A stretch of DNA of 64,000 nt from the NCBI GenBank assembly GCA_903850335.1, contig CAINLJ010000083.1, positions 1 through 64,000 of the forward strand, given 5' to 3'. Position numbers and translations under genes: made by a program. Below are positions 1 to 64,000 of the stretch, one piece after another. Source of the DNA: an uncultured Bacteroidia bacterium (GTDB taxonomy: Bacteria > Bacteroidota > Bacteroidia > Bacteroidales > Prolixibacteraceae). Each line of letters opens with the position of its first letter. Position 1 is the stretch's first letter. A model generated the notes under the pieces. That model saw nothing but the letters and a program-made list of their open reading frames with translations, had not been told where the DNA came from and did not search any database.

Positions 1-784
1 ACCACATTACAGACCTTGAGAATTGCTTACTTTCCCGAACCATATTCTGTACAAACTGAACCTCTCCCCCTTCACACCACAATTCGCTTTGCTGACCACT
101 AAAATTTAGTATTGGCTGAATCTTTTTACCAGATGACAAGTTATGTATTTTTCGGAGAGTCCCTGCCTGAGCCTCGGCTGGTGAAGCATGAAAGGGAGGA
201 TTGCACAGTGTTAAGTCAAATCGTTCATCCTTTTTAAACACGCCTTTAAAAATATCGTCTGGATTTCTCTGTAATCTAAGTTCAACCTTTTGTTCTAACC
301 GTGCATTTGATTCAACAATCTTCTGAGCAGAAGTAAGGGCTACCGGATCAATATCGGAACCCACAAACGACCAACCGTATTCCTTTGATCCGACTACCGG
401 ATAAATACAATTCGCCCCGACACCTATATCCAGACACCGTATATGCGGACCTGACGGGATTTCACCATGGTTACAATCACCTAATAATCCCGCTATATGA
501 TGTATATAATCGGCTCGTCCCGGGATCGGCGGACATAAATAGTTTAAAGGAATATCCCAGTAATCCATATCATAATAAAGCTTCAGCAAAGCCTTATTTA
601 ATGCTTTTACAGCCAAAGGGTCATGAAAATCTATCGATGCATCGCCATAGGGATTTAACCGGACATATTGAGCTAAATCCGGAGAACTTTTAATCAAAAA
701 TTTAAAATCATAACGGGTCCTATGCCTGTTTCGGGGATGCAGGTTTAATTTTTCGATGGGATAAACTCTCTTTGGTTGCAGCAT
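1..784 (-). CDS. rlmF: 23S rRNA (adenine(1618)-N6)-methyltransferase, cut by the left edge
   Basis: Reading the minus strand from an ATG at 784 gives 261 codons open to the window edge, so the C-terminus is missing (the E. coli family member is about 310 aa). The N-terminus reads LHPRNRH, then RLNPYGDASIDF, WDIP and YLCPPIPGRADYIHH, all typical of RlmF/YbiN. A SAM-binding region (LDIGVGANCIYP) is followed by the catalytic NPPFHAS motif of N6-adenine methyltransferases. The product would methylate A1618 of 23S rRNA in the cytoplasm. It lies 11 bp beyond the end of pcm on the same strand and may be cotranscribed with it. Family assignment is firm. Confidence 0.93.
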   Translation of the reverse strand, partial: MLQPKRVYPIEKLNLHPRNRHRTRYDFKFLIKSSPDLAQYVRLNPYGDASIDFHDPLAVKALNKALLKLYYDMDYWDIPLNYLCPPIPGRADYIHHIAGLLGDCNHGEIPSGPHIRCLDIGVGANCIYPVVGSKEYGWSFVGSDIDPVALTSAQKIVESNARLEQKVELRLQRNPDDIFKGVFKKDERFDLTLCNPPFHASPAEAQAGTLRKIHNLSSGKKIQPILNFSGQQSELWCEGGEVQFVQNMVRESKQFSRSVMW

Positions 785-795
785 CAGGAACTTAA

Positions 796-1425
796 TTAAT
801 CGGAAATGCCTGTTAACAGGGGAACAAAAACAAACCCGCCTTTATCTTCCTCCAAATATTCATTCTCACTGACACGAGTAATAATTTTCATGATCTGGAG
901 GTCACTCTTGCCTACCGGGATAACCATTATTCCTCCAACTTTAAGTTGCTGTTTAAGGGGTTCCGGGACAAAAGAGGCACCAGCCGTAACAATTATCTTG
1001 TCAAACGGTCCATAGGTTGGTAATCCAAGATAACCATCACCAAAAAAGAAATGTGGACGATAACCTAAACCAGGAAGAAGTTTACCGGCAAATTCATATA
1101 ATGACTTTTGTCTTTCAATCGTATAAACGGATGCCCCCATACAACAAAGTATAGCAGCCTGATAGCCTGAGCCCGTGCCAACCTCGAGAACTTTTTCAAA
1201 TTTCTTTAATTGCAGGGACTGACTCTGGAAGGCAACCGTATATGGCTGTGAGATAGTCTGTCCGGCAGCAATCGGGAAAGCCTTGTCAAGGTATGCAAAT
1301 TGCAAAAATGAACTGTCCATAAACAGGTGACGTGGAACAGATCCGATTGCAGCAAGCACGTTTTCGTCTGAAATTCCCTTCTGCCGGATCTCTTCAACAA
1401 GCTTACGGCGCAGGCCTTTATGCAT
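796..1425 (-). CDS. pcm: Protein-L-isoaspartate O-methyltransferase
   Basis: A 209-aa SAM-dependent methyltransferase that repairs isoaspartyl residues in aged proteins. Visible signatures are AAGQTISQPYTVAFQ (substrate/active-site loop), the SAM motif VLEVGTGSGYQAAIL, and PFDKIIVTAGASFVPEPL. The frame stays open upstream to 1608, but I place the start at the ATG at 1425: the length then matches the family, and a complete promoter (TTG at 1515-1517, 19 bases, TAAATTTG at 1488-1495) lies inside the upstream extension, which would therefore be untranslated. The gene is followed directly by rlmF. Assignment is firm; only the start needed a decision. Confidence 0.95.
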   Translation of the reverse strand: MHKGLRRKLVEEIRQKGISDENVLAAIGSVPRHLFMDSSFLQFAYLDKAFPIAAGQTISQPYTVAFQSQSLQLKKFEKVLEVGTGSGYQAAILCCMGASVYTIERQKSLYEFAGKLLPGLGYRPHFFFGDGYLGLPTYGPFDKIIVTAGASFVPEPLKQQLKVGGIMVIPVGKSDLQIMKIITRVSENEYLEEDKGGFVFVPLLTGISD

Positions 1426-1487
1426 GAAAGTATCTTCTATTTGGTTTTTAGATAATTGAAACACAATTCGGGAATTTAATGAAAGTA

Positions 1488-1517
1488 CAAATTTATCACA
1501 AATTAAGGCTTTGTCAA
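1488..1517 (-). promoter_or_regulatory. Bacteroidota-type promoter of pcm
   Basis: On the minus strand, TTG (-33 element, 1517-1515) is followed by 19 bases and a perfect TAnnTTTG box, TAAATTTG (1495-1488). This matches the consensus of the primary sigma factor of Bacteroidota. It sits about 60 bases before the pcm ATG at 1425. Confidence 0.7.
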
Positions 1518-1627
1518 CATACTGCGGTTGATAAAAACACTTTGGATTACTACTTGAAACGTTAGTATAAAGGTATATTTGTTTCATAATGTTAAGTACA
1601 GCCATCATACTACCTTTGGAGACAGAA

Positions 1628-2488
1628 ATGCTTCCAATAGATTCCCTTCGTAAAATCGCAGGCGTAGAATGGGACGGAATATTCTATCCCGGGAAGAAGA
1701 ATCATTCAACATTCGACAGGGCTCTTATTTATTCTTCACCTGAGATAATTCCTCTGATTTGCGATCTGTTAATCGTCGCAGACCCGTTGTTTTGCACTTT
1801 TGATTACCTGTCATTTGCAATTCGAAAAGGCTGTCATTTATTTCTATCCGATAAACTAAATCTCACCTCAGATGAACGTAAGCAATTAGTTCAACTGGCC
1901 GGAGAAGGTGGAACCTATATACGGATTCAAAATGATTTCCTACTGCACCCTTTTCATCAAAAGATTCAGATTATTTCGAATCAATCAGCATTCATTGAAG
2001 TCACACATATTGTTGCCGGCAAAGAAGAGGGAGTTTACAAATTATTAACCGATAATTTGTATATGATTCTTAGGGTAGCCGGCTCGCAGGTTCACAATAT
2101 GGATGTTTTTTGCGGAATTTTGCCTTCGAATGAACCGGATCTCATCAATGTCCATTTGAATTTCAAAAACGGATCATTAGCGACACTCAAACTCAAATTT
2201 ACTGAAAATGAGAATGTTCATTACCTTACCATACATACAGGAGGAGAAACAATTTTTTATGATTTTGTCCAGAACAAGACAAATCATTTGACGAATGTTA
2301 CTTCAAAAAGTGACAATCCGACAATTCAGACAAATCCCCTGATAGAGCAGATCAGAGATTTTGTCTGTGATATTGAGAGGAAAAGCAATCAGGGATTCAA
2401 TCTTAATGATGAGATGACTGTCTTTCAATTGGTTGAAAAGGTCAGGCAAAAGATTGAATTTCAGATAAATTACAAAATCCTTGTGTGA
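1628..2488 (+). CDS. Gfo/Idh/MocA-like oxidoreductase-related protein, reduced NAD-binding end
   Basis: About 286 aa. The segment DLLIVADPLFCTFDYLSFAI, followed by a lysine- and leucine-rich 'captured' helix and LLHPFHQKI, has the pattern seen after the Rossmann core in Gfo/Idh/MocA oxidoreductases (an 'IATP...AL.AGKHVL.EKP' stretch). The C-terminal half (residues ~130-270) has the beta-sheet pattern of that family's second domain, including GGSLATLKLKF-like and HTGGETIFYDF strands. The N-terminal GxGxxG nucleotide-binding motif is absent, so catalysis is doubtful. The ATG at 1628 has GGAG just upstream; an in-frame ATG at 1589 is the alternative, but a TACCTTTG -7-like box at 1611-1618 lies between the two. 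The gene is divergent from pcm. The family call is an inference from pattern. Confidence 0.55.
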   Translation: MLPIDSLRKIAGVEWDGIFYPGKKNHSTFDRALIYSSPEIIPLICDLLIVADPLFCTFDYLSFAIRKGCHLFLSDKLNLTSDERKQLVQLAGEGGTYIRIQNDFLLHPFHQKIQIISNQSAFIEVTHIVAGKEEGVYKLLTDNLYMILRVAGSQVHNMDVFCGILPSNEPDLINVHLNFKNGSLATLKLKFTENENVHYLTIHTGGETIFYDFVQNKTNHLTNVTSKSDNPTIQTNPLIEQIRDFVCDIERKSNQGFNLNDEMTVFQLVEKVRQKIEFQINYKILV

Positions 2489-2490
2489 AA

Positions 2491-2814
2491 TTATTTCACA
2501 AATTCCCAGTATTCATCTACACAATCGGTTGTAAGCTGATTCCAGTATGCAGGAGACACTTTTTTACCTTCTGCCGTCTTTAATGCCATTTCATATACGG
2601 CGATTACCGGATTAAACACAAGATCTGTAACACCTATAGTATAAAGAGCAGGTGATCCCTCAACAACAGGTTCATCTGCGATAACCACTTGATACTTATT
2701 TAATCCCAGCAAGTTTTTAAGAAAATCCACACGATCAGCACTTGCACCCTTTTCAACAACAGTACAACGTGTGCCATTTATCTCCTCAACGATATGTTTA
2801 GCTTTCAGTGTCAT
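2491..2814 (-). CDS. Conserved hypothetical protein, 107 aa
   Basis: A small soluble protein with no signal peptide, membrane segment or motif I recognise. It opens MTLKAKHIVEEINGTRCTVVEKG and carries a central VVIADEPVVEG stretch; the C-terminus is rich in aromatic residues (YWNQLTTDCVDEYWEFVK). It lies downstream of nuoN on the same strand, 76 bp away, and converges with the Gfo/Idh/MocA-like gene with only 2 bp between the stops. Length, codon use and clean boundaries argue that it is a real gene. Its function is unknown. Confidence 0.75.
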   Translation of the reverse strand: MTLKAKHIVEEINGTRCTVVEKGASADRVDFLKNLLGLNKYQVVIADEPVVEGSPALYTIGVTDLVFNPVIAVYEMALKTAEGKKVSPAYWNQLTTDCVDEYWEFVK

Positions 2815-2890
2815 AATTTTAGTTTTTAAAACTGTTTATCTTAAGAATCAGCCCGCATAAGAGAGATGCTTAGAAACAAACCATGCAATT

Positions 2891-4318
2891 TTAGTGAATT
2901 ATACCGAAACTCAAACTGTTAATCACTTCATATATCTGGCTCCAGAATCCAAGAATAAAAATACCAATACCGCTCAGGATCAATCCAACTCTTGTGGCTA
3001 AATCACTCTTGAAATAGGCCAGCGGAGTCTCATTTTTATTTATAAACATCGCCTTAACAACCAGAAGGTAATAATAAAGTGAGATGGTTGCGTTCAGAAC
3101 TGCAATAAATACCAGCCAGTAATAACCTGCAGATGCTGCCGAAGCAAACAGGAAGAACTTTCCAAAAAACCCTGCAACCGGTGGTATTCCTGCCAGTGAG
3201 AACAGGGCAAGCATCATCAGTAAACTAAGTCTTGGGTTTGTGGCATAAAGACCGTCATAATCATCCATCGACTCCTTACCAGTAACCGTTGAAATGGCAG
3301 AAACCACCCCAAATGCGCCCAGATTAGAGAAGATATATACCAAAACAAAATAAATAACAGATGTCATACCCATCACATTACCGCCTAAAATACCCAAAAG
3401 GATAAATCCTGCCTGAGCGATAGACGAAAAGGCAAGAAACCTCTTCATATTTTTCTGCCGTAAGGCAAATAGATTACCAACTGTCATTGTAATAATGGCA
3501 ATTAGATAAAGGATATGGTTATAAACAGGGGCTATTGTATTGAAGACTGTGAACATTACAATAATCAGGATAAAGGCTGCAGCACCTTTTGATATTACTG
3601 ATAAATAAGAGGTTACATTAATAGGGGCACCCTCATAAACGTCTGCCGTCCAAAGGTGGAAAGGTACAAGGGATAGTTTGAAGGCCATACCTGTAAAGAA
3701 GAATATGAAGGCAAGTACCTGCATCGGAGAGTTCTTGTAAAGCTCCGTTATTGTATCAAAATAAATAGAACCTGTAGAGCCGTAAATCAGTGAAATACCA
3801 AAGAGCAGAATTCCGGATGAGAGTGCAGAGGTAAGCAAAAGCTTAATACCAGCTTCAGCTGATTTTGTCTGATGATGAGTATAGGCGGCTAAAGCAGCAA
3901 CCGGAATTGTAGCCAGTTCAAGACCAAGATAGAACATTAAAAAATCACCGGACGAAATCATGAAATTCATCCCGATCAAAGTAGAAAAAAGCAAAATAAA
4001 ATACTCGCTTATTTTCTCACGGTTTTCCTCCTTTTTTAACCAGGTTACCGATTGCAACAAAATTATTAATACCCCGATATTAAGAATATTCTTCATCAAC
4101 ACAAGTAAACCGTTTGTGCGGTACATGCCTCCAAAAAGTACACTCTTATCGGCTGGCAGAAAGCCAACCAGGGTGTCAATAAAAAATAAGGAAAGTGTAA
4201 TCGGAATAATCAGATGCTTATCCCTGTTATGCAGATTCAGGTCGATGATCAGGACGACCAATGCCAGCAATGTGAGCATCAGTTCGTGTCTCATGGTCAG
4301 AATATCGCTAAAGTTCAT
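2891..4318 (-). CDS. nuoN: NADH-quinone oxidoreductase subunit N
   Basis: A 475-aa proton-pumping membrane subunit of respiratory complex I, the last gene of the nuo operon. It has about 14 hydrophobic helices, the conserved KLSLVPFHLWTADVYEGAP segment (the lysine helix of the antiporter-like fold) and SIAQAGFILLG. The C-terminal ALFSLAGIPPVAGFFGKFFLF is diagnostic of the NuoL/M/N family, and the position after nuoM identifies it as N. It is separated from nuoM by 32 bp. No clear terminator is visible between its stop and the next gene at 2814. Assignment is firm. Confidence 0.96.
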   Translation of the reverse strand: MNFSDILTMRHELMLTLLALVVLIIDLNLHNRDKHLIIPITLSLFFIDTLVGFLPADKSVLFGGMYRTNGLLVLMKNILNIGVLIILLQSVTWLKKEENREKISEYFILLFSTLIGMNFMISSGDFLMFYLGLELATIPVAALAAYTHHQTKSAEAGIKLLLTSALSSGILLFGISLIYGSTGSIYFDTITELYKNSPMQVLAFIFFFTGMAFKLSLVPFHLWTADVYEGAPINVTSYLSVISKGAAAFILIIVMFTVFNTIAPVYNHILYLIAIITMTVGNLFALRQKNMKRFLAFSSIAQAGFILLGILGGNVMGMTSVIYFVLVYIFSNLGAFGVVSAISTVTGKESMDDYDGLYATNPRLSLLMMLALFSLAGIPPVAGFFGKFFLFASAASAGYYWLVFIAVLNATISLYYYLLVVKAMFINKNETPLAYFKSDLATRVGLILSGIGIFILGFWSQIYEVINSLSFGIIH

Positions 4319-4350
4319 AGAATTAAATCTTATTAAACTAAATTATTCAA

Positions 4351-5865
4351 TTAAAATAAACTGGTTATCTGGATTGACAAAAGTTTTTCAACAATTGGGG
4401 CCAGACTGTAATCTATCATGTTTGTCAGCCAAAAAGGCGCCATGCCAATAGCAGTTATGGCTAATACCAAAGTAATCGTTGAAATCTTTTCGTACCATTT
4501 TGCATCATCAAGATGAAGAAAATGGTCATTTTTTATCGGTCCCATCAATAATATACCGACTACCCGCAGAATATACACTGCAGTTATTACGATAGATGAT
4601 GCTGCCACAATTGTAATTACTCGATGAAATACATCAGTATGCTGGAATGACCCAACAAAAATGATCATCTCTGCAACGAAACCACTGAATCCCGGAAGTC
4701 CAAGTGAGGCGAGACCGGCAATAACATATACAACGCCAAGGAATGGAATAACCTTCATCAGCCCGCCCATTTCGTTAATCAGCCTTGTATGAGTCCGACC
4801 ATAGATCATGCCGATCAATGCAAAGAAGAGAGCCGTCATTAAACCATGTGAGATCATCTGAACGATAGCCCCGTTCATGGCTGTCTGGTTCATCATCAAC
4901 ACTGCAAATAATACAAGTCCGCAATGGCTTACTGATGAATATGCGTTGATATATTTCAGGTCTGTCTGAACTATTGCTGAGAAAGCACCGTAAACAACGC
5001 TGATTGAAGTTAGAATCAGGAAAATCCAGGCTTGTTCGTGAGCCGCTTCAGGCATAAGAAAGATCGCTACGCGAAATGCACCATAGCCTCCAAGTTTCAT
5101 CAAAACGCCCGCGTGTAACATCGATACGGCTGTCGGTGCAGAGGCATGACCGTCGGGTGACCAGGTATGGAAGGGGAAAAGGGCACCTAAAATACCAAAG
5201 CCAATGAATGTAAATGGGAAAAGGAATCGCTGCATCTCAACAGGTATCCTGATCTTGGAAATCTGCATGAGGTTAAAAGTCAGATGCGAAGGATCAGGTG
5301 AAGAGAAGAAATAAATTCCAAGTAAACCTACCAATAAAAGAGCGGATCCTGCCATAAGCATTAAGGTAAGCTTCATAGCTGAATATTCCTTTGGTCCGCT
5401 ACCCCATATTCCTATTAACAGGTACATAGGAATCACGGCTAATTCGTAGAAAAGGAACATTGTAAAGAGGTCTATCGAAATAAAGAACCCAAATACTCCT
5501 GACGCCAGAATGATCAATGAGATAAAAAATTCGCGGGGAAGGTAGGTAACTTTCCAGGAAGCAAAAATCCCGGCAAACACTACAATGCCAGTCAGTGCAA
5601 TCATCGCGACAGAGATTCCATCCACTCCAAGTGCATAATGAATATTCAGTGTTGGGAACCAAAGTGCATCATAGGTGAACAACATAGCTGCTGTATTTCC
5701 ACTTGCTCTTTCTTTTAAATAAAGATAAACGAGAACAAATGATAAAATAAGCTGAACCCCCATACCAATTGCAGAGACCAGTCTGGAATGCTTCAAATCT
5801 TTGGTCAGTAGAATGCCACCAACCGTAAGCATTGGAACGATTATAAATAAATTTAGTATATTCAT
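4351..5865 (-). CDS. nuoM: NADH-quinone oxidoreductase subunit M
   Basis: A 504-aa antiporter-like membrane subunit of complex I. Family signatures include FYELAVIPMYLLIGIWG (with the conserved glutamate), FPFHTWSPDGHASAPTAVSMLHAGVLMKLGGYG, and SVSHCGLVLFA. These give the two-channel pattern of lysine and histidine residues used in proton translocation. The C-terminus contains the SLGLPGFSGFVAEMIIF motif. It lies between nuoL (15 bp gap) and nuoN (32 bp gap). Length matches the family. Confidence 0.96.
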   Translation of the reverse strand: MNILNLFIIVPMLTVGGILLTKDLKHSRLVSAIGMGVQLILSFVLVYLYLKERASGNTAAMLFTYDALWFPTLNIHYALGVDGISVAMIALTGIVVFAGIFASWKVTYLPREFFISLIILASGVFGFFISIDLFTMFLFYELAVIPMYLLIGIWGSGPKEYSAMKLTLMLMAGSALLLVGLLGIYFFSSPDPSHLTFNLMQISKIRIPVEMQRFLFPFTFIGFGILGALFPFHTWSPDGHASAPTAVSMLHAGVLMKLGGYGAFRVAIFLMPEAAHEQAWIFLILTSISVVYGAFSAIVQTDLKYINAYSSVSHCGLVLFAVLMMNQTAMNGAIVQMISHGLMTALFFALIGMIYGRTHTRLINEMGGLMKVIPFLGVVYVIAGLASLGLPGFSGFVAEMIIFVGSFQHTDVFHRVITIVAASSIVITAVYILRVVGILLMGPIKNDHFLHLDDAKWYEKISTITLVLAITAIGMAPFWLTNMIDYSLAPIVEKLLSIQITSLF

Positions 5866-5880
5866 CTTATATTCAGTTTC

Positions 5881-7797
5881 TTACACAAGATAGACAAAAA
5901 TTAGCACAAGGATTATAGTCCCGCTGATAAATACAAAGGCGTACTGCTGTAGTTTACCTGATTGAAGGCCTTTGATTGAATATGCGGCATACTGTGTAAT
6001 ACCGGCAATACCATTCATTGTACCATCAACAATATGACGGTCAAACCATGCGAGGGGGACAGATATATATCGGAAAATAATCTTGCGGGTAACAAACAGG
6101 TAAACCTCATCCATGTAGAATTTCCGGTGCGCCCATTTATAAAGATGTTTTAGAGTGCCGGCCACTTTATCAGGTATGGCTGTTTCTTTTTTATACATAA
6201 TCGTTGCAATCAAAATTCCAACGACCCCGATAAGCACTGAAGGAACAGCAATCCAATAATCAATGGCAGATTCAAAGGCTTTACCATCCGAGGTGACTAA
6301 ATCTTTGAAAGGCAGGAAACCTGCGAACACAGATCCAAATGCAAGAATCATAAGCGGGATAGTCATGACTTTCGGAGCCTCATGGGGAGTATGGTGATAA
6401 TGGGTATTTTTTCCCCAGAAGATGCCATAATAAAGACGAAACATGTAAAATGCGGTAAGACCTGCAACTATATATTCAATTGCAAACAGCATTTTATTCG
6501 CATGAAAGGCAGCAACTAAAATCTCATCCTTGCTGAAGAATCCAGAGAGTGGCGGGATACCTGCGATTGTAAGACAGGCGATAAGAAAGGTAATATGTGT
6601 TATTGGAAGATGTTTCCGAAGACCGCCCATGTCAGTAATCTCATTACTGTGAACTGCATGTATAACAGCACCTGCGCCGAGGAATAGCAAAGCCTTAAAC
6701 ATCGCGTGAGTAAACAGATGAAAATTGGATGCCATGAAACCTAAACCTTCTTCCCCACCAAAGCCTGAAACGCCCAGAGCCAACATCATATAACCAATCT
6801 GCGACATTGTCGAAAATGCGAGAACACGTTTTATATCAGTCTGCGTACAGGCAATAACTGCTGCAAAAAGTGATGAAAATCCTCCGATCCAGGCCACAAC
6901 ATGAAGAGCATCCGGAGCTCCCAGGGCGAAAACCGGAAACAAACGGGCTACAAGATACACCCCTGCAACGACCATTGTTGCGGCATGGATAAGTGCAGAA
7001 ACCGGAGTCGGACCTTCCATAGCATCCGGTAACCAAATATGGAAAGGAAACATTGCAGATTTACCGGCACCACCAACGAAGATAAATATCAGAGACCAGG
7101 TAAGAACTGACATGCCCATGAAGGCTGCACCTGCTGCCTGAGTAATCGCAGGTCCGTGCGGATCAGTAAGAGTTTGAAAGTCAAATGTTCCTGTATTAAA
7201 TGACAGCATTAAAATACCAATAAGAAAACCAAGGTCAGCAAAGCGGGTAACTATAAAGGCTTTTTTCGAGGCCGCTACGGCACTTGGCTTGTCGTAATAG
7301 TAACCGATTAGCAAGAAGGATGATACACCCACCAACTCCCAGAAAATATACATCTGAAAGATATTTGTGGCAAGCACCAATCCCAGCATTGAGAAGCTAA
7401 ACAGGGAAAGGAAGGAGAAAAAACGATAAAATCCCGGATCTCCCTTCATATAACCAATACTGTAAATATGAACCATCAGAGAGACGGTTGTGATCACAAC
7501 AAGCATCATCACTGAGATGGGATCAATTAAAATTCCCATGTGTATCGTTAGCTTGTCGGTCAGGTGAAGCCATGAAATTTCAAAAGCCTTAAGTGAAGTA
7601 TAGGCAGCACCTGCCACATGACCTGCCCAAAAATATTTGAACGCTGTGGTATAGGCAAGAATAGCAGCAATTCCTAATCCTGAGGTTCCAATCAGTCCGG
7701 ACACAACAGGTTTCATTTTATGCCCTGTAAGTCCAAGGAGCAGAAAAACAAAAAACGGAATCAGCGGAATGAGTAATGTATAGGTATAATCGGCCAT
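5881..7797 (-). CDS. nuoL: NADH-quinone oxidoreductase subunit L
   Basis: A 638-aa distal proton-pumping subunit of complex I. Clear signatures are FWELVGVSSFLLIGYYYDKPSA, AGKSAMFPFHIWLPDAMEGPTPVSALIHAATMVVAGVYL (the most conserved NuoL segment), and IKRVLAFSTMSQIGYMMLALG. The C-terminal ~100 residues form the long lateral-helix region and a final transmembrane anchor, as expected for NuoL. Upstream nuoK ends 32 bp away; downstream nuoM begins 15 bp away. No anomalies seen. Confidence 0.97.
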   Translation of the reverse strand: MADYTYTLLIPLIPFFVFLLLGLTGHKMKPVVSGLIGTSGLGIAAILAYTTAFKYFWAGHVAGAAYTSLKAFEISWLHLTDKLTIHMGILIDPISVMMLVVITTVSLMVHIYSIGYMKGDPGFYRFFSFLSLFSFSMLGLVLATNIFQMYIFWELVGVSSFLLIGYYYDKPSAVAASKKAFIVTRFADLGFLIGILMLSFNTGTFDFQTLTDPHGPAITQAAGAAFMGMSVLTWSLIFIFVGGAGKSAMFPFHIWLPDAMEGPTPVSALIHAATMVVAGVYLVARLFPVFALGAPDALHVVAWIGGFSSLFAAVIACTQTDIKRVLAFSTMSQIGYMMLALGVSGFGGEEGLGFMASNFHLFTHAMFKALLFLGAGAVIHAVHSNEITDMGGLRKHLPITHITFLIACLTIAGIPPLSGFFSKDEILVAAFHANKMLFAIEYIVAGLTAFYMFRLYYGIFWGKNTHYHHTPHEAPKVMTIPLMILAFGSVFAGFLPFKDLVTSDGKAFESAIDYWIAVPSVLIGVVGILIATIMYKKETAIPDKVAGTLKHLYKWAHRKFYMDEVYLFVTRKIIFRYISVPLAWFDRHIVDGTMNGIAGITQYAAYSIKGLQSGKLQQYAFVFISGTIILVLIFVYLV

Positions 7798-7829
7798 AAC
7801 TGATGTTTCTCTTTTCGGTTATTAAATTT

Positions 7830-8147
7830 TCAATATTTCATTTCATCGACATTTTCTACGTCGATTGATTTAAAATTACGGTATATGTTAATGATTATCG
7901 CAATGGCTACGGCTGCCTCGGCTGCTGCAACCGCAATTACAATCAGCATAAAAAAATGTCCTTCAAGTTGTTGTGGATACAGGTACCGGTTAAATGCCAC
8001 AAAATTGATATTCACAGAATTAAGAATTAGCTCGACAGACATAAGCATTGTAATCAGGTTTCTGCGTGTCAGAAAGCCATAGATGCCAATAAAAAACATC
8101 AGTGTACTGATTACCAAATAATAACTGAGCGGAATGTTCTGGATCAT
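7830..8147 (-). CDS. nuoK: NADH-quinone oxidoreductase subunit K
   Basis: A 105-aa subunit with three transmembrane helices. It shows IGIYGFLTRRNLITMLMSVELILNSVNINFVAF, containing the buried glutamate of helix 2 (SVELILN), and then AVAAAEAAVAIAIIINIYR with the second conserved glutamate. These glutamates form part of the proton path between the quinone site and the antiporter subunits. It is encoded between nuoJ and nuoL with short gaps. Assignment is firm. Confidence 0.96.
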   Translation of the reverse strand: MIQNIPLSYYLVISTLMFFIGIYGFLTRRNLITMLMSVELILNSVNINFVAFNRYLYPQQLEGHFFMLIVIAVAAAEAAVAIAIIINIYRNFKSIDVENVDEMKY

Positions 8148-8191
8148 AGGTAAATAAGATTATCTAAGCTTTTTATAAATTGACTATCTAA

Positions 8192-8707
8192 TTATTTCTT
8201 TAGGGTGCGCTCTTTTTTAGCCACGACTATAGCACCGATCATTGCAGCAAGTAATAATACCGAGACTACTTCGAACGGAAGAGCATACCCATCTCTTTTA
8301 TATGAGATTAACTGATTGCCAATATCCGTGATGTTGAAGTATGGATCGGTTCCTTCAGAAGGGACGAAGCCAAATTGCAGTATAGTCAGCAGTGTTAAAG
8401 TTGCTCCTGCAACAGTTGCCAATGCTGAGAGCAGACTTTGCTTTAATGGAGCCATTACTGCACGCTCGCTCACATGACTTGTCAGTAGGATCGAAAAGAT
8501 GATTAAAACGACGATACCTCCGGCGTAGACCGTTAATTGTACAGCAGCAAGGAAATTATAACTTAGAGCAAAATATAATCCGGCTGTTGAAATCAGCACA
8601 AACAGCAGATATACAGCGGCCCTCAGGACCTTCCTGCTTGTAACTGTGAGCAACGAGAAGATAACAATCATTGCACCAAACAGAAAAAACATTACTTGAT
8701 TTAGCAT
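8192..8707 (-). CDS. nuoJ: NADH-quinone oxidoreductase subunit J
   Basis: A 171-aa subunit with five hydrophobic helices. The segment LRAAVYLLFVLISTAGLYFALSYNFLAAVQLTVYAGGIVVLIIFSILLT is the hallmark of NuoJ, with its conserved VQLTVYAGGI helix. The C-terminal EVVSVLLLAAMIGAIVVAKKE is also typical. The 97-bp gap to the upstream nuoI is the longest inside the operon; I saw no hairpin or promoter in it. Confidence 0.95.
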   Translation of the reverse strand: MLNQVMFFLFGAMIVIFSLLTVTSRKVLRAAVYLLFVLISTAGLYFALSYNFLAAVQLTVYAGGIVVLIIFSILLTSHVSERAVMAPLKQSLLSALATVAGATLTLLTILQFGFVPSEGTDPYFNITDIGNQLISYKRDGYALPFEVVSVLLLAAMIGAIVVAKKERTLKK

Positions 8708-8803
8708 AATTCTAATTCTTTATATTCTGAATCAAATTGTTCTGATAACTACGCATCAGAAAGAATTTATTTATCTGAAAATCTTGTAAACCAGGATTTT
8801 CAC

Positions 8804-9286
8804 TTATTCTTTTACCCCTTCGGCAATCTTCGAACCAGGCTGATTGAGTACTTTTGTTAAAAGTGAGCGGTCCCAAACTGCGTGCTCAAATTTCTGTCCC
8901 ATCACAATTGCACCGGTAGGACATGCCTTTACACAAAGATTACATAGCGTACACATTCCCAAATGGTAGATATGCTGATCGATGATCCTTTTTTTCTTTC
9001 CTTCGGGAGTAACGATTGATTTTGAGATTATCTCGATTGAACCGTTAGGACAATTAATCTCACAGATTCCACAACCTGTGCATAAATGTTCATTGTTATC
9101 CGTATGCGGCATAATCACCTCTCCGCGGAAACGTTCAAACATCACCAGTTTATCACGATTCTCGGGATACTGTTGGGTAACATGATTCCAAGGGGTAAAA
9201 AAGTACTTTGCAGTAACTTTCATCCCGACTAACAGCGTCCAGACCCCTTTGAAGATTGAAACAATATATTCGATAAAAGACTTCAT
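8804..9286 (-). CDS. nuoI: NADH-quinone oxidoreductase subunit I
   Basis: A 160-aa peripheral subunit carrying two [4Fe-4S] clusters (N6a and N6b). Both motifs are intact: CTGCGICEINCP and CTLCNLCVKACP (CxxCxxCxxxCP twice). The N-terminal amphipathic region (FKGVWTLLVGMKVTAKYFF) is the usual membrane-binding helix. It passes electrons toward NuoB. As the operon lacks nuoE, nuoF and nuoG, the electron donor to these clusters is not encoded here. It lies 17 bp from nuoH. Confidence 0.96.
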   Translation of the reverse strand: MKSFIEYIVSIFKGVWTLLVGMKVTAKYFFTPWNHVTQQYPENRDKLVMFERFRGEVIMPHTDNNEHLCTGCGICEINCPNGSIEIISKSIVTPEGKKKRIIDQHIYHLGMCTLCNLCVKACPTGAIVMGQKFEHAVWDRSLLTKVLNQPGSKIAEGVKE

Positions 9287-9303
9287 ATCTACTTATAATT
9301 CAG

Positions 9304-10386
9304 TTAAAAATGAAATTTTGTCAGGACTACAAGTGCCATTAGCAAAATGTTTATCAGATTAATCGGCAGCAGATATTTCCATTCCAGTGTAAGTATCTGG
9401 TCGACACGCAAGCGGGGGAATGTCCATTTAAACCACATAATTATAAACATAACTCCCAGAACTTTCATGAAAAACCATATCACCGGAGGGATAAAATCCA
9501 TCACATGATTAAAGGATTCAAAATTCCCAAAGTGTAAAGGCATCCAGCCACCCAGGAATACGGTTGCAGCTACGGCCGACACTATGAAAAGATTGATGTA
9601 TTCAGACAGGAAGAAAAGTGCAAATTTTATTCCTGAATATTCGGTGTGGAAACCTGCAACAAGTTCTGATTCAGCTTCTGCCAGGTCAAAAGGACCACGG
9701 TTTGTTTCAGCTGTGCCAGCAATAAGAAATACAACAAAAGCTATAATGGCCGGAATATGACCGGAAAAGATAAACCAGGCATCGCGTTGTCCTTCAACAA
9801 TAGCAGAAAACTGCATGGTTCCGGCAAAGACTACCATGGTCATCAGTGAAAGTGAGACAGACAATTCGTAACTCAAGATCTGTGCACCACTTCGCATAGC
9901 ACCAATCAGTGAGTATTTATTATTACTTGACCATCCTGCCAACAGAACACCGATTACACCAACAGATGACACAGCTGTAAGATAGAAAACACCAATATCA
10001 AAATCAAGAGACTGTAATCCCGGAGCAAATGGAAGAACTGCTATAGCCAGGAAAGAGGCAATAATAACAATAAAAGGAGCAAGATTATATAAAAACCAAT
10101 CCGCCTTACGAGGCATGATCAGCTCTTTCATCAGCAGTTTTATGAAGTCAGCAATTGTTTGAAGCAATCCCCATTTCCCAACTCTCATAGGACCTAAACG
10201 CTGTTGAAATGCCGCACAAACCTTACGTTCGGCATAAACCAGAAACAGGCCAAAAAGTGCAACGAAAGTCAGGTAAGCAAGACCGACAAGCACCCACTCA
10301 ATGGTAGTGGCAATAAAGGGAGAAAAACTTTTGGCTAAACCCTCATGAATACTGTGTGTTAACGATGTAAAGTTGTAAAAATCCAT
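9304..10386 (-). CDS. nuoH: NADH-quinone oxidoreductase subunit H
   Basis: A membrane subunit of 360 aa forming the quinone entry chamber with NuoB and NuoD. Signatures are YAERKVCAAFQQRLGPMRVGKWGLLQTIADFIKLLMKE, AETNRGPFDLAEAESELVAGFHTEYSG and the acidic loop residues between these helices. I chose the ATG at 10386; the frame extends to a TTG at 10422 that would add 12 residues unlike the family and overlap the nuoD end closely. Sequence after the last helix (FPRLRVDQILTLEWKYLLP) is standard. Confidence 0.96.
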   Translation of the reverse strand: MDFYNFTSLTHSIHEGLAKSFSPFIATTIEWVLVGLAYLTFVALFGLFLVYAERKVCAAFQQRLGPMRVGKWGLLQTIADFIKLLMKELIMPRKADWFLYNLAPFIVIIASFLAIAVLPFAPGLQSLDFDIGVFYLTAVSSVGVIGVLLAGWSSNNKYSLIGAMRSGAQILSYELSVSLSLMTMVVFAGTMQFSAIVEGQRDAWFIFSGHIPAIIAFVVFLIAGTAETNRGPFDLAEAESELVAGFHTEYSGIKFALFFLSEYINLFIVSAVAATVFLGGWMPLHFGNFESFNHVMDFIPPVIWFFMKVLGVMFIIMWFKWTFPRLRVDQILTLEWKYLLPINLINILLMALVVLTKFHF

Positions 10387-10427
10387 ATTGAAAATATCTT
10401 TAGCGTCAGTTTTAATCTTCAATGTTA

Positions 10428-11561
10428 TTAGCGGTCAATATCTGGTATGATAAGATCGAGAGTCGACATAATTGCTACAAGGTCGGCGATTTTATGACCC
10501 TTAGTCATTTTATTAAGTGCAAACAGATTTGAAAAACCCGGTGAGCGGAATTTAACACGATATGGATTTTTCTTGCCATCGCTGATAATAAATACCCCAA
10601 ATTCACCTCTGGCGCTCTCAACCCTCTGATAGAACTCACCTTCAGGAAGTTTCAATACACCCTTCATCTTAACAGCATAATCACCCTCAGGAATATTATC
10701 GATTAATTGTTCGATTATATTCAGAGATTCATACATTTCTTTGATGCGTACCTCATAGCGGGCGAGCGTATCACACCTGAAATCAAGAATCTCATTGAAT
10801 TTTACAAATGGATAAGCGCTGTAAGGCTGGTTTTTACGTACGTCGCACGAAAATCCTGAGGCTCTTCCCGATGGACCGGTCACACCAAAAGCTATAGCAT
10901 CATTTAACGAAAGATGCCCGATGCCTTCGGTACGTTCCCTTAAAATGACATTCCCTGATAATAACTTGTCGTATTCTGGTAGTTTGGTTCTGAAATACTT
11001 AATGAAGTCCTTAACCCTTTTCTGAAAGTTCGGATGGATATCGAACATCAATCCACCAGGTGTATTGTAACTAACCGTCATACGGGCACCACATGTTTCC
11101 TCGAAAATATCAAGGATTAATTCACGATCGCGAAGTCCGTAGAAGAACGTTGTCAGTGCCCCAAGGTCCATTCCAAATACGCACCACCATAGCTGATGTG
11201 AAGCCAGACGGGCCAGCTCATCCATAATAGTACGTATATATTTAACCCTGTCCGGAACCTCAACCTGCAATGCTTTTTCAACACACAAGGCCACAGCTTC
11301 ATTATTCATGTGAGCCGAAAGGTAATCCATCCGGTCGGTAAGATGAATGATCTGCGGATAAGTTATGGCCTCACACATCTTCTCTATTCCACTGTGAATG
11401 TAACCTGAATGTGGTTGAATATTCAGAACCTTCTCACCTTCAAGTCTGACAAGCAAGCGAAGTACCCCATGGGTAGAAGGGTGCTGCGGACCCATATTTA
11501 CCAGATATTCATCTGTTGCAAGCCTGTCGTTGTTTATAATGACCTCTCTTATTTCGGACAT
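10428..11561 (-). CDS. nuoD: NADH-quinone oxidoreductase subunit D
   Basis: A 377-aa subunit, the 49-kDa homologue forming the quinone-binding site with NuoB. Visible hallmarks are NMGPQHPSTHGVLRLLVRLEGE, PHSGYIHSGIEKMCE and DYLSAHMNNEA. The C-terminus ends VAIMSTLDLIIPDIDR. It is separate from NuoC, unlike the NuoCD fusion of enterobacteria. The stop of nuoC is 4 bp upstream, indicating tight cotranscription. Family and length agree. Confidence 0.96.
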   Translation of the reverse strand: MSEIREVIINNDRLATDEYLVNMGPQHPSTHGVLRLLVRLEGEKVLNIQPHSGYIHSGIEKMCEAITYPQIIHLTDRMDYLSAHMNNEAVALCVEKALQVEVPDRVKYIRTIMDELARLASHQLWWCVFGMDLGALTTFFYGLRDRELILDIFEETCGARMTVSYNTPGGLMFDIHPNFQKRVKDFIKYFRTKLPEYDKLLSGNVILRERTEGIGHLSLNDAIAFGVTGPSGRASGFSCDVRKNQPYSAYPFVKFNEILDFRCDTLARYEVRIKEMYESLNIIEQLIDNIPEGDYAVKMKGVLKLPEGEFYQRVESARGEFGVFIISDGKKNPYRVKFRSPGFSNLFALNKMTKGHKIADLVAIMSTLDLIIPDIDR

Positions 11562-11565
11562 AATT

Positions 11566-12021
11566 CTATCGTTCTACAATTCTTATTTCGTCCACATAAT
11601 CTTTTCTAAGCGGGAATCCCCAGCCATCCTCCAAAAAGAGGCGGCGCAAATCCGTATGATTGTTGAAATGAATCCCAAGCAGATCATAAACCTCGCGCTC
11701 ATGATATTTTGCTGTAATCCAAACATCACTGACAGTGTCGATTACAGGATTTAACCTGTCGGCAGTCCGTACCTTAAGTACCATCAGATGACGATACTTT
11801 ATTGATTCAATATGGTAGATAATTCCCATATTGTCAGCATAATCAACTCCTGTGAGGCAGAATACGTAATCGAAAGCTGCCTCTTCAGAATCTCTTAACT
11901 GCAGGGCTGTATCATGGAGATCATCAGCTTTAACAGTCATCTCCACATATTGAGATCCCAGCTTGATATTTGCCTCGGGGAATTTCCCGGTGAGGTATGA
12001 TATTAATTCCTCGTTAGTCAT
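11566..12021 (-). CDS. nuoC: NADH-quinone oxidoreductase subunit C
   Basis: A 151-aa peripheral subunit, the 30-kDa homologue. It contains the family signature YHEREVYDLLGIHFNNHTDLRRLFLEDGWGFPLRKDY near the C-terminus. It stabilises the NuoB/NuoD quinone module and has no cofactor. It begins 12 bp after nuoB ends and stops 4 bp before nuoD starts. Confidence 0.95.
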   Translation of the reverse strand: MTNEELISYLTGKFPEANIKLGSQYVEMTVKADDLHDTALQLRDSEEAAFDYVFCLTGVDYADNMGIIYHIESIKYRHLMVLKVRTADRLNPVIDTVSDVWITAKYHEREVYDLLGIHFNNHTDLRRLFLEDGWGFPLRKDYVDEIRIVER

Positions 12022-12033
12022 TTAGCCTACTAT

Positions 12034-12606
12034 TTAAAGGGATGATTTATCAGAAATTACAGGCTTTGCATCAAGGTATTTTACCTTGCCAAAGTTTTTT
12101 TGACTCTTTATCTTCTTCTGCAACTGCATCAGACCAAATAGGAAAGCCTCGGGTCTGGGTGGACAGCCGGGGATATAGACATCAACCGGAATCACATGAT
12201 CTGCCCCTTTTACAATTGCATAAGAGTTATAGTAGAATGGTCCGCCGGAAACGGCACAGGCACCCATAGCAATAACATATTTAGGTTCAGGCATCTGGTC
12301 GTATAATCGTTTAAGTACAGGGGCCATTTTATAATTTATGGTTCCTGAAATAACGATTAAGTCAGCCTGACGTGGTGAAGGCCTTGCAACCTCCGCTCCA
12401 AACCGGGCGAAGTCGTGTCGTGAGGCTCCAGCAGCCATAAATTCAATTGCGCAGCAACGCGTTCCAAATGTAAGAGGCCAGAGTGAATTTGCGCGCGACC
12501 AATTGACAAGTGCATCCAGTTGAGCCAATATTATACTTCCGCCTTCGTATTGTGCGACAATCGGATAATCGTTTTTTTCGAAATCGCTTTTCTTATTTAT
12601 TCCCAT
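12034..12606 (-). CDS. nuoB: NADH-quinone oxidoreductase subunit B
   Basis: A 190-aa subunit that holds the terminal [4Fe-4S] cluster N2. The ligands are visible: the tandem cysteines of [24 protein letters not shown] and [10 protein letters not shown]. The ATG at 12606 overlaps the nuoA stop by 10 bp, a common coupling arrangement; an in-frame ATG at 12627 would add seven residues (METCIK-like) and a longer overlap. The C-terminal 25 residues are a lysine-rich extension. Assignment is firm. Confidence 0.95.
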
Positions 12607-12947
12607 CTTAATGCATGTTTTTTCCATCCATATAACAACCCCAATCCTAAAATTGCAAAGAATATCAGGATCTCAACAAATCCGGTTAAACCGGCAGTTC
12701 TCATTACAATTGCCCACGGAAACAGGAAAATTGTCTCCACGTCGAAAATGAGAAAAAGAATCGCAAATAAATAATAGCCAACAGTGTATTGTAACCAGGC
12801 ATCCCCTATTGTTTCAATACCACACTCGTATGGCTCAAATTTCACTGCATTCGACGAAGTTGGGGGAACATAACTGGAAAAAAGCATCGCTAACCCAACA
12901 AGGGTAACTGCGGCCAGAAAAAAGACTAATAATGCGCTACTTTCCAT
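12597..12947 (-). CDS. nuoA: NADH-quinone oxidoreductase subunit A
   Basis: A 116-aa subunit with three transmembrane helices, the first gene of the nuo operon. It contains [16 protein letters not shown] (family signature with the loop cysteine) and [16 protein letters not shown]. In the 237 bp upstream I found only a weak promoter candidate (TTTG near 13016 followed by an imperfect -7), so the operon start is not well defined from sequence alone. Confidence 0.95.
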
Positions 12948-13184
12948 ATTATAATAATTAAACTAGTTGATCAGTTTCTAAATAAATAAACCTTTATATC
13001 TTGGAAATGAAGCGGCAAATGTATAACTTTAAATAATTCGTAATCCGCTTTTCTCTAATTTTGTTGATAAATTCCAATGAAAAGGCTTTATTTATATTGA
13101 GTATAAATTTCTGAATTAAGCGTGACAGGACTATATAATTGTAACTTAAAAGGCCGCAGCTAGTTTAAAATAAATTATAATTAG

Positions 13185-13997
13185 CTAGCTGCAAAAGGTA
13201 TAAAAGTCACGTCTGGAATTCACGCACATAACAGATAAATCTTCAGATTTTGAGATCACCTTGTCCTCGGTCAATCCAAGAATTGAATCTAAAACCGTTG
13301 TTTTAAAGCTACCTGCGATTACAAGCATCGCAAATTTCAGACTCAATGTATGACCTAATGCTGCCTTTTGCAACTTCCATGTTGGCGTATGACTCTCTAT
13401 CACCTGAAAAGGAAATTTAAACTTGCCATAAAACCGCTGAATTGAAAACAAATTGTTTTTGACAGTCTTTTGATCCTCATTCCAGCCCTCGTCAGATAAG
13501 AAAAGGTTAATAACCGCATTGTTATGCCGACCCAGATAGCTAGCCCATAAAGCCAGATCCTTGCTCTTTTTCATATATCCTACAGGAACTACTATCTGCT
13601 TATAAATGCTATCAATATTTGATCTGGCAGATATAAACAGAAAAGGAAATGCAGCATACTGCAAATAAGGGAGAAGTTTGCCCGATGTATTTTTGTGGCT
13701 AACCAGGACCAAACATTCATACAACTCTGAAAGATCATTTAAGGCCTTAATTATTTCTTGATCCATAATTAAATAACGCACCTTAATACCTGACAACAAT
13801 TCGCTTATTCTCGATGTCGCACCTCTTAATCTGGCTTCAGCTATTTCAGTATTTTCGTGTAGATTCCGATCCAACAGATGAAAAAGACATAATTCCTTAC
13901 CCAGAATAGATGCAATCAAAATTCCATGTAAGATTGAATCTTCCATCCCTTCTAAAAAATTGCACCATACAAAGATTTTCTGTTCCCCATTTTCCAT
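13185..13997 (-). CDS. Tandem universal-stress-protein-like protein
   Basis: A 270-aa soluble protein with two weak USP-like halves. The first (~1-125) has an opening strand IFVWCNFLEGMEDSILHGILIASILGKELCLFHLL and a closing LVLVSHKNTSG. The second (~130-265) has QIVVPVGYMKKSKDLALWASYLGR and ends LVIAGSFKTTVLDSILGLTEDKVISKSEDLSVMCVN, similar to the final turn of USP domains. A clear GxxGx9G(S/T) ATP motif is not visible, so it may not bind ATP. It is divergent from the ADP-forming acyl-CoA synthetase, separated by 150 bp. The role is unknown; stress or energy-state sensing is an inference from the family. Confidence 0.7.
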   Translation of the reverse strand: MENGEQKIFVWCNFLEGMEDSILHGILIASILGKELCLFHLLDRNLHENTEIAEARLRGATSRISELLSGIKVRYLIMDQEIIKALNDLSELYECLVLVSHKNTSGKLLPYLQYAAFPFLFISARSNIDSIYKQIVVPVGYMKKSKDLALWASYLGRHNNAVINLFLSDEGWNEDQKTVKNNLFSIQRFYGKFKFPFQVIESHTPTWKLQKAALGHTLSLKFAMLVIAGSFKTTVLDSILGLTEDKVISKSEDLSVMCVNSRRDFYTFCS

Positions 13998-14087
13998 CTC
14001 TCAAAATTAAAAAATAAATAATCGGTAAATCAAAACTGATTTCGAATTGAAATTTAGGTTATAAAATTTCCACAATGATGATTCTCA

Positions 14088-14118
14088 TTTGCATTTGTCT
14101 AATTTTCGAGTATGTTTG
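14088..14118 (+). promoter_or_regulatory. Bacteroidota-type promoter of the acyl-CoA synthetase gene
   Basis: TTTG at 14088-14091, exactly 19 bases, then TATGTTTG at 14111-14118: a full match to the -33/-7 consensus. The predicted transcript would begin about 25 bases before the ATG at 14148. Confidence 0.75.
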
Positions 14119-14147
14119 ATATGTATAACTGATATGAAAATATTGTC

Positions 14148-16208
14148 ATGCTAAACAGACAATTATTATCTCCTTCAAGCATTGTCGTTGTGGGAGCTTC
14201 AAATGATATTACTAAACCAGGCGGAAAAATACTTAAAAACCTGCTCGAACATGAATATAAAGGTGAATTACGTGCCTTTAATCCAAACAGGAACAATATT
14301 CAGGGTGTGGCAACCTTTAATAAGATCGAGGATCTCCCGGATACTGACCTCGCAATTTTGGCAGTTCCAGCCAAAGACTGTCCTGAGATTGTTGAAATTC
14401 TTGCGTTTACAAAAAATGTCAGGGCGTTTATTGTGATCTCCGGTGGTTTTAGTGAAACTGGCCCGGATGGTGAAATCCTTGAGAAACGGATGGCCGAGGC
14501 AGTGAATAATACTGGTGGTTGTCTGATTGGACCAAATTGCATAGGAGTTATCACACCAGAATATGCAGGAGTTTTCACTACCCCCATTCCACATCTTCGG
14601 TCTGACGGATGCGATTTTGTGTCCGGATCTGGTGCTACCGCTGTTTTTATAATTGAATCTGCCATACCAAAAGGAGTTCATTTCTCACGGATAATTACGG
14701 TTGGGAATTCCGCACAGATTAAAATAGAGGATGTGCTGGAATATTGGGACTTGCATTCTACGGAAGAATCGATGCTGCGTGTAAAACTTTTATATATTGA
14801 ATCAATTAATGATCCTGACAAATTCCTGCTTCATGCCAGATCATTAGTAAATAAAGGTTTCAGGCTGGCAGCAATTAAAGCAGGTAGTTCCAAGGCAGGC
14901 AGTCGTGCAGCTTCGTCGCATACCGGAGCAATGGCCAGTTCTGACTCGGCAGTCGAGGCACTTTTCAGAAAGGCAGGGATTGTAAGATGCTATGGAAGGG
15001 AGGAATTGACCACCGTGGCAGGTATTTTTATGACCAAGAAACTTACAGGAAAAAATATTGCAATCATAACTCACGCAGGGGGACCTGCGGTAATGTTAAC
15101 CGATGCTCTTGAATCCGGTGGTTTAAATATCCCTCAGCTGGCCGATTCGAAGGCAAAAGAATCACTTAAAAACAAACTCTTCGAAGGGTCATCAGTCGAA
15201 AACCCGATCGATTTTCTGGCAACCGGAACAGCTGAACAACTGGGGAAAATAATTGATGCATGTGAAAAGGATTTTAATGAAATTGACGGAATGGCAGTTA
15301 TCTTTGGTAGTCCGGGTCTGACTTCCGTAAAGGATGTTTACCATGTGCTCGATCAGAAAATGAAATCCTGCAAGAAGCCAATTTTCCCTATCCTACCTTC
15401 AGTTCTTAATGTAAAAAAAGATATTGCCTATTTCTTATCCCATGGAAATATAAACTTTCCGGATGAGGTTTTGCTAGGAAGGGCACTGACACGGGTTTAC
15501 CGCACTCCTGCCCCATCTGATGACAAGATAGTTCTGGAAGGAGTCGACGTTCCACAAATAAGGCGTATCATTGAGAGTTGTCAATCGGGACAGTTGCCTC
15601 CCGATAAAATCCATGCCTTATTCAAATCTGCTTCAATTCCAATAGCCAGGGAAATAGTTACGCTTTCTGAAGAAGAGGCCGTCTCGGCTGCACATTCTAT
15701 TGGTTTTCCAGTAGTTATGAAAGTTGTGGGCCCGATACATAAAACAGATGTTGGGGGTGTTTCTCTAAACATCAGGTCCGATGAGTCAATCCGGCTTGAG
15801 TTCAACCGGATGATGAAAATTCCTCAGACAACAGCTGTTTTGATTGCCAATCAGGCTGAGGGTACGGAACTTTTTATCGGAGCCAAATATGAACCCAAAT
15901 TTGGACATGTTATACTATGTGGTATTGGAGGTATATACGTCGAAGTGCTTAAAGATGTTACATCCGGACTTTCACCACTTTCGCACGAAGAAGCCTTATC
16001 AATGATCAGGAACCTGAAGGCCTACCCGATTATAAAGGGTTTCCGGGGAAAGCCGGGAGTAAACAGGGACAAATTTGCCGAAATCATTGTAAGATTGTCC
16101 ACAATGCTCAGATTTGCCACAGAAATCAAGGAAATGGATATCAATCCGCTAATCGGAAGGGGAGATCGGATCGTCGCAGTCGATGCCCGTATCACAATTG
16201 AGAAATAG
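14148..16208 (+). CDS. Acetyl/acyl-CoA synthetase (ADP-forming), fused alpha-beta subunits
   Basis: A 686-aa enzyme that converts an acyl-CoA, ADP and phosphate to acid, CoA and ATP. The N-terminal CoA-binding Rossmann domain starts SIVVVGASNDITKPGGKIL (~9-130), followed by succinyl-CoA-ligase-like domains containing IGPNCIGVI and SGSGATAVFI. The phosphohistidine motif SSHTGAMA places the active histidine at residue 258, matching the family. Residues ~470-686 form the ATP-grasp beta part (FPVVMKVVGPIHKTDVGGV, ending EMDINPLIGRGD). In archaea these are often separate subunits; here they are fused. It probably yields ATP by substrate-level phosphorylation in acetate or branched-chain acid formation; the substrate cannot be read from sequence. 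Confidence 0.92.
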   Translation: MLNRQLLSPSSIVVVGASNDITKPGGKILKNLLEHEYKGELRAFNPNRNNIQGVATFNKIEDLPDTDLAILAVPAKDCPEIVEILAFTKNVRAFIVISGGFSETGPDGEILEKRMAEAVNNTGGCLIGPNCIGVITPEYAGVFTTPIPHLRSDGCDFVSGSGATAVFIIESAIPKGVHFSRIITVGNSAQIKIEDVLEYWDLHSTEESMLRVKLLYIESINDPDKFLLHARSLVNKGFRLAAIKAGSSKAGSRAASSHTGAMASSDSAVEALFRKAGIVRCYGREELTTVAGIFMTKKLTGKNIAIITHAGGPAVMLTDALESGGLNIPQLADSKAKESLKNKLFEGSSVENPIDFLATGTAEQLGKIIDACEKDFNEIDGMAVIFGSPGLTSVKDVYHVLDQKMKSCKKPIFPILPSVLNVKKDIAYFLSHGNINFPDEVLLGRALTRVYRTPAPSDDKIVLEGVDVPQIRRIIESCQSGQLPPDKIHALFKSASIPIAREIVTLSEEEAVSAAHSIGFPVVMKVVGPIHKTDVGGVSLNIRSDESIRLEFNRMMKIPQTTAVLIANQAEGTELFIGAKYEPKFGHVILCGIGGIYVEVLKDVTSGLSPLSHEEALSMIRNLKAYPIIKGFRGKPGVNRDKFAEIIVRLSTMLRFATEIKEMDINPLIGRGDRIVAVDARITIEK

Positions 16209-16253
16209 ATTAACTATAGAACCAATTATTAATATTTTCATGTGAAACCCTAC

Positions 16254-16316
16254 ACAATCTTAGAATCATAAAAAAAGGAGCCTGATGGGCTCCTCTTTTT
16301 ATGATTCTAAGATTGT
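16254..16316. terminator. Long bidirectional terminator hairpin
   Basis: Two 29-base arms (16254-16282 and 16288-16316) pair with a single mismatch around a 5-base loop. The GC-rich tip (GGAGCC/GGCTCC) is flanked by A and T runs on both sides, so it can end both the synthetase transcript and the convergent TPR lipoprotein transcript. Confidence 0.9.
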
Positions 16317-16318
16317 AA

Positions 16319-18076
16319 TTAATTCAAAATCAGTTTAAAATTCTGATCATCGAAATACTTGGCAAATTCAAGATCTGTCTTAGCAAGTTCCTTGTAAGCA
16401 GCATCTTTCTTAATGGCGTTGCCAAGGTTTTCGAATAGCATGCTTGATTTTGCTGTACGGGCAGCGATAATAGCCTTAAGATAAGCAATGCGTCCTGATT
16501 CGATTGGAGCTCCGTTTAAGGTTCTCAAGGCACCATTGTTATCATTATTCAACAACTGAGCAAGGGCATGATTTGCAACATTCTGAGATTCGTCTGTAAA
16601 TAATTTTGTTGCAGTTTCATATTGTCCCTGCATAATCTTAACGATTCCCAGGTTGTCATGAACCTCTTTGCCTGCTCCTGTAGCAGCACCAAAAAGTTCT
16701 TCTGCCTTAGCCAGATTTTTCTTCTTTAGTTCGATACATCCAAGGTTATTCTGTACAATTGGATTCTTTGGATCGAGTCTGTCAGCCTTTTCAAATTGAG
16801 CGGATGCACCATCAGTATCTCCTAATCCATAGATTACAGTGCCCAGATTGTTATATCCGCGCCAGTCGTCTGAATAGATTTTAGTAAAACTTGTAAAAAT
16901 TGTTTTTTGTACCTGAGAATCATTTGTCAGAGTAGCTGCATAAAGTAATTCAGCCTGATTCAGTTTGGAAGGATAACTTAGGGCAAGTGCGCTTATTTCA
17001 GCATCAGTACGACCAATCAGATCAACATTGGCTGTGATTTTGGCACGACGAAGTTTAGGAAGAATGTCATTTGCTACAGCAGTGAATGAGGCTGAGAGGT
17101 TTTTGATTTCACGTTCACGAACTTCAGGGTCAGAATACATAGAGAGAACACGAAGAATTAATTCTTTATCCTGAATCGATGATTTTTGCATCAGATCCTG
17201 GAAACCATCCCAATCTTCCGGAGTATATTTTGTCTTCACAATAGTCTTAACTTTATTTTTTGTTAAGTCTTTTTCAACAACCTTTGAAGAGGTACCCTGA
17301 CGTTTTTGTGACAATACTGTATTGAAATCCAATTTGCCGTCTGGTGAAGCATAAGCAGAAACCTCTACTCCTTTTAATTCTTTGCGGTCTGCCTTGTATG
17401 CATCAACAATATAAACACTTAGTTTCTTAATTTCCTCTTTAGTCAATTCTTTTCCACGAACTTCAGAGCTATTAATCAAATAGAGAAGGTCGGCGACATA
17501 TTTGTCAGGAACTACTCTTTGGAATTTATCAATTGAAGGATCATAAACTCCGGTAGTATTTTTTTGTTTCTGAAAACCCAAAATTGAAAGTGGGCTATTA
17601 TCTACGAGTGTGCTGGTTGCAATAACCCCATTTGCCAATTTTACGGGATCAAAATCCAACGATTTAATCCCCTTGGTAGCATGAATTTTTAAGACCAGTT
17701 CGGATTTACGCATTGCATATTCAAATGGAATTGAACCTTTGTAAGAGACACTTCCACCACCTGAATAGCTAATGACTTTGTTATTGGCCTTTACCTTTTC
17801 ACCCTGAAGGATATAAGGCTCAAAATATTTCTCCCCCTCCGAAGTTTTTAGAACGGGTGTAGCAACAATAGTTGCTTTTTTAACAAAATATTTTGCTGGA
17901 ATGCTGCCCTGCAAAGTAACGTCGACCTTTCCATTATGAGCTTCAAGAGTCTCAGGAACAACAGAATAACTCACTTTCCCAGCATCCCTTTTCATTTTTT
18001 TCAAGGAAGCACAACTCATAATAAAAGCAGTGCTTAAAATGAATAAAACCAAATAACTAAATCTAAAATTTCTCAT
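16319..18076 (-). CDS. TPR-repeat lipoprotein
   Basis: A 585-aa envelope protein. It begins with a lipoprotein signal peptide (MRNFRFSYLVLFILSTAFIMSC, lipid cysteine ~22). Residues ~35-150 form a beta-rich domain (VSYSVVPETLEAHNGKVDVTLQGSIPAKYF). The C-terminal third has TPR-like units, e.g. WRGYNNLGTVIYGLGDTDGASAQFEKADRLDPKNPIVQNNLGCI. It is a single-gene unit: a -7 box TATTTTTG lies at 18134-18127 and a long terminator follows it. The substrate or partner is unknown; a scaffold role at the outer membrane is inferred from the architecture. Confidence 0.8.
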   Translation of the reverse strand: MRNFRFSYLVLFILSTAFIMSCASLKKMKRDAGKVSYSVVPETLEAHNGKVDVTLQGSIPAKYFVKKATIVATPVLKTSEGEKYFEPYILQGEKVKANNKVISYSGGGSVSYKGSIPFEYAMRKSELVLKIHATKGIKSLDFDPVKLANGVIATSTLVDNSPLSILGFQKQKNTTGVYDPSIDKFQRVVPDKYVADLLYLINSSEVRGKELTKEEIKKLSVYIVDAYKADRKELKGVEVSAYASPDGKLDFNTVLSQKRQGTSSKVVEKDLTKNKVKTIVKTKYTPEDWDGFQDLMQKSSIQDKELILRVLSMYSDPEVREREIKNLSASFTAVANDILPKLRRAKITANVDLIGRTDAEISALALSYPSKLNQAELLYAATLTNDSQVQKTIFTSFTKIYSDDWRGYNNLGTVIYGLGDTDGASAQFEKADRLDPKNPIVQNNLGCIELKKKNLAKAEELFGAATGAGKEVHDNLGIVKIMQGQYETATKLFTDESQNVANHALAQLLNNDNNGALRTLNGAPIESGRIAYLKAIIAARTAKSSMLFENLGNAIKKDAAYKELAKTDLEFAKYFDDQNFKLILN

Positions 18077-18234
18077 TACAATAATTGATTGATAAATGAA
18101 TTGTTAGTTTTTTATTGCTTGAACCGCAAAAATACAACCTTTTAGCATTATAAAAAAAACAATTTATGTATTTACTTATAAAAAATCAAAGTATTTTCTA
18201 ATCTGTTAACCAAGTGCTAAATCGTTTTAATAAA

Positions 18235-18259
18235 ATAAGCCCGGAACAACCGGGCTTAT
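18235..18259 (-). terminator. Terminator after pnp
   Basis: A perfect 10-bp stem (ATAAGCCCGG at 18235-18244 with its complement at 18250-18259) with a 5-base loop, then an ATTTTATT tail on the minus strand, 13 bp past the pnp stop. Confidence 0.8.
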
Positions 18260-18271
18260 AAATACTTTATA

Positions 18272-20491
18272 CTATTGATTAGACTTCTTTAGAGAATGGC
18301 TATGTCCCGGCTCTCTGGTTTCACCCCTATCCTGGCGGGGTCCACGATCACCTCTTTCACTCTCACTGTGTCCTTCGGGCTTTGGCAGTAATGCCTTACG
18401 GGAAAGTTTCAGTTTTCCGGAACGCTGATCTATTTCAAGCAGTTTAACTTCAATAATATCGCCAACCTTCAACACACTCTCCGGATTTTCGATCCGTTTC
18501 CAGTCGATCTCAGAAACGTGAAGAAGGCCCTCTTTCCCTGGCATGATTTCAATAAAGGCGCCAAACTGGACAATAGATTTAACTTTACCCTTATAGATTT
18601 CGCCTGCTTCCGGGATAGCTACGATAGCTCGTATTCTTGCAACTGCAGCATCGATAGAGTCCTTATCAGGTGCACTGATCTCAATTCGTCCCTGGTCTTC
18701 AACTTCTTCAATTGAAATTGTCGCTTTGGTATCGGCCTGAATCTGTTGAATTATTTTACCACCAGGACCAATAACCGGACCGATCATATCTTTTGGAATC
18801 ATCATCGTAACAATTCTTGGCACATTAGGTTTGTAATCTTCGCGTGGTACACTGATCACCTCAAGAAGTTTGCCAAGTATGTGGGCCCTGCCCTCTTTTG
18901 CCTGCTGTAATGCTTTTGACATTACCTCATACGACAAGCCATCCACCTTAATGTCCATCTGAGTGGCAGTAATGCCCTTTGTTGTTCCGGTGACCTTGAA
19001 ATCCATATCACCCAGGTGATCCTCGTCGCCAAGTATGTCGGAAAGGACAGCAAATTTATCTGAACCTTTATCGGTGATAAGTCCCATTGCGATTCCGGAG
19101 ACGGGTCTTTTCATTTGAATCCCAGCATCAAGCATTGCCATAGTCCCGGCACAAACAGTTGCCATTGAGGACGAACCATTGGACTCAAGAATGTCTGATA
19201 CAACGCGAACGATATAAGGAAAACCTTCAGGAATCATACGTTTTAAGCCACGGTGTGCCAAATTGCCATGGCCGATTTCCCGACGTGAAAGTCCGCGGGG
19301 AACTTTTGCTTCGCCAGTACTGAATGAAGGAAAATTATAATGTAAAAGGAAACGTTCCCTGCCTTTGAAAGTAACGTTATCGATTATTTTTTCATCCATC
19401 TTAGTTCCCAGCGTTACACTTGTCAATGACTGTGTCTCACCGCGTGTGAAGATAGCGGAACCATGTGATCCTGGAAGATAGGAAACCTCGCCCCAGATAG
19501 GTCTTATCTGGGTTGTTGAGCGACCGTCCAAACGGACACCGTCATCGAGGATCATCCGACGCATTGCTTCTTTCTCGACATCGTGATAATACCTTGAAAT
19601 CAATGATTTATTTATTTCTGACGACTCTTTGCCTTCACTGTAGGAAGTTATGAAGTCTTCTTTTATTTTTGCGAATGAGCTAACCCGCAGGTGTTTGTCA
19701 TTTATTAGTGAACACGCGGTATCATAAGCTTTCTGGTACGTTTCTTTCCAGATAAGTTCACGCAATGTTTCATCATTATGCTCATGGCAATATTCACGTT
19801 TAACAACACCAACTTCCGCAGCTAGTTCTTCTTGTATTTTACAATGGATCCGGATGTTTTCGTGGGCAAATTTAATTGCTTCAAGCATTTCTTCCTCTGA
19901 AACTTCATCCATTTCGCCTTCGACCATCATAATGTTGTCGTACGAAGCACCTACCATAATGTCAATGTCGGCATTGCTCAATTGTTCTGCAGACGGGTTA
20001 ATCATTAGTTTTCCGTCAATTCGTGCCACACGGACTTCTGATATAGGCCCGTTGAAAGGGACGTTTGATACAGCCAGGGCAGCAGATGCAGCCAATCCGG
20101 CCAGTGAATCGGGCATTTCGTCTTTCCCTGATGATATCAGCGCAATCATTACAACCGTTTCGGCATGATAATTATCCGGGAAAAGCGGACGCAGTACACG
20201 GTCTACTAAACGTGCAGTAAGAATTTCATCATCCGACGGACGGCTTTCTCTTTTTAGAAATCCACCCGGGAAACGGCCTGCTGCTGAGTATTTTTCACGA
20301 TAATCAACAGAAAGCGGCATAAAATCGACATTTTCGGCAGCCTCAGTGGCCGAAACCACGGTAGCAAGCAACATGGTGTCACCCATTTTAACAACCACTG
20401 ATCCATCAGCCTGCTTGGCCAACTTCCCTGTTTCGATGTTAATCGTACGTCCATCGCCCAGATCAATTGTCTTATTAACAGCTTTGTACAT
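18272..20491 (-). CDS. pnp: Polyribonucleotide nucleotidyltransferase (PNPase)
   Basis: A 739-aa phosphorolytic 3'-5' exoribonuclease for RNA decay. The two RNase PH domains are recognisable by [26 protein letters not shown] and by [32 protein letters not shown]; the latter carries the phosphate-binding region. A KH domain ([16 protein letters not shown], ~565) and an S1 domain ([28 protein letters not shown], ~630) follow. The last ~40 residues are a charged Arg/Gly/Glu-rich tail. It follows rpsO, the classical order, with an intervening hairpin at 20551-20578 that may act as terminator or attenuator. Confidence 0.97.
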
Positions 20492-20550
20492 AATTTAAAA
20501 AATAATTTTATTAATACTTGAAACTAATGGGTGGGGCTTTAAATATTTAA

Positions 20551-20578
20551 AAAAAGGCAATTCAAAAATTGCCTTTTT
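20551..20578 (-). terminator. Terminator between rpsO and pnp
   Basis: GGCAATT (20556-20562) pairs with AATTGCC (20567-20573) over a 4-base loop, flanked by A5 and T5. On the minus strand it follows the rpsO stop by about 10 bases and precedes pnp, so part of the transcription probably reads through. Confidence 0.8.
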
Positions 20579-20588
20579 AGGTTGTTCG

Positions 20589-20858
20589 TTATTTACGAAG
20601 ATTAAGATCCTTAATAATTGCTCTGTAACGATCAATGTGTTTTCTTTTAAGATAATCGAGAAGTGCACGTCGTTTTCCAACTAATCCGATCAATGCGCGC
20701 TGTGTGCCATAATCCTTTTTGTTGGTTTTAAGGTGCTCGGTGAGATGGCTGATCCTGTAAGAAAAGAGTGCAATCTGACCCTCTGTTGAACCGGTGTTTG
20801 TAGCAGCAGAACCATACTTTTCAAAAATCTCCTGTTTTTTTTCAGTAGTTAAATACAT
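20589..20858 (-). CDS. rpsO: 30S ribosomal protein S15
   Basis: 89 aa, the normal S15 length. It shows TGSTEGQIALFSYRISHLTEHLKTNKKDYGTQRALIGLVGKRRALLDYLKRKHIDRYRAIIKDLNLRK, which covers the conserved core of the family that binds the central domain of 16S rRNA. Its promoter lies at 20977-20946 on the minus strand, inside the 3' end of the upstream potassium channel gene. Confidence 0.98.
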   Translation of the reverse strand: MYLTTEKKQEIFEKYGSAATNTGSTEGQIALFSYRISHLTEHLKTNKKDYGTQRALIGLVGKRRALLDYLKRKHIDRYRAIIKDLNLRK

Positions 20859-20945
20859 TTCAACAATGATATAAAATTATACAATAATTGCTCCGCAGTA
20901 TTCGTGTTCGATATCAACAGAACAACATTAATTAAAAATTCGGCA

Positions 20946-20977
20946 CAAAGGTATAAAAATATCTTAAATATTTTCAA
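20946..20977 (-). promoter_or_regulatory. Promoter of rpsO
   Basis: On the minus strand TTG (20977-20975), 21 bases, then TACCTTTG (20953-20946), a full -7 match. It begins within the last codons of the potassium channel gene and leaves a leader of about 80 bases before rpsO, long enough for autogenous control by S15, although I could not identify a specific fold. Confidence 0.65.
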
Positions 20978-21986
20978 GAAAACTATTTAGGCTTTTAACC
21001 TGTTCGGGAGAACCCAGAACAAACAACTGATCATGAATTCCAAGAATATAATCGCTTCCGGGATTAAAAACATACTTCCCTTTTTGATTCTTTAGCCCAA
21101 TAATTGTTGTACCGGTAACTTTTCCCAGACTTAAATCCCCAATCGATTTTCCTACGTTTATCGGGGCCATATTGCGGCAATGGACTTCATGAATACTTAT
21201 ATCACGATTTCGCTGAAGCATAATATACTCCATAAATTCAACTACATCGGGTTGAGTAACCAAACGGGCCATTCGTTGTCCTCCCATTCTTTCCGGCATA
21301 ATCACATTCGTAGCACCGGCTCTTTTTAATTTTGTATCAGAACCAATTTCCGATGCCCTGCTTACGATAGTCAGATGGTGGTTCATGCTTCGTGCAGTAA
21401 GCACAACGAACATATTGTCGGCATCATTAGGGGTTGTAGCTATTAAGGCTCTGGCACGATCGATTCCTGCGAACCTAAGGATCTCTTCGTTTGTGGCATC
21501 ACCCTGAATATACAGAAGGTTTGGATCCTCCTGAATTCGTGAAATTACATTTTCTCTTTTTTCGATAATCACAAACGGATGATTGTGATCCGTCAGTTCG
21601 AGAGCTGCCTGCTCGCCATTACGGCCATAGCCACAGATTATCACATGATCAGTTAATTTTTCAATCCTTTTGCTCACCCTGCTAGTTTTTAGTTTCTTTA
21701 CAAATTCTCCATCAAGAAAAAACCTTACAATTGTCGACCCGACGAAGGCAAAACTCCCAAGACTAAAGATAAGTAAAAATGATACAAATATTTTACCTGC
21801 CGGAGATAATGGTTTTACAACTTCAAAACCCACTGTCGAAACGGAGATGACAGTCATATAAAATGAGTCTATAAACCCATATCCTTCAATAAAATGGAAA
21901 CCAATCAACCCAGACACAAACACCAAAAATACTAATCCAATAGCAATACGGAAAGTTCTGGATGTCTGCTGTTCAAACTGGTTCAT
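20964..21986 (-). CDS. Two-TM potassium channel with RCK (TrkA-N/TrkA-C) domain
   Basis: A 340-aa MthK-type channel. Two transmembrane helices (IAIGLVFLVFVSGLIGFHF and IFVSFLLIFSLGSFAFVGS) flank a pore loop FYMTVISVSTVGFEVVKPLS. The filter reads TVGFE where canonical channels have TVGYGD. An RCK Rossmann domain follows (HVIICGYGRNGEQAALEL, ~115-240) with the nucleotide/ligand motif, and then a TrkA-C domain to the end. I use the ATG at 21986; a TTG two codons upstream is the alternative. The gene overlaps the DUF2851 gene by 14 bp. Ion specificity is inferred from the family only. Confidence 0.88.
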   Translation of the reverse strand: MNQFEQQTSRTFRIAIGLVFLVFVSGLIGFHFIEGYGFIDSFYMTVISVSTVGFEVVKPLSPAGKIFVSFLLIFSLGSFAFVGSTIVRFFLDGEFVKKLKTSRVSKRIEKLTDHVIICGYGRNGEQAALELTDHNHPFVIIEKRENVISRIQEDPNLLYIQGDATNEEILRFAGIDRARALIATTPNDADNMFVVLTARSMNHHLTIVSRASEIGSDTKLKRAGATNVIMPERMGGQRMARLVTQPDVVEFMEYIMLQRNRDISIHEVHCRNMAPINVGKSIGDLSLGKVTGTTIIGLKNQKGKYVFNPGSDYILGIHDQLFVLGSPEQVKSLNSFLENI

Positions 21987-23250
21987 GTACAATTATTTTA
22001 TGTCCTATGGTGCATTCCAGGCATCTTTTCGGCTCACAATAATTATGCTGGAGCTGGAGCAGTGCCTGTGATTCGAGCGCATTTGCCGCTACCACCCCGG
22101 CTTCAGACCATCGGCTTATTAAACGATTATTCTCTGCAGGCAACTGTTCAAGAATCTCCAGTGCTCTGTCTTTCAAAGTTAATTTATTTTGGTAATCTCC
22201 AAACATAAAATAAAACGGAACCACAACATTTATCAGAATCAAATTAAATATCTGATCGCCGAACACTTTTTTCCTGGTTACTGATGGTTTATTGAAACTA
22301 TAGTGGCTATCCCAGTAATCTGAGGCTGTAAGGGAGAATAGTTTTCTGAGTTCATCAAGATTGGTTGCCTCGGTAACAGCACCAAAGAGTCCCTGAGAAT
22401 TGTGTATCAAAGCGGCAAACTGGGCAATTCTGATCGTAGGAAAATTGCCCGGGTGCATGCGCATAAACTTCCACAAATGACCCTCGATTGGTTTTAATCC
22501 ATACTTTAATGCCAGGAACCTATATTCTTCTCTCAGACCCAGGTAATAGGAATCCGCAAAAAGCTCGCCTCCCAATAGTCCTGCCTGACCGAAAAGTAAT
22601 GATTCAATCTGAAACAGGGAGTTGTGATGATGCGCCAGAACCGACTGAGGTAACGATCGGGCCAGCATTTCAAAGGGGAGACTATTTGCTCCAACCCCAA
22701 AACTTCTGGCAAGCATGCAATAAAAAGTCTCACTCCAGTTATCATTTGTTTCCTTTAAAACTTTACTTATGGCTTCAATCTTTGCCTTTAATCGTTCAAT
22801 AACAATGCCGTTGAGAAAAAACCTGATTCGAAACGGATCAACCTGGTATAAGAATGAGGCACAAGCGATCCAGTCGTGACTCCTGATCAGCATATCATAA
22901 TTATGGGCTATCCACTCGGGCCACCTGATTACAAGGGCGGGAAGAGCGGAACCAAGATCATTATATACAACGATGTCAGCAACTGAGACTACATGAAGAA
23001 TTGTGTTACGGTATACCGGATCATTTTGGTGGCCATGCCGGTTCCAGTCAGAGGCTTTTGTATGTATTTCAATATTCCCTGCCCATAAAGTCTTGCCAAT
23101 CCGTATCCTTGCATCAAAAAAGTCAGGTCCGGCATCTTTATTATGACGTCCGGGGCTCATTATCTGTACCTGCTCCCCATCGCGTGTCCACAGTGAGTCG
23201 GATTGAAACAGCTTGTTTTCCCATATAAAGTGAAGGAACTCCTCTTTCAT
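21973..23250 (-). CDS. DUF2851 family protein
   Basis: A 425-aa soluble protein. The N-terminus (MKEEFLHFIWENKLF, GEQVQIMSPGRHNKDAGPDFFDARIRIG, GNIEIHTKASDWNRHGHQNDPVYRNTILHVV) is the signature of DUF2851, common in Bacteroidota; its E-x-H and H-x-x-D-x-x-Y-x-N pattern looks like a nuclease-type metal centre, which is an inference. The C-terminus has a CEPKRCLEC cysteine cluster that may bind metal. Function is not established. It overlaps the potassium channel gene. Confidence 0.85.
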   Translation of the reverse strand: MKEEFLHFIWENKLFQSDSLWTRDGEQVQIMSPGRHNKDAGPDFFDARIRIGKTLWAGNIEIHTKASDWNRHGHQNDPVYRNTILHVVSVADIVVYNDLGSALPALVIRWPEWIAHNYDMLIRSHDWIACASFLYQVDPFRIRFFLNGIVIERLKAKIEAISKVLKETNDNWSETFYCMLARSFGVGANSLPFEMLARSLPQSVLAHHHNSLFQIESLLFGQAGLLGGELFADSYYLGLREEYRFLALKYGLKPIEGHLWKFMRMHPGNFPTIRIAQFAALIHNSQGLFGAVTEATNLDELRKLFSLTASDYWDSHYSFNKPSVTRKKVFGDQIFNLILINVVVPFYFMFGDYQNKLTLKDRALEILEQLPAENNRLISRWSEAGVVAANALESQALLQLQHNYCEPKRCLECTIGHKIIVHEPV

Positions 23251-23342
23251 AACCTTGTGAAATTAGGTTATTGAAATATACGAAAAAAAAGGGAAATACC
23301 CGGCAAAAAATTGGAAAGAGTGTGGATGTAAATTCTTTATTA

Positions 23343-23987
23343 TTATTCGGATACTTTCCGTAGGACCGAGATACCATCACGCACAGGAATCATAAACGTC
23401 TCGACACGTGGATCACTTTTTACAAAATCGTTAAATTGCATTATACCAATAGTCTGTTCGTCGGTACGGGCAACTTTCTGAATAACTTTGCCGGCCCAAA
23501 GGGTATTGTCAGCAATAATTATTCCGCCCTGTGAAACCTTTGGGAAAATCATTTTATAATGTTCCAGATATTTTCGCTTATCGGCATCGATAAACACAAG
23601 GTTAAAACTTTCGTTTAGTGTTGGTATAATGACTTCGGCATCACCAATGTGCTGAACGATCCGGTTCCGCATCCCTGATTCTTCAATAAATAAGGAAGCT
23701 AGACTTTCGAGCTCGTCATTAATTTCGATGGTGTGCAGAACTCCTCCCTTGGATAATCCCTGTGCGAGACACAGAGCCGAATATCCGGTATAAGTGCCAA
23801 TCTCAAGAATCCGTGAAGGATTTATAAGTTTACTCAATAACATCAACAGTGACCCCTGCAAATGTCCTGAACACATTCGACCATTAACCATCCTCAATTG
23901 GGTCTCACGATAAAGACGCGCCATCAATGGACTCTCTTCAACAATATGGGAAAGGAGGTAATGTTCGAGTGCCTTTTCAATTTTCAT
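23343..23987 (-). CDS. SAM-dependent O-methyltransferase (COMT-like family 3)
   Basis: A 214-aa class I methyltransferase. It contains SRILEIGTYTGYSALCLAQGL (SAM motif I), HTIEIND (acidic residue binding ribose), VFIDADKRKYLEHYKMIFPKVSQGGIIIADNTLWAGKV (metal and substrate motifs of the caffeoyl-CoA/catechol family). The aspartates and asparagine that hold Mg2+ are present (DAD, DN). The acceptor is unknown. The M16 protease gene ends 4 bp upstream, suggesting cotranscription. Confidence 0.9.
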   Translation of the reverse strand: MKIEKALEHYLLSHIVEESPLMARLYRETQLRMVNGRMCSGHLQGSLLMLLSKLINPSRILEIGTYTGYSALCLAQGLSKGGVLHTIEINDELESLASLFIEESGMRNRIVQHIGDAEVIIPTLNESFNLVFIDADKRKYLEHYKMIFPKVSQGGIIIADNTLWAGKVIQKVARTDEQTIGIMQFNDFVKSDPRVETFMIPVRDGISVLRKVSE

Positions 23988-23991
23988 CTGC

Positions 23992-25212
23992 TTACATATA
24001 AATCAGTGTCGACAGGTTATCAAAGTCAAGTATTTCATTGGCTATAGCGCGGATTTGTGCAGGGGTTATCGAGTTAATCTTCTTGTATATCACATCAAGT
24101 CCATCCATCTTATTATAAATCAGGATACTCTTTCCGAGGGTAAGCATCAGATCTTCATGATTTTCCTGCGACATTGCCAGCTGGCCTATCAATTGTTTCT
24201 TTGCCTTACTTATCTGAATATCTCCAAGTAATTTCTCCTGAAGTACTCTGATTTCCCGTTTGATCAACGAAAATGCCTTCTCAAGATTTACTTTGTCAGT
24301 GCCAAAATATATTGTAATAGTTCCGGTGTCAGAATAGGCTGTATAGGATGACTCCAGGTTGTAGGCAATTCCGTTTTTTTCGCGTAGGGCAAGGTTTAGC
24401 CTTGAATTACCTGATTGCCCTCCCAGAACACTGTTAAGGAGAACAAGTCCGATCCGATTTTCATGTAAAACCGGATATGCCAATCCTCCAATCAGACAAT
24501 GAGTCTGAAAGGTCTCTTTTCCAACAGTCATTGTTTTGGGTGAATTTCCTTCAAATCCTGTTCTCAAATATGTCCGGGTATTTTGTGGCAGATGACTAAA
24601 GTATTTTTCGGCAAGATGATGAAAGCGCTTTCCCGAAATATTGCCTGCTGAGCAGATGACCATCTGGTCGGTATTGTAATTTTTTGACATAAACTTAAGG
24701 ATGTCATCCCGGGTAAAACCCTTTACCTTTTCGGGAGTGCCCAGAATATTACGTCCAATGGGATGCCCTTCGAATATCATCTCCTCAAAATCATCGAAAA
24801 TAAGCTCTGATGGAGAATCGTTATACGAATTTATTTCATCAATGATCACATCCTGTTCTCTTTTCAACTCCTGATCGGGGAAGGTGCTGTTAATCAAAAT
24901 ATCACTAAAGAGTTCAATTGTACGCTCATAGTATTCCGCAAGGAATGAAGCATGTATTGCTGTCTCTTCCTTTGTCGTATATGCGTTTAATTCTCCACCT
25001 ACATCCTCCAGCCGGCTCAGAATATGAAATGATTTTCTTTTAACGGTTCCTTTAAAGATAGTATGCTCGATAAAATGCGCCAAACCCTGCTCTTCAGGTG
25101 CTTCGTCGCGTGAGCCGGTATTTAGTATGATTCCACAATGTGCAACAGGTGAATCGACGTATTTGTGCACTAGCCTGATGCCATTAGGTAACAGTGAAGA
25201 GTAATATTCCAT
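23992..25212 (-). CDS. M16 family zinc protease
   Basis: A 406-aa pitrilysin-type peptidase. The inverted zinc motif HFIEH gives H46, E49 and H50, and a downstream glutamate occurs in the ELIFDDFEEMIFEGHPIG region. The C-terminal half has the family's second inactive-like domain with NLESSYTAYSDTGTITIYFGTD. It lacks a signal peptide, so it appears cytoplasmic, in the style of mitochondrial-processing-peptidase homologues of bacteria. The substrate is unknown. It is the first gene of a run continuing through the methyltransferase. Confidence 0.92.
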   Translation of the reverse strand: MEYYSSLLPNGIRLVHKYVDSPVAHCGIILNTGSRDEAPEEQGLAHFIEHTIFKGTVKRKSFHILSRLEDVGGELNAYTTKEETAIHASFLAEYYERTIELFSDILINSTFPDQELKREQDVIIDEINSYNDSPSELIFDDFEEMIFEGHPIGRNILGTPEKVKGFTRDDILKFMSKNYNTDQMVICSAGNISGKRFHHLAEKYFSHLPQNTRTYLRTGFEGNSPKTMTVGKETFQTHCLIGGLAYPVLHENRIGLVLLNSVLGGQSGNSRLNLALREKNGIAYNLESSYTAYSDTGTITIYFGTDKVNLEKAFSLIKREIRVLQEKLLGDIQISKAKKQLIGQLAMSQENHEDLMLTLGKSILIYNKMDGLDVIYKKINSITPAQIRAIANEILDFDNLSTLIYM

Positions 25213-25316
25213 TAATTAGTTTTGAACAGGTTGCAAAAGTATTGAAAATTGGCATTCTAAAACAAGTAGTATGACAAAAGTTTAGTTTAACCTTTAATGA
25301 TGAGGGAAATTGAGTC

Positions 25317-25470
25317 TGGCAGTTGGCAGTTGGCTATTGGCAGTTGGCTATTGGCAGTTGGCTATTGGCAGTTGGCAGTTGGCTATTGGCAGTTGGCTAC
25401 TGACGTTTGGCATATGGTGGCTGGCAACTGGCGGGTGGTGGCTGGTGACTGGGAAGTGGATGGTGGTGGC
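25317..25470. repeat. Tandem heptamer repeat, 22 units in phase
   Basis: Twenty-two consecutive 7-base units, nearly all starting TGG. Units 1-12 (25317-25400) alternate TGGCAGT and TGGCTAT almost perfectly; units 13-22 have drifted but keep the 7-base phase. Such heptamer arrays are scattered between genes in many Bacteroidota; a function is not known to me. Confidence 0.9.
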
Positions 25471-25894
25471 GGGCCATCCGGATCCTCCTTTAGGTCAAGG
25501 ATGAATATAAAAAGTTGTGGTCAAACAAATCAAAGTCATAGATTTTACGGATTCATTCAAATTATTTTGGAGATAATTATTCTAAAAATGAATTGATAGG
25601 TGCCAGGTATATTACAAATTCTTATTCCACTCAAAAAAAAATCAGAACACGGACCAGGAGGCTGTCTCAAAAGTCTATTACCTCCGGGTTAAATAATGAA
25701 AACGGAATGTTGCACAGAATTAATAAATTAATATATATTGCTTTGCGTTTTCACTTTGCGACCTCAGCGTTTAAATTTTTTCGTTTTGATAAAGCCTTGT
25801 GGATATTTGTAGAAATAGCTTTAAAAATATATTATTAGGTACAACGTACCGTAATATTTTTTAATAAAGCTTTATTCATTTTTTTCAGTCAGCA

Positions 25895-25925
25895 TTTGCT
25901 GAGAAATAAAATTTGATTACTTTTG
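25895..25925 (+). promoter_or_regulatory. Promoter of tRNA-Phe
   Basis: TTTG at 25895-25898, exactly 19 bases, then TACTTTTG at 25918-25925, a full match to the Bacteroidota consensus. The predicted start is about 10 bases before the tRNA. Confidence 0.8.
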
Positions 25926-25942
25926 CCACGCGTTCAAAAAAA

Positions 25943-26015
<73 letters not shown>

Positions 26016-26044
26016 CCTTAAGTGAAAGTTAGAAATATAAAAAG

Positions 26045-26079
26045 GGTTGATTTTCTTCGGAGATTCAACCATTTTTTTG
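26045..26079 (+). terminator. Terminator after tRNA-Phe
   Basis: GGTTGA pairs with TCAACC across a TTCG-containing loop, then a run of seven T (26072-26078), 29 bases past the tRNA. Confidence 0.7.
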
Positions 26080-26095
26080 TAGGGCTGCAGAAATT

Positions 26096-26141
26096 AATAA
26101 CCCGGATTTAATTGAGATCATCTCATTAAATCCGGGTTATT
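26096..26141 (-). terminator. Terminator of the Ton operon
   Basis: A 21-bp stem with one bulged base (26096-26117 with 26121-26141) and a 3-base loop, core ACCCGGATTTAAT. It lies 34 bp beyond the stop of the last operon gene on the minus strand. Confidence 0.75.
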
Positions 26142-26174
26142 TGGTATTTTGAAAACCTTAAAACGGCTACTCTG

Positions 26175-27917
26175 CTAATTTGAGGCCGGAGCAGTCGTTG
26201 GAACTGGAATCTTCAGTTTCTTGAAGACTTCTAAAGCTTGCTCATCATTTGGATCGATTATAAGGATTTTCTTCCAAAATTCTATCGAGGTTTGTTTTAA
26301 TGCTTCAGATTGCTTTTTATCGGACTTTAATAGTCGTTCACTGGAAAGGAAATAATAGGAACCCAGGTATTTATAACACTCAATAACTGATTTACGGTTC
26401 TTTGTCTGATCACCAGCATCAAAAATAGCCAGAGCCTTCTCATAAATATCTTTGGCTGCACCTGTATCAGCCTCCGGATCCAAAGCAGCATTCATACGGC
26501 CTCTCCACATAAATCCACCGGCATATTGCGGGTTTAATTCAGTCACAATGGTAAAAGCACTGTCAGCCTTCTGTAAAAATAACCGACGATTTCCACAAAG
26601 CATCACACTATCCGGTAAAACGGCCTTGCTGTTAGCACGCTGACGAACAAGAGTATCAAATTTACTCTTGAAGATTTCAGATTGAAAATAATATTCCTTC
26701 CCAATCAGGAACATTGCAGAAAGTTTATCTGCCCCATTCTCAATCATCTTTTTATAGACTGCGGCAGCTTCATTATGCATTTTATTGCTTGCATAGAGCT
26801 TTGCCAGATCATCATAAATTTCAGTCTTTGTTGAATCCATTTCCAGGGCCTTATTATAATTCGCTATTGCAAGGGTGTCTTTTCCAACCTTTTGCAACAA
26901 CCTTCCATAATAAACATAGTCCGAGGTAATATTTTTTTCAGGGTCATGAATCTTAAAAAACTTTGAAAGATCTTCAACACCTTTGGCATAATCTCCGGTT
27001 TCGAAGGCGATATAACCTCTTACTCTTAGCAAAACAGACTCGTCACCTTTTTGATTCATAACCTCATTCAGAAGCTTTTTTGATTCATCATACTTTTTGT
27101 TAAAGAATAATATGATAGCATAGCGTTCTCTGTCGTCGTAGCTTACTTCAGCCCTGCTCATATAGATCTGATAATTTTTTTCAGCCTCCGAATATCTGCC
27201 AGTACCATAATACAGGTCACCAAGGTTCTTAAAAACCAATATCTGATTGTCATTAAGTCCGATACATTTATTAAACGAATTTGCTGCGTCACGGTTAGCG
27301 CGGGCAAGAGTCTGAATAACTCCAAGTTTACGGTAGGCAAGAGCATAATTTGCATCAAAATATATGGCTCTTTCGTAAGCGTTTGAGGCGGACCCAAATT
27401 TGTGCCTGATCAGCTCATAATCTCCGTAAAGAATATGATAGGGGGCATATTTGGAGTTTACATCCATCCCCTGGCTGAGGTATTTGTTTCCTGTTGCGGT
27501 ATCTTTCTTCGACAAGTCAAAACATCCTTTAGCTATTAAATAATAAACCTCCGGGTTTTTCTTATCTGCTTTTCTGGCTTTCTCAAAAAGGTCTAGTTCA
27601 CCGGCTTTGTCTCCTTTGAACATTGCCACTTTACCTAATCCAATAACAGGGAATGGTGATTTAGGATCAGCCGTCATTGCTTGCTGATACATTAGCTTTG
27701 CACTATCCGGGTTTTGAAGATAGAGATAAGTATCCCCAAGTGAACAACTTGTTCTCAAGTCATTTGGATAAGCTTTTAGTCTGTTCAGGTAAAAGCTCCG
27801 TGCCTGATGGTACTGTAAATCATCTAAAAAGTTCTGACCCTGATTAGTGTTTTGCTGTGCAAAACCAGCAAAAACGAAGAATAGAAGTCCATTGAGAAGG
27901 AATAATCTGCGTTTCAT
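26175..27917 (-). CDS. Secreted TPR-repeat protein of the Ton operon
   Basis: A 580-aa protein. From the ATG at 27917 it has a signal peptide (MKRRLFLLNGLLFFVFAGFAQQ); the open frame upstream to 27986 lacks one, and overlaps the preceding gene. Almost the whole mature part is a solenoid of TPR-like units, e.g. PDSAKLMYQQAMTADPKSPFPVIGLGKVA and AAAVYKKMIENGADKLSAMFLIGKEYYF. The end is proline/threonine rich. It is the last gene of the exbB-exbD-exbD-tonB cluster. A periplasmic scaffold role with the PstS-like lipoprotein is inferred from position alone. Confidence 0.85.
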   Translation of the reverse strand: MKRRLFLLNGLLFFVFAGFAQQNTNQGQNFLDDLQYHQARSFYLNRLKAYPNDLRTSCSLGDTYLYLQNPDSAKLMYQQAMTADPKSPFPVIGLGKVAMFKGDKAGELDLFEKARKADKKNPEVYYLIAKGCFDLSKKDTATGNKYLSQGMDVNSKYAPYHILYGDYELIRHKFGSASNAYERAIYFDANYALAYRKLGVIQTLARANRDAANSFNKCIGLNDNQILVFKNLGDLYYGTGRYSEAEKNYQIYMSRAEVSYDDRERYAIILFFNKKYDESKKLLNEVMNQKGDESVLLRVRGYIAFETGDYAKGVEDLSKFFKIHDPEKNITSDYVYYGRLLQKVGKDTLAIANYNKALEMDSTKTEIYDDLAKLYASNKMHNEAAAVYKKMIENGADKLSAMFLIGKEYYFQSEIFKSKFDTLVRQRANSKAVLPDSVMLCGNRRLFLQKADSAFTIVTELNPQYAGGFMWRGRMNAALDPEADTGAAKDIYEKALAIFDAGDQTKNRKSVIECYKYLGSYYFLSSERLLKSDKKQSEALKQTSIEFWKKILIIDPNDEQALEVFKKLKIPVPTTAPASN

Positions 27918-27960
27918 TTTTATAGTATTGGATATTGATATTTTCAATTCTAACAGGTAA

Positions 27961-28899
27961 TTAAAAGTCCTTACGCATATTAACAACCCGTGTGGGCGCG
28001 ACAGCAGGAATAATTCCTGCCTTCAAAATGATCCTTTGCCCCTTATCACTTGCCACAAATGACGAAAAACCGGTAACCAATCCATTCCGGGGTTCAGCAT
28101 TTATGATATAGATATCCCTTGTCAGAGGATAAATTTTGTCAACCATATAAGCCTGATACGGTTTAAAGCTATTTTCACTATTCGGCATTGAGCTTTCACT
28201 AACCGACATGACTTTTATTCTCTTATGAAAAGAGAGGTGCAACGAATCACTGCTGTTACTTATCCAGCTAGCCCCAATAAACCCTAAAACTCCGGGGTGG
28301 GAACTTGTATATTCGATAACGTCCCTGTTATACTCCAGTGCAAAAACATTAGTCTTATCGAATTTACCCTTACAAACGGAGTCGACTAAAAAATTAATTA
28401 TACTTGACTTTGTATTGTCAAATACTGCTTTAATCTGCCCTGTGGCAGAACCCTTTTTAATCTGATCCCAACGCTGAATCTTTCCGGTGAGAATATCTCT
28501 GATCTGATTGACAGTAATCAGGGTATCCGTGCTTTTAGGTGAAACGATCATTGCAATGGCATCTACTGCAATTTTTGTCTGCCGCGGAAAAATCTTCTTT
28601 TGATTCAGGATAGATAATTCAGCCTTGCTTAATTGTCTTGAAGCTACAATTAGTTCAACCTCACCCTTAAGCAATTGGTCAAACGCCTCAACTTCAGGAA
28701 CATATTTGGCATTAAACTCTGTATATCCGTAAATTGCCTTAAATACATCAAGTTCGGCCTCTATGATTGGACGAAAAGTTTCATCTGTAGTTATTGCCGC
28801 CTTTCCGGTAGTTGGAGTATTTCTGTAAGGATCACCTTTAAAGAATCTGCAGCTGCCAAAAATGAAAATCAATAACAATAGAAGATTAATTCGCTTCAT
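27961..28899 (-). CDS. PstS-like phosphate-binding lipoprotein in the Ton operon
   Basis: A 312-aa lipoprotein. The ATG at 28899 gives MKRINLLLLLIFIFGSC, lipid cysteine at residue 16. The mature part follows the PstS/PBP-like fold: EAFDQLLKGEVELIVASRQLSKAE, VDAIAMIVSPKSTDTLITVNQIRDILTGKIQRWDQI, and YPLTRDIYIINAEPRNG. No PstCAB transporter is encoded nearby, so its ligand need not be phosphate; it may act as a ligand or peptidoglycan-associated sensor for Ton-dependent transport. It overlaps the small membrane protein gene by 14 bp. Presence in this operon is a recurring Bacteroidota arrangement as I recall it. Confidence 0.85.
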   Translation of the reverse strand: MKRINLLLLLIFIFGSCRFFKGDPYRNTPTTGKAAITTDETFRPIIEAELDVFKAIYGYTEFNAKYVPEVEAFDQLLKGEVELIVASRQLSKAELSILNQKKIFPRQTKIAVDAIAMIVSPKSTDTLITVNQIRDILTGKIQRWDQIKKGSATGQIKAVFDNTKSSIINFLVDSVCKGKFDKTNVFALEYNRDVIEYTSSHPGVLGFIGASWISNSSDSLHLSFHKRIKVMSVSESSMPNSENSFKPYQAYMVDKIYPLTRDIYIINAEPRNGLVTGFSSFVASDKGQRIILKAGIIPAVAPTRVVNMRKDF

Positions 28900-29095
28900 C
28901 TCTTTTCGATTTAAAAACCAAAGAATAAATCCTGAAAGAGCCATAGATAAGCAAAAGTATGCCAAACCAGGTTCTTACAGAATTATTTACTGGGAGTAGT
29001 AACATGTGCGAGGACAATATTGCTACTCCCAGTAAAAAATAGACGAAAGCCATTAAATATTTAAATATAAGAAAATAATTCTTTCTTACTCTCAT
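28886..29095 (-). CDS. Small membrane protein of the Ton operon, 69 aa
   Basis: Two hydrophobic helices (FKYLMAFVYFLLGVAILSS and TWFGILLLIYGSFRIYSLVF) between a basic N-terminus and a charged C-terminus, suggesting a hairpin with both ends in the cytoplasm. It sits 14 bp after tonB and overlaps the PstS-like gene by 14 bp, so it is almost certainly translated as part of the operon. I do not recognise a named family. Confidence 0.75.
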   Translation of the reverse strand: MRVRKNYFLIFKYLMAFVYFLLGVAILSSHMLLLPVNNSVRTWFGILLLIYGSFRIYSLVFKSKRDEAN

Positions 29096-29109
29096 TTCAG
29101 TTTATAATC

Positions 29110-29904
29110 CTATTGCAATACGTACTTAATAGGAACTGTATAACTGACCAAAACAGCTTTACCCCCTTGTTTGCCAGGACTCCATGCAGGCATTTTGCTT
29201 AAAACCCGTATAGCTTCCTCATCGCAACCACCACCGATACCACGCACAACTTTGATACGGGTAATTTTTCCGTCCCGGTCAACAACGAAATTAACAATTA
29301 CTGTCCCCTGAATTCCATTTTCGGCAGCGAGCGAAGGATATCTTAGGTTATTATGAATAAACTTCATCATTTCCTTTTCTCCTCCCGGGAATTGCGGCAT
29401 TTGTTCAACAATAACAAATGGCTGATCGGGTTCTTCTGTAATTTTCTGTGTGGCAATCGGTGCAGCAATATCATCAGATCCCTTATCAAAGGATACATTA
29501 CTGACTGCGGCTTTAGTTTCGATAACTTCTTTCTGAAGTTTCGGTTGTTCTTCTTCCTGTACCTGCTCATCAGGTTTGATCACCGGAGGTGTAAACTTGA
29601 TTGTATTGCGAAGAGGTGGTGGAGGCGGTGGAATCTCTTTCAGGATATTTTCCTTGGGTTTATCCAATTCAATATTGGAAAGAGCTCTAACGCTAACATC
29701 CTTCTCTACAGATTTGGGAAAAATCTGTTTGATTAAACTTGGTGTTGAAACGATGAGAATAAAAAGGATGCTGGCAATAACCAGGGCCCTGAAGTGTCTC
29801 TTTGAAGAATTTTTTCTCAGTTCATAAGCTCCATATTCCTGGTTTTTTGCCTCAAAAACCAGTTCACACCATTCGTTCGAAAAAATATCATTATTTGCTG
29901 CCAT
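29110..29904 (-). CDS. tonB: Energy transducer TonB
   Basis: A 264-aa protein linking the ExbB/ExbD proton channel to outer-membrane receptors. A cytoplasmic tail (MAANNDIFSNEWCELVFEAK) precedes one transmembrane helix (~35-56, HFRALVIASILFILIVSTPSL), a proline-rich linker (KEIPPPPPPLRNTIKFTPP) and the TonB C-terminal domain (PQFPGGEKEMMKFIHNNLRYP... ending VSYTVPIKYVLQ). The C-terminal domain includes the YP motif. It lies 125 bp after the second exbD. A close paralogue is encoded at 32459-33265. Confidence 0.95.
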   Translation of the reverse strand: MAANNDIFSNEWCELVFEAKNQEYGAYELRKNSSKRHFRALVIASILFILIVSTPSLIKQIFPKSVEKDVSVRALSNIELDKPKENILKEIPPPPPPLRNTIKFTPPVIKPDEQVQEEEQPKLQKEVIETKAAVSNVSFDKGSDDIAAPIATQKITEEPDQPFVIVEQMPQFPGGEKEMMKFIHNNLRYPSLAAENGIQGTVIVNFVVDRDGKITRIKVVRGIGGGCDEEAIRVLSKMPAWSPGKQGGKAVLVSYTVPIKYVLQ

Positions 29905-30029
29905 TAGGATACAATTTTCATCCGTAAATAATTTTTAAATGAGGTCAGATGGAACCTTTTATTGAGATTTTCGATTCGTACTTAATCACTTGTTTAAATT
30001 TGCTATTTTAGTTTACAAAACTATGTTTA

Positions 30030-30641
30030 TCACAATTTTTTGGCTAAGAGTTCTAAATCAAACGGGGTGATATCTACAATCGCATAACGCCCTATATTAC
30101 AAATGGCCATCTCGTCAAGTGCATCGATAAGGTTCTTGTATGAACTATCTGTCGTCCCCTTGATCAGGACAATCGGAGCTTTTTTATCACCTATAAGCTC
30201 CTGCTTTTGTTTTTCAAAATCCTGTTCAGAGAGTTTTTTAGCATCTTTCTTAGCTTTTAGTTCCCGGACCTTGACCATGATCTCATAATTTTTCTTAATC
30301 AGGAACTGACGCATCCCTTTTGGAGAAAAGTCAGTCTGATTTAACACAGGGTCAACATTATTCTCACGGGTTCCTTCATAGTAAAAAACTTTATTCTCTT
30401 TTCCAAGCAGTATGGTTACAGCCCGGGAAGCCTTAATCTTGGTCTGATCCTCCTCTGTCACCTTCTCTTTCGAAGGCATGGCGATCTCCATGGTCTGAGG
30501 CTTACTAAGCGTGGTGGCCAACATGAAAAATGTAATGAGCAAAAAACCCAGGTCAACCATAGGGGTAAAGTCCACCCTTGTTGACATTTTTTTGGTTTTG
30601 CCTTTTTGCTTTACTTGCGATTCCGCAGCTACTTCAGACAT
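30030..30641 (-). CDS. exbD: ExbD/TolR biopolymer transport protein (second copy)
   Basis: A 203-aa inner-membrane protein. The single transmembrane helix reads VDFTPMVDLGFLLITFFMLATTLSKP, with the proton-coupling aspartate in the MVDLGFLL motif. The periplasmic part ends DEMAICNIGRYAIVDITPFDLELLAKKL. It lies 17 bp after the first exbD. Two different ExbD subunits next to one ExbB is typical of Bacteroidota. Its 3' end matches the pseudogene fragment at 33293-33405. Confidence 0.95.
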   Translation of the reverse strand: MSEVAAESQVKQKGKTKKMSTRVDFTPMVDLGFLLITFFMLATTLSKPQTMEIAMPSKEKVTEEDQTKIKASRAVTILLGKENKVFYYEGTRENNVDPVLNQTDFSPKGMRQFLIKKNYEIMVKVRELKAKKDAKKLSEQDFEKQKQELIGDKKAPIVLIKGTTDSSYKNLIDALDEMAICNIGRYAIVDITPFDLELLAKKL

Positions 30642-30658
30642 GAATTTAAAATTTACAA

Positions 30659-31267
30659 TTATTCATAATCAGGTACACTTTTCAGACTCGTGAGCAGGTT
30701 ATATCTGTTCTCGTTGATGTCTTGCAAACTACCCATTAACTTTTTAATTACCGGATAAGAGGTAGCCTGATCAGCCTTAATAGCGATCCGGTAGTCTCTG
30801 TTAATCCCTTTAGCCGCACTAACCCATGATTTGAACTGGTTATCCAAAGAGTCGCATGGGATTCCCAATGCGTTCTGCGGAAGGTCCCTTTCTTCAGATT
30901 TTAAAGCCAAATAGGATTTCATCATCGTAATGGGAACACCGAACTTATTCACAAGACTGAATTCTTTTAATTCAGCAGGTGTGAAAGTTATGTTATAGGC
31001 GGCTCCCATCTTTGTAAGCAACTGAACACGGTTATCCTGACCATCAGCTCCAAAAAACACTTTTCCTTTCGCATCTACAAGAATTGAGATGATATTGCGG
31101 TCAGGTATTTTAATCTCTGATATAGAGGATGGCGTATTTACCGCCACCGGTTCTTTTTGCGTAAAATTGGAGGTAAGCATAAAGAAGGTTAGTAACAGGA
31201 ACGCAACATCACACATTGCGGTCATATCAATAGCCGTGCTTTTCCTTTTTATTTTAACTTTTGGCAT
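30659..31267 (-). CDS. exbD: ExbD/TolR biopolymer transport protein (first copy)
   Basis: A 202-aa protein. The transmembrane helix IDMTAMCDVAFLLLTFFMLTSNF contains the conserved aspartate for proton coupling. The periplasmic domain is longer than in E. coli ExbD (141 aa), as usual in this phylum. It starts 26 bp after exbB and is followed by a divergent second copy; the two share topology but little periplasmic sequence, implying different roles. Confidence 0.95.
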   Translation of the reverse strand: MPKVKIKRKSTAIDMTAMCDVAFLLLTFFMLTSNFTQKEPVAVNTPSSISEIKIPDRNIISILVDAKGKVFFGADGQDNRVQLLTKMGAAYNITFTPAELKEFSLVNKFGVPITMMKSYLALKSEERDLPQNALGIPCDSLDNQFKSWVSAAKGINRDYRIAIKADQATSYPVIKKLMGSLQDINENRYNLLTSLKSVPDYE

Positions 31268-31293
31268 AATTACAATTTATGTACAATTATATC

Positions 31294-32097
31294 TTAGTGC
31301 TTTGATGCAAATGTCTGAACGATACTGTAACCAGCTTCGTCAATTGAGTAGGTAAGCTTGTCGATTTTTGTTGTGAAGTAGTTGTACATTACAACGGCAA
31401 GAGCACCAGTACCAATACCAAATGCAGTATTAATAAGTGCCTCGGAAATACCGGTTGATAATGCAACTGAGTCAGGAGCACCTGCATTTGCCATAGCGGC
31501 AAACGAACGGATCATACCAAGTACCGTTCCTAAAAGACCCATCATGGTTGCAACAGAAGATATAGTTGCCAATACAGGCAAATTCTGCTCAAGACTTGGA
31601 AGTTCCAGAGAGGTTGCTTCCTCAATGTTCTTCTGGATATCAAGAAGTTTCTGCTCCTTAGTCATAGTTGTGTCTTTTTCGAGCAACTGATACTTTTGAA
31701 GCGCAGCTTTTGAAACACTTGCAATCGAACCCTGAAAACGGTCACATTCTGAAATAGCTGACGAAATGTCATTCTTTGAAAGATTCGTCTTGATCGTCTC
31801 AACGAATTTAACTGCTGAACCTTTACCACCTGCCTTGTTAATTGTAAAATAACGCTCAAGTGAGAAAGAAATAACAGTTAGTAACAGCGTCATAATCACA
31901 GGTACAATAAATCCTCCTTTATAAATAACGCCAAGAAAATCACCAGGGATCGGTGCATTAGCATTACTATTTCCCTGGAAATGGCCGTTGTCTCCCATGA
32001 TCCCTTTAAATACAATTACCGCAATTACAAACGAAACCGGAATGACTAATGCCGAAAAAGCTCTTTGAAATTTTAAAAATCCATTTTGTGATTTCAT
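31294..32097 (-). CDS. exbB: MotA/TolQ/ExbB proton channel protein
   Basis: A 267-aa membrane protein. Three or four helices: an N-terminal one (LVIPVSFVIAVIVFKGIMG), GGFIVPVIMTLLLTVISFSLERYF, LPVLATISSVATMMGLLGTVLGMIRSFAAM, and ALINTAFGIGTGALAVVMYNYFT. The last two carry the conserved glycine and threonine residues lining the proton path. It is preceded by a 361-bp spacer after the tonB paralogue, so it may have its own promoter, although none is convincing by eye. Confidence 0.95.
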   Translation of the reverse strand: MKSQNGFLKFQRAFSALVIPVSFVIAVIVFKGIMGDNGHFQGNSNANAPIPGDFLGVIYKGGFIVPVIMTLLLTVISFSLERYFTINKAGGKGSAVKFVETIKTNLSKNDISSAISECDRFQGSIASVSKAALQKYQLLEKDTTMTKEQKLLDIQKNIEEATSLELPSLEQNLPVLATISSVATMMGLLGTVLGMIRSFAAMANAGAPDSVALSTGISEALINTAFGIGTGALAVVMYNYFTTKIDKLTYSIDEAGYSIVQTFASKH

Positions 32098-32458
32098 ACT
32101 CTAATGATTACTAAGTGTTTAAATAAAAGTTTAAGAAATTCTTGAGAAAAATTAACGATCTAAAATCGGTATTAAAAAAATTAATAAAAAGAACCTAATG
32201 CCATTCGCAATTAAAAAAAATCAAAGACAAACAGCTAAGTCTAAAAGAGATCTAATCTTCTAAATCGTGGACAAAATTAATAATCCAATTCAATTCACAT
32301 CAGTAGGGGGATACAAAATTCCGGCAAATGCCAAATATTAACATATTTTAACATTTCGGCTAATTCAACAAATACCAATATATCAGCCATTTTGACAATT
32401 CCTGCCATGTTATAAGCCAATGAACAATAATTAAATACCCCAGAAATAACGAATTAAA
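32098..32458. other. AT-rich spacer between tonB paralogue and exbB
   Basis: 361 bp with no credible open frame, tRNA or strong hairpin. It contains A-rich runs (around 32160-32220). A promoter for the exbB operon is expected here on the minus strand, but I see no good -33/-7 pair. Confidence 0.5.
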
Positions 32459-33265
32459 TTACTGAATTACAAATTTAAAAGGAACTGTATAACTTACCAA
32501 AACAGGGATACCTCCCTGTTTCCCCGGACTCCAGGCAGGCATTTTCTCCAATATACGAACAGCTTCTTCATCACATCCTCCACCTATACCACGAATAAGC
32601 TTAATATGTGTTATCCTGCCATCTTTTCCTACAACGAAATTTACAGTTACAGTACCCGAGATTCCCATTTCGATGGCAGATGAAGGATACCTTAGGTTAT
32701 CCCGTATAAACTTCATCATCTCCTTTTCACCTCCGGGAAATTGCGGCATTTGCTCGACAATAATAAATGGTTTCTCCGGCTCTTCCGTAATACTATTTTT
32801 GTTAGTCGCTGTTGCAATTGGTGCACTCACATCATCAGTCCCCTTCTCGTAAGTAACATTACTAATCGCTGCCTTAGCCTGTACTGCCTCCTTTTGCAAA
32901 ATAGGAAGCTCCTCATCCTGAACCTGCTCATCAGGCTTAATAACCGGGGGCGTAAACTTAATCGTATTCCTTACCGGTGGAGGTGGGGGTAGCTCTTTTA
33001 GAAAAGCTGTTTCCTTGGGCTTGTCGAGTTTAATATCACTCATCACCCTGACGGCAACCTCCTTCTCTTTTTTTTCAGGCATAATCTGTTTTAACAAAGC
33101 GGGGAACAAAACAATGAAAACAAAAAAGATGCATGCCCAAATCAAAGCCCAAAAATGCCTCCTGGGTGAATGTATCCTTAGTTCATAGGCCCCATAATCA
33201 TGATTTTGATATTTAAGAACCAATTCAACCCAATCATTCGAAAAAATATCATTATTTGCTGCCAT
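32459..33265 (-). CDS. TonB paralogue upstream of exbB
   Basis: A 268-aa close relative of the TonB at 29110. It shares the N-terminus (MAANNDIFSNDWVELVLKYQ), transmembrane helix, linker (ELPPPPPVRNTIKFTPPVIKPDEQVQDEE) and C-terminal domain (PQFPGGEKEMMKFIRDNLRYP, ending VSYTVPFKFVIQ). Differences are concentrated in the linker and strand residues. It lies at the head of the cluster on the same strand, preceded by a decayed exbD end, so it probably arose by duplication of an exbD-tonB segment. All TonB features are intact, so it is likely functional. Confidence 0.92.
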   Translation of the reverse strand: MAANNDIFSNDWVELVLKYQNHDYGAYELRIHSPRRHFWALIWACIFFVFIVLFPALLKQIMPEKKEKEVAVRVMSDIKLDKPKETAFLKELPPPPPVRNTIKFTPPVIKPDEQVQDEELPILQKEAVQAKAAISNVTYEKGTDDVSAPIATATNKNSITEEPEKPFIIVEQMPQFPGGEKEMMKFIRDNLRYPSSAIEMGISGTVTVNFVVGKDGRITHIKLIRGIGGGCDEEAVRILEKMPAWSPGKQGGIPVLVSYTVPFKFVIQ

Positions 33266-33292
33266 TAGTATGAAAATTTAAAAATTCCTCCA

Positions 33293-33405
33293 CTAATTCT
33301 TCAGATCAAACAGGGTGATATCAAAGATGGTATTACCTGAATCCAGCTACTTCACGGGCGTTTCCGTACATGAGTTTTCATCTGTTATTAAAAGAACGAT
33401 TTTAC
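33293..33405 (-). pseudogene. Decayed 3' fragment of exbD
   Basis: On the minus strand the frame ending at 33293 reads IVLLITDENS, then CTETPVK, a TAG stop, then LDSGNTIFDITLFDLKN and a stop. It parallels the end of the ExbD at 30030 (IVLIKGTTDSS ... IVDITPFDLE). At DNA level the two share GATATCACCC and GTTTGAT blocks and ACAGAT...TCAT, with a short deletion between. It sits just before the tonB paralogue, as exbD sits before tonB in the main operon. Confidence 0.65.
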
Positions 33406-33557
33406 TTTTAAAATCTGCATTAAATATAATCAAAATATTACCTGATTATCCTTCAAAAGCCGAATATTTTTAACACGTTTTTATCATAATTAAAGAAACT
33501 GAAAGGTCACTGAAAAACATCCTCCAGAAGTAGTGCCCATGTCTCCGGCAAATAATT

Positions 33558-33977
33558 TCATTTCTGAACCAGCTTAACATTCAGATTGTTAAAATCAAGA
33601 ACCGCCTGATGAGTATACAGAAAATCACTGCCCAGAAGCCCTATGATCTGTTTATCTGAGAATTTTGCATATTCAGTATTGATATGTAAAAAATTAATCA
33701 GGGCAACATGAAGGTCTCCAAAATCAATACCATCCAGCTTAAAGGAGTGGATGATGCCTGAATTGGTTTCAACCATCTCCTTTCCAAGGCCGGTAGCCAT
33801 CACCTGCTCATCACTGTCAAGGCTATAATAATCTGTAAATGTATGGTCAAAAACACTCCTGGAAGCTCCTGTGTCAACGACCCACCAGAAGCCATCCAAG
33901 CCGGGGAAATCGGCTTTTATTAACGGATGATAGGTCTTTTCCTCGAGTTCGACAATTTCTATTTTAATTTCAGCCAT
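33558..33977 (-). CDS. Retropepsin-like aspartyl protease
   Basis: A 139-aa protein with the VVDTGASRSVFD active-site motif (catalytic D35) and a later hydrophobic-hydrophobic-Gly motif in IIGLLGSDFLYTHQAVLDF. This length equals one lobe, so it must dimerise like retroviral proteases. No signal peptide or membrane segment, hence presumably cytoplasmic. The substrate is unknown. It follows mdh on the same strand but a terminator lies between them. Confidence 0.82.
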   Translation of the reverse strand: MAEIKIEIVELEEKTYHPLIKADFPGLDGFWWVVDTGASRSVFDHTFTDYYSLDSDEQVMATGLGKEMVETNSGIIHSFKLDGIDFGDLHVALINFLHINTEYAKFSDKQIIGLLGSDFLYTHQAVLDFNNLNVKLVQK

Positions 33978-33995
33978 TTCAAAATATTTAGGGTA

Positions 33996-34025
33996 AAAAA
34001 AAAGGGTCTCAATTGACCCCTTTTT
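33996..34025 (-). terminator. Terminator after mdh
   Basis: GGGTC (34004-34008) pairs with GACCC (34015-34019), flanked by long A and T runs; it lies 20 bp beyond the mdh stop on the minus strand. Confidence 0.75.
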
Positions 34026-34045
34026 ATTGTCTGTATTAAAAGAAT

Positions 34046-34981
34046 TTATTTAGAATTCAAAGCGTCAAGAACGTTCATAACTTCACGTACATGGCCTTCA
34101 CTGGTTTTCATCATTGCCATCTCTTCATCGTTAAGCTGAAGTTCAACAATCTTTTCAATACCGTCCTTACCCAGAACAACCGGAACACCAAGATAACAAT
34201 TATCGATGCCATATTCTCCCTGCAATTGGATACAAACCGGGAATATACGACGCTGATCTTTCACAATCGCTTCGACCATCTGTGCTGCAGCTGCACCCGG
34301 GGCATGCCATGCTGAGGTACCAATAAGCTTCACAAGCTCTCCCCCACCGGATTTTGTACGTTCAACGATTGCTTTTAAAGTCTCGGTATCAAGCAATTCA
34401 GTAATTGGTATGCCGCCTACAGTGGTATAACGGGTTAAAGGAACCATTGTATCGCCGTGTCCGCCAAGAAGCATTCCCTGAATCTCTTTCTGAGAAATAT
34501 CAAGGGCATCAGAAAGAAACGAACGATAGCGTGCTGTATCCAGAATGCCGGCCATACCCATCACCCTTGTGCGGGGAAACCCTGAGGCAAGGTGTGCCTG
34601 ATAGGTCATAACATCCAGGGGATTGGAAACAATGATAAGAATAGCATCCGGCGAATATTTTATCACATTTTCAGTTACAGACTTTACGATTCCGGCATTA
34701 ATTTGAATCAGGTCGTCACGACTCATTCCAGGTTTACGGGGTAATCCTGAGGTAATAACAACCACATCGGAACCGGCCGTACGTGAATAATCATTAGTAA
34801 CTCCTACAGTACGTGTATCATAACCAATAATTGGTGCCTTCTGCCAGATATCAAGTGCCTTACCTTCGGCAATACCCTCTTTAATATCCAATAAGACAAC
34901 CTCGTTTACAACTTCTCGGTATGCCAAAGTATCAGCACACGTTGATCCTACATTTCCTGCTCCAACAACTGTAACTTTCAT
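34046..34981 (-). CDS. mdh: Malate dehydrogenase
   Basis: A 311-aa LDH-like malate dehydrogenase of the TCA cycle. NAD motif VVGAGNVGS (~5-13), substrate arginines in PRKPGMSRDDL (R82, R88), SNPLDVM, R-containing GFPRTRVMGM, and the catalytic histidine H175 in GGHGDTMVPL. I use the ATG at 34981; the frame opens 19 codons earlier, but those residues precede the nucleotide fold and overlap a -7 box TAAATTTG (35043-35036). Assignment firm. Confidence 0.97.
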   Translation of the reverse strand: MKVTVVGAGNVGSTCADTLAYREVVNEVVLLDIKEGIAEGKALDIWQKAPIIGYDTRTVGVTNDYSRTAGSDVVVITSGLPRKPGMSRDDLIQINAGIVKSVTENVIKYSPDAILIIVSNPLDVMTYQAHLASGFPRTRVMGMAGILDTARYRSFLSDALDISQKEIQGMLLGGHGDTMVPLTRYTTVGGIPITELLDTETLKAIVERTKSGGGELVKLIGTSAWHAPGAAAAQMVEAIVKDQRRIFPVCIQLQGEYGIDNCYLGVPVVLGKDGIEKIVELQLNDEEMAMMKTSEGHVREVMNVLDALNSK

Positions 34982-35035
34982 AAAAATCGAATTAATTATT
35001 CTGATTAAAAAATTCACTGATAAAAAAAATCGGTG

Positions 35036-35043
35036 CAAATTTA
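35036..35043 (-). promoter_or_regulatory. Probable -7 box of the mdh promoter
   Basis: TAAATTTG on the minus strand, a full TAnnTTTG match, 55 bases before the mdh ATG. The -33 position holds only a TTTT run, so the promoter call is moderate. Confidence 0.5.
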
Positions 35044-35122
35044 GACAGATTGAACCGATTTTAAAAGAGATTCGCTACACTTAACAAATACTTAACATTT
35101 TTAATGAGTACTTAAAAAGCGT

Positions 35123-36514
35123 CTAGTTTCCGGCTATTAAACGAATATCAGATATTATTCGTTCAGCAAGTTCATTGGCCTTTTCAGCTGATTTACTTTC
35201 AGAGTATATCCGTATTATCGGTTCAGTATTCGACTTGCGCAGATGAACCCATTCATTTGTAAAATCAATCCTTACGCCATCGATATCATTAACCTTCTCG
35301 TTCTGATACATTTCCTTTATACGGATAAGAATTTTATCAACATCTATATCTGGTGTGAGTTCAATCTTATTTTTCGAAATCGTATAGTCCGGATAAGTCG
35401 CCCGAAGCTCCGAACATTTTAGTCCCGACTGAGCCAGGTGAGAGAGAAAAAGGCCTATTCCAACCATGGAATCACGTCCATAGTGACTTGCCGGGTAGAT
35501 TACACCCCCATTACCTTCACCACCTATAACTGCGTTTGTTGCCTTCATCTGTGTTGTCACATTCACCTCTCCAACTGCGGATGGGTTGTATTCGCAACCA
35601 TGTGAAACCGTAATGTCGCGAAGGGCTGCAGAAGATGAAAGGTTGGAAACAGTATTCCCTTTAGTATGCGAGAGTACATAATCAGCCACTGCAACAAGTG
35701 TATATTCTTCATTAAACATGGAACCATCCTCGTTAATGATTGCCAGGCGGTCCACATCAGGATCTACAACAAAACAAACATCAACACCTGAATCACGAAC
35801 TATCTGACTTGTACCGGTAAGATTCTCAGGAACCGGTTCCGGATTATGAGGGAAATGACCATCCGGAACACAGTTAACCTCCACAATCCTGTCAACGCCC
35901 AATGCTTTCAGAAGCTCAGGAACGATAATTCCTCCAACTGAATTTACTGCATCAATGGCCACAGTGAATTTTCGACTTTTTATTGCTTCAACATCAACAA
36001 GTGCAAGGTCGAGCACATGCTGAATATGATATTGTGTATAATCCTTCATAGTCTGGTGGCCCAGATCGTCGACCCCGGAAAATGTAAAAGCTTCATTTCC
36101 GGCAATTTCAAGAACTATTTTACCTTCTTTATCGTTAAGAAACTCCCCATCGCTGTTTAATAATTTCAGTGCATTCCATTGTTTTGGATTATGACTGGCC
36201 GTCAGGATAATTCCTCCGTCAGCGCTTTCAGCTACAACAGCAATTTCTGTAGTTGGAGTAGATGCAAGTCCAAGATTTACAACATCAGCACCCATTCCCA
36301 TTAATGTGCCTGAAACCAGGGAATTTACCATATCGCCTGAAATCCTGGCATCACGACCTACAACTATCTTTAATTTACGGTTTACTTCCCTGCTCTCTTT
36401 TACCCATGTGAGATAGGCTGCAGTAAATTTTACAAGATCAAGGGGAGTCAGATTTTCACCAGGGGGACCTCCTATTGTACCGCGTATTCCGGAAATTGAT
36501 TTTATAAGTGCCAT
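35123..36514 (-). CDS. glmM: Phosphoglucosamine mutase
   Basis: A 463-aa alpha-D-phosphohexomutase. The phosphoserine loop TASHNPKQWNALK places the serine at about 107. The Mg2+ loop reads VDPDVDRLAIINEDG, the sugar loop GEGNGGVIYP and the phosphate loop RKSNTEPIIRIYSES. The N-terminal SGIRGTIG is usual. GlmM converts glucosamine-6-phosphate to glucosamine-1-phosphate for peptidoglycan and LPS. Some Bacteroidota paralogues are annotated as phosphomannomutase; the sequence alone does not fully separate them. Confidence 0.88.
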   Translation of the reverse strand: MALIKSISGIRGTIGGPPGENLTPLDLVKFTAAYLTWVKESREVNRKLKIVVGRDARISGDMVNSLVSGTLMGMGADVVNLGLASTPTTEIAVVAESADGGIILTASHNPKQWNALKLLNSDGEFLNDKEGKIVLEIAGNEAFTFSGVDDLGHQTMKDYTQYHIQHVLDLALVDVEAIKSRKFTVAIDAVNSVGGIIVPELLKALGVDRIVEVNCVPDGHFPHNPEPVPENLTGTSQIVRDSGVDVCFVVDPDVDRLAIINEDGSMFNEEYTLVAVADYVLSHTKGNTVSNLSSSAALRDITVSHGCEYNPSAVGEVNVTTQMKATNAVIGGEGNGGVIYPASHYGRDSMVGIGLFLSHLAQSGLKCSELRATYPDYTISKNKIELTPDIDVDKILIRIKEMYQNEKVNDIDGVRIDFTNEWVHLRKSNTEPIIRIYSESKSAEKANELAERIISDIRLIAGN

Positions 36515-36543
36515 ATCACATTAATATTTTGAATTTTGAGTTG

Positions 36544-36574
36544 CAAAGGTGTTAATTTGGGTTAAATATTCAAA
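36544..36574 (-). promoter_or_regulatory. Promoter of glmM
   Basis: On the minus strand TTTG (36574-36571), exactly 19 bases, then CACCTTTG (36551-36544), matching six of the eight positions of the -7 consensus including TTTG. It lies 30 bases before the glmM ATG. Confidence 0.6.
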
Positions 36575-36665
36575 GGATTAATCGTGTTTGAGAAAATATA
36601 AGTTCAATTTCACTTTTTTTTCCGACCTTTGCGCCCGAAATAATAATAAGTCAGAGAATTACGAA

Positions 36666-37820
36666 ATGATTATCAGAAGAGGCAGAGGACAGGAGCGCGC
36701 AGAAAAGCGTACCGTCGAAAAGAGGGAGCCGGGCACCAGACCCCGTATCAAAAGAAGTGATAACCCAAACACAGATCAAAGCAGAAGGCCAGCCGGACCC
36801 AGGTCAGAATCGAGGGAACTAACATCCGGAAAAAGAGTTGGGAAGACAAAGGTCATTAAAACAACATCGGGTTCAAAACCAAATATGACCGGTAGCGGGA
36901 GATTATTAAAAGAGCGTACTTCAGACGTTTTTCGCCGGAACGTAATAGAAAGAAAACCAGTTCGAAAATTTGAAGGAGCTGAAACAGACCAATTTCTCAA
37001 TAAGACCGGAAAAGTTCTGCGGGGAAGATTGGGCATCCAGAATCTGAATGACGAATTTACCTCATCAAAAAAACCTGTAAAATCCAGTCAATCCAGGAAG
37101 GAACCGGGGGCAATTCGTCTCAATCGTTACATTGCCAATGCTGGTCTTTGCTCACGTCGTGAAGCTGACACTTTCATTGCAACCGGCTGCGTTACTGTAA
37201 ATGGAAAGATTGTTTCCGAAATGGGATATCAGGTCATGCCCGGGGAGTCTGTAAGTTTTAACGGGCGGATAATTACAGCAGAAAAGAAAGTATATGTCCT
37301 GCTGAACAAACCCAAGGGATATGTGACTACTCTGGAAGATCCTCATGCCGACAAAACAGTTATGGAACTCATAGCTAATGCATGTCCTGAGAGAATTTAC
37401 CCCGTAGGCCGTCTTGATAAAAACACAACAGGTCTTTTACTTTTCACCAACGACGGTGACATGACAAAACGTTTGACTCATCCCAAATACAACCGAAAAA
37501 AGATCTATCACGTCTATCTTGATCAAAAAGTTACGAAGAATCACCTTCAGGAAATTGTCGACGGAATTAACCTGGAAGACGGATTCGTTGCCGCGGATTC
37601 AGTAAGCTATGTCAGTGAAGAGGATAAAAAACAGGTTGGTATAGAGATTCATTCCGGAAAAAATAAAATCGTTCGCCGGATCTTCGAACATCTCGGATAT
37701 AAGGTTGAAAAACTGGACAGGGTATATTTTTGCGGATTAACTAAAAAGGACCTTCCGAGGGGAAGGTGGCGTTTCTTGTCCGAAGAAGAAGTATCCCTTC
37801 TAAAAATGAGTTCAAAATAG
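36666..37820 (+). CDS. RluB-type pseudouridine synthase with disordered N-terminal extension
   Basis: A 384-aa enzyme. Residues 1-~145 are a basic, low-complexity, proline/arginine/serine-rich extension. An S4 RNA-binding domain (IRLNRYIANAGLCSRREADTFI, ~149-200) is followed by the RsuA/RluB catalytic domain with LLNKPKGYVTTLEDP and YPVGRLDKNTTGLLLFTNDG, catalytic D251. It should modify 23S rRNA (E. coli RluB makes pseudouridine 2605) but the exact site is inferred. I chose the ATG at 36666; the frame extends to 36588, but that stretch includes a -7-like GACCTTTG at 36624-36631. Such extensions are common in this phylum. Confidence 0.9.
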   Translation: MIIRRGRGQERAEKRTVEKREPGTRPRIKRSDNPNTDQSRRPAGPRSESRELTSGKRVGKTKVIKTTSGSKPNMTGSGRLLKERTSDVFRRNVIERKPVRKFEGAETDQFLNKTGKVLRGRLGIQNLNDEFTSSKKPVKSSQSRKEPGAIRLNRYIANAGLCSRREADTFIATGCVTVNGKIVSEMGYQVMPGESVSFNGRIITAEKKVYVLLNKPKGYVTTLEDPHADKTVMELIANACPERIYPVGRLDKNTTGLLLFTNDGDMTKRLTHPKYNRKKIYHVYLDQKVTKNHLQEIVDGINLEDGFVAADSVSYVSEEDKKQVGIEIHSGKNKIVRRIFEHLGYKVEKLDRVYFCGLTKKDLPRGRWRFLSEEEVSLLKMSSK

Positions 37821-37836
37821 AAAGATCTCACGTTAA

Positions 37837-39276
37837 ATGCGAATTAAGTTTTTGGCCATTGGATTGATTTTTCTGATGTATAGCCGGTTTGTTGCTGCAG
37901 CTGGCTATACAGCTATGCAATCCGGAAATTTATCAGATTCAATTTTAATAACAAATCCTAATTCTCAAAACGTCCCAACAGTAAAGCCATTTTCTAGGGA
38001 CACTGTAAACAGGATCCTAGGAACTGTCCCCAATTATTTATACATTCCATTCACTAATAAGGATTTAGAGGCAGCCCTTAGGAATGATACTGCAGTTATT
38101 GGCCTTCAAAAGAAGAAACAAATGCAGATGGCAAGAATGTTTGCTGAGGGGAAGATTTCGATGGGTTATTTCAATCTTGAATACAATAAAGTTCTCAGCT
38201 ATAACGTTTACGAAGGTCTTAAGTTAGGTTTTGGGGGCGAAACAAACCGTCTGCTGTCGAAGTATTTTGCACTTGGAGGTTACTTTAGCGTTGGGATTAA
38301 GAATGGCTTATTCAGGCATGGTGAATGGGTTAATATCTTCCCAAAAGGAAATTCCGATTTAAGAATACATCTTAGTTACACGGATTTGAATAGAGAATTT
38401 GGCGGATCTGACTTTTTAGAAACACCGTCCCTCTTAATACCGGAATATTACCGCCTGTTGTTGATCAACAATATGTATCAACAAAAACGTTTTACCGGAG
38501 GATTTGAGTTCAAACCTTTCAAAAACCTAAGTCTTTACCTTTTTAGTGACGTGTCAGAAAATAAAGCAAATCAAAATACTGATTATCCCGTTATTCATAC
38601 ATTCAATCACTTAAATTTAACCAGGACAGGAATCCAAATGAGGTATACGCCAGGCAAAAAATTAAGGATCGGTGAAGGCCAGCTTATGGAAGGTAAGGCT
38701 CCAGGTTCCGATTTTTTCCTGACAGTAATTCAGGGATATAAAGCATTACATGGAGATTTTACGTACACCAGGGCAGAATTTAAAGGAAAATTCTACTTCC
38801 CCTTTTCAAAATCAGGTAATACTTCAATAATGGTACGGGGAGGAATCATGTCTCCTAGCCCTCCAATCACTGAATTGTTTTCCGGGTATGGCAGTTTTAT
38901 CGGAAACTTTACACTAATGTCACCATATTCATTTGCAACGATGCGATTTAACGAATTTGCACCCTCAAAATTTTCTGCGGTGCATTTAAGGCACGATTTG
39001 GGTCCGCTGATATTTCCTGAAAAAAATAAATCCAGGCCATCGGTAATTATTGCTCAAAACATGGGAATAGGAGAATTGGATCAGGAAAACCTTATACGAT
39101 ACAATTTGAAGGACTTCAGGAAGGGATATTACGAATCCGGATTAGAAGTAAATAATCTTCTCAAATTCGGAAGTGTCTCCTGGGGTCTCGGTATATATTT
39201 CAGATACGGGCCCTGTCAGCTTCCCCAAATTAATGACAATTTCGCTTATAAGTTTGGATTTTATATTAGTATCTAA
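37837..39276 (+). CDS. Outer-membrane beta-barrel protein, DUF5686-like C-terminal part
   Basis: A 479-aa exported protein with signal peptide MRIKFLAIGLIFLMYSRFVAA. The section YNVYEGLKLGFGGETNRLLSKYFALGGYFSVGIKN, and alternating aromatic strands down to the terminal FAYKFGFYISI, resemble the barrel part of DUF5686/carboxypeptidase-regulatory-like proteins. The N-terminal carbohydrate-binding-like domain usual in that family is missing, so it is a reduced form. It starts 16 bp after the pseudouridine synthase stop and is probably cotranscribed. Function unknown; an outer-membrane location is well supported by the pattern. Confidence 0.7.
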   Translation: MRIKFLAIGLIFLMYSRFVAAAGYTAMQSGNLSDSILITNPNSQNVPTVKPFSRDTVNRILGTVPNYLYIPFTNKDLEAALRNDTAVIGLQKKKQMQMARMFAEGKISMGYFNLEYNKVLSYNVYEGLKLGFGGETNRLLSKYFALGGYFSVGIKNGLFRHGEWVNIFPKGNSDLRIHLSYTDLNREFGGSDFLETPSLLIPEYYRLLLINNMYQQKRFTGGFEFKPFKNLSLYLFSDVSENKANQNTDYPVIHTFNHLNLTRTGIQMRYTPGKKLRIGEGQLMEGKAPGSDFFLTVIQGYKALHGDFTYTRAEFKGKFYFPFSKSGNTSIMVRGGIMSPSPPITELFSGYGSFIGNFTLMSPYSFATMRFNEFAPSKFSAVHLRHDLGPLIFPEKNKSRPSVIIAQNMGIGELDQENLIRYNLKDFRKGYYESGLEVNNLLKFGSVSWGLGIYFRYGPCQLPQINDNFAYKFGFYISI

Positions 39277-39379
39277 AGTGCTTGCAGGTGTACCCCAAAA
39301 CAGTCCTGATCTGTTGTAAATGATTTTGACAAATTGGCATGCAGCTATCATTTAAAGGCAAAACACCAATACCAAAGAT

Positions 39380-40630
39380 TTATTCGTATCGTAATGCATC
39401 AATTGGGTCGAGCCTGGAGGCTTTTATTGCAGGGAGAACGCCGGAAGCAAGGCTCACGAACAAGCATAGGATTACGCCTGTCAGCATCCATTGCCAGGGT
39501 ACTATAAATGAACTGCCAATCAACATCGAAACTCCATTACCGGCCAGAATACCAAGTAAAATTCCAAGTAAACCACCCAATTGTCCGATCACTATGGATT
39601 CGATCATAAATTGCTGTTTAATTGACCGGGAGTTTGCACCCATCGCCTTATGAATCCCTATCTCCCGTGTACGTTCTGCTACTGTAACAAGCAATATATT
39701 CATGAGTCCGATTGCTGCTCCAAGTAATGTGATGAAACCAATAATTGTCGCTGCAAGGGTCACATACTTGATATTATCCAGTAAAAGATTCACAAGGTTA
39801 TCGCTTTTTTCAACGACAAAATCTGATTCTTCCATGATATTTAATCCACGAATATTCCTGAACGTTGCCTCAGCCTCTCCGATCGCTGCATCAAGCAATT
39901 GGGTTGATTTAGGCATTATACTTATTCTGAAATTCATTTTGGGTCGTGAGAAATACTGCCTGACATTCGTAAAAGGAAGTAAAACAACCTGATCGCCCGA
40001 ATTACCAAAACCACTGCCTTTGTCTTTCAACACACCAACAACCTGATATTTGCCGCTTCCGACAGAGATGAATTTTCCAAGCGGACTGGTCTCAGCCGGA
40101 AATACCTTTTTTATTAGTGCCGATCCAATAAGTGCAACATTATCACCATCAAAAGCCTCGCGAAAAGTAAGTCCCCTTCCCGATTCCAGTTCATAACCGG
40201 CTGTTGTCAGGAAATTTTCATCAATACCGCGCACTGTAATATTTGGATTTGTCTTCCTTGATTCATATTTCACTGTTGCCACCTGAGTTGCATTTACCGA
40301 GATGGAAACTGTTGAAGGGAAAATATAACGCTCGCGAAAGTCTCGGGCCTGGTTAAAACTTATGTAATTATAATTCCTTGACCTGACGCGCTTATTCCAG
40401 ATTTGAATATTCATGCTGCGGCTCTGTATGCTGAAAGTATTGGCACCTAATCGTGTAAACTCACTCGTTATTGAGTTCTTAATGGAATCAATAGCCGTTA
40501 AAATGCCAACAAGGGCAGAAATACCCACAGCAATAATCAGGATTGTTAAAACAGACCTCACAAGATTGTAGCGGATTGACTGAAATGCGATCCTTGTATT
40601 TTCAAACACCAATGGCTTAATCCAAATCAT
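39380..40630 (-). CDS. MacB/FtsX-type ABC transporter permease
   Basis: A 416-aa inner-membrane protein. A first helix (LVRSVLTILIIAVGISALVGIL, ~23-45) is followed by a ~230-residue periplasmic MacB-PCD-like domain (SITSEFTRLGANTFSIQSR...), then three helices: LAATIIGFITLLGAAIGLMNILLVTVAERTREIGIHKAMGA, GQLGGLLGILLGILAGNGVSML and WMLTGVILCLFVSLASGVLPAIKASRLDPIDALR. The last motif is diagnostic of the family. No ATPase gene is adjacent, so the partner is elsewhere. Convergent to the barrel gene. Substrate unknown. Confidence 0.92.
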   Translation of the reverse strand: MIWIKPLVFENTRIAFQSIRYNLVRSVLTILIIAVGISALVGILTAIDSIKNSITSEFTRLGANTFSIQSRSMNIQIWNKRVRSRNYNYISFNQARDFRERYIFPSTVSISVNATQVATVKYESRKTNPNITVRGIDENFLTTAGYELESGRGLTFREAFDGDNVALIGSALIKKVFPAETSPLGKFISVGSGKYQVVGVLKDKGSGFGNSGDQVVLLPFTNVRQYFSRPKMNFRISIMPKSTQLLDAAIGEAEATFRNIRGLNIMEESDFVVEKSDNLVNLLLDNIKYVTLAATIIGFITLLGAAIGLMNILLVTVAERTREIGIHKAMGANSRSIKQQFMIESIVIGQLGGLLGILLGILAGNGVSMLIGSSFIVPWQWMLTGVILCLFVSLASGVLPAIKASRLDPIDALRYE

Positions 40631-40780
40631 TAGGATTTCAGGATTTAGATGTACTAATTTTTCTGCTAATTTAGAACTAACCGGCGATTAAATTGTTAAC
40701 CGGTTCAGCAAATTTTGATATTTTTTCTCATCAATAATAGTTAACATTGCATTTAATTCAAATTTTTAAAACAGAACAGT

Positions 40781-43042
40781 ATGGCTTATGACATTGATAT
40801 GATTCGCAAGGTGTATTCTAATATACCTGAGCGAGTTAACAAATTACGCTCCCTGGTGGGCAGGCCTGTTACGTTAACCGAAAAAATCCTTTATTCTCAC
40901 CTATCAGGAGAATTTCCGGAACAGCCTTTTGAAAAGGGTGTGTCCTATGTGAATTTTGATCCTGATCGTGTGGCTATGCAGGATGCTACTGCACAAATGG
41001 CATTACTTCAATTTATGCAGGCTGGTAAGAGTGTTGTTTCTGTCCCTTCAACTGTACATTGCGACCATCTGATTCTTGCACAAACCGGTGCAACTGAAGA
41101 TCTTAAAAACGCTGAAGAGACAAATAAGGAGGTTTACAGCTTTCTTTCCAGCGTATCAAAAAAATATGGAATTGGTTTCTGGAAACCTGGAGCAGGTATT
41201 ATACATCAGGTCGTTCTCGAAAACTATGCCTTCCCGGGCGGAATGATGGTTGGTACAGACTCGCATACTGTAAATGCAGGTGGTTTGGGGATGATTGCAA
41301 TTGGAGTTGGCGGTGCTGATGCCGTTGACGTGATGACCGGTATTCCATGGGAACTAAAATTCCCAAAATTAATCGGGGTTCACCTGACAGGGAAACTAGG
41401 TGGCTGGTCATCGCCAAAAGACGTAATTCTTAAGGTAGCCGGAATCCTGACAGTTAAGGGCGGAACGGGTTGCATTATTGAATATTTTGGTCCCGGAGCA
41501 TCCAGTTTATCGTGTACTGGAAAAGGGACAATCTGTAACATGGGTGCCGAAGTGGGTGCTACAACTTCAACTTTTGGCTTTGACCAGAGTATGAGCGATT
41601 ATCTTAAGGCCACAGGACGTGCAGATGTAGCAGAAATGGCTCAATTAATTGCTGCTGACCTGAGAGCCGACGATGAGGTTTATGCTGACCCTGGAAAATA
41701 CTTTGATCAGCTAATCGAAATAAACCTTTCTGAACTTGAACCTCATATTAACGGACCATTTACGCCAGATCTCGCGACTCCACTGTCGAAATTCAAGAGT
41801 GTGGCCAGGGAGAAAGGATGGCCAATGGAAATGAAAGTTGGATTAATCGGATCATGTACAAATTCTTCCTATGAAGATATCAGTCGCGCAGCTTCGGTCG
41901 CAAGACAGGCACGCCTTAAGAATCTGAAAGTTAAGGCCGATTTTACAATTTCTCCGGGATCTGAACTGGTCCGGTATACAGTTGCACGTGATGGTTATCT
42001 GGCTTCCTTCGAAGAAATGGGAGGAATCGTTATGACTAATGCATGCGGACCATGCATTGGACAGTGGGCCAGGCACAATGCTGCAAATCTGCCGGAAAAT
42101 TCGATAATGACCTCCTTCAACCGTAATTTTGCAAAACGTACTGACGGGAATCCCAAAACACATGGTTTTGTGGCATCTCCTGAAATTGTAACAGCCTTTG
42201 CAATTGCCGGCACTTTGGATTTTAATCCTGCAACAGACTTTCTCACAAATGAAAACGGGGAACTTGTTAAACTCGATCCACCCTCAGGAAGTGATTTGCC
42301 AACAAAGGGTTTCTCAGTAGAAGATGCAGGTCTTATACCCCCTTCGACTGACCATCAGGGAATAGAAATCATTGTGGATCCTTCGTCCGACAGGTTGCAG
42401 TTACTTGAACCATTTACTCCGTGGGATGGTCACGATCTGAAAAACCTTAAGCTTTTGATCAAGGCCCGAGGCAAATGTACGACAGATCATATCTCGATGG
42501 CGGGTCCATGGCTGACCTACAGGGGACATCTGGATAATATCTCGGAAAATTTGCTTATCGGCGCGGTTAATGACTTTAACGGCAAGACAAATACAGTAAA
42601 AAATCAGCTGACAGGTGAATATGGTGCTGTTCCGGCAACTGCCCGTGCTTACAAAAAGGAAGGTTTTGGTTCAGTAATCGTTGGTGACGAAAACTACGGA
42701 GAAGGATCATCACGCGAACATGCGGCAATGGAACCACGTCATCTTGGAGCAAGAGTCGTAATTACGCGATCCTTTGCGCGAATTCACGAAACCAACCTCA
42801 AAAAACAAGGTATGCTGGCTCTAACTTTTGCTGAGCCGGAGGACTATACACGTATTCTGGAAGATGATACGATAGATATAATTGGTCTGGAATCATTTCA
42901 ACCCGGCAAATTGTTGCAGCTAACGTTGCATCATTCTGATGGATCTTCAGATGTTATTCCTGCAAAACACACCTATAACGAGGCTCAGATTGACTGGTTT
43001 AAGGCAGGCTCATGCTTAAATTTCATAAAGGAAAACCAATAG
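40781..43042 (+). CDS. Aconitate hydratase, mitochondrial-like type
   Basis: A 753-aa TCA-cycle enzyme that interconverts citrate and isocitrate. The [4Fe-4S] cysteines are in [10 protein letters not shown] and ACGPCIGQW. Other signatures are [64 protein letters not shown] and [17 protein letters not shown] in the swivelling C-terminal domain. Length and motifs fit the eukaryotic mitochondrial-like aconitase found in Bacteroidota. It is a single-gene unit with a strong terminator. I give no symbol because acnA/acnB naming is ambiguous here. Confidence 0.96.
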
Positions 43043-43060
43043 TTTTAAATGAACATGTTC

Positions 43061-43090
43061 AAAAGGGCCGGGCAATTACCCGGCCCTTTT
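43061..43090 (+). terminator. Terminator after aconitase
   Basis: A perfect 12-bp stem (AAAAGGGCCGGG at 43061-43072 with its complement at 43079-43090), 6-base loop, then CTATTTTTC, 18 bp past the stop. Confidence 0.92.
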
Positions 43091-43274
43091 CTATTTTTCG
43101 AACCACTTATTTAATTATTCATATTTGACCATATAAATATTTGATTTATAGATATTTATAAATTATTATTTTCGAATTAACATTTTTTAATACTTTTTTT
43201 ATACCAATCCGAACTTCACGGATATACCTTTAGAACCTGTTTTTGAAGTAACTTTGTAAAGGAGAAAAGGAATC

Positions 43275-43802
43275 ATGGTATATAAATTCAAGATCATATC
43301 AGACAAGAATGAAGATTTTGTTTTGCATATAGATGCTGATGCTAAGAATACTTTTTATGAGTTGCACGAAACTATTCAGCTCGCATGCAAGTATGATTCT
43401 TCTGAGCTAGCCACTTTTTATATTGCAGATGAAGAATGGGATAAAGATCTGGAAATTAACATGTTCGAAAATAAATCCTCAAAGCACTCTGGGTCATTGT
43501 TGATGAAAAAGACAGCTTTAGGAGAATTATTAAATGCGCAGGAAGATAAATTGATTTACACTTTTGATGTTATAAATCAAAAATCCCTATACATACAGTT
43601 AAATAAGATAGTTATGGAAGATAATCTAAACACTCCGATTATTACTTACAATCGAGGAATGGCTCCGGCCCAAAGCTTGTCGAACCATTATAATGCTGAT
43701 CTTCTTGCTGACCAGGATTCTGAGTTTCAGAACGTTTTTACTGATTTCGGGGAACTCGAGGATTTGAACATGATCTACGGGGAGATCGGTGAAGTAATGT
43801 AG
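43275..43802 (+). CDS. Plasmid pRiA4b ORF-3-like protein
   Basis: A 175-aa acidic protein. The N-terminal FKIISDKNEDFVLHIDADAKNTFYELHETIQLACKYDSSELATFYIADEEWDKDLEI matches the pRiA4b ORF-3 fold pattern (LHxxIQ...W/Y...HL..F). The rest (~125-175) is acidic and probably disordered. The family is widespread but its function is not established. A TAACTTTG box (43249-43256) and GGAG (43260-43263) precede the ATG. The miaA gene is 105 bp downstream. Confidence 0.72.
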   Translation: MVYKFKIISDKNEDFVLHIDADAKNTFYELHETIQLACKYDSSELATFYIADEEWDKDLEINMFENKSSKHSGSLLMKKTALGELLNAQEDKLIYTFDVINQKSLYIQLNKIVMEDNLNTPIITYNRGMAPAQSLSNHYNADLLADQDSEFQNVFTDFGELEDLNMIYGEIGEVM

Positions 43803-43907
43803 GTTCTTCTGGTTTTAAAGAATAGAGATTCAGATATTTAAGAGAACAAAAGGCTACCAGACAAAAAAATTACCTTTGAAGGATAAATATTTAATCTCTT
43901 CCCATTA

Positions 43908-44834
43908 ATGCCCAAATCTCTTATTGTGCTTCTTGGACCAACGGGGGTTGGTAAATCAGATTTAAGTCTTGAAGTTGCAAAGTACTTCAATACAGAGATA
44001 ATCTCGTGTGATTCAAGGCAAATATTCAAAGAGATGAGTATTGGAACGGCTGTTCCAGGTATGGAAGCCCTTCAGACAGTTCCGCACCATTTCATTCAAT
44101 CACACACGATTCACGAAGCCTACAACGCACGCAAGTTTGAAATTGAAGTACTGGACTTGCTTGAAAGACTCTTTGTCTCAAAGGATTTGGTTCTAATGAC
44201 AGGAGGTTCGATGCTATATATCGATGCACTATGCAAGGGGCTGGATGATTTACCCGATGTCGATCCGCAGTTAAGGCAATCCCTTGTGGACCGGTTTGAG
44301 TCAGAAGGTCTTGAAACTATGCAAAATCTGCTCCTTCAACTGGACCCTGCATATTATTATGAGGTCGACCTGCAAAATCCTAAACGTATTCTTCACGCCC
44401 TGGAGATTTGTATGATCACAAACCGTCCTTTTTCAGAGTTAAGGACTAATCCATCGAGAAACCGTCCTTTTAATATTATAAAAATTGGGATCAATTGTGA
44501 CCGGCAGATGTTATATGATCGTATTAATCAACGAGTTGACAAGATGTTTGAGGAAGGTCTCGAGAAGGAAGCGAATAATTTATACCCATTTAGTCAGCTT
44601 AACCCTCTGAATACAGTGGGTTACAGGGAATTATTCGAATATTTTGATGGGAAAGGTACTCTAAATGAAGCCATTGAAAAGATTAAGGCAAATTCCAGAA
44701 AATACGCCCGAAAACAATTAACATGGTTCCGCAAAGACCCCGATATTAACTGGTTTTCCCCGGATCAAAAAAATGAAATCATTAAATTTATCAGCGGCCA
44801 AATAAAGCATCTGGCAGAGTTATCCCTTATTTGA
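43908..44834 (+). CDS. miaA: tRNA dimethylallyltransferase
   Basis: A 308-aa enzyme that adds dimethylallyl to A37 of tRNAs reading UNN codons. P-loop GPTGVGKSDLSLEVA (~10-24), substrate motifs SCDSRQIFKEMSIGTAVP, TGGSMLYIDALCKGLDDLP, NPKRILHALEI and the C-terminal NTVGYRELFEYF and YARKQLTWFRKD. These are diagnostic. A TACCTTTG -7 box lies at 43871-43878, 30 bases before the ATG; the -33 region is not clear. Length matches the family. Confidence 0.97.
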   Translation: MPKSLIVLLGPTGVGKSDLSLEVAKYFNTEIISCDSRQIFKEMSIGTAVPGMEALQTVPHHFIQSHTIHEAYNARKFEIEVLDLLERLFVSKDLVLMTGGSMLYIDALCKGLDDLPDVDPQLRQSLVDRFESEGLETMQNLLLQLDPAYYYEVDLQNPKRILHALEICMITNRPFSELRTNPSRNRPFNIIKIGINCDRQMLYDRINQRVDKMFEEGLEKEANNLYPFSQLNPLNTVGYRELFEYFDGKGTLNEAIEKIKANSRKYARKQLTWFRKDPDINWFSPDQKNEIIKFISGQIKHLAELSLI

Positions 44835-45331
44835 ATCTAATTACAGCGGAATTGTAATAATTACCCGCAGATTTATTTCCGGGTGTGTAACTCACAGGAC
44901 CATCCGCAAGCAAAGGCCGGCAAAAATACAAAATCACCTTCAGACGGAACCTGACAAATGCATTATGCGTTGAAATGTATCCTAAAATTGATAATGTCAA
45001 AATTGGATTAGGGAAATATTTCCTGATCTTCAAAGACAGGTTCAACCCGCTTCCGGTCGTTGTTTTAACCGCTTCAGTACCCCCCGTTTCGTTTCATCAG
45101 GGTTTATTCAGATTCAACTGCGGAGAATTTTAATGCAATATCCAATTAATCCGACGAAGAATAGGAGATTTGCGGCTTGTCACCGGTGATACACGGCAGA
45201 TATTATCGTAATTGAGAAAAATCGAAGACAATTTGCCGATCCGAACGTCCATATACGCGAATTATCCTCATAATAATTAACTCTACTAATTGAAGCTCCG
45301 GGAGGTTCTCCAATGAGAATTTTAAAAAACA
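44835..45331. other. Gene-poor spacer after miaA, possible outer-membrane gene remnant
   Basis: About 500 bp without a convincing gene. On the minus strand a frame ending at 44827 reads NAFVRFRLKVILYF and then PVSYTPGNKSAGNYYNSAVIRFK, which looks like the last strands of an outer-membrane barrel, but no start, signal peptide or upstream continuation is present: other frames are broken by stops. It may be the decayed end of a lost gene or chance. Nothing else seen. Confidence 0.35.
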
Positions 45332-45365
45332 AACCCTCATAGTTTTCTATAAAAACCAGAGGGTT
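45332..45365 (-). terminator. Terminator after the small acidic protein gene
   Basis: AACCCTC (45332-45338) pairs with GAGGGTT (45359-45365), with an inner GTTTT/AAAAC pairing; on the minus strand the stem is followed by TTTGTTTTTTAAAA. It lies 26 bp past the stop of the 120-aa gene. Confidence 0.7.
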
Positions 45366-45391
45366 CGACTGAATGATTGAATATATCTTAC

Positions 45392-45754
45392 TTAAATATC
45401 GTCATCCAAATCATCATCATCAGGTAAATCATCAGGGATATCGTTGACATCTTCATCAACATCATCATGACCTTCAAATTCCTGTAAAGCAAAATCATCA
45501 CGAAGAATACCATCATCATTAAAATCATCATCATTTTCAACGATGTTATTTGCCTCTTCCAGAGTCATCCGAACAAGGTAGTAAAAATCATCCGTTTCGT
45601 AAGGTAAAGCAGAAACAACTTTACCCTTTGCATTGATATAAGTAATCAGACTTCCCGAAAAACCATGGGGATAAGTTAGTTTGATTTGACCCTGAACATC
45701 GAGTGGTAGCTTGTCATAGTCCTTAACAATGCGCGGTTTATTGATTTTTGCCAT
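45392..45754 (-). CDS. Conserved small protein with aspartate-rich tail
   Basis: A 120-aa cytoplasmic protein. Residues 1-75 form a compact basic-to-neutral domain (VQGQIKLTYPHGFSGSLITYINAKGKVVSALPYETDDFYYLVRMTLEEA). Residues 76-120 are strongly acidic, finishing with DDLPDDDDLDDDI, reminiscent of a nucleic-acid mimic or chaperone-type tail. I do not recognise a named family, though the type is familiar in Bacteroidota. It has its own terminator and is divergent from pheT by 330 bp. Confidence 0.78.
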   Translation of the reverse strand: MAKINKPRIVKDYDKLPLDVQGQIKLTYPHGFSGSLITYINAKGKVVSALPYETDDFYYLVRMTLEEANNIVENDDDFNDDGILRDDFALQEFEGHDDVDEDVNDIPDDLPDDDDLDDDI

Positions 45755-46085
45755 AGTATATATCGATTAAGGAAATCTGTAATAGATTGTATTGTAATTA
45801 TTTAATATTCTCCGTATGTTCTAAACTCTCCAATGTTTAGATGGTGCAAAATAATAATTCAACTCATTAATTAAATAGTTTTTAAAAAAATATCGAAAAA
45901 AAACTCATTTTATTGGTTTTAGTTGATAAAATACTCAAAATAATGCATGATAGTTCCAGATTTCGTGTTTTAATTTTGATTTATCCCGAACTATAGAACA
46001 AGATCATCAATTGTAAACTGATAAATAGCAGTTAGCTTAAAATTCCCTATATTTGGCGCTTGTTTTATTAAGCACAAGACCTCAA
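45755..46085. other. Divergent spacer before pheT
   Basis: 331 bp, very AT-rich, no open frame. A perfect -7 box TATATTTG (46048-46055) lies 30 bases before the pheT ATG; the matching -33 site is not clear. Nothing else recognised. Confidence 0.5.
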
Positions 46086-48542
46086 ATGAATATCTCTTAC
46101 AGCTGGCTAAAAGAATACATCAATACGGAACTTTCACCCTCCGAAATTGCGGCTATCTTAACCCAACTTGGACTGGAAACCGGAAGCATCGAAGAATTTG
46201 AATCCATTAAGGGAGGCTTAAAAGGTCTCGTGGTCGGAGAAGTTATAACGTGTCAAAAACATCCAAATTCTGACCACCTAAGTGTTACAACGGTAAATAT
46301 TGGAGGCAGTGAAGATTTGCCCATCGTATGTGGTGCACCGAATGTTGCTGCCGGTCAAAAGGTTATCGCAGCAACAATTGGCACTGTTTTATACAATGGT
46401 AATGAGCAGTTTACGATACAGAAATCAAAGATCAGGGGAGAGGTTTCCATGGGCATGATTTGTGCAGAAGATGAAATTGGGATCGGCCATGACCATAGCG
46501 GGATTCTGGTTCTCAACAAAGACGCTACACCCGGAACACCCGCCTCTGAATATTTTAATATTAAGTCCGATTTTGTTCTGGAGGTCGACCTGACACCAAA
46601 CCGCATAGACAGTGCATCTCATATTGGTGTAGCCCGCGACCTTTCTGCCTTTCTAAGTCAAAAAAATAACATCCACTATAACCGTCCTGAAGTGGATACT
46701 TTTAAGGTTGACAATCATGATCTGCAGGTATCAGTTTCAATCGGAAATCCTGATGCTTGCTCAAGGTATACAGGACTGACTATTAGTGGCATTACGGTTG
46801 CGCCTTCACCGGAATGGTTGCAGAACAGACTAAAGGCAATAGGTCAGAACCCTATCAATAACATCGTCGATATTACAAATTATGTACTTCATGAAACGGG
46901 GCAGCCACTTCATGCGTTTGATGCTCAAGCCTTAACCGGGAATCAGGTAATCGTTAAGACAGAACGTGCAGGTACTAAATTTATTACTCTTGATGGCGTG
47001 GAGAGGGAGTTATCCGAAAATGATCTGATGATTTGTAACGCGAAGGAGGCGATGTGTATAGGTGGAGTATTTGGAGGATTAGATTCAGGCGTTAAAGAAT
47101 TAACAAAAAGCATATTTCTTGAAAGCGCTTATTTTAATCCGGTCTATATCCGAAAGACAGCACGCCGTCATGGTTTGAATACGGATGCCTCTTTTCGTTT
47201 CGAACGTGGTGTGGATCCCAATGGCACGATTTACGCCCTTAAACGTGCTGCATTATTGATTAAAGAGATCGCAGGAGGCACTATTTCGTCGGAAATTACA
47301 GATATTGTCGCAGATCCTTCAATCCTGGACTACTTTCCGGTAGAGGTCCAATATTCCAACATTAACCGCCTGATAGGTAAAGAAATCCCAAAAGAAACTT
47401 TAAAGCAGATTCTTTTGGCGCTTGAAATTGAAATCAGAAATGAAACAACGGATGGACTGTCTCTTGCCGTCCCTCCGTATCGTGTTGACGTCAAAAGGGA
47501 GGTGGATGTGATTGAGGAGATATTGAGGATTTACGGCTATAATAACGTGGAGCCTAATACAGCCACAAAATCAACAATCCAGCATACCCCACATCCTGAT
47601 AAGATGAAATTGCAAAACCTGGTTTCAGAAATTCTTACAGCCAGAGGATTTAACGAGATCATGTCCAACTCGCTGACTAAACTTGCCTACTATGAGGGCC
47701 TGAATACATATCCTGCGGCAAAATCAGTGCAGTTGTTTAACCCCTTAAGTTCAGACCTTAACGCAATGCGCCAGACTCTTATTTTCGGGGGATTAGAGGC
47801 AATAAACAGAAACACCAATTTTAGAAATTCAGATCTGCGTTTATACGAATTCGGAAATGTTTACAATTTCGATGGCAGCAGAACCTATGAAAATCCGGTT
47901 AAAAATTATTCTGAATCGGAGCACATAGGAATCTGGATTACAGGCAATAAAGAGATACCAAACTGGACTTCAAAAGTAGAGAGTACTCAATTTTTTACAC
48001 TTAAGGCTAATGTTGAAAATATTCTGATCCGACTTGGTCTGGATCCGGGAAGATGTGCTGTGGATTCATTTTCGGATGACTTATTTTCTGAGGGTCTCGA
48101 ATACCGCTTCAACAATGCAGTGATTTGTCAGATCGGTTTTGTAAGACACGCTTTACTTAAAAATATGGATATCAGCTCTGATGTATTTTACGGGGACCTT
48201 CGCTGGACTGTACTGCTAAAGGCTATACGAAACTCGAAAGTCAGCTATACCCCTTTACAGAAATATCCGGAAGTACGGCGTGACCTCGCATTACTTCTTG
48301 ACAAGGAGGTACAGTTTAGTACTCTGAAATCAATAGCATTCAAAGCTGAGCGTCAGATCCTTCGGAGTGTAAATATTTTTGATGTTTATGAAGGAGTAAA
48401 TCTTCCGGCCGGGAAAAAATCTTATGCAGTAAGTTTTACACTTCAGGATGAGGAAAAGACACTTAACGACAAACAGATTGAAAAGACGATGAGCCGCCTG
48501 ATCAAGGCTTTTGAAACTGAAGCAGGTGCTCAAATCCGATAG
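46086..48542 (+). CDS. pheT: Phenylalanine-tRNA ligase beta subunit
   Basis: An 818-aa subunit. N-terminus MNISYSWLKEYINTELSPSEIAAILTQLGLETGSIE, then a tRNA-binding (EMAP-like) domain (VVGEVITCQKHPNSDHLSVTTVNIG, ~40-150), the B3/B4 editing domain (NPINNIVDITNYVLHETGQPLHAFDA), B5 (TDASFRFERGVDPNGT and following), the class-II-like core and a C-terminal FDX-ACB domain (LQKYPEVRRDLALLLDKEVQF). I use the ATG at 46086; a TTG 11 codons earlier lies inside the -7 box. The alpha subunit gene is not in the window. Confidence 0.97.
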   Translation: MNISYSWLKEYINTELSPSEIAAILTQLGLETGSIEEFESIKGGLKGLVVGEVITCQKHPNSDHLSVTTVNIGGSEDLPIVCGAPNVAAGQKVIAATIGTVLYNGNEQFTIQKSKIRGEVSMGMICAEDEIGIGHDHSGILVLNKDATPGTPASEYFNIKSDFVLEVDLTPNRIDSASHIGVARDLSAFLSQKNNIHYNRPEVDTFKVDNHDLQVSVSIGNPDACSRYTGLTISGITVAPSPEWLQNRLKAIGQNPINNIVDITNYVLHETGQPLHAFDAQALTGNQVIVKTERAGTKFITLDGVERELSENDLMICNAKEAMCIGGVFGGLDSGVKELTKSIFLESAYFNPVYIRKTARRHGLNTDASFRFERGVDPNGTIYALKRAALLIKEIAGGTISSEITDIVADPSILDYFPVEVQYSNINRLIGKEIPKETLKQILLALEIEIRNETTDGLSLAVPPYRVDVKREVDVIEEILRIYGYNNVEPNTATKSTIQHTPHPDKMKLQNLVSEILTARGFNEIMSNSLTKLAYYEGLNTYPAAKSVQLFNPLSSDLNAMRQTLIFGGLEAINRNTNFRNSDLRLYEFGNVYNFDGSRTYENPVKNYSESEHIGIWITGNKEIPNWTSKVESTQFFTLKANVENILIRLGLDPGRCAVDSFSDDLFSEGLEYRFNNAVICQIGFVRHALLKNMDISSDVFYGDLRWTVLLKAIRNSKVSYTPLQKYPEVRRDLALLLDKEVQFSTLKSIAFKAERQILRSVNIFDVYEGVNLPAGKKSYAVSFTLQDEEKTLNDKQIEKTMSRLIKAFETEAGAQIR

Positions 48543-48639
48543 GAAACAACACTTTTCATTTATTTAAAAAGGATTGTATCATTCAAAAATGATCCAAAAG
48601 ATATTTTTTTTAAATTGCGAAAATATTTCAGTTTAAATA

Positions 48640-51225
48640 ATGAAATCAAACGAAAATAGTTTTCAGGTTCTGCTTAAGAAACCACGATATGTGAACCTGT
48701 TAAAGGCTTTTGTGATTTTCATTTTAGGGATCATTCTCACTGCGATTGCAACTTTTTATGCCCATATAAAAATTGAATCGGATGCAGACCATGAATTTGC
48801 TTCCAGATGTACAGAAATAAAAATCAGTACTCAAAACCGTATCCGCTCCTGTGAACAATTGTTGGGTACCTGTTCGGCTTTATTTTCAGCCTCGGATAGT
48901 GTTAGCCGGCAAGAATGGAAAACTTTTAATGATATTTCAAAATATAAATCCTATCTACCAGGAATTCAAGGCGTTGGGTATTGCATGATTGTAAATAAGA
49001 GCCAGATAAAAAATCATATTAAAAGCATTCAGGAATCAGGATTTCCAAAATATAAAATAATTCCTGAAGGAGACCGGGAAACCTATTCTTCTATTATTTA
49101 TTTTGAGCCATTCTCAGGGGCCAACCTCAATTCGCTGGGTTTTGATATGCTTACTGATTCTACTACAAGGCATGCCATGGAAATGTCGCGTGATTCAGAT
49201 TTAGCTGCAATATCAGGGAAAGTAATGCTGGGTCAAAACTCAGGTGATCAGGAATCAGGTGTTCTTTTTTATGTCCCGGTTTACAGAAAAGAGATGCCTA
49301 AAGCGACGGTAGAACAACGACGCTCTGCTATTAAAGGATGGGTGTTTAGTACCTATCATATGGACGATTTAATTAATGATATTCTTAGTCGTTATTTTTC
49401 CCGGAATAAAGAAGTATTAGGTCTTCAGATTTATGATGAGACAGTCTCGGATCATTCTCTTTTATACGATAATCATATTTATCCCCTGAAAACAGGGAAG
49501 GATGTGGCTTTCAGAAAGCATGAGACTAAGGTCAAGGCTTACCATAAGAAATGGATCCTGATTTTTACAATTCCAAAAGACCAGAATATTTTTTTCCATA
49601 GTTTAATTGCGATAATTCTGTTAAGCGGAGTCTCTATAAGCCTGTTATTATTATTGTTAACGCTTTCGTTACTAAATACGCGCGACAAGGCACAGAGCAT
49701 TGCCCTTGAGTTAACCCATGAACTTAAGGAAAGTGAAGAACGGATCAGGGAAGTACTTGAGAATTCAACAGATGCCTCTTATAAACGTAATCTTAAAACC
49801 CAGAGTTACGATTATCTGAGTCCTTCATATACAAGAATTTCGGGTTATCCATTATCAGACATAAAGAATCTGTCCATAAAATCAGGTCTTACGTTTATTC
49901 ATCCGGATGACGTAATTGAGGTTAACCGTATCTTGTCTCATTCAATGTCTGATGAATCCTCCGGATCATACCAGCTTGAATACAGGTTTATGCATAAGGA
50001 TGGTCAGTACAGGTGGTTTCAGGACAGATATACGATCGTGAGGGACAATCAAAACCAACCTTTGGCTCTGATTGGAAGTGTTAGCGATGTTACCAACCGT
50101 AAGCAGATGGAGGAAGCGTTAAAGGATGAGCGACTATTGCTTCGTACGGTCATCGATATCATTCCCGATTCCATTTACTGTCTGGATCTGGAATGCCGTA
50201 AAACGCTAGCCAACTTAACGGATTTACGCTATATGGGTGCCAGGTCAGAAGGAGAGGTTATAGGCAAAAATGATTTCGATTTTTTTCCCAAAGAGATCGC
50301 CGAGAAGTTCTTTGAAGTGGATAATGCTGTTATCCAGACCGGGAAACCGCTGCTAAATGTCGAAGAGTATATGGTGGAAAAAAATGGGGATATCAGATGG
50401 TTGCTCTCTTCAAAAATACCAATGTTCAATAACGACGGGCAAATAATTGGATTACTGGGCTATGGGAGAGATATCACCGGACGTAAAATGGCAGAGGAGG
50501 AAATTAAAGCAAAAAATGAGGAACTTCAGAAACTAAACTCTGCCAAGGACAAGTTTTTCTCGATCATTGCACATGATTTACGCAGTCCTTTTAACGGATT
50601 CCTGGGACTTACCCAAATGATGGCAGAAGATTTGCCAACCATGACTCTCGAAGAGATACAGTCAATAGCTGTTAGTATGCGCAGTTCAGCCACAACACTT
50701 TACAGGCTTCTCGAAAATCTGTTACAATGGTCAACAATGCAACAGAACAGAATTTCGTTTAATCCGGTGTTAATCAAATTGAATTCTATTATTTGTGATA
50801 GCATCGCTCTTGTAATTCAATCTGCTAATAACAAGGGTATCGAAATAATGTGTTTGATTGAAGGAGAAATAGAAGTCTTTGCAGATCTGAACATGCTTCA
50901 GACTGTTCTTCGTAACCTGGTTTCAAACAGTATTAAATTTACTCCGAAAGGCGGAAAAATAGATATTTCAGCACTGATTAAAGAGGATGGATTGGTTGAA
51001 ATCGCCATCCGGGATAGTGGGATTGGCATGAATAAAGAAACTCTCAACGGGCTCTTTAAATTAGATGTCAATACAAGCAGAAAAGGGACTGATGGCGAGT
51101 CCAGTACGGGTCTTGGCTTAATTATCTGCAAGGATTTTATAGAAAAGAACGGAGGAGAGATTTGGGCTGAAAGTCAGGAGGGAAAAGGTAGTACATTTTA
51201 TTTCACTTTAAAGGGAAACCAGTAA
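48640..51225 (+). CDS. CHASE-PAS-PAS sensor histidine kinase
   Basis: An 861-aa membrane sensor. First helix ~19-42 (LLKAFVIFILGIILTAIATFYAHI), a periplasmic CHASE domain (~70-300, KYKSYLPGIQGVGYCMIVNK, YFEPFSGANLNSLGFDMLTD), a second helix ~316-345, two PAS/PAC domains (~365-490 and 495-610, RWFQDRYTIVRDNQNQPLALIGSVSDVTNRK and VIDIIPDSIYCLDLECR). A HisKA domain follows with H645 in FSIIAHDLRSPFNGFLG, and a HATPase domain with NLVSNSIKFTP, DSGIGM and STGLGLIICKDF. No response regulator is adjacent, so its partner is elsewhere. The ligand is unknown. The macrodomain gene begins 19 bp later. Confidence 0.93.
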   Translation: MKSNENSFQVLLKKPRYVNLLKAFVIFILGIILTAIATFYAHIKIESDADHEFASRCTEIKISTQNRIRSCEQLLGTCSALFSASDSVSRQEWKTFNDISKYKSYLPGIQGVGYCMIVNKSQIKNHIKSIQESGFPKYKIIPEGDRETYSSIIYFEPFSGANLNSLGFDMLTDSTTRHAMEMSRDSDLAAISGKVMLGQNSGDQESGVLFYVPVYRKEMPKATVEQRRSAIKGWVFSTYHMDDLINDILSRYFSRNKEVLGLQIYDETVSDHSLLYDNHIYPLKTGKDVAFRKHETKVKAYHKKWILIFTIPKDQNIFFHSLIAIILLSGVSISLLLLLLTLSLLNTRDKAQSIALELTHELKESEERIREVLENSTDASYKRNLKTQSYDYLSPSYTRISGYPLSDIKNLSIKSGLTFIHPDDVIEVNRILSHSMSDESSGSYQLEYRFMHKDGQYRWFQDRYTIVRDNQNQPLALIGSVSDVTNRKQMEEALKDERLLLRTVIDIIPDSIYCLDLECRKTLANLTDLRYMGARSEGEVIGKNDFDFFPKEIAEKFFEVDNAVIQTGKPLLNVEEYMVEKNGDIRWLLSSKIPMFNNDGQIIGLLGYGRDITGRKMAEEEIKAKNEELQKLNSAKDKFFSIIAHDLRSPFNGFLGLTQMMAEDLPTMTLEEIQSIAVSMRSSATTLYRLLENLLQWSTMQQNRISFNPVLIKLNSIICDSIALVIQSANNKGIEIMCLIEGEIEVFADLNMLQTVLRNLVSNSIKFTPKGGKIDISALIKEDGLVEIAIRDSGIGMNKETLNGLFKLDVNTSRKGTDGESSTGLGLIICKDFIEKNGGEIWAESQEGKGSTFYFTLKGNQ

Positions 51226-51244
51226 ATTTAAAGCTGGAATTAAC

Positions 51245-52252
51245 ATGGCAAAAATCGAAATTATAAAAGGAGATATTACCCGGTTGCATATTGATGCAAT
51301 CGTAAATGCAGCCAATAATTCACTTACCGGAGGAGGGGGTGTTGATGGAGCTATTCATATTGCTGCAGGACCTGAACTGCTGAGATCCTGTAAATTACTC
51401 GAAGGCTGCGAAACCGGAGATGCGAAAATCACGAAAGGATTTAACTTGCCGGCGAAGTTTGTGATTCATACCGTCGGACCTGTCTGGCAGGAGGGAAAGA
51501 CAAATGAAAATCAGCTTCTTGCCTCGTGCTACAAGGAGAGTCTGATGCTTGCTGTCCGGAATAATATACGAACATTGGCATTCCCTAACATCAGTACAGG
51601 AATATATGGGTATCCAAAACCACAGGCAGCAACAATTGCATTTGAGACTATACAGGCATTCCTGATAAATCATCAACAAATTGACCGGGTTATTTGCTGC
51701 TGTTTTGACGAAGAGAATCTGAAAATATACAGAGAACTGTATGATAAAGGCATTGTAGCTGTAAGGGTTTTCTCGCCTCTTGCTATTGAGACAACCTCCA
51801 AACTGGCTGAAAAAATATGGCATGAACATTATGTTCCCATGATTGGGATCGAACAGGTCAGCTATATGGTTAATTCCTTTCAATCAGTTAAAGCAATTGG
51901 AAACCAAATCAATAATGAAAATTATCAATACTATATCATTTACCACCAATCCGAGCCGGCAGGATATATTGCTATCAAACCTATGGGGGAGGAATTATTC
52001 TTAAGTAAGTTTTATATTATACAAGAAAAAAGAGGAACCGGTTTGGGAAAAAAAGGCTATGACTTTATTTCCAAAAAGGCTAAAGAATTTGGCTGCAAAA
52101 GCATCACGCTCACCGTTAACAAGAACAATATCAATAGCATAAAAGCGTATAGAAAATTTGGATTTGAAATCGAAAATCCTGTGATTACTGATATTGGTTC
52201 CGGATTTATTATGGATGATTACAAAATGCGCAGCAGACTTGATACAGATTAA
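51245..52252 (+). CDS. Macrodomain-GNAT acetyltransferase fusion protein
   Basis: A 335-aa two-domain protein. Residues 1-~172 are a MacroD-type macrodomain: IEIIKGDITRLHIDAIVNAANNSLTGGGGVDGAIHIAAGPEL, then FVIHTVGPVWQ and FPNISTGIYGYP, with the ADP-ribose loops intact (NAAN, GGGGVDGAIH, STGIYGYP). Members remove ADP-ribose from proteins or deacetylate O-acetyl-ADP-ribose. Residues ~180-330 are a GNAT domain: AGYIAIKPMGEELFLSKFYIIQEKRGTGLGKKGYDFI (acetyl-CoA pyrophosphate loop RGTGLGK), then INSIKAYRKFGFEI. There is no stop or frameshift between them. It follows the CHASE kinase by 19 bp, so may share its transcript. Confidence 0.9.
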   Translation: MAKIEIIKGDITRLHIDAIVNAANNSLTGGGGVDGAIHIAAGPELLRSCKLLEGCETGDAKITKGFNLPAKFVIHTVGPVWQEGKTNENQLLASCYKESLMLAVRNNIRTLAFPNISTGIYGYPKPQAATIAFETIQAFLINHQQIDRVICCCFDEENLKIYRELYDKGIVAVRVFSPLAIETTSKLAEKIWHEHYVPMIGIEQVSYMVNSFQSVKAIGNQINNENYQYYIIYHQSEPAGYIAIKPMGEELFLSKFYIIQEKRGTGLGKKGYDFISKKAKEFGCKSITLTVNKNNINSIKAYRKFGFEIENPVITDIGSGFIMDDYKMRSRLDTD

Positions 52253-52270
52253 GGATCTGGATGTTAATAT

Positions 52271-52645
52271 TTAATCGAACAATTCCTGTAAACTGCCAAA
52301 ATAATCGGACTCCCAGCCTTCCGAAATATTATCAAAAGCCTCATCAGGAATATTTGTTTGAGTAACCTCAACATTTGTACCTTTTTTATCCGGATGAAGC
52401 TTAATGGTAACTATTGAATTCGATTCCTCTCCGAAATACCAGGATTGGACTATTTTAAGATCAGGGACAAACTCAAGGTTTCGACCCACAATTTCACCAT
52501 CCCACATGGAGAACTCGCTACCGGGTTCAGTAGTCATTACAGCTGGTTCGCCTGTCCAGATCTCGATCATGGCAGGGTTCGTAAGTGCATTGTAAATATC
52601 TGAAGGTGAAGCATTCAGCTTAAAATATTTTTTAAAATCTTTCAT
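52271..52645 (-). CDS. SRPBCC/AHSA1-like domain protein
   Basis: A 124-aa single-domain protein of the START/Bet v1-like fold. The opening FKKYFKLNASPSDIYNALTNPAMIEIWTGEPAVMTTEPGSEFSMWDGEIVGRNLE, followed by IVQSWYFGEESNSIVTIKLHPDKKGTNVEVTQTNIP, is typical of the AHSA1 C-terminal-like family, and it has the W-x-x-x-Y and TxT pattern. It probably binds a small hydrophobic ligand; role unknown. It is convergent with the macrodomain-GNAT gene and 8 bp before the DUF3078 gene end on the same strand. Confidence 0.85.
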   Translation of the reverse strand: MKDFKKYFKLNASPSDIYNALTNPAMIEIWTGEPAVMTTEPGSEFSMWDGEIVGRNLEFVPDLKIVQSWYFGEESNSIVTIKLHPDKKGTNVEVTQTNIPDEAFDNISEGWESDYFGSLQELFD

Positions 52646-52652
52646 AATATGT

Positions 52653-54617
52653 CTAGAATTTATATGTTAATCCAATTGTAAACAACTCTTCAAATTGCAG
52701 TTTTGGCTTTTTACCGATTACTTTTCCCGTATTATCATAAACAGGGAATTTAGTATTGTAGTCATAAATCATCTGCGTCATCAGCCGTACATTTATAAAA
52801 CGGTTTACATGCATTAGCACAACCTGTTCCCATTCCGCCGCAATTTTCTGGAAAGGATACATATAATTATTAAAGAATTCACCCTTTGTATCATAGGTAA
52901 TATTCTCAAGTATCTGCTTATGCCAGTTGGCTTTAATGATCAAACCCGGCTCCCATAACTTTTTGGTTCCCGGAAGGAGTCCGTAGGTAGCAGGTTTGAT
53001 TAAAACAGTGTCATTTACATACGTGGTTTTAGAGGTAAATGGTGACAGGAACAATGAAAAATCTTTACTTGGCTTATAGTCAAGACCCAATGAAAGCGTA
53101 AGGAATCCGGGGGCCATAAATGCAGAAATAGGATTAACTCTGTCCGGATAAGTATATCCCTTTGCAATCTGTGTCCTGAAATTCGATTCTGCCGAGTAAT
53201 ACCATTTCTTGAAAGCAGATAAGCCGAAACGGCTTTGAATTTCAATTTTATCATCATTTTTTTCCAGCCCTCTCGATTTGCTTTGGTTTATCCCATACCG
53301 AAACTCCCCGCTGTTTTCCCATTTAACCTTATTTTTAGAATAATTAGCGTTGTATTTACTTATTAAAAGCATCGACAGTGCACTCTCACCACCTTTTGCC
53401 CAATTAGAAAGTGAAGTTTGCGTAAATCCAACGGATCCGTTTCCGATTAGCGTCCATGGAGGATAGATCACCTGCTTAAGATTAACCTTTTGAAGCTTCT
53501 TGTCCGGAGCCTTTGTTTCAAATGTAATGGAATGATTTTGGGACTCCTGAAATCTTTTTAGAATTACGCCATCATCAATAACAAGCTTTAGTTCCCCCTT
53601 CCTGTTATTGAGTAATAAAACGCCAATCGAATCGTTTTGCGCATTTTTCAGAAAAATTCGAATAGGTCTGATTGTCCGGTTAGAAGTCCACACTTCAGCC
53701 TTTGTTCCCGAAAGGTTAGAAAGTCTGATCAGTGCTGAATCGTTCTCTGCATGATTAATAAGATAGTTAAGTGCCAATCGCAGGGAATCATTAACAATTC
53801 CAACGGTCTTTTCGTTGTAGGCAACCAACCTGGCAAGATTCTGATCCGAAACCGATTTTCGGTAGGCCTTAATACGCTGGTCAGTTTTCGCGGTGATCAT
53901 TTTTGTACGGTAACTGAATGTGATCTTGTCACGCCACCTCCCGATAATCGAATCATTATAATTCTTACGGTAAGAAATAAAAACCTGATTAATTGTTGAA
54001 TCCATTGCAGAACCTGTCATATTGGCCGGAAATTTAATACCTGCAATGCGCTTATCCAAATTTGTGATAAATTCATCAGGGAGAACCTTCTTTTTAGCAA
54101 GTAATATATTTGTCTCACCTTCAGGCACATAAGGCGCCTTTGTAAGTTCGGACTCCATGATCATCATCGGCACAACGATATTACTGTTGTTCAAACTATC
54201 AAAAAGATCTTTCCTTATCGCATCCACTCCCCTTTCTATCTCTGCATCAGATGTGTACCCGGGAACATCCTTAAGATTATGAATATCAAGCGGATGCCTG
54301 TCCATCATATAAGCAACTTTGCCATCTTTTAAAATGCTCTTCAGATTTAGAACCACCGTATCAAGAGGATCATTTTCAGCATAATTCAAAACCCCCTGGA
54401 TGGGTCTCTTAAAATTGTCGTTAGTGAGATACCACTCATTACACGAATACAATAGCTTATTGAGAAATCCAACGCTCCACTTTACTGAATCGATTTGTTG
54501 AACACCAGGTATTCTGGTCTCACCCGGATCCTGATATTTTGAATGAATAGCTTGAAGATCGCCGGATATTAATAATGCGAATAGGATAAATGTGAATTGA
54601 ATAACCTTTTTTATCAT
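52653..54617 (-). CDS. DUF3078 domain outer-membrane protein
   Basis: A 654-aa exported protein. The ATG at 54617 gives the signal peptide MIKKVIQFTFILFALLISGDLQA; an upstream TTG at 54647 is disfavoured. The N-terminal ~350 residues are alpha/beta with charged repeats. The C-terminal ~270 residues are the DUF3078 barrel, recognisable from GNGSVGFTQTSLSNWAKGGESALSMLLISKYNANYSKNKVKWENSGEFRYG and ending in FEELFTIGLTYKF. A -7 box TATTTTTG lies at 54652-54645. Function unknown. It runs towards the SRPBCC gene, which follows 7 bp later. Confidence 0.87.
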   Translation of the reverse strand: MIKKVIQFTFILFALLISGDLQAIHSKYQDPGETRIPGVQQIDSVKWSVGFLNKLLYSCNEWYLTNDNFKRPIQGVLNYAENDPLDTVVLNLKSILKDGKVAYMMDRHPLDIHNLKDVPGYTSDAEIERGVDAIRKDLFDSLNNSNIVVPMMIMESELTKAPYVPEGETNILLAKKKVLPDEFITNLDKRIAGIKFPANMTGSAMDSTINQVFISYRKNYNDSIIGRWRDKITFSYRTKMITAKTDQRIKAYRKSVSDQNLARLVAYNEKTVGIVNDSLRLALNYLINHAENDSALIRLSNLSGTKAEVWTSNRTIRPIRIFLKNAQNDSIGVLLLNNRKGELKLVIDDGVILKRFQESQNHSITFETKAPDKKLQKVNLKQVIYPPWTLIGNGSVGFTQTSLSNWAKGGESALSMLLISKYNANYSKNKVKWENSGEFRYGINQSKSRGLEKNDDKIEIQSRFGLSAFKKWYYSAESNFRTQIAKGYTYPDRVNPISAFMAPGFLTLSLGLDYKPSKDFSLFLSPFTSKTTYVNDTVLIKPATYGLLPGTKKLWEPGLIIKANWHKQILENITYDTKGEFFNNYMYPFQKIAAEWEQVVLMHVNRFINVRLMTQMIYDYNTKFPVYDNTGKVIGKKPKLQFEELFTIGLTYKF

Positions 54618-54759
54618 GATGAACAACTTTGTATTTTTAAAAGCCAAAAATAGCTAAAAGTGAATTATATTTGAGATGTTTCTAAATAAGACTATTATCC
54701 GGGTATTCATTTGTTGTGGATAATCCATATTATGAACTAATTAAGTAACCAGCAATAAA

Positions 54760-57267
54760 GTGATAAAATTTTATCAGCCTCTATTGGGAATTCTTATCTT
54801 CCTTACAATAAATGTGCCTGAATCGTATGCAGGAAACCGGATTACCATAAATAATGATCCGGCAAATAAAATTGTAATCATCGGAGATGAATCAGGAAAA
54901 CTAACGCTTCGTCTCAATTATTCAAAAGGATGTTTTATCGATGAACTAAATTTAAACGGTAAAAATACCCTGGCGCCTTCAGGAACCTTTACTTCCATAA
55001 AGTCCGGGGATAAATTATTTTCATCTGTATCATCAGACTATCAAAAAATTAAAGAGCTATCAGACAACAAGATAAGTATTGACTGTATAACCTTTGGTGA
55101 CAGCGTTCAGCGTGTAACTGAAAAATGGGTTTTTACCACAGACAAAACAGGAATCAGATGGGAAATAATACGGAGCTGTGATCATGAGGAAATTGTGGAG
55201 GATATGGCACTCCCGGTATGGAATTTTTCCGGTCTTTCTGTTTGGAAAGGTGGTATTCTTAATAACGGAGGGATGGTCTGGTGCAAATATCTTAAAAATA
55301 GGTCTGATGCTTTTGGGGTACATACGAATGGCGTAACTTTCTGGAATCCTGAATTGGACAATTGTCTTCGAATTACAGCCTCAGCGGCTAGTGATAAATA
55401 TATTGCTTCAAAGTTTTATCATGGCTTGAAGGATGAATTTTCATTTTCTCAATACCTGACAAACGAGGAACTGCGCCCCCGGTTTAAGCTAAACCGGTTC
55501 GTAAATGGAAATAAGGACGTTTTCGCTCCCTTCCGGGTATTTAACAAACCAGACACGATGAGATTACTTCTAACTGTAGTAAATTATGATCTGGCATTCC
55601 CGGCAGGCAGGCTTCCGGGTATTGACGCATCAGCCGTTCGGGAAATAAGGAATACTACGGCACGGTATGGTGTAATAGATAAGAATATTATGGGCGGAAA
55701 CGGATGGACAACAAACTGGAAATGTTTGCATGAGCCTTTCTTCGCACAGATTGGGCTCTTTGTTGATGACGAAAATTATACCCGGAATTTTTCTTCCACA
55801 CTGGATCAGGAACGTGATCTAGCCACTACAAAAGAGGGTCGTGTACTCTCAAGATGGCATAACGAAGCCGGAGACGAAATGCCAGGTACATACAATTTCG
55901 AGACAGGCTATTACGAAACACAATGGGGTTATACCGTTGATTCTCAAACTGGTTACGTAATAAACACATCGGAACAGTTTGATCTGAATGGTGATCTGAA
56001 CTGGCTGAAAGGACATAAGAAAAGTTGTGAGAACGCCCTTGAATGGCTTATAAGACGCGATTCGAACAACAATGGACTCTTCGAGATGATGAACGACAGT
56101 TATCTGGACAAAAAATGCAGCGACTGGCTTGATGTTGTATATGCGAGTTTTGAGAATGCTTTTGTAAATGCTCAGTTGTACGAAGCATTGAAACAGTGGG
56201 CATCATGCGAATTAATACTGGGAGATAGCCTCAAAGCCAACAAATACAACAAAATAGCATTAGTCTTGAAAAAATCCTTCAATAAAAACGTCACAGAAGG
56301 GGGATTCTGGAATCCTGATAAAAAGTGTTATATATACTGGAGGGACAAAGACGGGACTCCACATGGAGATAATCTCGTGACCCCTGTTGCTTTTGAGGCA
56401 ATTGCCTTTGGTATTTGCGATAATCAGGAAAGAATAAATGAAATACTCAGCACCATTGAGACCCGGATGATAAATGAAAACCTTTTTCACTGGCCCCTGT
56501 GCTTCGATTCCTTTAAGCAGGATGAAGTTGAAAGAGGAAACTGGCCTTTCCCAAATTATGAAAATGGGGATATATTTACTTCATGGGGTTACCTTGGAGT
56601 TAAGTCATACCTTAAATATGATCCCGGAATTGCCCTGAAATATGTCACAAATATACTGGATCAATACAACAAAGATGGCCTCTCCTCGCAAAGATTCAGC
56701 CGTAAAACGCAAACCGGTATCGGCTCCGACATTCTTGCGGGTAATTGCACAACAATAACTGCACTTTATAAAGATATCTATGGTGTTCGTCCAAAATGGA
56801 ACAGAATGGGATTGGAGCCAAACCTTCCGTCCTCGTTAAACGAAACTGAATTTACGTATAACCTAAGAGGAATTAAATATACGATCAGTTTGACCAGGAA
56901 CAATTATGAACTGCGGTCAGACAAATTTGCAATCAAGAGTAATTCTTCGTTTGGAGCTGAAATGGATAAGGAGGATCTTCATTTTTTTGCCGGAAATACT
57001 GAAGAAATCTCAATGAGCATTCATCAATCTGCGAGAAAAAAAATCCTATTCGAAGTGACAAAATGGAATTCCGGTAACTTTTGCTGGACGATTTCCCCCA
57101 GTGACAATTATCGGTTTACAATTTTTGGGCTAACGCCAAATTGCAAATATCTGTTAAGAGTGAATGACAAATCAGAAAATTCGTACATTGCGGATGCTTT
57201 TGGCAAAATCTCAGTTTCGGCTCAATATGTAGCCAAATCGACTTTCGAACTAATAAAAAAAATGTAA
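54760..57267 (+). CDS. Secreted six-hairpin glycoside hydrolase-like protein
   Basis: An 835-aa protein translated from GTG at 54760, the only in-frame start after an upstream stop; no ATG fits. The first ~24 residues (MIKFYQPLLGILIFLTINVPESYA) are a signal peptide. Residues ~25-330 are beta-sandwich-like. Residues ~340-690 have the (alpha/alpha)6 hairpin pattern: FETGYYETQWGYTVDSQTGYV, NALEWLIRRDSNNNGLFEMMNDSYLDKKCSDWLDV and YENGDIFTSWGYLGVKSYL. The C-terminal LPSSLNETEFTYNLRGIKYTISL resembles the closing sheet of GH94/GH36-like enzymes. Family number is not assignable by eye. The esterase gene follows 12 bp later, suggesting joint glycan breakdown. Confidence 0.75.
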   Translation: MIKFYQPLLGILIFLTINVPESYAGNRITINNDPANKIVIIGDESGKLTLRLNYSKGCFIDELNLNGKNTLAPSGTFTSIKSGDKLFSSVSSDYQKIKELSDNKISIDCITFGDSVQRVTEKWVFTTDKTGIRWEIIRSCDHEEIVEDMALPVWNFSGLSVWKGGILNNGGMVWCKYLKNRSDAFGVHTNGVTFWNPELDNCLRITASAASDKYIASKFYHGLKDEFSFSQYLTNEELRPRFKLNRFVNGNKDVFAPFRVFNKPDTMRLLLTVVNYDLAFPAGRLPGIDASAVREIRNTTARYGVIDKNIMGGNGWTTNWKCLHEPFFAQIGLFVDDENYTRNFSSTLDQERDLATTKEGRVLSRWHNEAGDEMPGTYNFETGYYETQWGYTVDSQTGYVINTSEQFDLNGDLNWLKGHKKSCENALEWLIRRDSNNNGLFEMMNDSYLDKKCSDWLDVVYASFENAFVNAQLYEALKQWASCELILGDSLKANKYNKIALVLKKSFNKNVTEGGFWNPDKKCYIYWRDKDGTPHGDNLVTPVAFEAIAFGICDNQERINEILSTIETRMINENLFHWPLCFDSFKQDEVERGNWPFPNYENGDIFTSWGYLGVKSYLKYDPGIALKYVTNILDQYNKDGLSSQRFSRKTQTGIGSDILAGNCTTITALYKDIYGVRPKWNRMGLEPNLPSSLNETEFTYNLRGIKYTISLTRNNYELRSDKFAIKSNSSFGAEMDKEDLHFFAGNTEEISMSIHQSARKKILFEVTKWNSGNFCWTISPSDNYRFTIFGLTPNCKYLLRVNDKSENSYIADAFGKISVSAQYVAKSTFELIKKM

Positions 57268-57279
57268 ATATCACGAACC

Positions 57280-58698
57280 ATGAAAAAGACAATTTGCACT
57301 ACGATTATCTGTTTAGCATTAGTATTGAGCACTTTAAACATTTTCTCTGCAATCAGACTACCTTCTGTTTTAGGAAGTCACATGGTATTGCAACAGAAAA
57401 GTGATGTAAAACTTTGGGGATGGTGTGGACCCTCAGAAAAAGTAATCATAAAAACCAGCTGGGATACAATTACTTATAAAACTACAGGAGGTTCATCTGC
57501 GAAATGGGTTCAGAAAATAAAAACCCCTTCGGCAGGCGGACCCTATTCAATAACAATCAATGAAACAACAATTCTTGAGGATGTTATGATCGGTGAAATC
57601 TGGCTTTGCAGTGGTCAGAGCAACATGGAATGGAGTGGAGATCAAAACCTAAAACAGTGTCTTGATGAAATGCCGAATGCTACAAATAAAAACATACGGC
57701 TTTTCTATGTGCCCAAATCCACTTCTGAATATCCTCAGGAAAATTGTGGCGGAAGCTGGAAAGTCTGCTCGCCGGAAGAAATGAAACATTTCAGCGCCGT
57801 CGGATATTTCTTCGGGAAAAATCTTCAGCAGGCCCTTAATGTTCCGGTTGGACTGATAAACAGCAATTGGGGTGGCACACCTGCTGAAGTATGGACGCCC
57901 AAAAATGAAGTTGAAAATGATCAGGAACTCAATACAGCAGCTCAGAAGATCAAACCAACGGACTGGTGGCCTAACTTGCCCGGATATGCTTATAATGCAA
58001 TGATTTATCCACTTACCAATTTTGAAATCTCGGGTGCCATCTGGTACCAGGGAGAGAGTAATGTTGGGACGTATAAATCTTACAAACAGCTCTTATCTAA
58101 GATGGTAGGCTCCTGGCGCAAGATCTGGGATAAAGAATTTCCCTTTTATTTTGTGCAAATAGCCCCGTTTTCAGGTTATGGAGAACATAATCTGTGTGCA
58201 CTTCAACGTGAAACAATGACAAGGTGCCTCACAATTCCGAAAACCGGTATGACGGTAATTTCAGATCTTGTGGATGATATTAAAAATATTCATCCTGCCA
58301 ATAAGATTGATGTCTCTGCCCGTCTTGCCAACATCGCTCTGGCTGAAACTTATGGCAAAAGTGGACTGATTTATAAATACCCCATGTATAAAGAGATGCA
58401 TATTGAGAAGAATAAAATCAGATTATTTTTTGATAATGCTCAAAATGGACTAGTGTCAAAGGATAAAAATATAACTGAGATTTACATAGCCGGAGAGAAC
58501 AAGTTATTTGAGCCTGCTTTGGCAAAAATAGATGGTAACACATTGATTGTATGGAGCAAATCAATAAAATCACCTTTGGCAGTGAGATTCGGTTTTACAA
58601 ATGCAGGTATTCCAAATCTTTTCAGTAAAGAAGGTCTGCCGGTTAACCTCTTCAGAACCGATGACTGGGATGTTGATACATTACCTGAAAAAAAATAA
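57280..58698 (+). CDS. Sialate O-acetylesterase family protein
   Basis: A 472-aa secreted SGNH-type esterase. Signal peptide MKKTICTTIICLALVLSTLNIFSA. Block I IWLCSGQSNMEWSGDQ holds the catalytic serine, and ISGAIWYQGESNVGTYKSYKQLLSKMVGSWRKIW is the next conserved block; a later VDDIKNIHPANKIDVSARLANIAL carries the catalytic D/H pair (D-x-x-H-P). These proteins deacetylate sialic acids or acetylated xylan and pectin; the substrate is not readable here. It is in one operon with the six-hairpin protein (12-bp gap). Confidence 0.9.
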   Translation: MKKTICTTIICLALVLSTLNIFSAIRLPSVLGSHMVLQQKSDVKLWGWCGPSEKVIIKTSWDTITYKTTGGSSAKWVQKIKTPSAGGPYSITINETTILEDVMIGEIWLCSGQSNMEWSGDQNLKQCLDEMPNATNKNIRLFYVPKSTSEYPQENCGGSWKVCSPEEMKHFSAVGYFFGKNLQQALNVPVGLINSNWGGTPAEVWTPKNEVENDQELNTAAQKIKPTDWWPNLPGYAYNAMIYPLTNFEISGAIWYQGESNVGTYKSYKQLLSKMVGSWRKIWDKEFPFYFVQIAPFSGYGEHNLCALQRETMTRCLTIPKTGMTVISDLVDDIKNIHPANKIDVSARLANIALAETYGKSGLIYKYPMYKEMHIEKNKIRLFFDNAQNGLVSKDKNITEIYIAGENKLFEPALAKIDGNTLIVWSKSIKSPLAVRFGFTNAGIPNLFSKEGLPVNLFRTDDWDVDTLPEKK

Positions 58699-58754
58699 AA
58701 ACCAAAATTTTATACTTTAAAATCTATTACCGGAACGTCCCTGCGGTCGATTTT

Positions 58755-58762
58755 TATCTTTG
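58755..58762 (+). promoter_or_regulatory. Probable -7 box before the sensor kinase gene
   Basis: TATCTTTG, a full TAnnTTTG match, about 48 bases before the ATG at 58810. A short inverted repeat CTGGC...GCCAG (58768-58785) overlaps the predicted transcription start. No clear -33 site. Confidence 0.5.
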
Positions 58763-58809
58763 CCTAACTGGCATAAACTAGCCAGGATTTAAAATTCATA
58801 CCTGGATGA

Positions 58810-61800
58810 ATGATGATCCGAAAATGTATATATCTTATTATCAAATTCGTGAAAATGGTAAACTTTAAAGTAAGCTTACCATTTTCACTGTTTTCACTAT
58901 TGGTTGTCGTATTGATATTCAATCATTTAAATTTATATTCCCAGGATCTCACATTCCAGAAAATAAATTCAGGTACGAGAGCCCCAATTAATTCAATTTA
59001 TATTTGCAGGGATCAAAGTGCCTTTTTTTTCACCGACAGGATTTACCGACTTGAAAATGAAGAGTGGAAGAGGATTAATTTGCCGGTTGAGGGTAGGATA
59101 GGCTGCTTTTATCCGGTTTCTTCAGACGATTATTGGTACTCAATAGATCAGTTAAATTACACCACAATTCTTTATCATCGTCACGATGGAATAAATGAGA
59201 ATATCAGGTCTCCCTTTGCTAATTATATCTCCTTTATTTTTGGAATAACTGCCCGGAAAGTGTTCTTCACCAGTATTGGAGACATGGCTATTTATGAGAA
59301 CGCCGAATGCAGATCACTTCCATCTTTACCCGTAACCAATTCGATTTCAAAGATTAGTGGAAATCAGAGTAATTCTTTATGGGGACTTACTATGAAGGGA
59401 GAAGTGTACCTTTTTGAAAATGAATCATTTAAATGTCACCTTTTCGATAAGCCCATTGATAACTATTGTTTCGCTGATAACTCAAAAGGATTTTTGATCT
59501 CAGAGGATCAGTTGCTTCAATTCAGTAAATCCGGGATAAAAAAAATAATTGTCAATCCTGCCTTTAAACTTGTAAACAAAATGCAAATTTTGGCCGATGA
59601 AAGCCTATTAATGGCAGGAAAAAATGGATTGTTGCTGCGATACTTTAATGGCACACTTTTGAAGCAGGATCTTGTTTGTTCAGAGAGTCTGCTCGGAATA
59701 GCATCCAATGAAAAAGGAGAGATTTGGATTTGTGGTGAGAATGGAAGATTATTGTATCATGGTGATAAAAAGTTTCCGGCTTATATCGCAGACAACCAGG
59801 GCTTTTCGTCACAAAAATTAATCAACTATGGTATTAATACAGATGATGAATATGGAGTTGCCATTGCAGATTTCAATGGAGATGAAAAACCCGATATTTA
59901 TGCCGTCCGTATCTATGAGCAGAACAAACTGTATATCAATAATATGAATTCTCCAAATTCATTTTCCCAGCAACCTGCATTTTTCGAGGAGGCACTCAAA
60001 CGAAATGCAGATGGCAGCATAGAAACAAATCTTCAATCAGATTTTAGTGAGCTTAAACTTGGAATAAGTGCAGCAGACATCGATAATGATGGAGATGAGG
60101 ATATTTACCTTTGTTACCTTAACAGCAACAATAAATTATTACTTAACCAGGGGAAAGGAATCTTCCGAAATGTTTCATCTCAAAAAAACAGGGCTTGCGA
60201 AAATATGATGCGTTCGAGTGCTGCGGCCTTTGCTGATGTCGATATAGATGGTGACCTTGACTTGTTCGTAACCAGTGAAGAAGGAACTAACCGTTTATTT
60301 GAAAATGACGGAACAGGTCATTTTCGTGATATAACTGCCTCTTCCGGCCTTACATCCACCGGTGGTGGTATGTGTGCATCATTCGCCGATGTAAACGGTG
60401 ACGGGCTTCCTGACCTGTGTGTAACTTTCTGGAACCTGCCCAACAAACTATACATGAATAGAACCCGAAACGGGAAAATCCATTTTGAAGATGTTACGCA
60501 ATTAACTGATATTAATAAGATTCCCGCGGCTAAAAGTAATGGGGTTGCTTTTGCCGATATTAATAATGACGGTTACCCTGATCTTTTTATTGCCAGCAGA
60601 AATGCGGAAAACAGACTCTATATGAATGATGGCAAGGGGAATTTCAGAGATAAGACTCATGAATATTTCAAAGCAGAAAACTGCATTAGTAATGGGATTG
60701 TATTTGCTGATTTTGATCTTGACGGATATCCTGATCTATATTTGACTAATGTCGGAGACAATGTTTTGTATAAGAATATGGACGGGAAGTACTTCAGGGA
60801 AGTCACGGCTGCTTTCGGTGCTGAACTTAGCGGTTATTCCACGGGTTGCGCGGTCGGTGATATTGATAATGATGGTGATCCTGATCTTTATGTAGCAAAT
60901 TACATCAACGGAAACAGTAAACTCTTTCTGAATATAAATGAGAGAAAAAGTTATATTAAATTTAAACTTCATGGAGTACAATCCAATAAAGACGCCATTG
61001 GTGCAAAAATCTGGGTTTATAAGACGGGTAATCAAAAGAACGACAGGATGCTCGTGGGATACAGAGAAATTAACGGAGGAAGTGGATATGCCTCTGTATC
61101 CTCCAAAGAACAGATATTTGGATTAAATCATGAAACAGAATATGAGGCACTTATAAAATTCCCTTGTTCGTCTGACACAATCCGTTTGGAACACCTAAAA
61201 AGTGGATCAACATTGAATATAGCTGAGGCTGATATGATGACGGCCTATTACTTTGGGTTCATCAGCTTTATTGTTCGTTTTTTCAAAAACAGCGAGAATC
61301 AACCTGAAATTATCAAATATCTGGGCATTATTCTTATGTTGATTGCATTTAATTTCAAACATGGTAAATCCAATCGGTCGATAGATTCGCTGAGGCTGGT
61401 GTTTGCCATTTCAATTTTTCCGGTTTTTATTGTAACAAACAACATCTACCTTTACAGATGGCCTTCCTTCACATTTTTTGCAGCACCTTTGATTGCAGTC
61501 GGTTTGCTTGCAATTTTTTACATGTACATTGAACGGATACTACTTGTGCGTCAAGGGCAAAAGGAAAGGCAGGATTTACGGGAGAAACTGTCACGCGACC
61601 TGCATGATGACCTTGCCTCAACACTAGGCAGTGTTTCAATTTATGCTGAGACTCTTAAGCAAATGGATCATTCAGCATCACCCGAATACAATAAATTATC
61701 AGCTAAAATAGCATTATTAACTCAGACGGCCCTTCAGTCGATTTCAGATATCATCTGGATGACTTCGCCCCGTAACGATTCACTTCAAAGCCTGATATCA

Positions 61801-62184
61801 AAAATCAACGGCTATCTTTATGAGCTTCTTTCTGATAACAATATAGGGATTTTGTCGAATATTGAGGTCAGCGATGAGCCTGTGATCCTGCACGAAAAAA
61901 TACGAAATAATCTATTTCTCATCAGTAAGGAAGCACTTCATAACATTATCAGACATGCCAGGGCCTCACAGGTTATTTTCAGTGCGTTCATAAAGGACAA
62001 CCAATGCACGATTATTATTCAGGATAATGGGGTCGGATTTTTGAATTCAGAACAAAAGAACAAGAAATCACAGGGGAATGGACTGTTAAATATGAGACGG
62101 AGATCGCAGGAGTCTGGAATTGAATTTTTAATTTCCACACCGGCCCAAGGTGGAACTGTAATTAAAATGCAGTTTAAAATATGA
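58810..62184 (+). CDS. FG-GAP/ASPIC (CRTAC-like) sensor histidine kinase
   Basis: A 1124-aa transmembrane kinase. An N-terminal signal/anchor (~16-45; a second start is the ATG at 58855) is followed by a beta-propeller-like region (~50-330) and then seven FG-GAP/VCBS units with D-x-D/N-x-D-G metal loops (e.g. ADFNGDEKPDIY, AADIDNDGDEDIY, ADVNGDGLPDL, ~349-690). An ASPIC/UnbV domain (~715-790, GVQSNKDAIGAKIWVYKTG) ends the outer part. Several helices (~813-907) lead to a HisKA_3 domain, LSRDLHDDLASTLGSVSIYAE with H932, and a HATPase domain (SKEALHNIIRHARAS, DNGVGF, GLLNMRRR). The class pairs with NarL/LuxR regulators; one starts 57 bp downstream. This domain order is unusual. Confidence 0.9.
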   Translation: MMIRKCIYLIIKFVKMVNFKVSLPFSLFSLLVVVLIFNHLNLYSQDLTFQKINSGTRAPINSIYICRDQSAFFFTDRIYRLENEEWKRINLPVEGRIGCFYPVSSDDYWYSIDQLNYTTILYHRHDGINENIRSPFANYISFIFGITARKVFFTSIGDMAIYENAECRSLPSLPVTNSISKISGNQSNSLWGLTMKGEVYLFENESFKCHLFDKPIDNYCFADNSKGFLISEDQLLQFSKSGIKKIIVNPAFKLVNKMQILADESLLMAGKNGLLLRYFNGTLLKQDLVCSESLLGIASNEKGEIWICGENGRLLYHGDKKFPAYIADNQGFSSQKLINYGINTDDEYGVAIADFNGDEKPDIYAVRIYEQNKLYINNMNSPNSFSQQPAFFEEALKRNADGSIETNLQSDFSELKLGISAADIDNDGDEDIYLCYLNSNNKLLLNQGKGIFRNVSSQKNRACENMMRSSAAAFADVDIDGDLDLFVTSEEGTNRLFENDGTGHFRDITASSGLTSTGGGMCASFADVNGDGLPDLCVTFWNLPNKLYMNRTRNGKIHFEDVTQLTDINKIPAAKSNGVAFADINNDGYPDLFIASRNAENRLYMNDGKGNFRDKTHEYFKAENCISNGIVFADFDLDGYPDLYLTNVGDNVLYKNMDGKYFREVTAAFGAELSGYSTGCAVGDIDNDGDPDLYVANYINGNSKLFLNINERKSYIKFKLHGVQSNKDAIGAKIWVYKTGNQKNDRMLVGYREINGGSGYASVSSKEQIFGLNHETEYEALIKFPCSSDTIRLEHLKSGSTLNIAEADMMTAYYFGFISFIVRFFKNSENQPEIIKYLGIILMLIAFNFKHGKSNRSIDSLRLVFAISIFPVFIVTNNIYLYRWPSFTFFAAPLIAVGLLAIFYMYIERILLVRQGQKERQDLREKLSRDLHDDLASTLGSVSIYAETLKQMDHSASPEYNKLSAKIALLTQTALQSISDIIWMTSPRNDSLQSLISKINGYLYELLSDNNIGILSNIEVSDEPVILHEKIRNNLFLISKEALHNIIRHARASQVIFSAFIKDNQCTIIIQDNGVGFLNSEQKNKKSQGNGLLNMRRRSQESGIEFLISTPAQGGTVIKMQFKI

Positions 62185-62200
62185 CCTTTTAGGGCCATAC
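62182..62200 (+). promoter_or_regulatory. TGACC-N5-GGGC element before the response regulator
   Basis: TGACC, TTTTA, GGGCCAT, overlapping the kinase stop codon and 42 bases before the regulator ATG. It matches the elements at 62881 and 63718 in spacing and in both half sites, but not in the last bases. The following -7 candidate TACATTTA at 62219-62226 is weak. Confidence 0.5.
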
Positions 62201-62241
62201 ATTTAATTCTTATCGTTTTTACATTTACAAAAAATCAGGAT

Positions 62242-62871
62242 ATGGCTATAACAATAGGAATAGTGGAGGATCATACTGAGTTCAGACAGAGTCTTATCTA
62301 TTTGATCGCATCCTTTTCGGATTACCAACTTGCCTGGTCGTATCCATCTGTAGAAGAAGCCCTGGAGCATTTTCAACAAACTGATATCATCCTTCTCGAT
62401 ATCAATCTGCCCGGCATCTCCGGTTTAGATGCAATTCCGGTGATTAAAAGAAGATTTCCGGAACAGAAAATTATTATGCTTACAATCCTGGAAGATGATC
62501 ATCACATCTTTGAAGCACTTCGAAATGGGGCTGACGGCTATATTCTAAAAAAAACTACACCGGTAAAGATTTTGGATGCAATTCAGCAGGTTTATGAGGG
62601 AGGTGCTGCCTTAACACCCATGGTTGCAAGGCAGATAATGGCCTTTTTTAAACCCCAAAAAACACAGTTTCACGAGAGTTCTTCCCTGACGGCCAGGGAA
62701 AAGGAGATCCTTTCGCTAATCATTCTTGGACTAACAAACGAAATAATTGGTGAAAAACTTTTCATCAGCGTTCAGACCGTGCGTAATCATATCAAAAACA
62801 TTTATGACAAGCTACAGGTACACTCCAGAGCCCAGGTAGTCGCAAAAGCAATGAGAGACAGACTCGTTTAA
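62242..62871 (+). CDS. LuxR/NarL-family response regulator
   Basis: A 209-aa DNA-binding regulator. The receiver domain has the acidic pair E9/D10, the phosphoacceptor D53 (IILLDINLPG), T in MLTILED and K105 in YILKKTTPVK. The C-terminal GerE domain reads LTAREKEILSLIILGLTNEIIGEKLFISVQTVRNHIKNIYDKLQVHSRAQVVAKA (~148-203) with the usual helix-turn-helix. It lies 57 bp after the kinase, with which it surely forms a two-component pair. Repeated elements around it (62182, 62881, 63718) are candidate targets. Confidence 0.95.
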   Translation: MAITIGIVEDHTEFRQSLIYLIASFSDYQLAWSYPSVEEALEHFQQTDIILLDINLPGISGLDAIPVIKRRFPEQKIIMLTILEDDHHIFEALRNGADGYILKKTTPVKILDAIQQVYEGGAALTPMVARQIMAFFKPQKTQFHESSSLTAREKEILSLIILGLTNEIIGEKLFISVQTVRNHIKNIYDKLQVHSRAQVVAKAMRDRLV

Positions 62872-62880
62872 ATCTTAAAA

Positions 62881-62927
62881 TGACCCGTTCGGGCTATTGC
62901 AAATAGATTTTCTTTCCGACAAATTTG
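62881..62927 (+). promoter_or_regulatory. Promoter with conserved upstream element, first lipoprotein
   Basis: TGACC (62881-62885), CGTTC, GGGCTATTG (62891-62899), then 20 bases and a -7 box CAAATTTG (62920-62927). The TTG at 62897-62899 can serve as -33. CCCG-TT-CGGG forms a short palindrome here. The whole unit recurs at 63718-63764 with the same spacing. The ATG follows at 62960. Confidence 0.65.
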
Positions 62928-62959
62928 TATAAATATTATAAACCTTAAATCTCTTTGTC

Positions 62960-63499
62960 ATGAAAAGCAAATCACTCCTATTACTAGCTTTATGTCTGTT
63001 TTTTGCAGGTTGTGATAAAATCAAAGATGCTACTGCAATAACAATCCCTACTCATCTGCAACTAAGTATTCCTGTTTCTGCTACTACAGTAAGTATGAAA
63101 TCTGCAGAGGTTACCGGTGCCGTAACTGCTGCCTCATTTAGTACTACACAGGATCTTAATCTGGCTTCCAATGCAGATATTTCTGCATACCTGTCAAAAA
63201 TAAATGAGATTAACATGAATTCTGTTGTGGTTACAATATCCGGATTAAGTGCCGGCCAGACTATCAATACGATTTCACTGAGTGCTGCAGGTATCGGCGT
63301 TATATTTACCCAGACAAATATTACAATGGCCAATAGTTCATTTACTCCAAATGTCACCACGGCTATTCTTAGTCAGTTGGGCAGTAAACTTAAGGCAGAC
63401 AAGAAACTTAGTTTCACTGTATCAGGAACTACAAGCGGACCAATGACCTTCACTGTCGGACTGGATGTCGATACAAAGTTCGTTGTAAATACAATCTGA
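62960..63499 (+). CDS. Small threonine/serine-rich lipoprotein
   Basis: A 179-aa lipoprotein. MKSKSLLLLALCLFFAGC gives a lipobox with the lipid cysteine at 18. The mature chain is rich in Ser, Thr, Ala and Val with alternating hydrophobic residues (VVVTISGLSAGQTINTISLSAAGIGVIFTQTNITM), suggesting a beta-sandwich. No catalytic motif. It sits 88 bp after the response regulator with its own promoter (62881) and a terminator (63522). I do not recognise its family. It is a candidate target of the two-component pair. Confidence 0.8.
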   Translation: MKSKSLLLLALCLFFAGCDKIKDATAITIPTHLQLSIPVSATTVSMKSAEVTGAVTAASFSTTQDLNLASNADISAYLSKINEINMNSVVVTISGLSAGQTINTISLSAAGIGVIFTQTNITMANSSFTPNVTTAILSQLGSKLKADKKLSFTVSGTTSGPMTFTVGLDVDTKFVVNTI

Positions 63500-63521
63500 A
63501 ATATTTGAATATCGTTAGCTG

Positions 63522-63548
63522 AACGCCTGAGAATTCAGGCGTTTTTTT
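63522..63548 (+). terminator. Terminator after the first lipoprotein
   Basis: AACGCCTGA (63522-63530) pairs perfectly with TCAGGCGTT (63535-63543) over a GAAT loop, followed by a T run to 63548, 22 bp past the stop. Confidence 0.9.
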
Positions 63549-63717
63549 ATGCAAATAATTTTTATATATTTGATTTACAATATCATACAATTTTTTTCAA
63601 AATAGACAACGATTAAATAAACTCCTTAATATATTACAGAAATTAAGTATGCATGCACAACTGTAATGCAAATATGAGTATTAATATCAGATCAAATAAT
63701 CCACTTTTTAAATAAAA

Positions 63718-63764
63718 TGACCTAAACGGGCTATTGTTACATGAATCTACAAAGCCGAATTTTG
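63718..63764 (+). promoter_or_regulatory. Promoter with conserved upstream element, second lipoprotein
   Basis: TGACC (63718-63722), TAAAC, GGGCTATTG (63728-63736), 20 bases, then GAATTTTG (63757-63764). Same layout as 62881-62927. The AAAA before TGACC is also shared. The ATG follows at 63802. Confidence 0.65.
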
Positions 63765-63801
63765 TAATGTTTACATATATTAATTCACTAATAATTAAGC
63801 C

Positions 63802-64000
63802 ATGAAAAAATCCATTGTGTTTTTTTTGAGCATTACATTAATTGCATTGTCAATCTCATGTGATTTATTGAAAAAAGATGACCCTGCAGCTTTAGGGGGC
63901 AGTCAGTCACCAATGGGTATGGTTGGGGCAACATCCTCTTCAAGTTCATCCCCCATTGCCGGAACAAGTAATATCTCTGCTTCAGTAACCGCACTAAATG
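63802..64000 (+). CDS. Small lipoprotein, cut by the right edge
   Basis: The first 66 codons of a gene running off the window. MKKSIVFFLSITLIALSISC gives a lipobox with cysteine at about 20, then DLLKKDDPAALGG and a serine run. Composition resembles the neighbouring lipoprotein at 62960, though no sequence identity is obvious. It has the same type of promoter and is probably coregulated. No family recognisable from this piece. Confidence 0.75.
   Translation, partial: MKKSIVFFLSITLIALSISCDLLKKDDPAALGGSQSPMGMVGATSSSSSSPIAGTSNISASVTALN

Follow-up and report, generated by a model that had tools for sequence, protein, structure and literature searches.

The described systems closest to the locus reported here are the NarX-NarL pair of Escherichia coli, the VraR-type cell-envelope response regulators and LuxR. 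The heptamer recognized by NarL is TACYYMT. VraR autoregulates its locus and belongs to a system with a kinase not known to carry FG-GAP repeats and with an operator and targets different from those found here, and class II activation by LuxR-type proteins proceeds from a lux box near -42.5. According to a published study (PMC7419079), activation of yeaR by NarL proceeds from a single 7-2-7 site immediately upstream of the -35 element, and one of the two NarL sites at ogt abuts the -35 element, with its centre at -44.5. In listings of the open-access literature, we found no FG-GAP/ASPIC sensor kinase paired with a NarL-type partner for which an operator or targets are described.

Here, we analyzed a locus of this kind on a 64,000-nt stretch of DNA (hereafter, the window) from an uncultured bacterium of the Prolixibacteraceae; all features discussed below lie on its forward strand. 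A short element occurs in front of a response regulator gene and in front of two lipoprotein genes behind it. Judging from sequence comparisons, we put at about 80% the probability that it is the operator of that regulator (62242-62871), serving class II activation, autoregulation and the control of neighbouring cell-surface proteins.

Like NarL, with which it aligns end to end, the regulator combines a receiver domain with a LuxR-type helix-turn-helix (HTH). As with NarL sites, the element is an inverted repeat, though an imperfect one, with a centre compatible with the 7-2-7 frame; as at yeaR, a single site abuts the -35/-33 element. Unlike the NarL heptamer TACYYMT, the half-sites here are TGACCY/TAGCCY, and the locus further departs from NarX-NarL in its Bacteroidota promoter, its FG-GAP/ASPIC kinase, a regulator promoter placed at the stop codon of the kinase gene and its putative surface-protein targets. 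The solved chains nearest to the regulator are NarL and, as the best sequence match, VraR (7ve6), which comes from a different phylum. The dyad centre, at about -41 to -43 from the predicted start site, overlaps the -35/-33 element in the manner of a lux box, but LuxR is an autoinducer receptor, whereas the protein encoded here is a REC-domain response regulator.

Kinase, regulator and lipoprotein genes

Pfam domains and residue inspection identify the gene at 58810-62184 (stop codon TGA, 62182-62184) as encoding a sensor histidine kinase of 1124 aa, which comprises an N-terminal hydrophobic segment, FG-GAP repeats with six DxDxDG-type loops, an ASPIC/UnbV domain, TM-like segments at residues ~857-913, HisKA_3 and HATPase. 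The HisKA_3 domain scored 25.6 bits (cut-off 24) and retains His932, and HATPase_c, at 24.2 bits, fell slightly below its cut-off of 26.4. Among eight homologous kinases scanned, FG-GAP repeats were present in all and a HisKA_3 match (E 0.001) in seven. No element was found upstream of the kinase gene, where the best candidate has 6 mismatches.

The regulator (209 aa) was assigned from Pfam, solved-chain matches and residues. Its receiver domain (PF00072, 72.2 bits) precedes a GerE HTH (PF00196, 68.3 bits), both above cut-off. The phospho-acceptor Asp53 in LLDINLPG and Lys103 in ILKK are conserved in the 16 homologues considered below, and the recognition-helix region reads TVRNHIKN. Assignment to NarL itself, the nitrate/nitrite equivalog of NCBIfam, was rejected, with 128.9 bits obtained and 250 needed.

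Behind the regulator, lipoprotein 1 (62960-63499, 179 aa, lipobox FAGC) matched no Pfam or NCBIfam family. Lipoprotein 2 (219 aa) begins at 63802 and runs off the window at 64000 (63802-64461 on the contig); it belongs to a family with element-bearing homologues elsewhere and matched no NCBIfam family as a full protein and no Pfam family over its first 66 aa. Structure models of the two were fair (mean pLDDT of 87.6 and 82.5, respectively). Against the PDB they gave weak matches: the 50 listed for lipoprotein 1 had TM-scores of at most 0.46, and none for lipoprotein 2 reached an E below 0.001.

Sequence, rarity and promoter register of the element

The original prediction had placed three copies of the element in this region, and all of them are where it put them: at 62182-62200 before the regulator gene (TGACCTTTTAGGGCCATAC), at 62881-62899 before lipoprotein 1 (TGACCCGTTCGGGCTATTG) and at 63718-63736 before lipoprotein 2 (TGACCTAAACGGGCTATTG). 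The second copy lies 10 nt past the regulator stop codon, with an 18-bp dyad at 62880-62897 and the -33 TTG at 62897-62899. The first is the weakest of the three, as anticipated; its 3 mismatches rank it among the weakest regulator sites, which counts against the operator reading. The TGA of this copy is the stop codon of the kinase gene, a detail missed in the original prediction.

Across the whole 5.55-Mb genome, the form TGACC-N5-GGGCYAT (TGACCNNNNNGGGCYAT) matched three times, each match within 1.6 kb of the regulator gene, and the backwards control of the same scan matched nowhere; thus, a high genome-wide frequency, which would have spoken against the prediction, was not found for the full-form element. 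The looser form TGACCNNNNNGGGC was rarer than its control (15 matches versus 31), and each of its 12 other matches overlaps an ORF of at least 80 aa; the short core TGACC-N5-GGGC alone was rejected as a signal on these grounds. With up to 2 mismatches allowed, TGACCNNNNNRGGCTATTG gave 46 genome matches and its control 44, with exact matches at 62881 and 63718 and no one-mismatch copies among the matches listed. Because the looser forms occur at background, it is the longer form and its position that are special, and not the short core. Among the matches listed, the host genome contains no further targets with 0-1 mismatches, and two-mismatch matches are at control level. An RNA element was rejected as a reading: no Rfam family was detected at 57000-64000 at the gathering threshold, and the site precedes the -7 box.

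The element sits upstream of the -7 box. The original prediction gave the same 20-nt distance for both lipoprotein promoters, and this is the distance that separates the last base of TATTG from the boxes of lipoprotein 1 (62920-62927, CAAATTTG) and lipoprotein 2 (63757-63764, GAATTTTG); in the regulator promoter (62220-62227, TACATTTA) it is 19 nt. Among collected sites, the gap to the octamer is 20 nt in 17 and 19 nt in 2 of 19 target sites, and 19-20 nt in 14 of 15 regulator promoters. The octamers carry TTT at fixed columns and fit a sigma-ABfr-type Bacteroidota promoter (-7 TAnnTTTG, -33 TTTG). According to PMC7366714, Flavobacterium johnsoniae yielded no -33 motif, a point against the main reading.

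Within 37 sites, the element is an imperfect dyad centred between positions 8 and 9 and abutting the -33 TTG. Complementarity holds at T1-A16 in 37/37, at C4-G13 and C5-G12 in 36/37 each and at A0-T17 in 33/37 sites; since sites were collected by consensus (a target needed TTG and a match at 12 or more of the 14 positions, a site in a regulator promoter an initial TGA), some of the site statistics, spacing included, are partly selected. Framed as 7-2-7, three of the seven heptamer pairs are complementary in 36-37 of the 37 sites, a fourth in 25 and a fifth in 16, and pairs 2/15 and 3/14 are non-complementary in nearly all, which argues against the operator reading. Outer seven pairs around a 4-bp centre also fit, so that sequence does not separate the heptamer borders; in the ATAGCCCCAATGGGCTAT copies of two relatives (G066 and G074), these outer seven pairs are perfect. 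Covariation of positions 6 and 11 is suggestive only (p 0.07).

The copies before the two lipoproteins, near-identical and 0.8 kb apart, could be taken for duplicated promoters or for members of a small repeat family that regulate nothing. We regard this as close to negligible: the 20-nt spacers of the two promoters agree at only 5/20 positions while the dyad is kept, and conservation of the element extends to unlinked loci and to homologues whose proteins are 60-72% identical. Scarcely more credible is the view that an alternative sigma factor reads the element as an extended promoter, with no regulator site at all. The fixed distance to the -7 box and the inclusion of the -33 TTG would suit it, but the -7 octamer belongs to the TAnnTTTG class of housekeeping promoters, the Bacteroidota consensus given in PMC7366714, and the element is a dyad that extends to about -50 and whose presence tracks the kinase/regulator pair.

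The original prediction left open whether the regulator represses or activates. With the start site inferred from the -7 box, the site centre falls near -42, in fixed register with the core promoter, which is the class II pattern and favours activation. The -33 TTG is kept in 20/22 target promoters versus 2/15 regulator promoters (p 2.6e-6), a contrast for which target sites were picked partly by their TTG match and from which three copies added later by matrix were left out. Repression from the same operator, with the bound regulator covering the -33 element and blocking sigma until the signal relieves it, appears unlikely. Position alone is compatible with it because the site touches the -33 box, the last dyad base overlapping the TTG, and targets with TTG and a good -7 box could fire unaided. 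However, a repressor could sit anywhere over the promoter, whereas a register fixed across non-homologous promoters suits an activator that contacts polymerase; the loss of TTG from most regulator promoters is expected of activator-dependent promoters; and NarL sites abutting -35 activate, according to PMC7419079.

Element and regulator in related genomes

To follow the putative operator beyond the window, we used 16 close regulator homologues (60-100% identity, window's copy included); of the 14 regulator loci first located in relatives besides the window's, the eight more distant (L057-L064) lay outside the element count. An upstream element with 0-4 mismatches to TGACCNNNNNRGGCTATTG is present in 15/16 loci, 57-64 nt before the regulator and starting at the kinase TGA stop, which supports the predicted autoregulation. 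A downstream copy, a variant in L084, follows in 13/16 loci, 5-71 nt behind the regulator and mostly before varied secreted proteins. Two exceptions speak against the operator reading: L066 has no downstream site, and in L084 the upstream site has diverged.

In a draw of 393 genomes of the order, the element was found in 4/4 genomes with the regulator versus 10/389 without it (Fisher p 1.0e-6), a count that is not independent of the footprint because three contigs (G257, G434 and G497) are, judging from their lengths, the same as L083, L076 and L078. The four regulator-bearing genomes have ten element copies, none of them more than 6.4 kb away from the regulator. Moreover, homologues of lipoprotein 2 carry the element in 4/4 genomes with the kinase or the regulator versus 0/16 others (p 2e-4). 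In G024, G066 and G087, it stands with 0 mismatches 77-90 nt before these homologues, away from the regulator. All three genomes carry the kinase; the regulator was not seen in G087, and counting this genome as lacking the system gives 3/3 versus 1/17. In G055, of the same genus, the lipoprotein-2 family occurs without the site, and neither kinase nor regulator was detected at the thresholds used.

Among 22 lipoprotein-1 loci, of which two (L185 and L189) were not recovered, one (L186) had no upstream sequence and two (L177/L194) are the same gene, the element was found only at the window's own copy. It is lacking before homologues from the same genus (50-60% identity) whose genomes have no regulator; thus, for neither lipoprotein does it occur equally before homologous genes in the absence of the regulator, and the proposed control of both genes is supported. 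Against it, G066 and G074 possess the regulator, yet their lipoprotein-1 homologues have no site. A possible conserved leader before the esterase gene in genus g8 was dropped, as an alignment of four regions yielded little.

Because site and regulator go together in the related genomes compared, the element is very probably the switch site of this regulator. Binding by a different protein, with a merely historical tie to the locus, is very improbable. Regulator paralogues are many (15 to 135 first-look candidates per genome among those listed), but the lipoprotein-2 sites of G024, G066 and G087 are in kinase-bearing genomes while G055, with the lipoprotein family but no site, shows neither kinase nor regulator at the thresholds used, and the L084 regulator, with helix TVRS in place of TVRN, is the one whose site has diverged.

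Predicted circuit and its surface-protein targets

Under the operator reading, the FG-GAP/ASPIC kinase would sense a signal and thereby bring about phosphorylation of the regulator, a dimer of which would bind the 18-bp dyad A-TGACCY-NNNN-RGGCTA-T, or TGACCYN-NN-NRGGCTA in a NarL-like 7-2-7 frame. The dyad centre would lie ~41-43 bp before the start site, abutting the -33 TTG of a Bacteroidota housekeeping promoter, a position from which the regulator would most likely recruit RNA polymerase by class II activation. The regulator would boost its own expression from the promoter at the stop codon of the kinase gene, which itself has no operator, and would turn on neighbouring surface proteins: here the two lipoproteins and, in related genomes, other lipoproteins or proteins of the FISUMP or type-IX-sorted kind.

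With a predicted operator, promoter geometry, target set and natural controls, such as G055 with the target family but no kinase, regulator or site in the genus of G024, G066 and G087, one FG-GAP/ASPIC kinase system becomes testable for its ligand and output. How a surface-sensing circuit may swap outputs with its wiring kept is suggested by two features, the predicted operator placed at the stop codon of the kinase gene and the varying gene that follows the regulator. More tentatively, at somewhat less than even odds, the locus may be a conserved two-component cassette with a cargo slot open to exchange, in which lineage-specific surface proteins are inserted at a fixed operator-promoter behind the regulator and the same operator also came to stand, apparently twice, before unlinked copies of one lipoprotein family. 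If true, changing cell-surface proteins would be expressed from a site anchored by the regulator.

Element copies at the regulator locus and its homologues

The 3' end of the window encodes a sensor kinase (58810-62184) with FG-GAP repeats, ASPIC/UnbV, HisKA_3 and HATPase_c domains (Pfam; HATPase_c just below the cut-off), a response regulator (62242-62871) with receiver and LuxR-type GerE domains (Pfam), lipoprotein 1 (62960-63499) and lipoprotein 2, which starts at 63802, leaves the window and ends at contig position 64461. Both proteins have the residues that a functional pair should carry, namely His932 for the kinase and Asp53 with Lys103 for the regulator, and the kinase ectodomain carries six DxDxDG-type loops. 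Neither lipoprotein 1 nor the 66-aa in-window part of lipoprotein 2 matched a Pfam family, and neither lipoprotein, scanned full-length, matched an NCBIfam family.

A TGACC-N5-GGGC-type dyad is the predicted operator of the regulator at 62242-62871, and the sequence comparisons strongly support this original prediction. The three copies were located exactly where it had them, at 62182, 62881 and 63718, and the genome scan that it asked for returned these copies as the only 3 matches to TGACCNNNNNGGGCYAT in 5,545,537 bases; the same pattern read backwards had 0 matches. Across 149 relatives, TGACCNNNNNGGGCYAT was found in 65 (the window's genome counted), mostly as one or two copies each, which is the expected background level, apart from the genomes taken up below.

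Regulator searches yielded 12 loci in named genomes (61-72% identity; L081 is on the same contig as genome G024, and L082 and L084 share an assembly) and four loci in relatives (60-65%), all belonging to a single different genus within the same family, for a total of 16 distinct loci, the window's included. In 15 of these, the element lies 57-64 nt upstream of the regulator start and opens with the TGA that terminates the kinase gene; the script for upstream sites demanded an initial TGA, and the kinase stop codons were located without that filter. At the sixteenth locus, L084, the kinase also ends in TGA, but the upstream site has diverged. The paralogue there (about 5940-5965 and 6641) has TVRS rather than TVRN in the recognition-helix region and, with its diverged operator, possibly forms a natural specificity pair. 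Another copy lies 5-71 nt 3' of the regulator stop in 13/16 loci (eleven from the site collection, L084 being a variant, plus L080 and L067 from the position matrix); L074 and L077 carry one farther downstream, and L066 has no downstream copy. No such element accompanied the four more distant regulators examined, L085 (44%), L069 and L070 (43-46%) and L086 (31%). The kinase gene had no upstream element in the window or at 12 homologous loci checked for one (4-6 mismatches at best), so autoregulation is predicted for the regulator, not the kinase.

Co-occurrence of element and regulator

Of 393 genomes sampled from the order, 14 contain the stricter pattern, TGACCNNNNNRGGCTATTG, and four the regulator (E<=1e-60). 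All 4 regulator genomes carried the strict element, versus 10/389 others (p = 1.0e-6), a count not independent of the footprint, since G257, G434 and G497 coincide contig for contig with L083, L076 and L078. The strict copies in the four genomes (2, 2, 2 and 4) all lie within 6.4 kb of the regulator. G354, from the genus of G257, G434 and G497, had neither kinase nor regulator at E<=1e-60, and no strict element. In the family draw, regulator and strict element were each found in 5 of 140 genomes, both together in G000, G024 and G066. G087 carries the strict element, and its regulator is probably off the contig, because the kinase match stops 1 nt from the contig end. G032 has a single strict match, located 39 nt ahead of a different kind of ORF, and no regulator at E<=1e-60, and the regulator-bearing G074 and G081 have sites one or two bases short of the strict form.

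Lipoprotein 2 homologues were present in 20 of 149 relatives (E<=1e-6). A copy of the element with 0 mismatches precedes the gene by 77-90 nt in G000, G024, G066 and G087 and in no others, and these are the four genomes that have regulator or kinase. In the remaining 16, none of which has the regulator at E<=1e-40, 4 or more mismatches were counted (p = 2e-4). Neither of the outcomes originally named as refuting was found: the full-form element is not frequent genome-wide, and it stands ahead of the lipoprotein 2 gene in 0/16 genomes where no regulator was found. In G024, 39 kb separates the element at lipoprotein 2 from the regulator; in G066 and G087 this copy lies on a different contig from the regulator and the kinase, respectively. 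G055, of the genus of these three and without the kinase-regulator pair at the thresholds used, has the lipoprotein 2 family and lacks the element. On the lipoprotein 2 protein tree, well-supported branches force two changes of the element label, either two recruitments or one gain and one loss.

Lipoprotein 1 homologues were found in 21 genomes; among those with upstream DNA read, the element precedes the window's copy alone and is missing from the same-genus copies in G001, G006 and G013 and from those in the regulator-bearing G066 and G074. One homologue (L190, G070:C358) has an in-frame TAA near its start and is perhaps a pseudogene or an assembly error.

Dyad shape and promoter geometry

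The 37 sites collected are most symmetrical about a centre between element positions 8 and 9. Complementarity is near-complete at T1-A16 (37/37), C4-G13 and C5-G12 (36/37 each) and A0-T17 (33/37), weaker at 6/11 (25 sites) and 7/10 (16), and found at 2/15 and 3/14 in 3 and 0 sites, giving half-sites TGACCY and TAGCCY. Position 6 is always a pyrimidine (21 C, 16 T), and G066 and G074 hold copies, ATAGCCCCAATGGGCTAT, with the outer seven pairs perfect. The centre would fit, without proving, a NarL-like 7-2-7 frame, the heptamer borders not being fixed by sequence. A 48-column matrix gave 37 hits across 16 loci versus 0.2 per shuffled set, 34 of the 37 being its own training sites. The 44%-identical paralogous regulator L085, encoded on the L083 contig, comes with a dyad of its own, TACTATCC-N4-GGATAGTA (about 5930-5952), which by eye stands about as far before a -7-like box as the element does; other NarL-type regulators may share this geometry with half-sites of their own.

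The last base of the dyad is the T of TTG, a candidate -33 box. Of 19 target promoters, 17 have the -7 octamer starting 20 nt after TTG and two have it 19 nt after; the gap is 19 or 20 in 14/15 regulator promoters and, by eye, also 20 at three sites away from the regulator. According to PMC7366714, promoters of Bacteroides combine TAnnTTTG at -7 with TTTG near -33, and no -33 motif was identified in Flavobacterium johnsoniae. Because of its register with Bacteroides-type -7/-33 boxes, the dyad centre would lie about 41-43 bp upstream of the inferred start site. NarL sites at yeaR and ogt occupy a matching position and are activating there: according to PMC7419079, a single 7-2-7 site just upstream of -35 is enough for activation at yeaR, and ogt requires two sites, one abutting -35 and centred at -44.5. 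On promoter geometry, we favour activation over repression. TTG is kept in 20/22 target promoters versus 2/15 regulator promoters (p = 2.6e-6, a contrast inflated by choosing sites via the consensus), and its frequent absence from the latter suggests a weaker, more activator-dependent regulator promoter.

Surface cargo and history of the system

Genes behind downstream sites include those for a FISUMP protein (L073), a FISUMP protein with a type-IX sorting tail (L079), another sorting-tail protein of this type (L075) and lipoproteins (L068, L083). Pfam scans of ten such proteins left five without a match and two others with weak ones only; several loci of the L073-L080 group have related large surface proteins in common. 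At L065 and L067, no long ORF follows the site for about 500-600 nt. In genus g8, stretches of about 500-600 nt that lack a long ORF run from an operator copy to an esterase gene (L067 7210-7704, L068 9968-10525, L065 3532-4133) and could represent small genes or an extended leader. In the window, a SASA-type esterase gene (57280-58698) sits immediately 5' of the kinase, and in all four g8 loci (L065-L068; 61-64% identity) it is found 0.3-2 kb 3' of the regulator, a neighbour that hints at a polysaccharide-linked role. The strand opposite the lipoprotein genes bears, past the window end, a 914-aa gene (L004 8207-10951, minus strand) with a weak kojibiose-hydrolase match (34.8 versus a cut-off of 800 bits).

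In the kinase and regulator tree, the window's system groups with L073-L080 (99/98 support), away from its own family's four systems, and the regulator is absent from 17/17 other sampled genomes of the window's genus (E<=1e-60). Horizontal acquisition and widespread loss are both possible explanations of this distribution. Listings of the open-paper literature searched contained no earlier description of the system, which belongs among the NarL-type two-component systems; its operator sits in an unusual place and its surface cargo can change.
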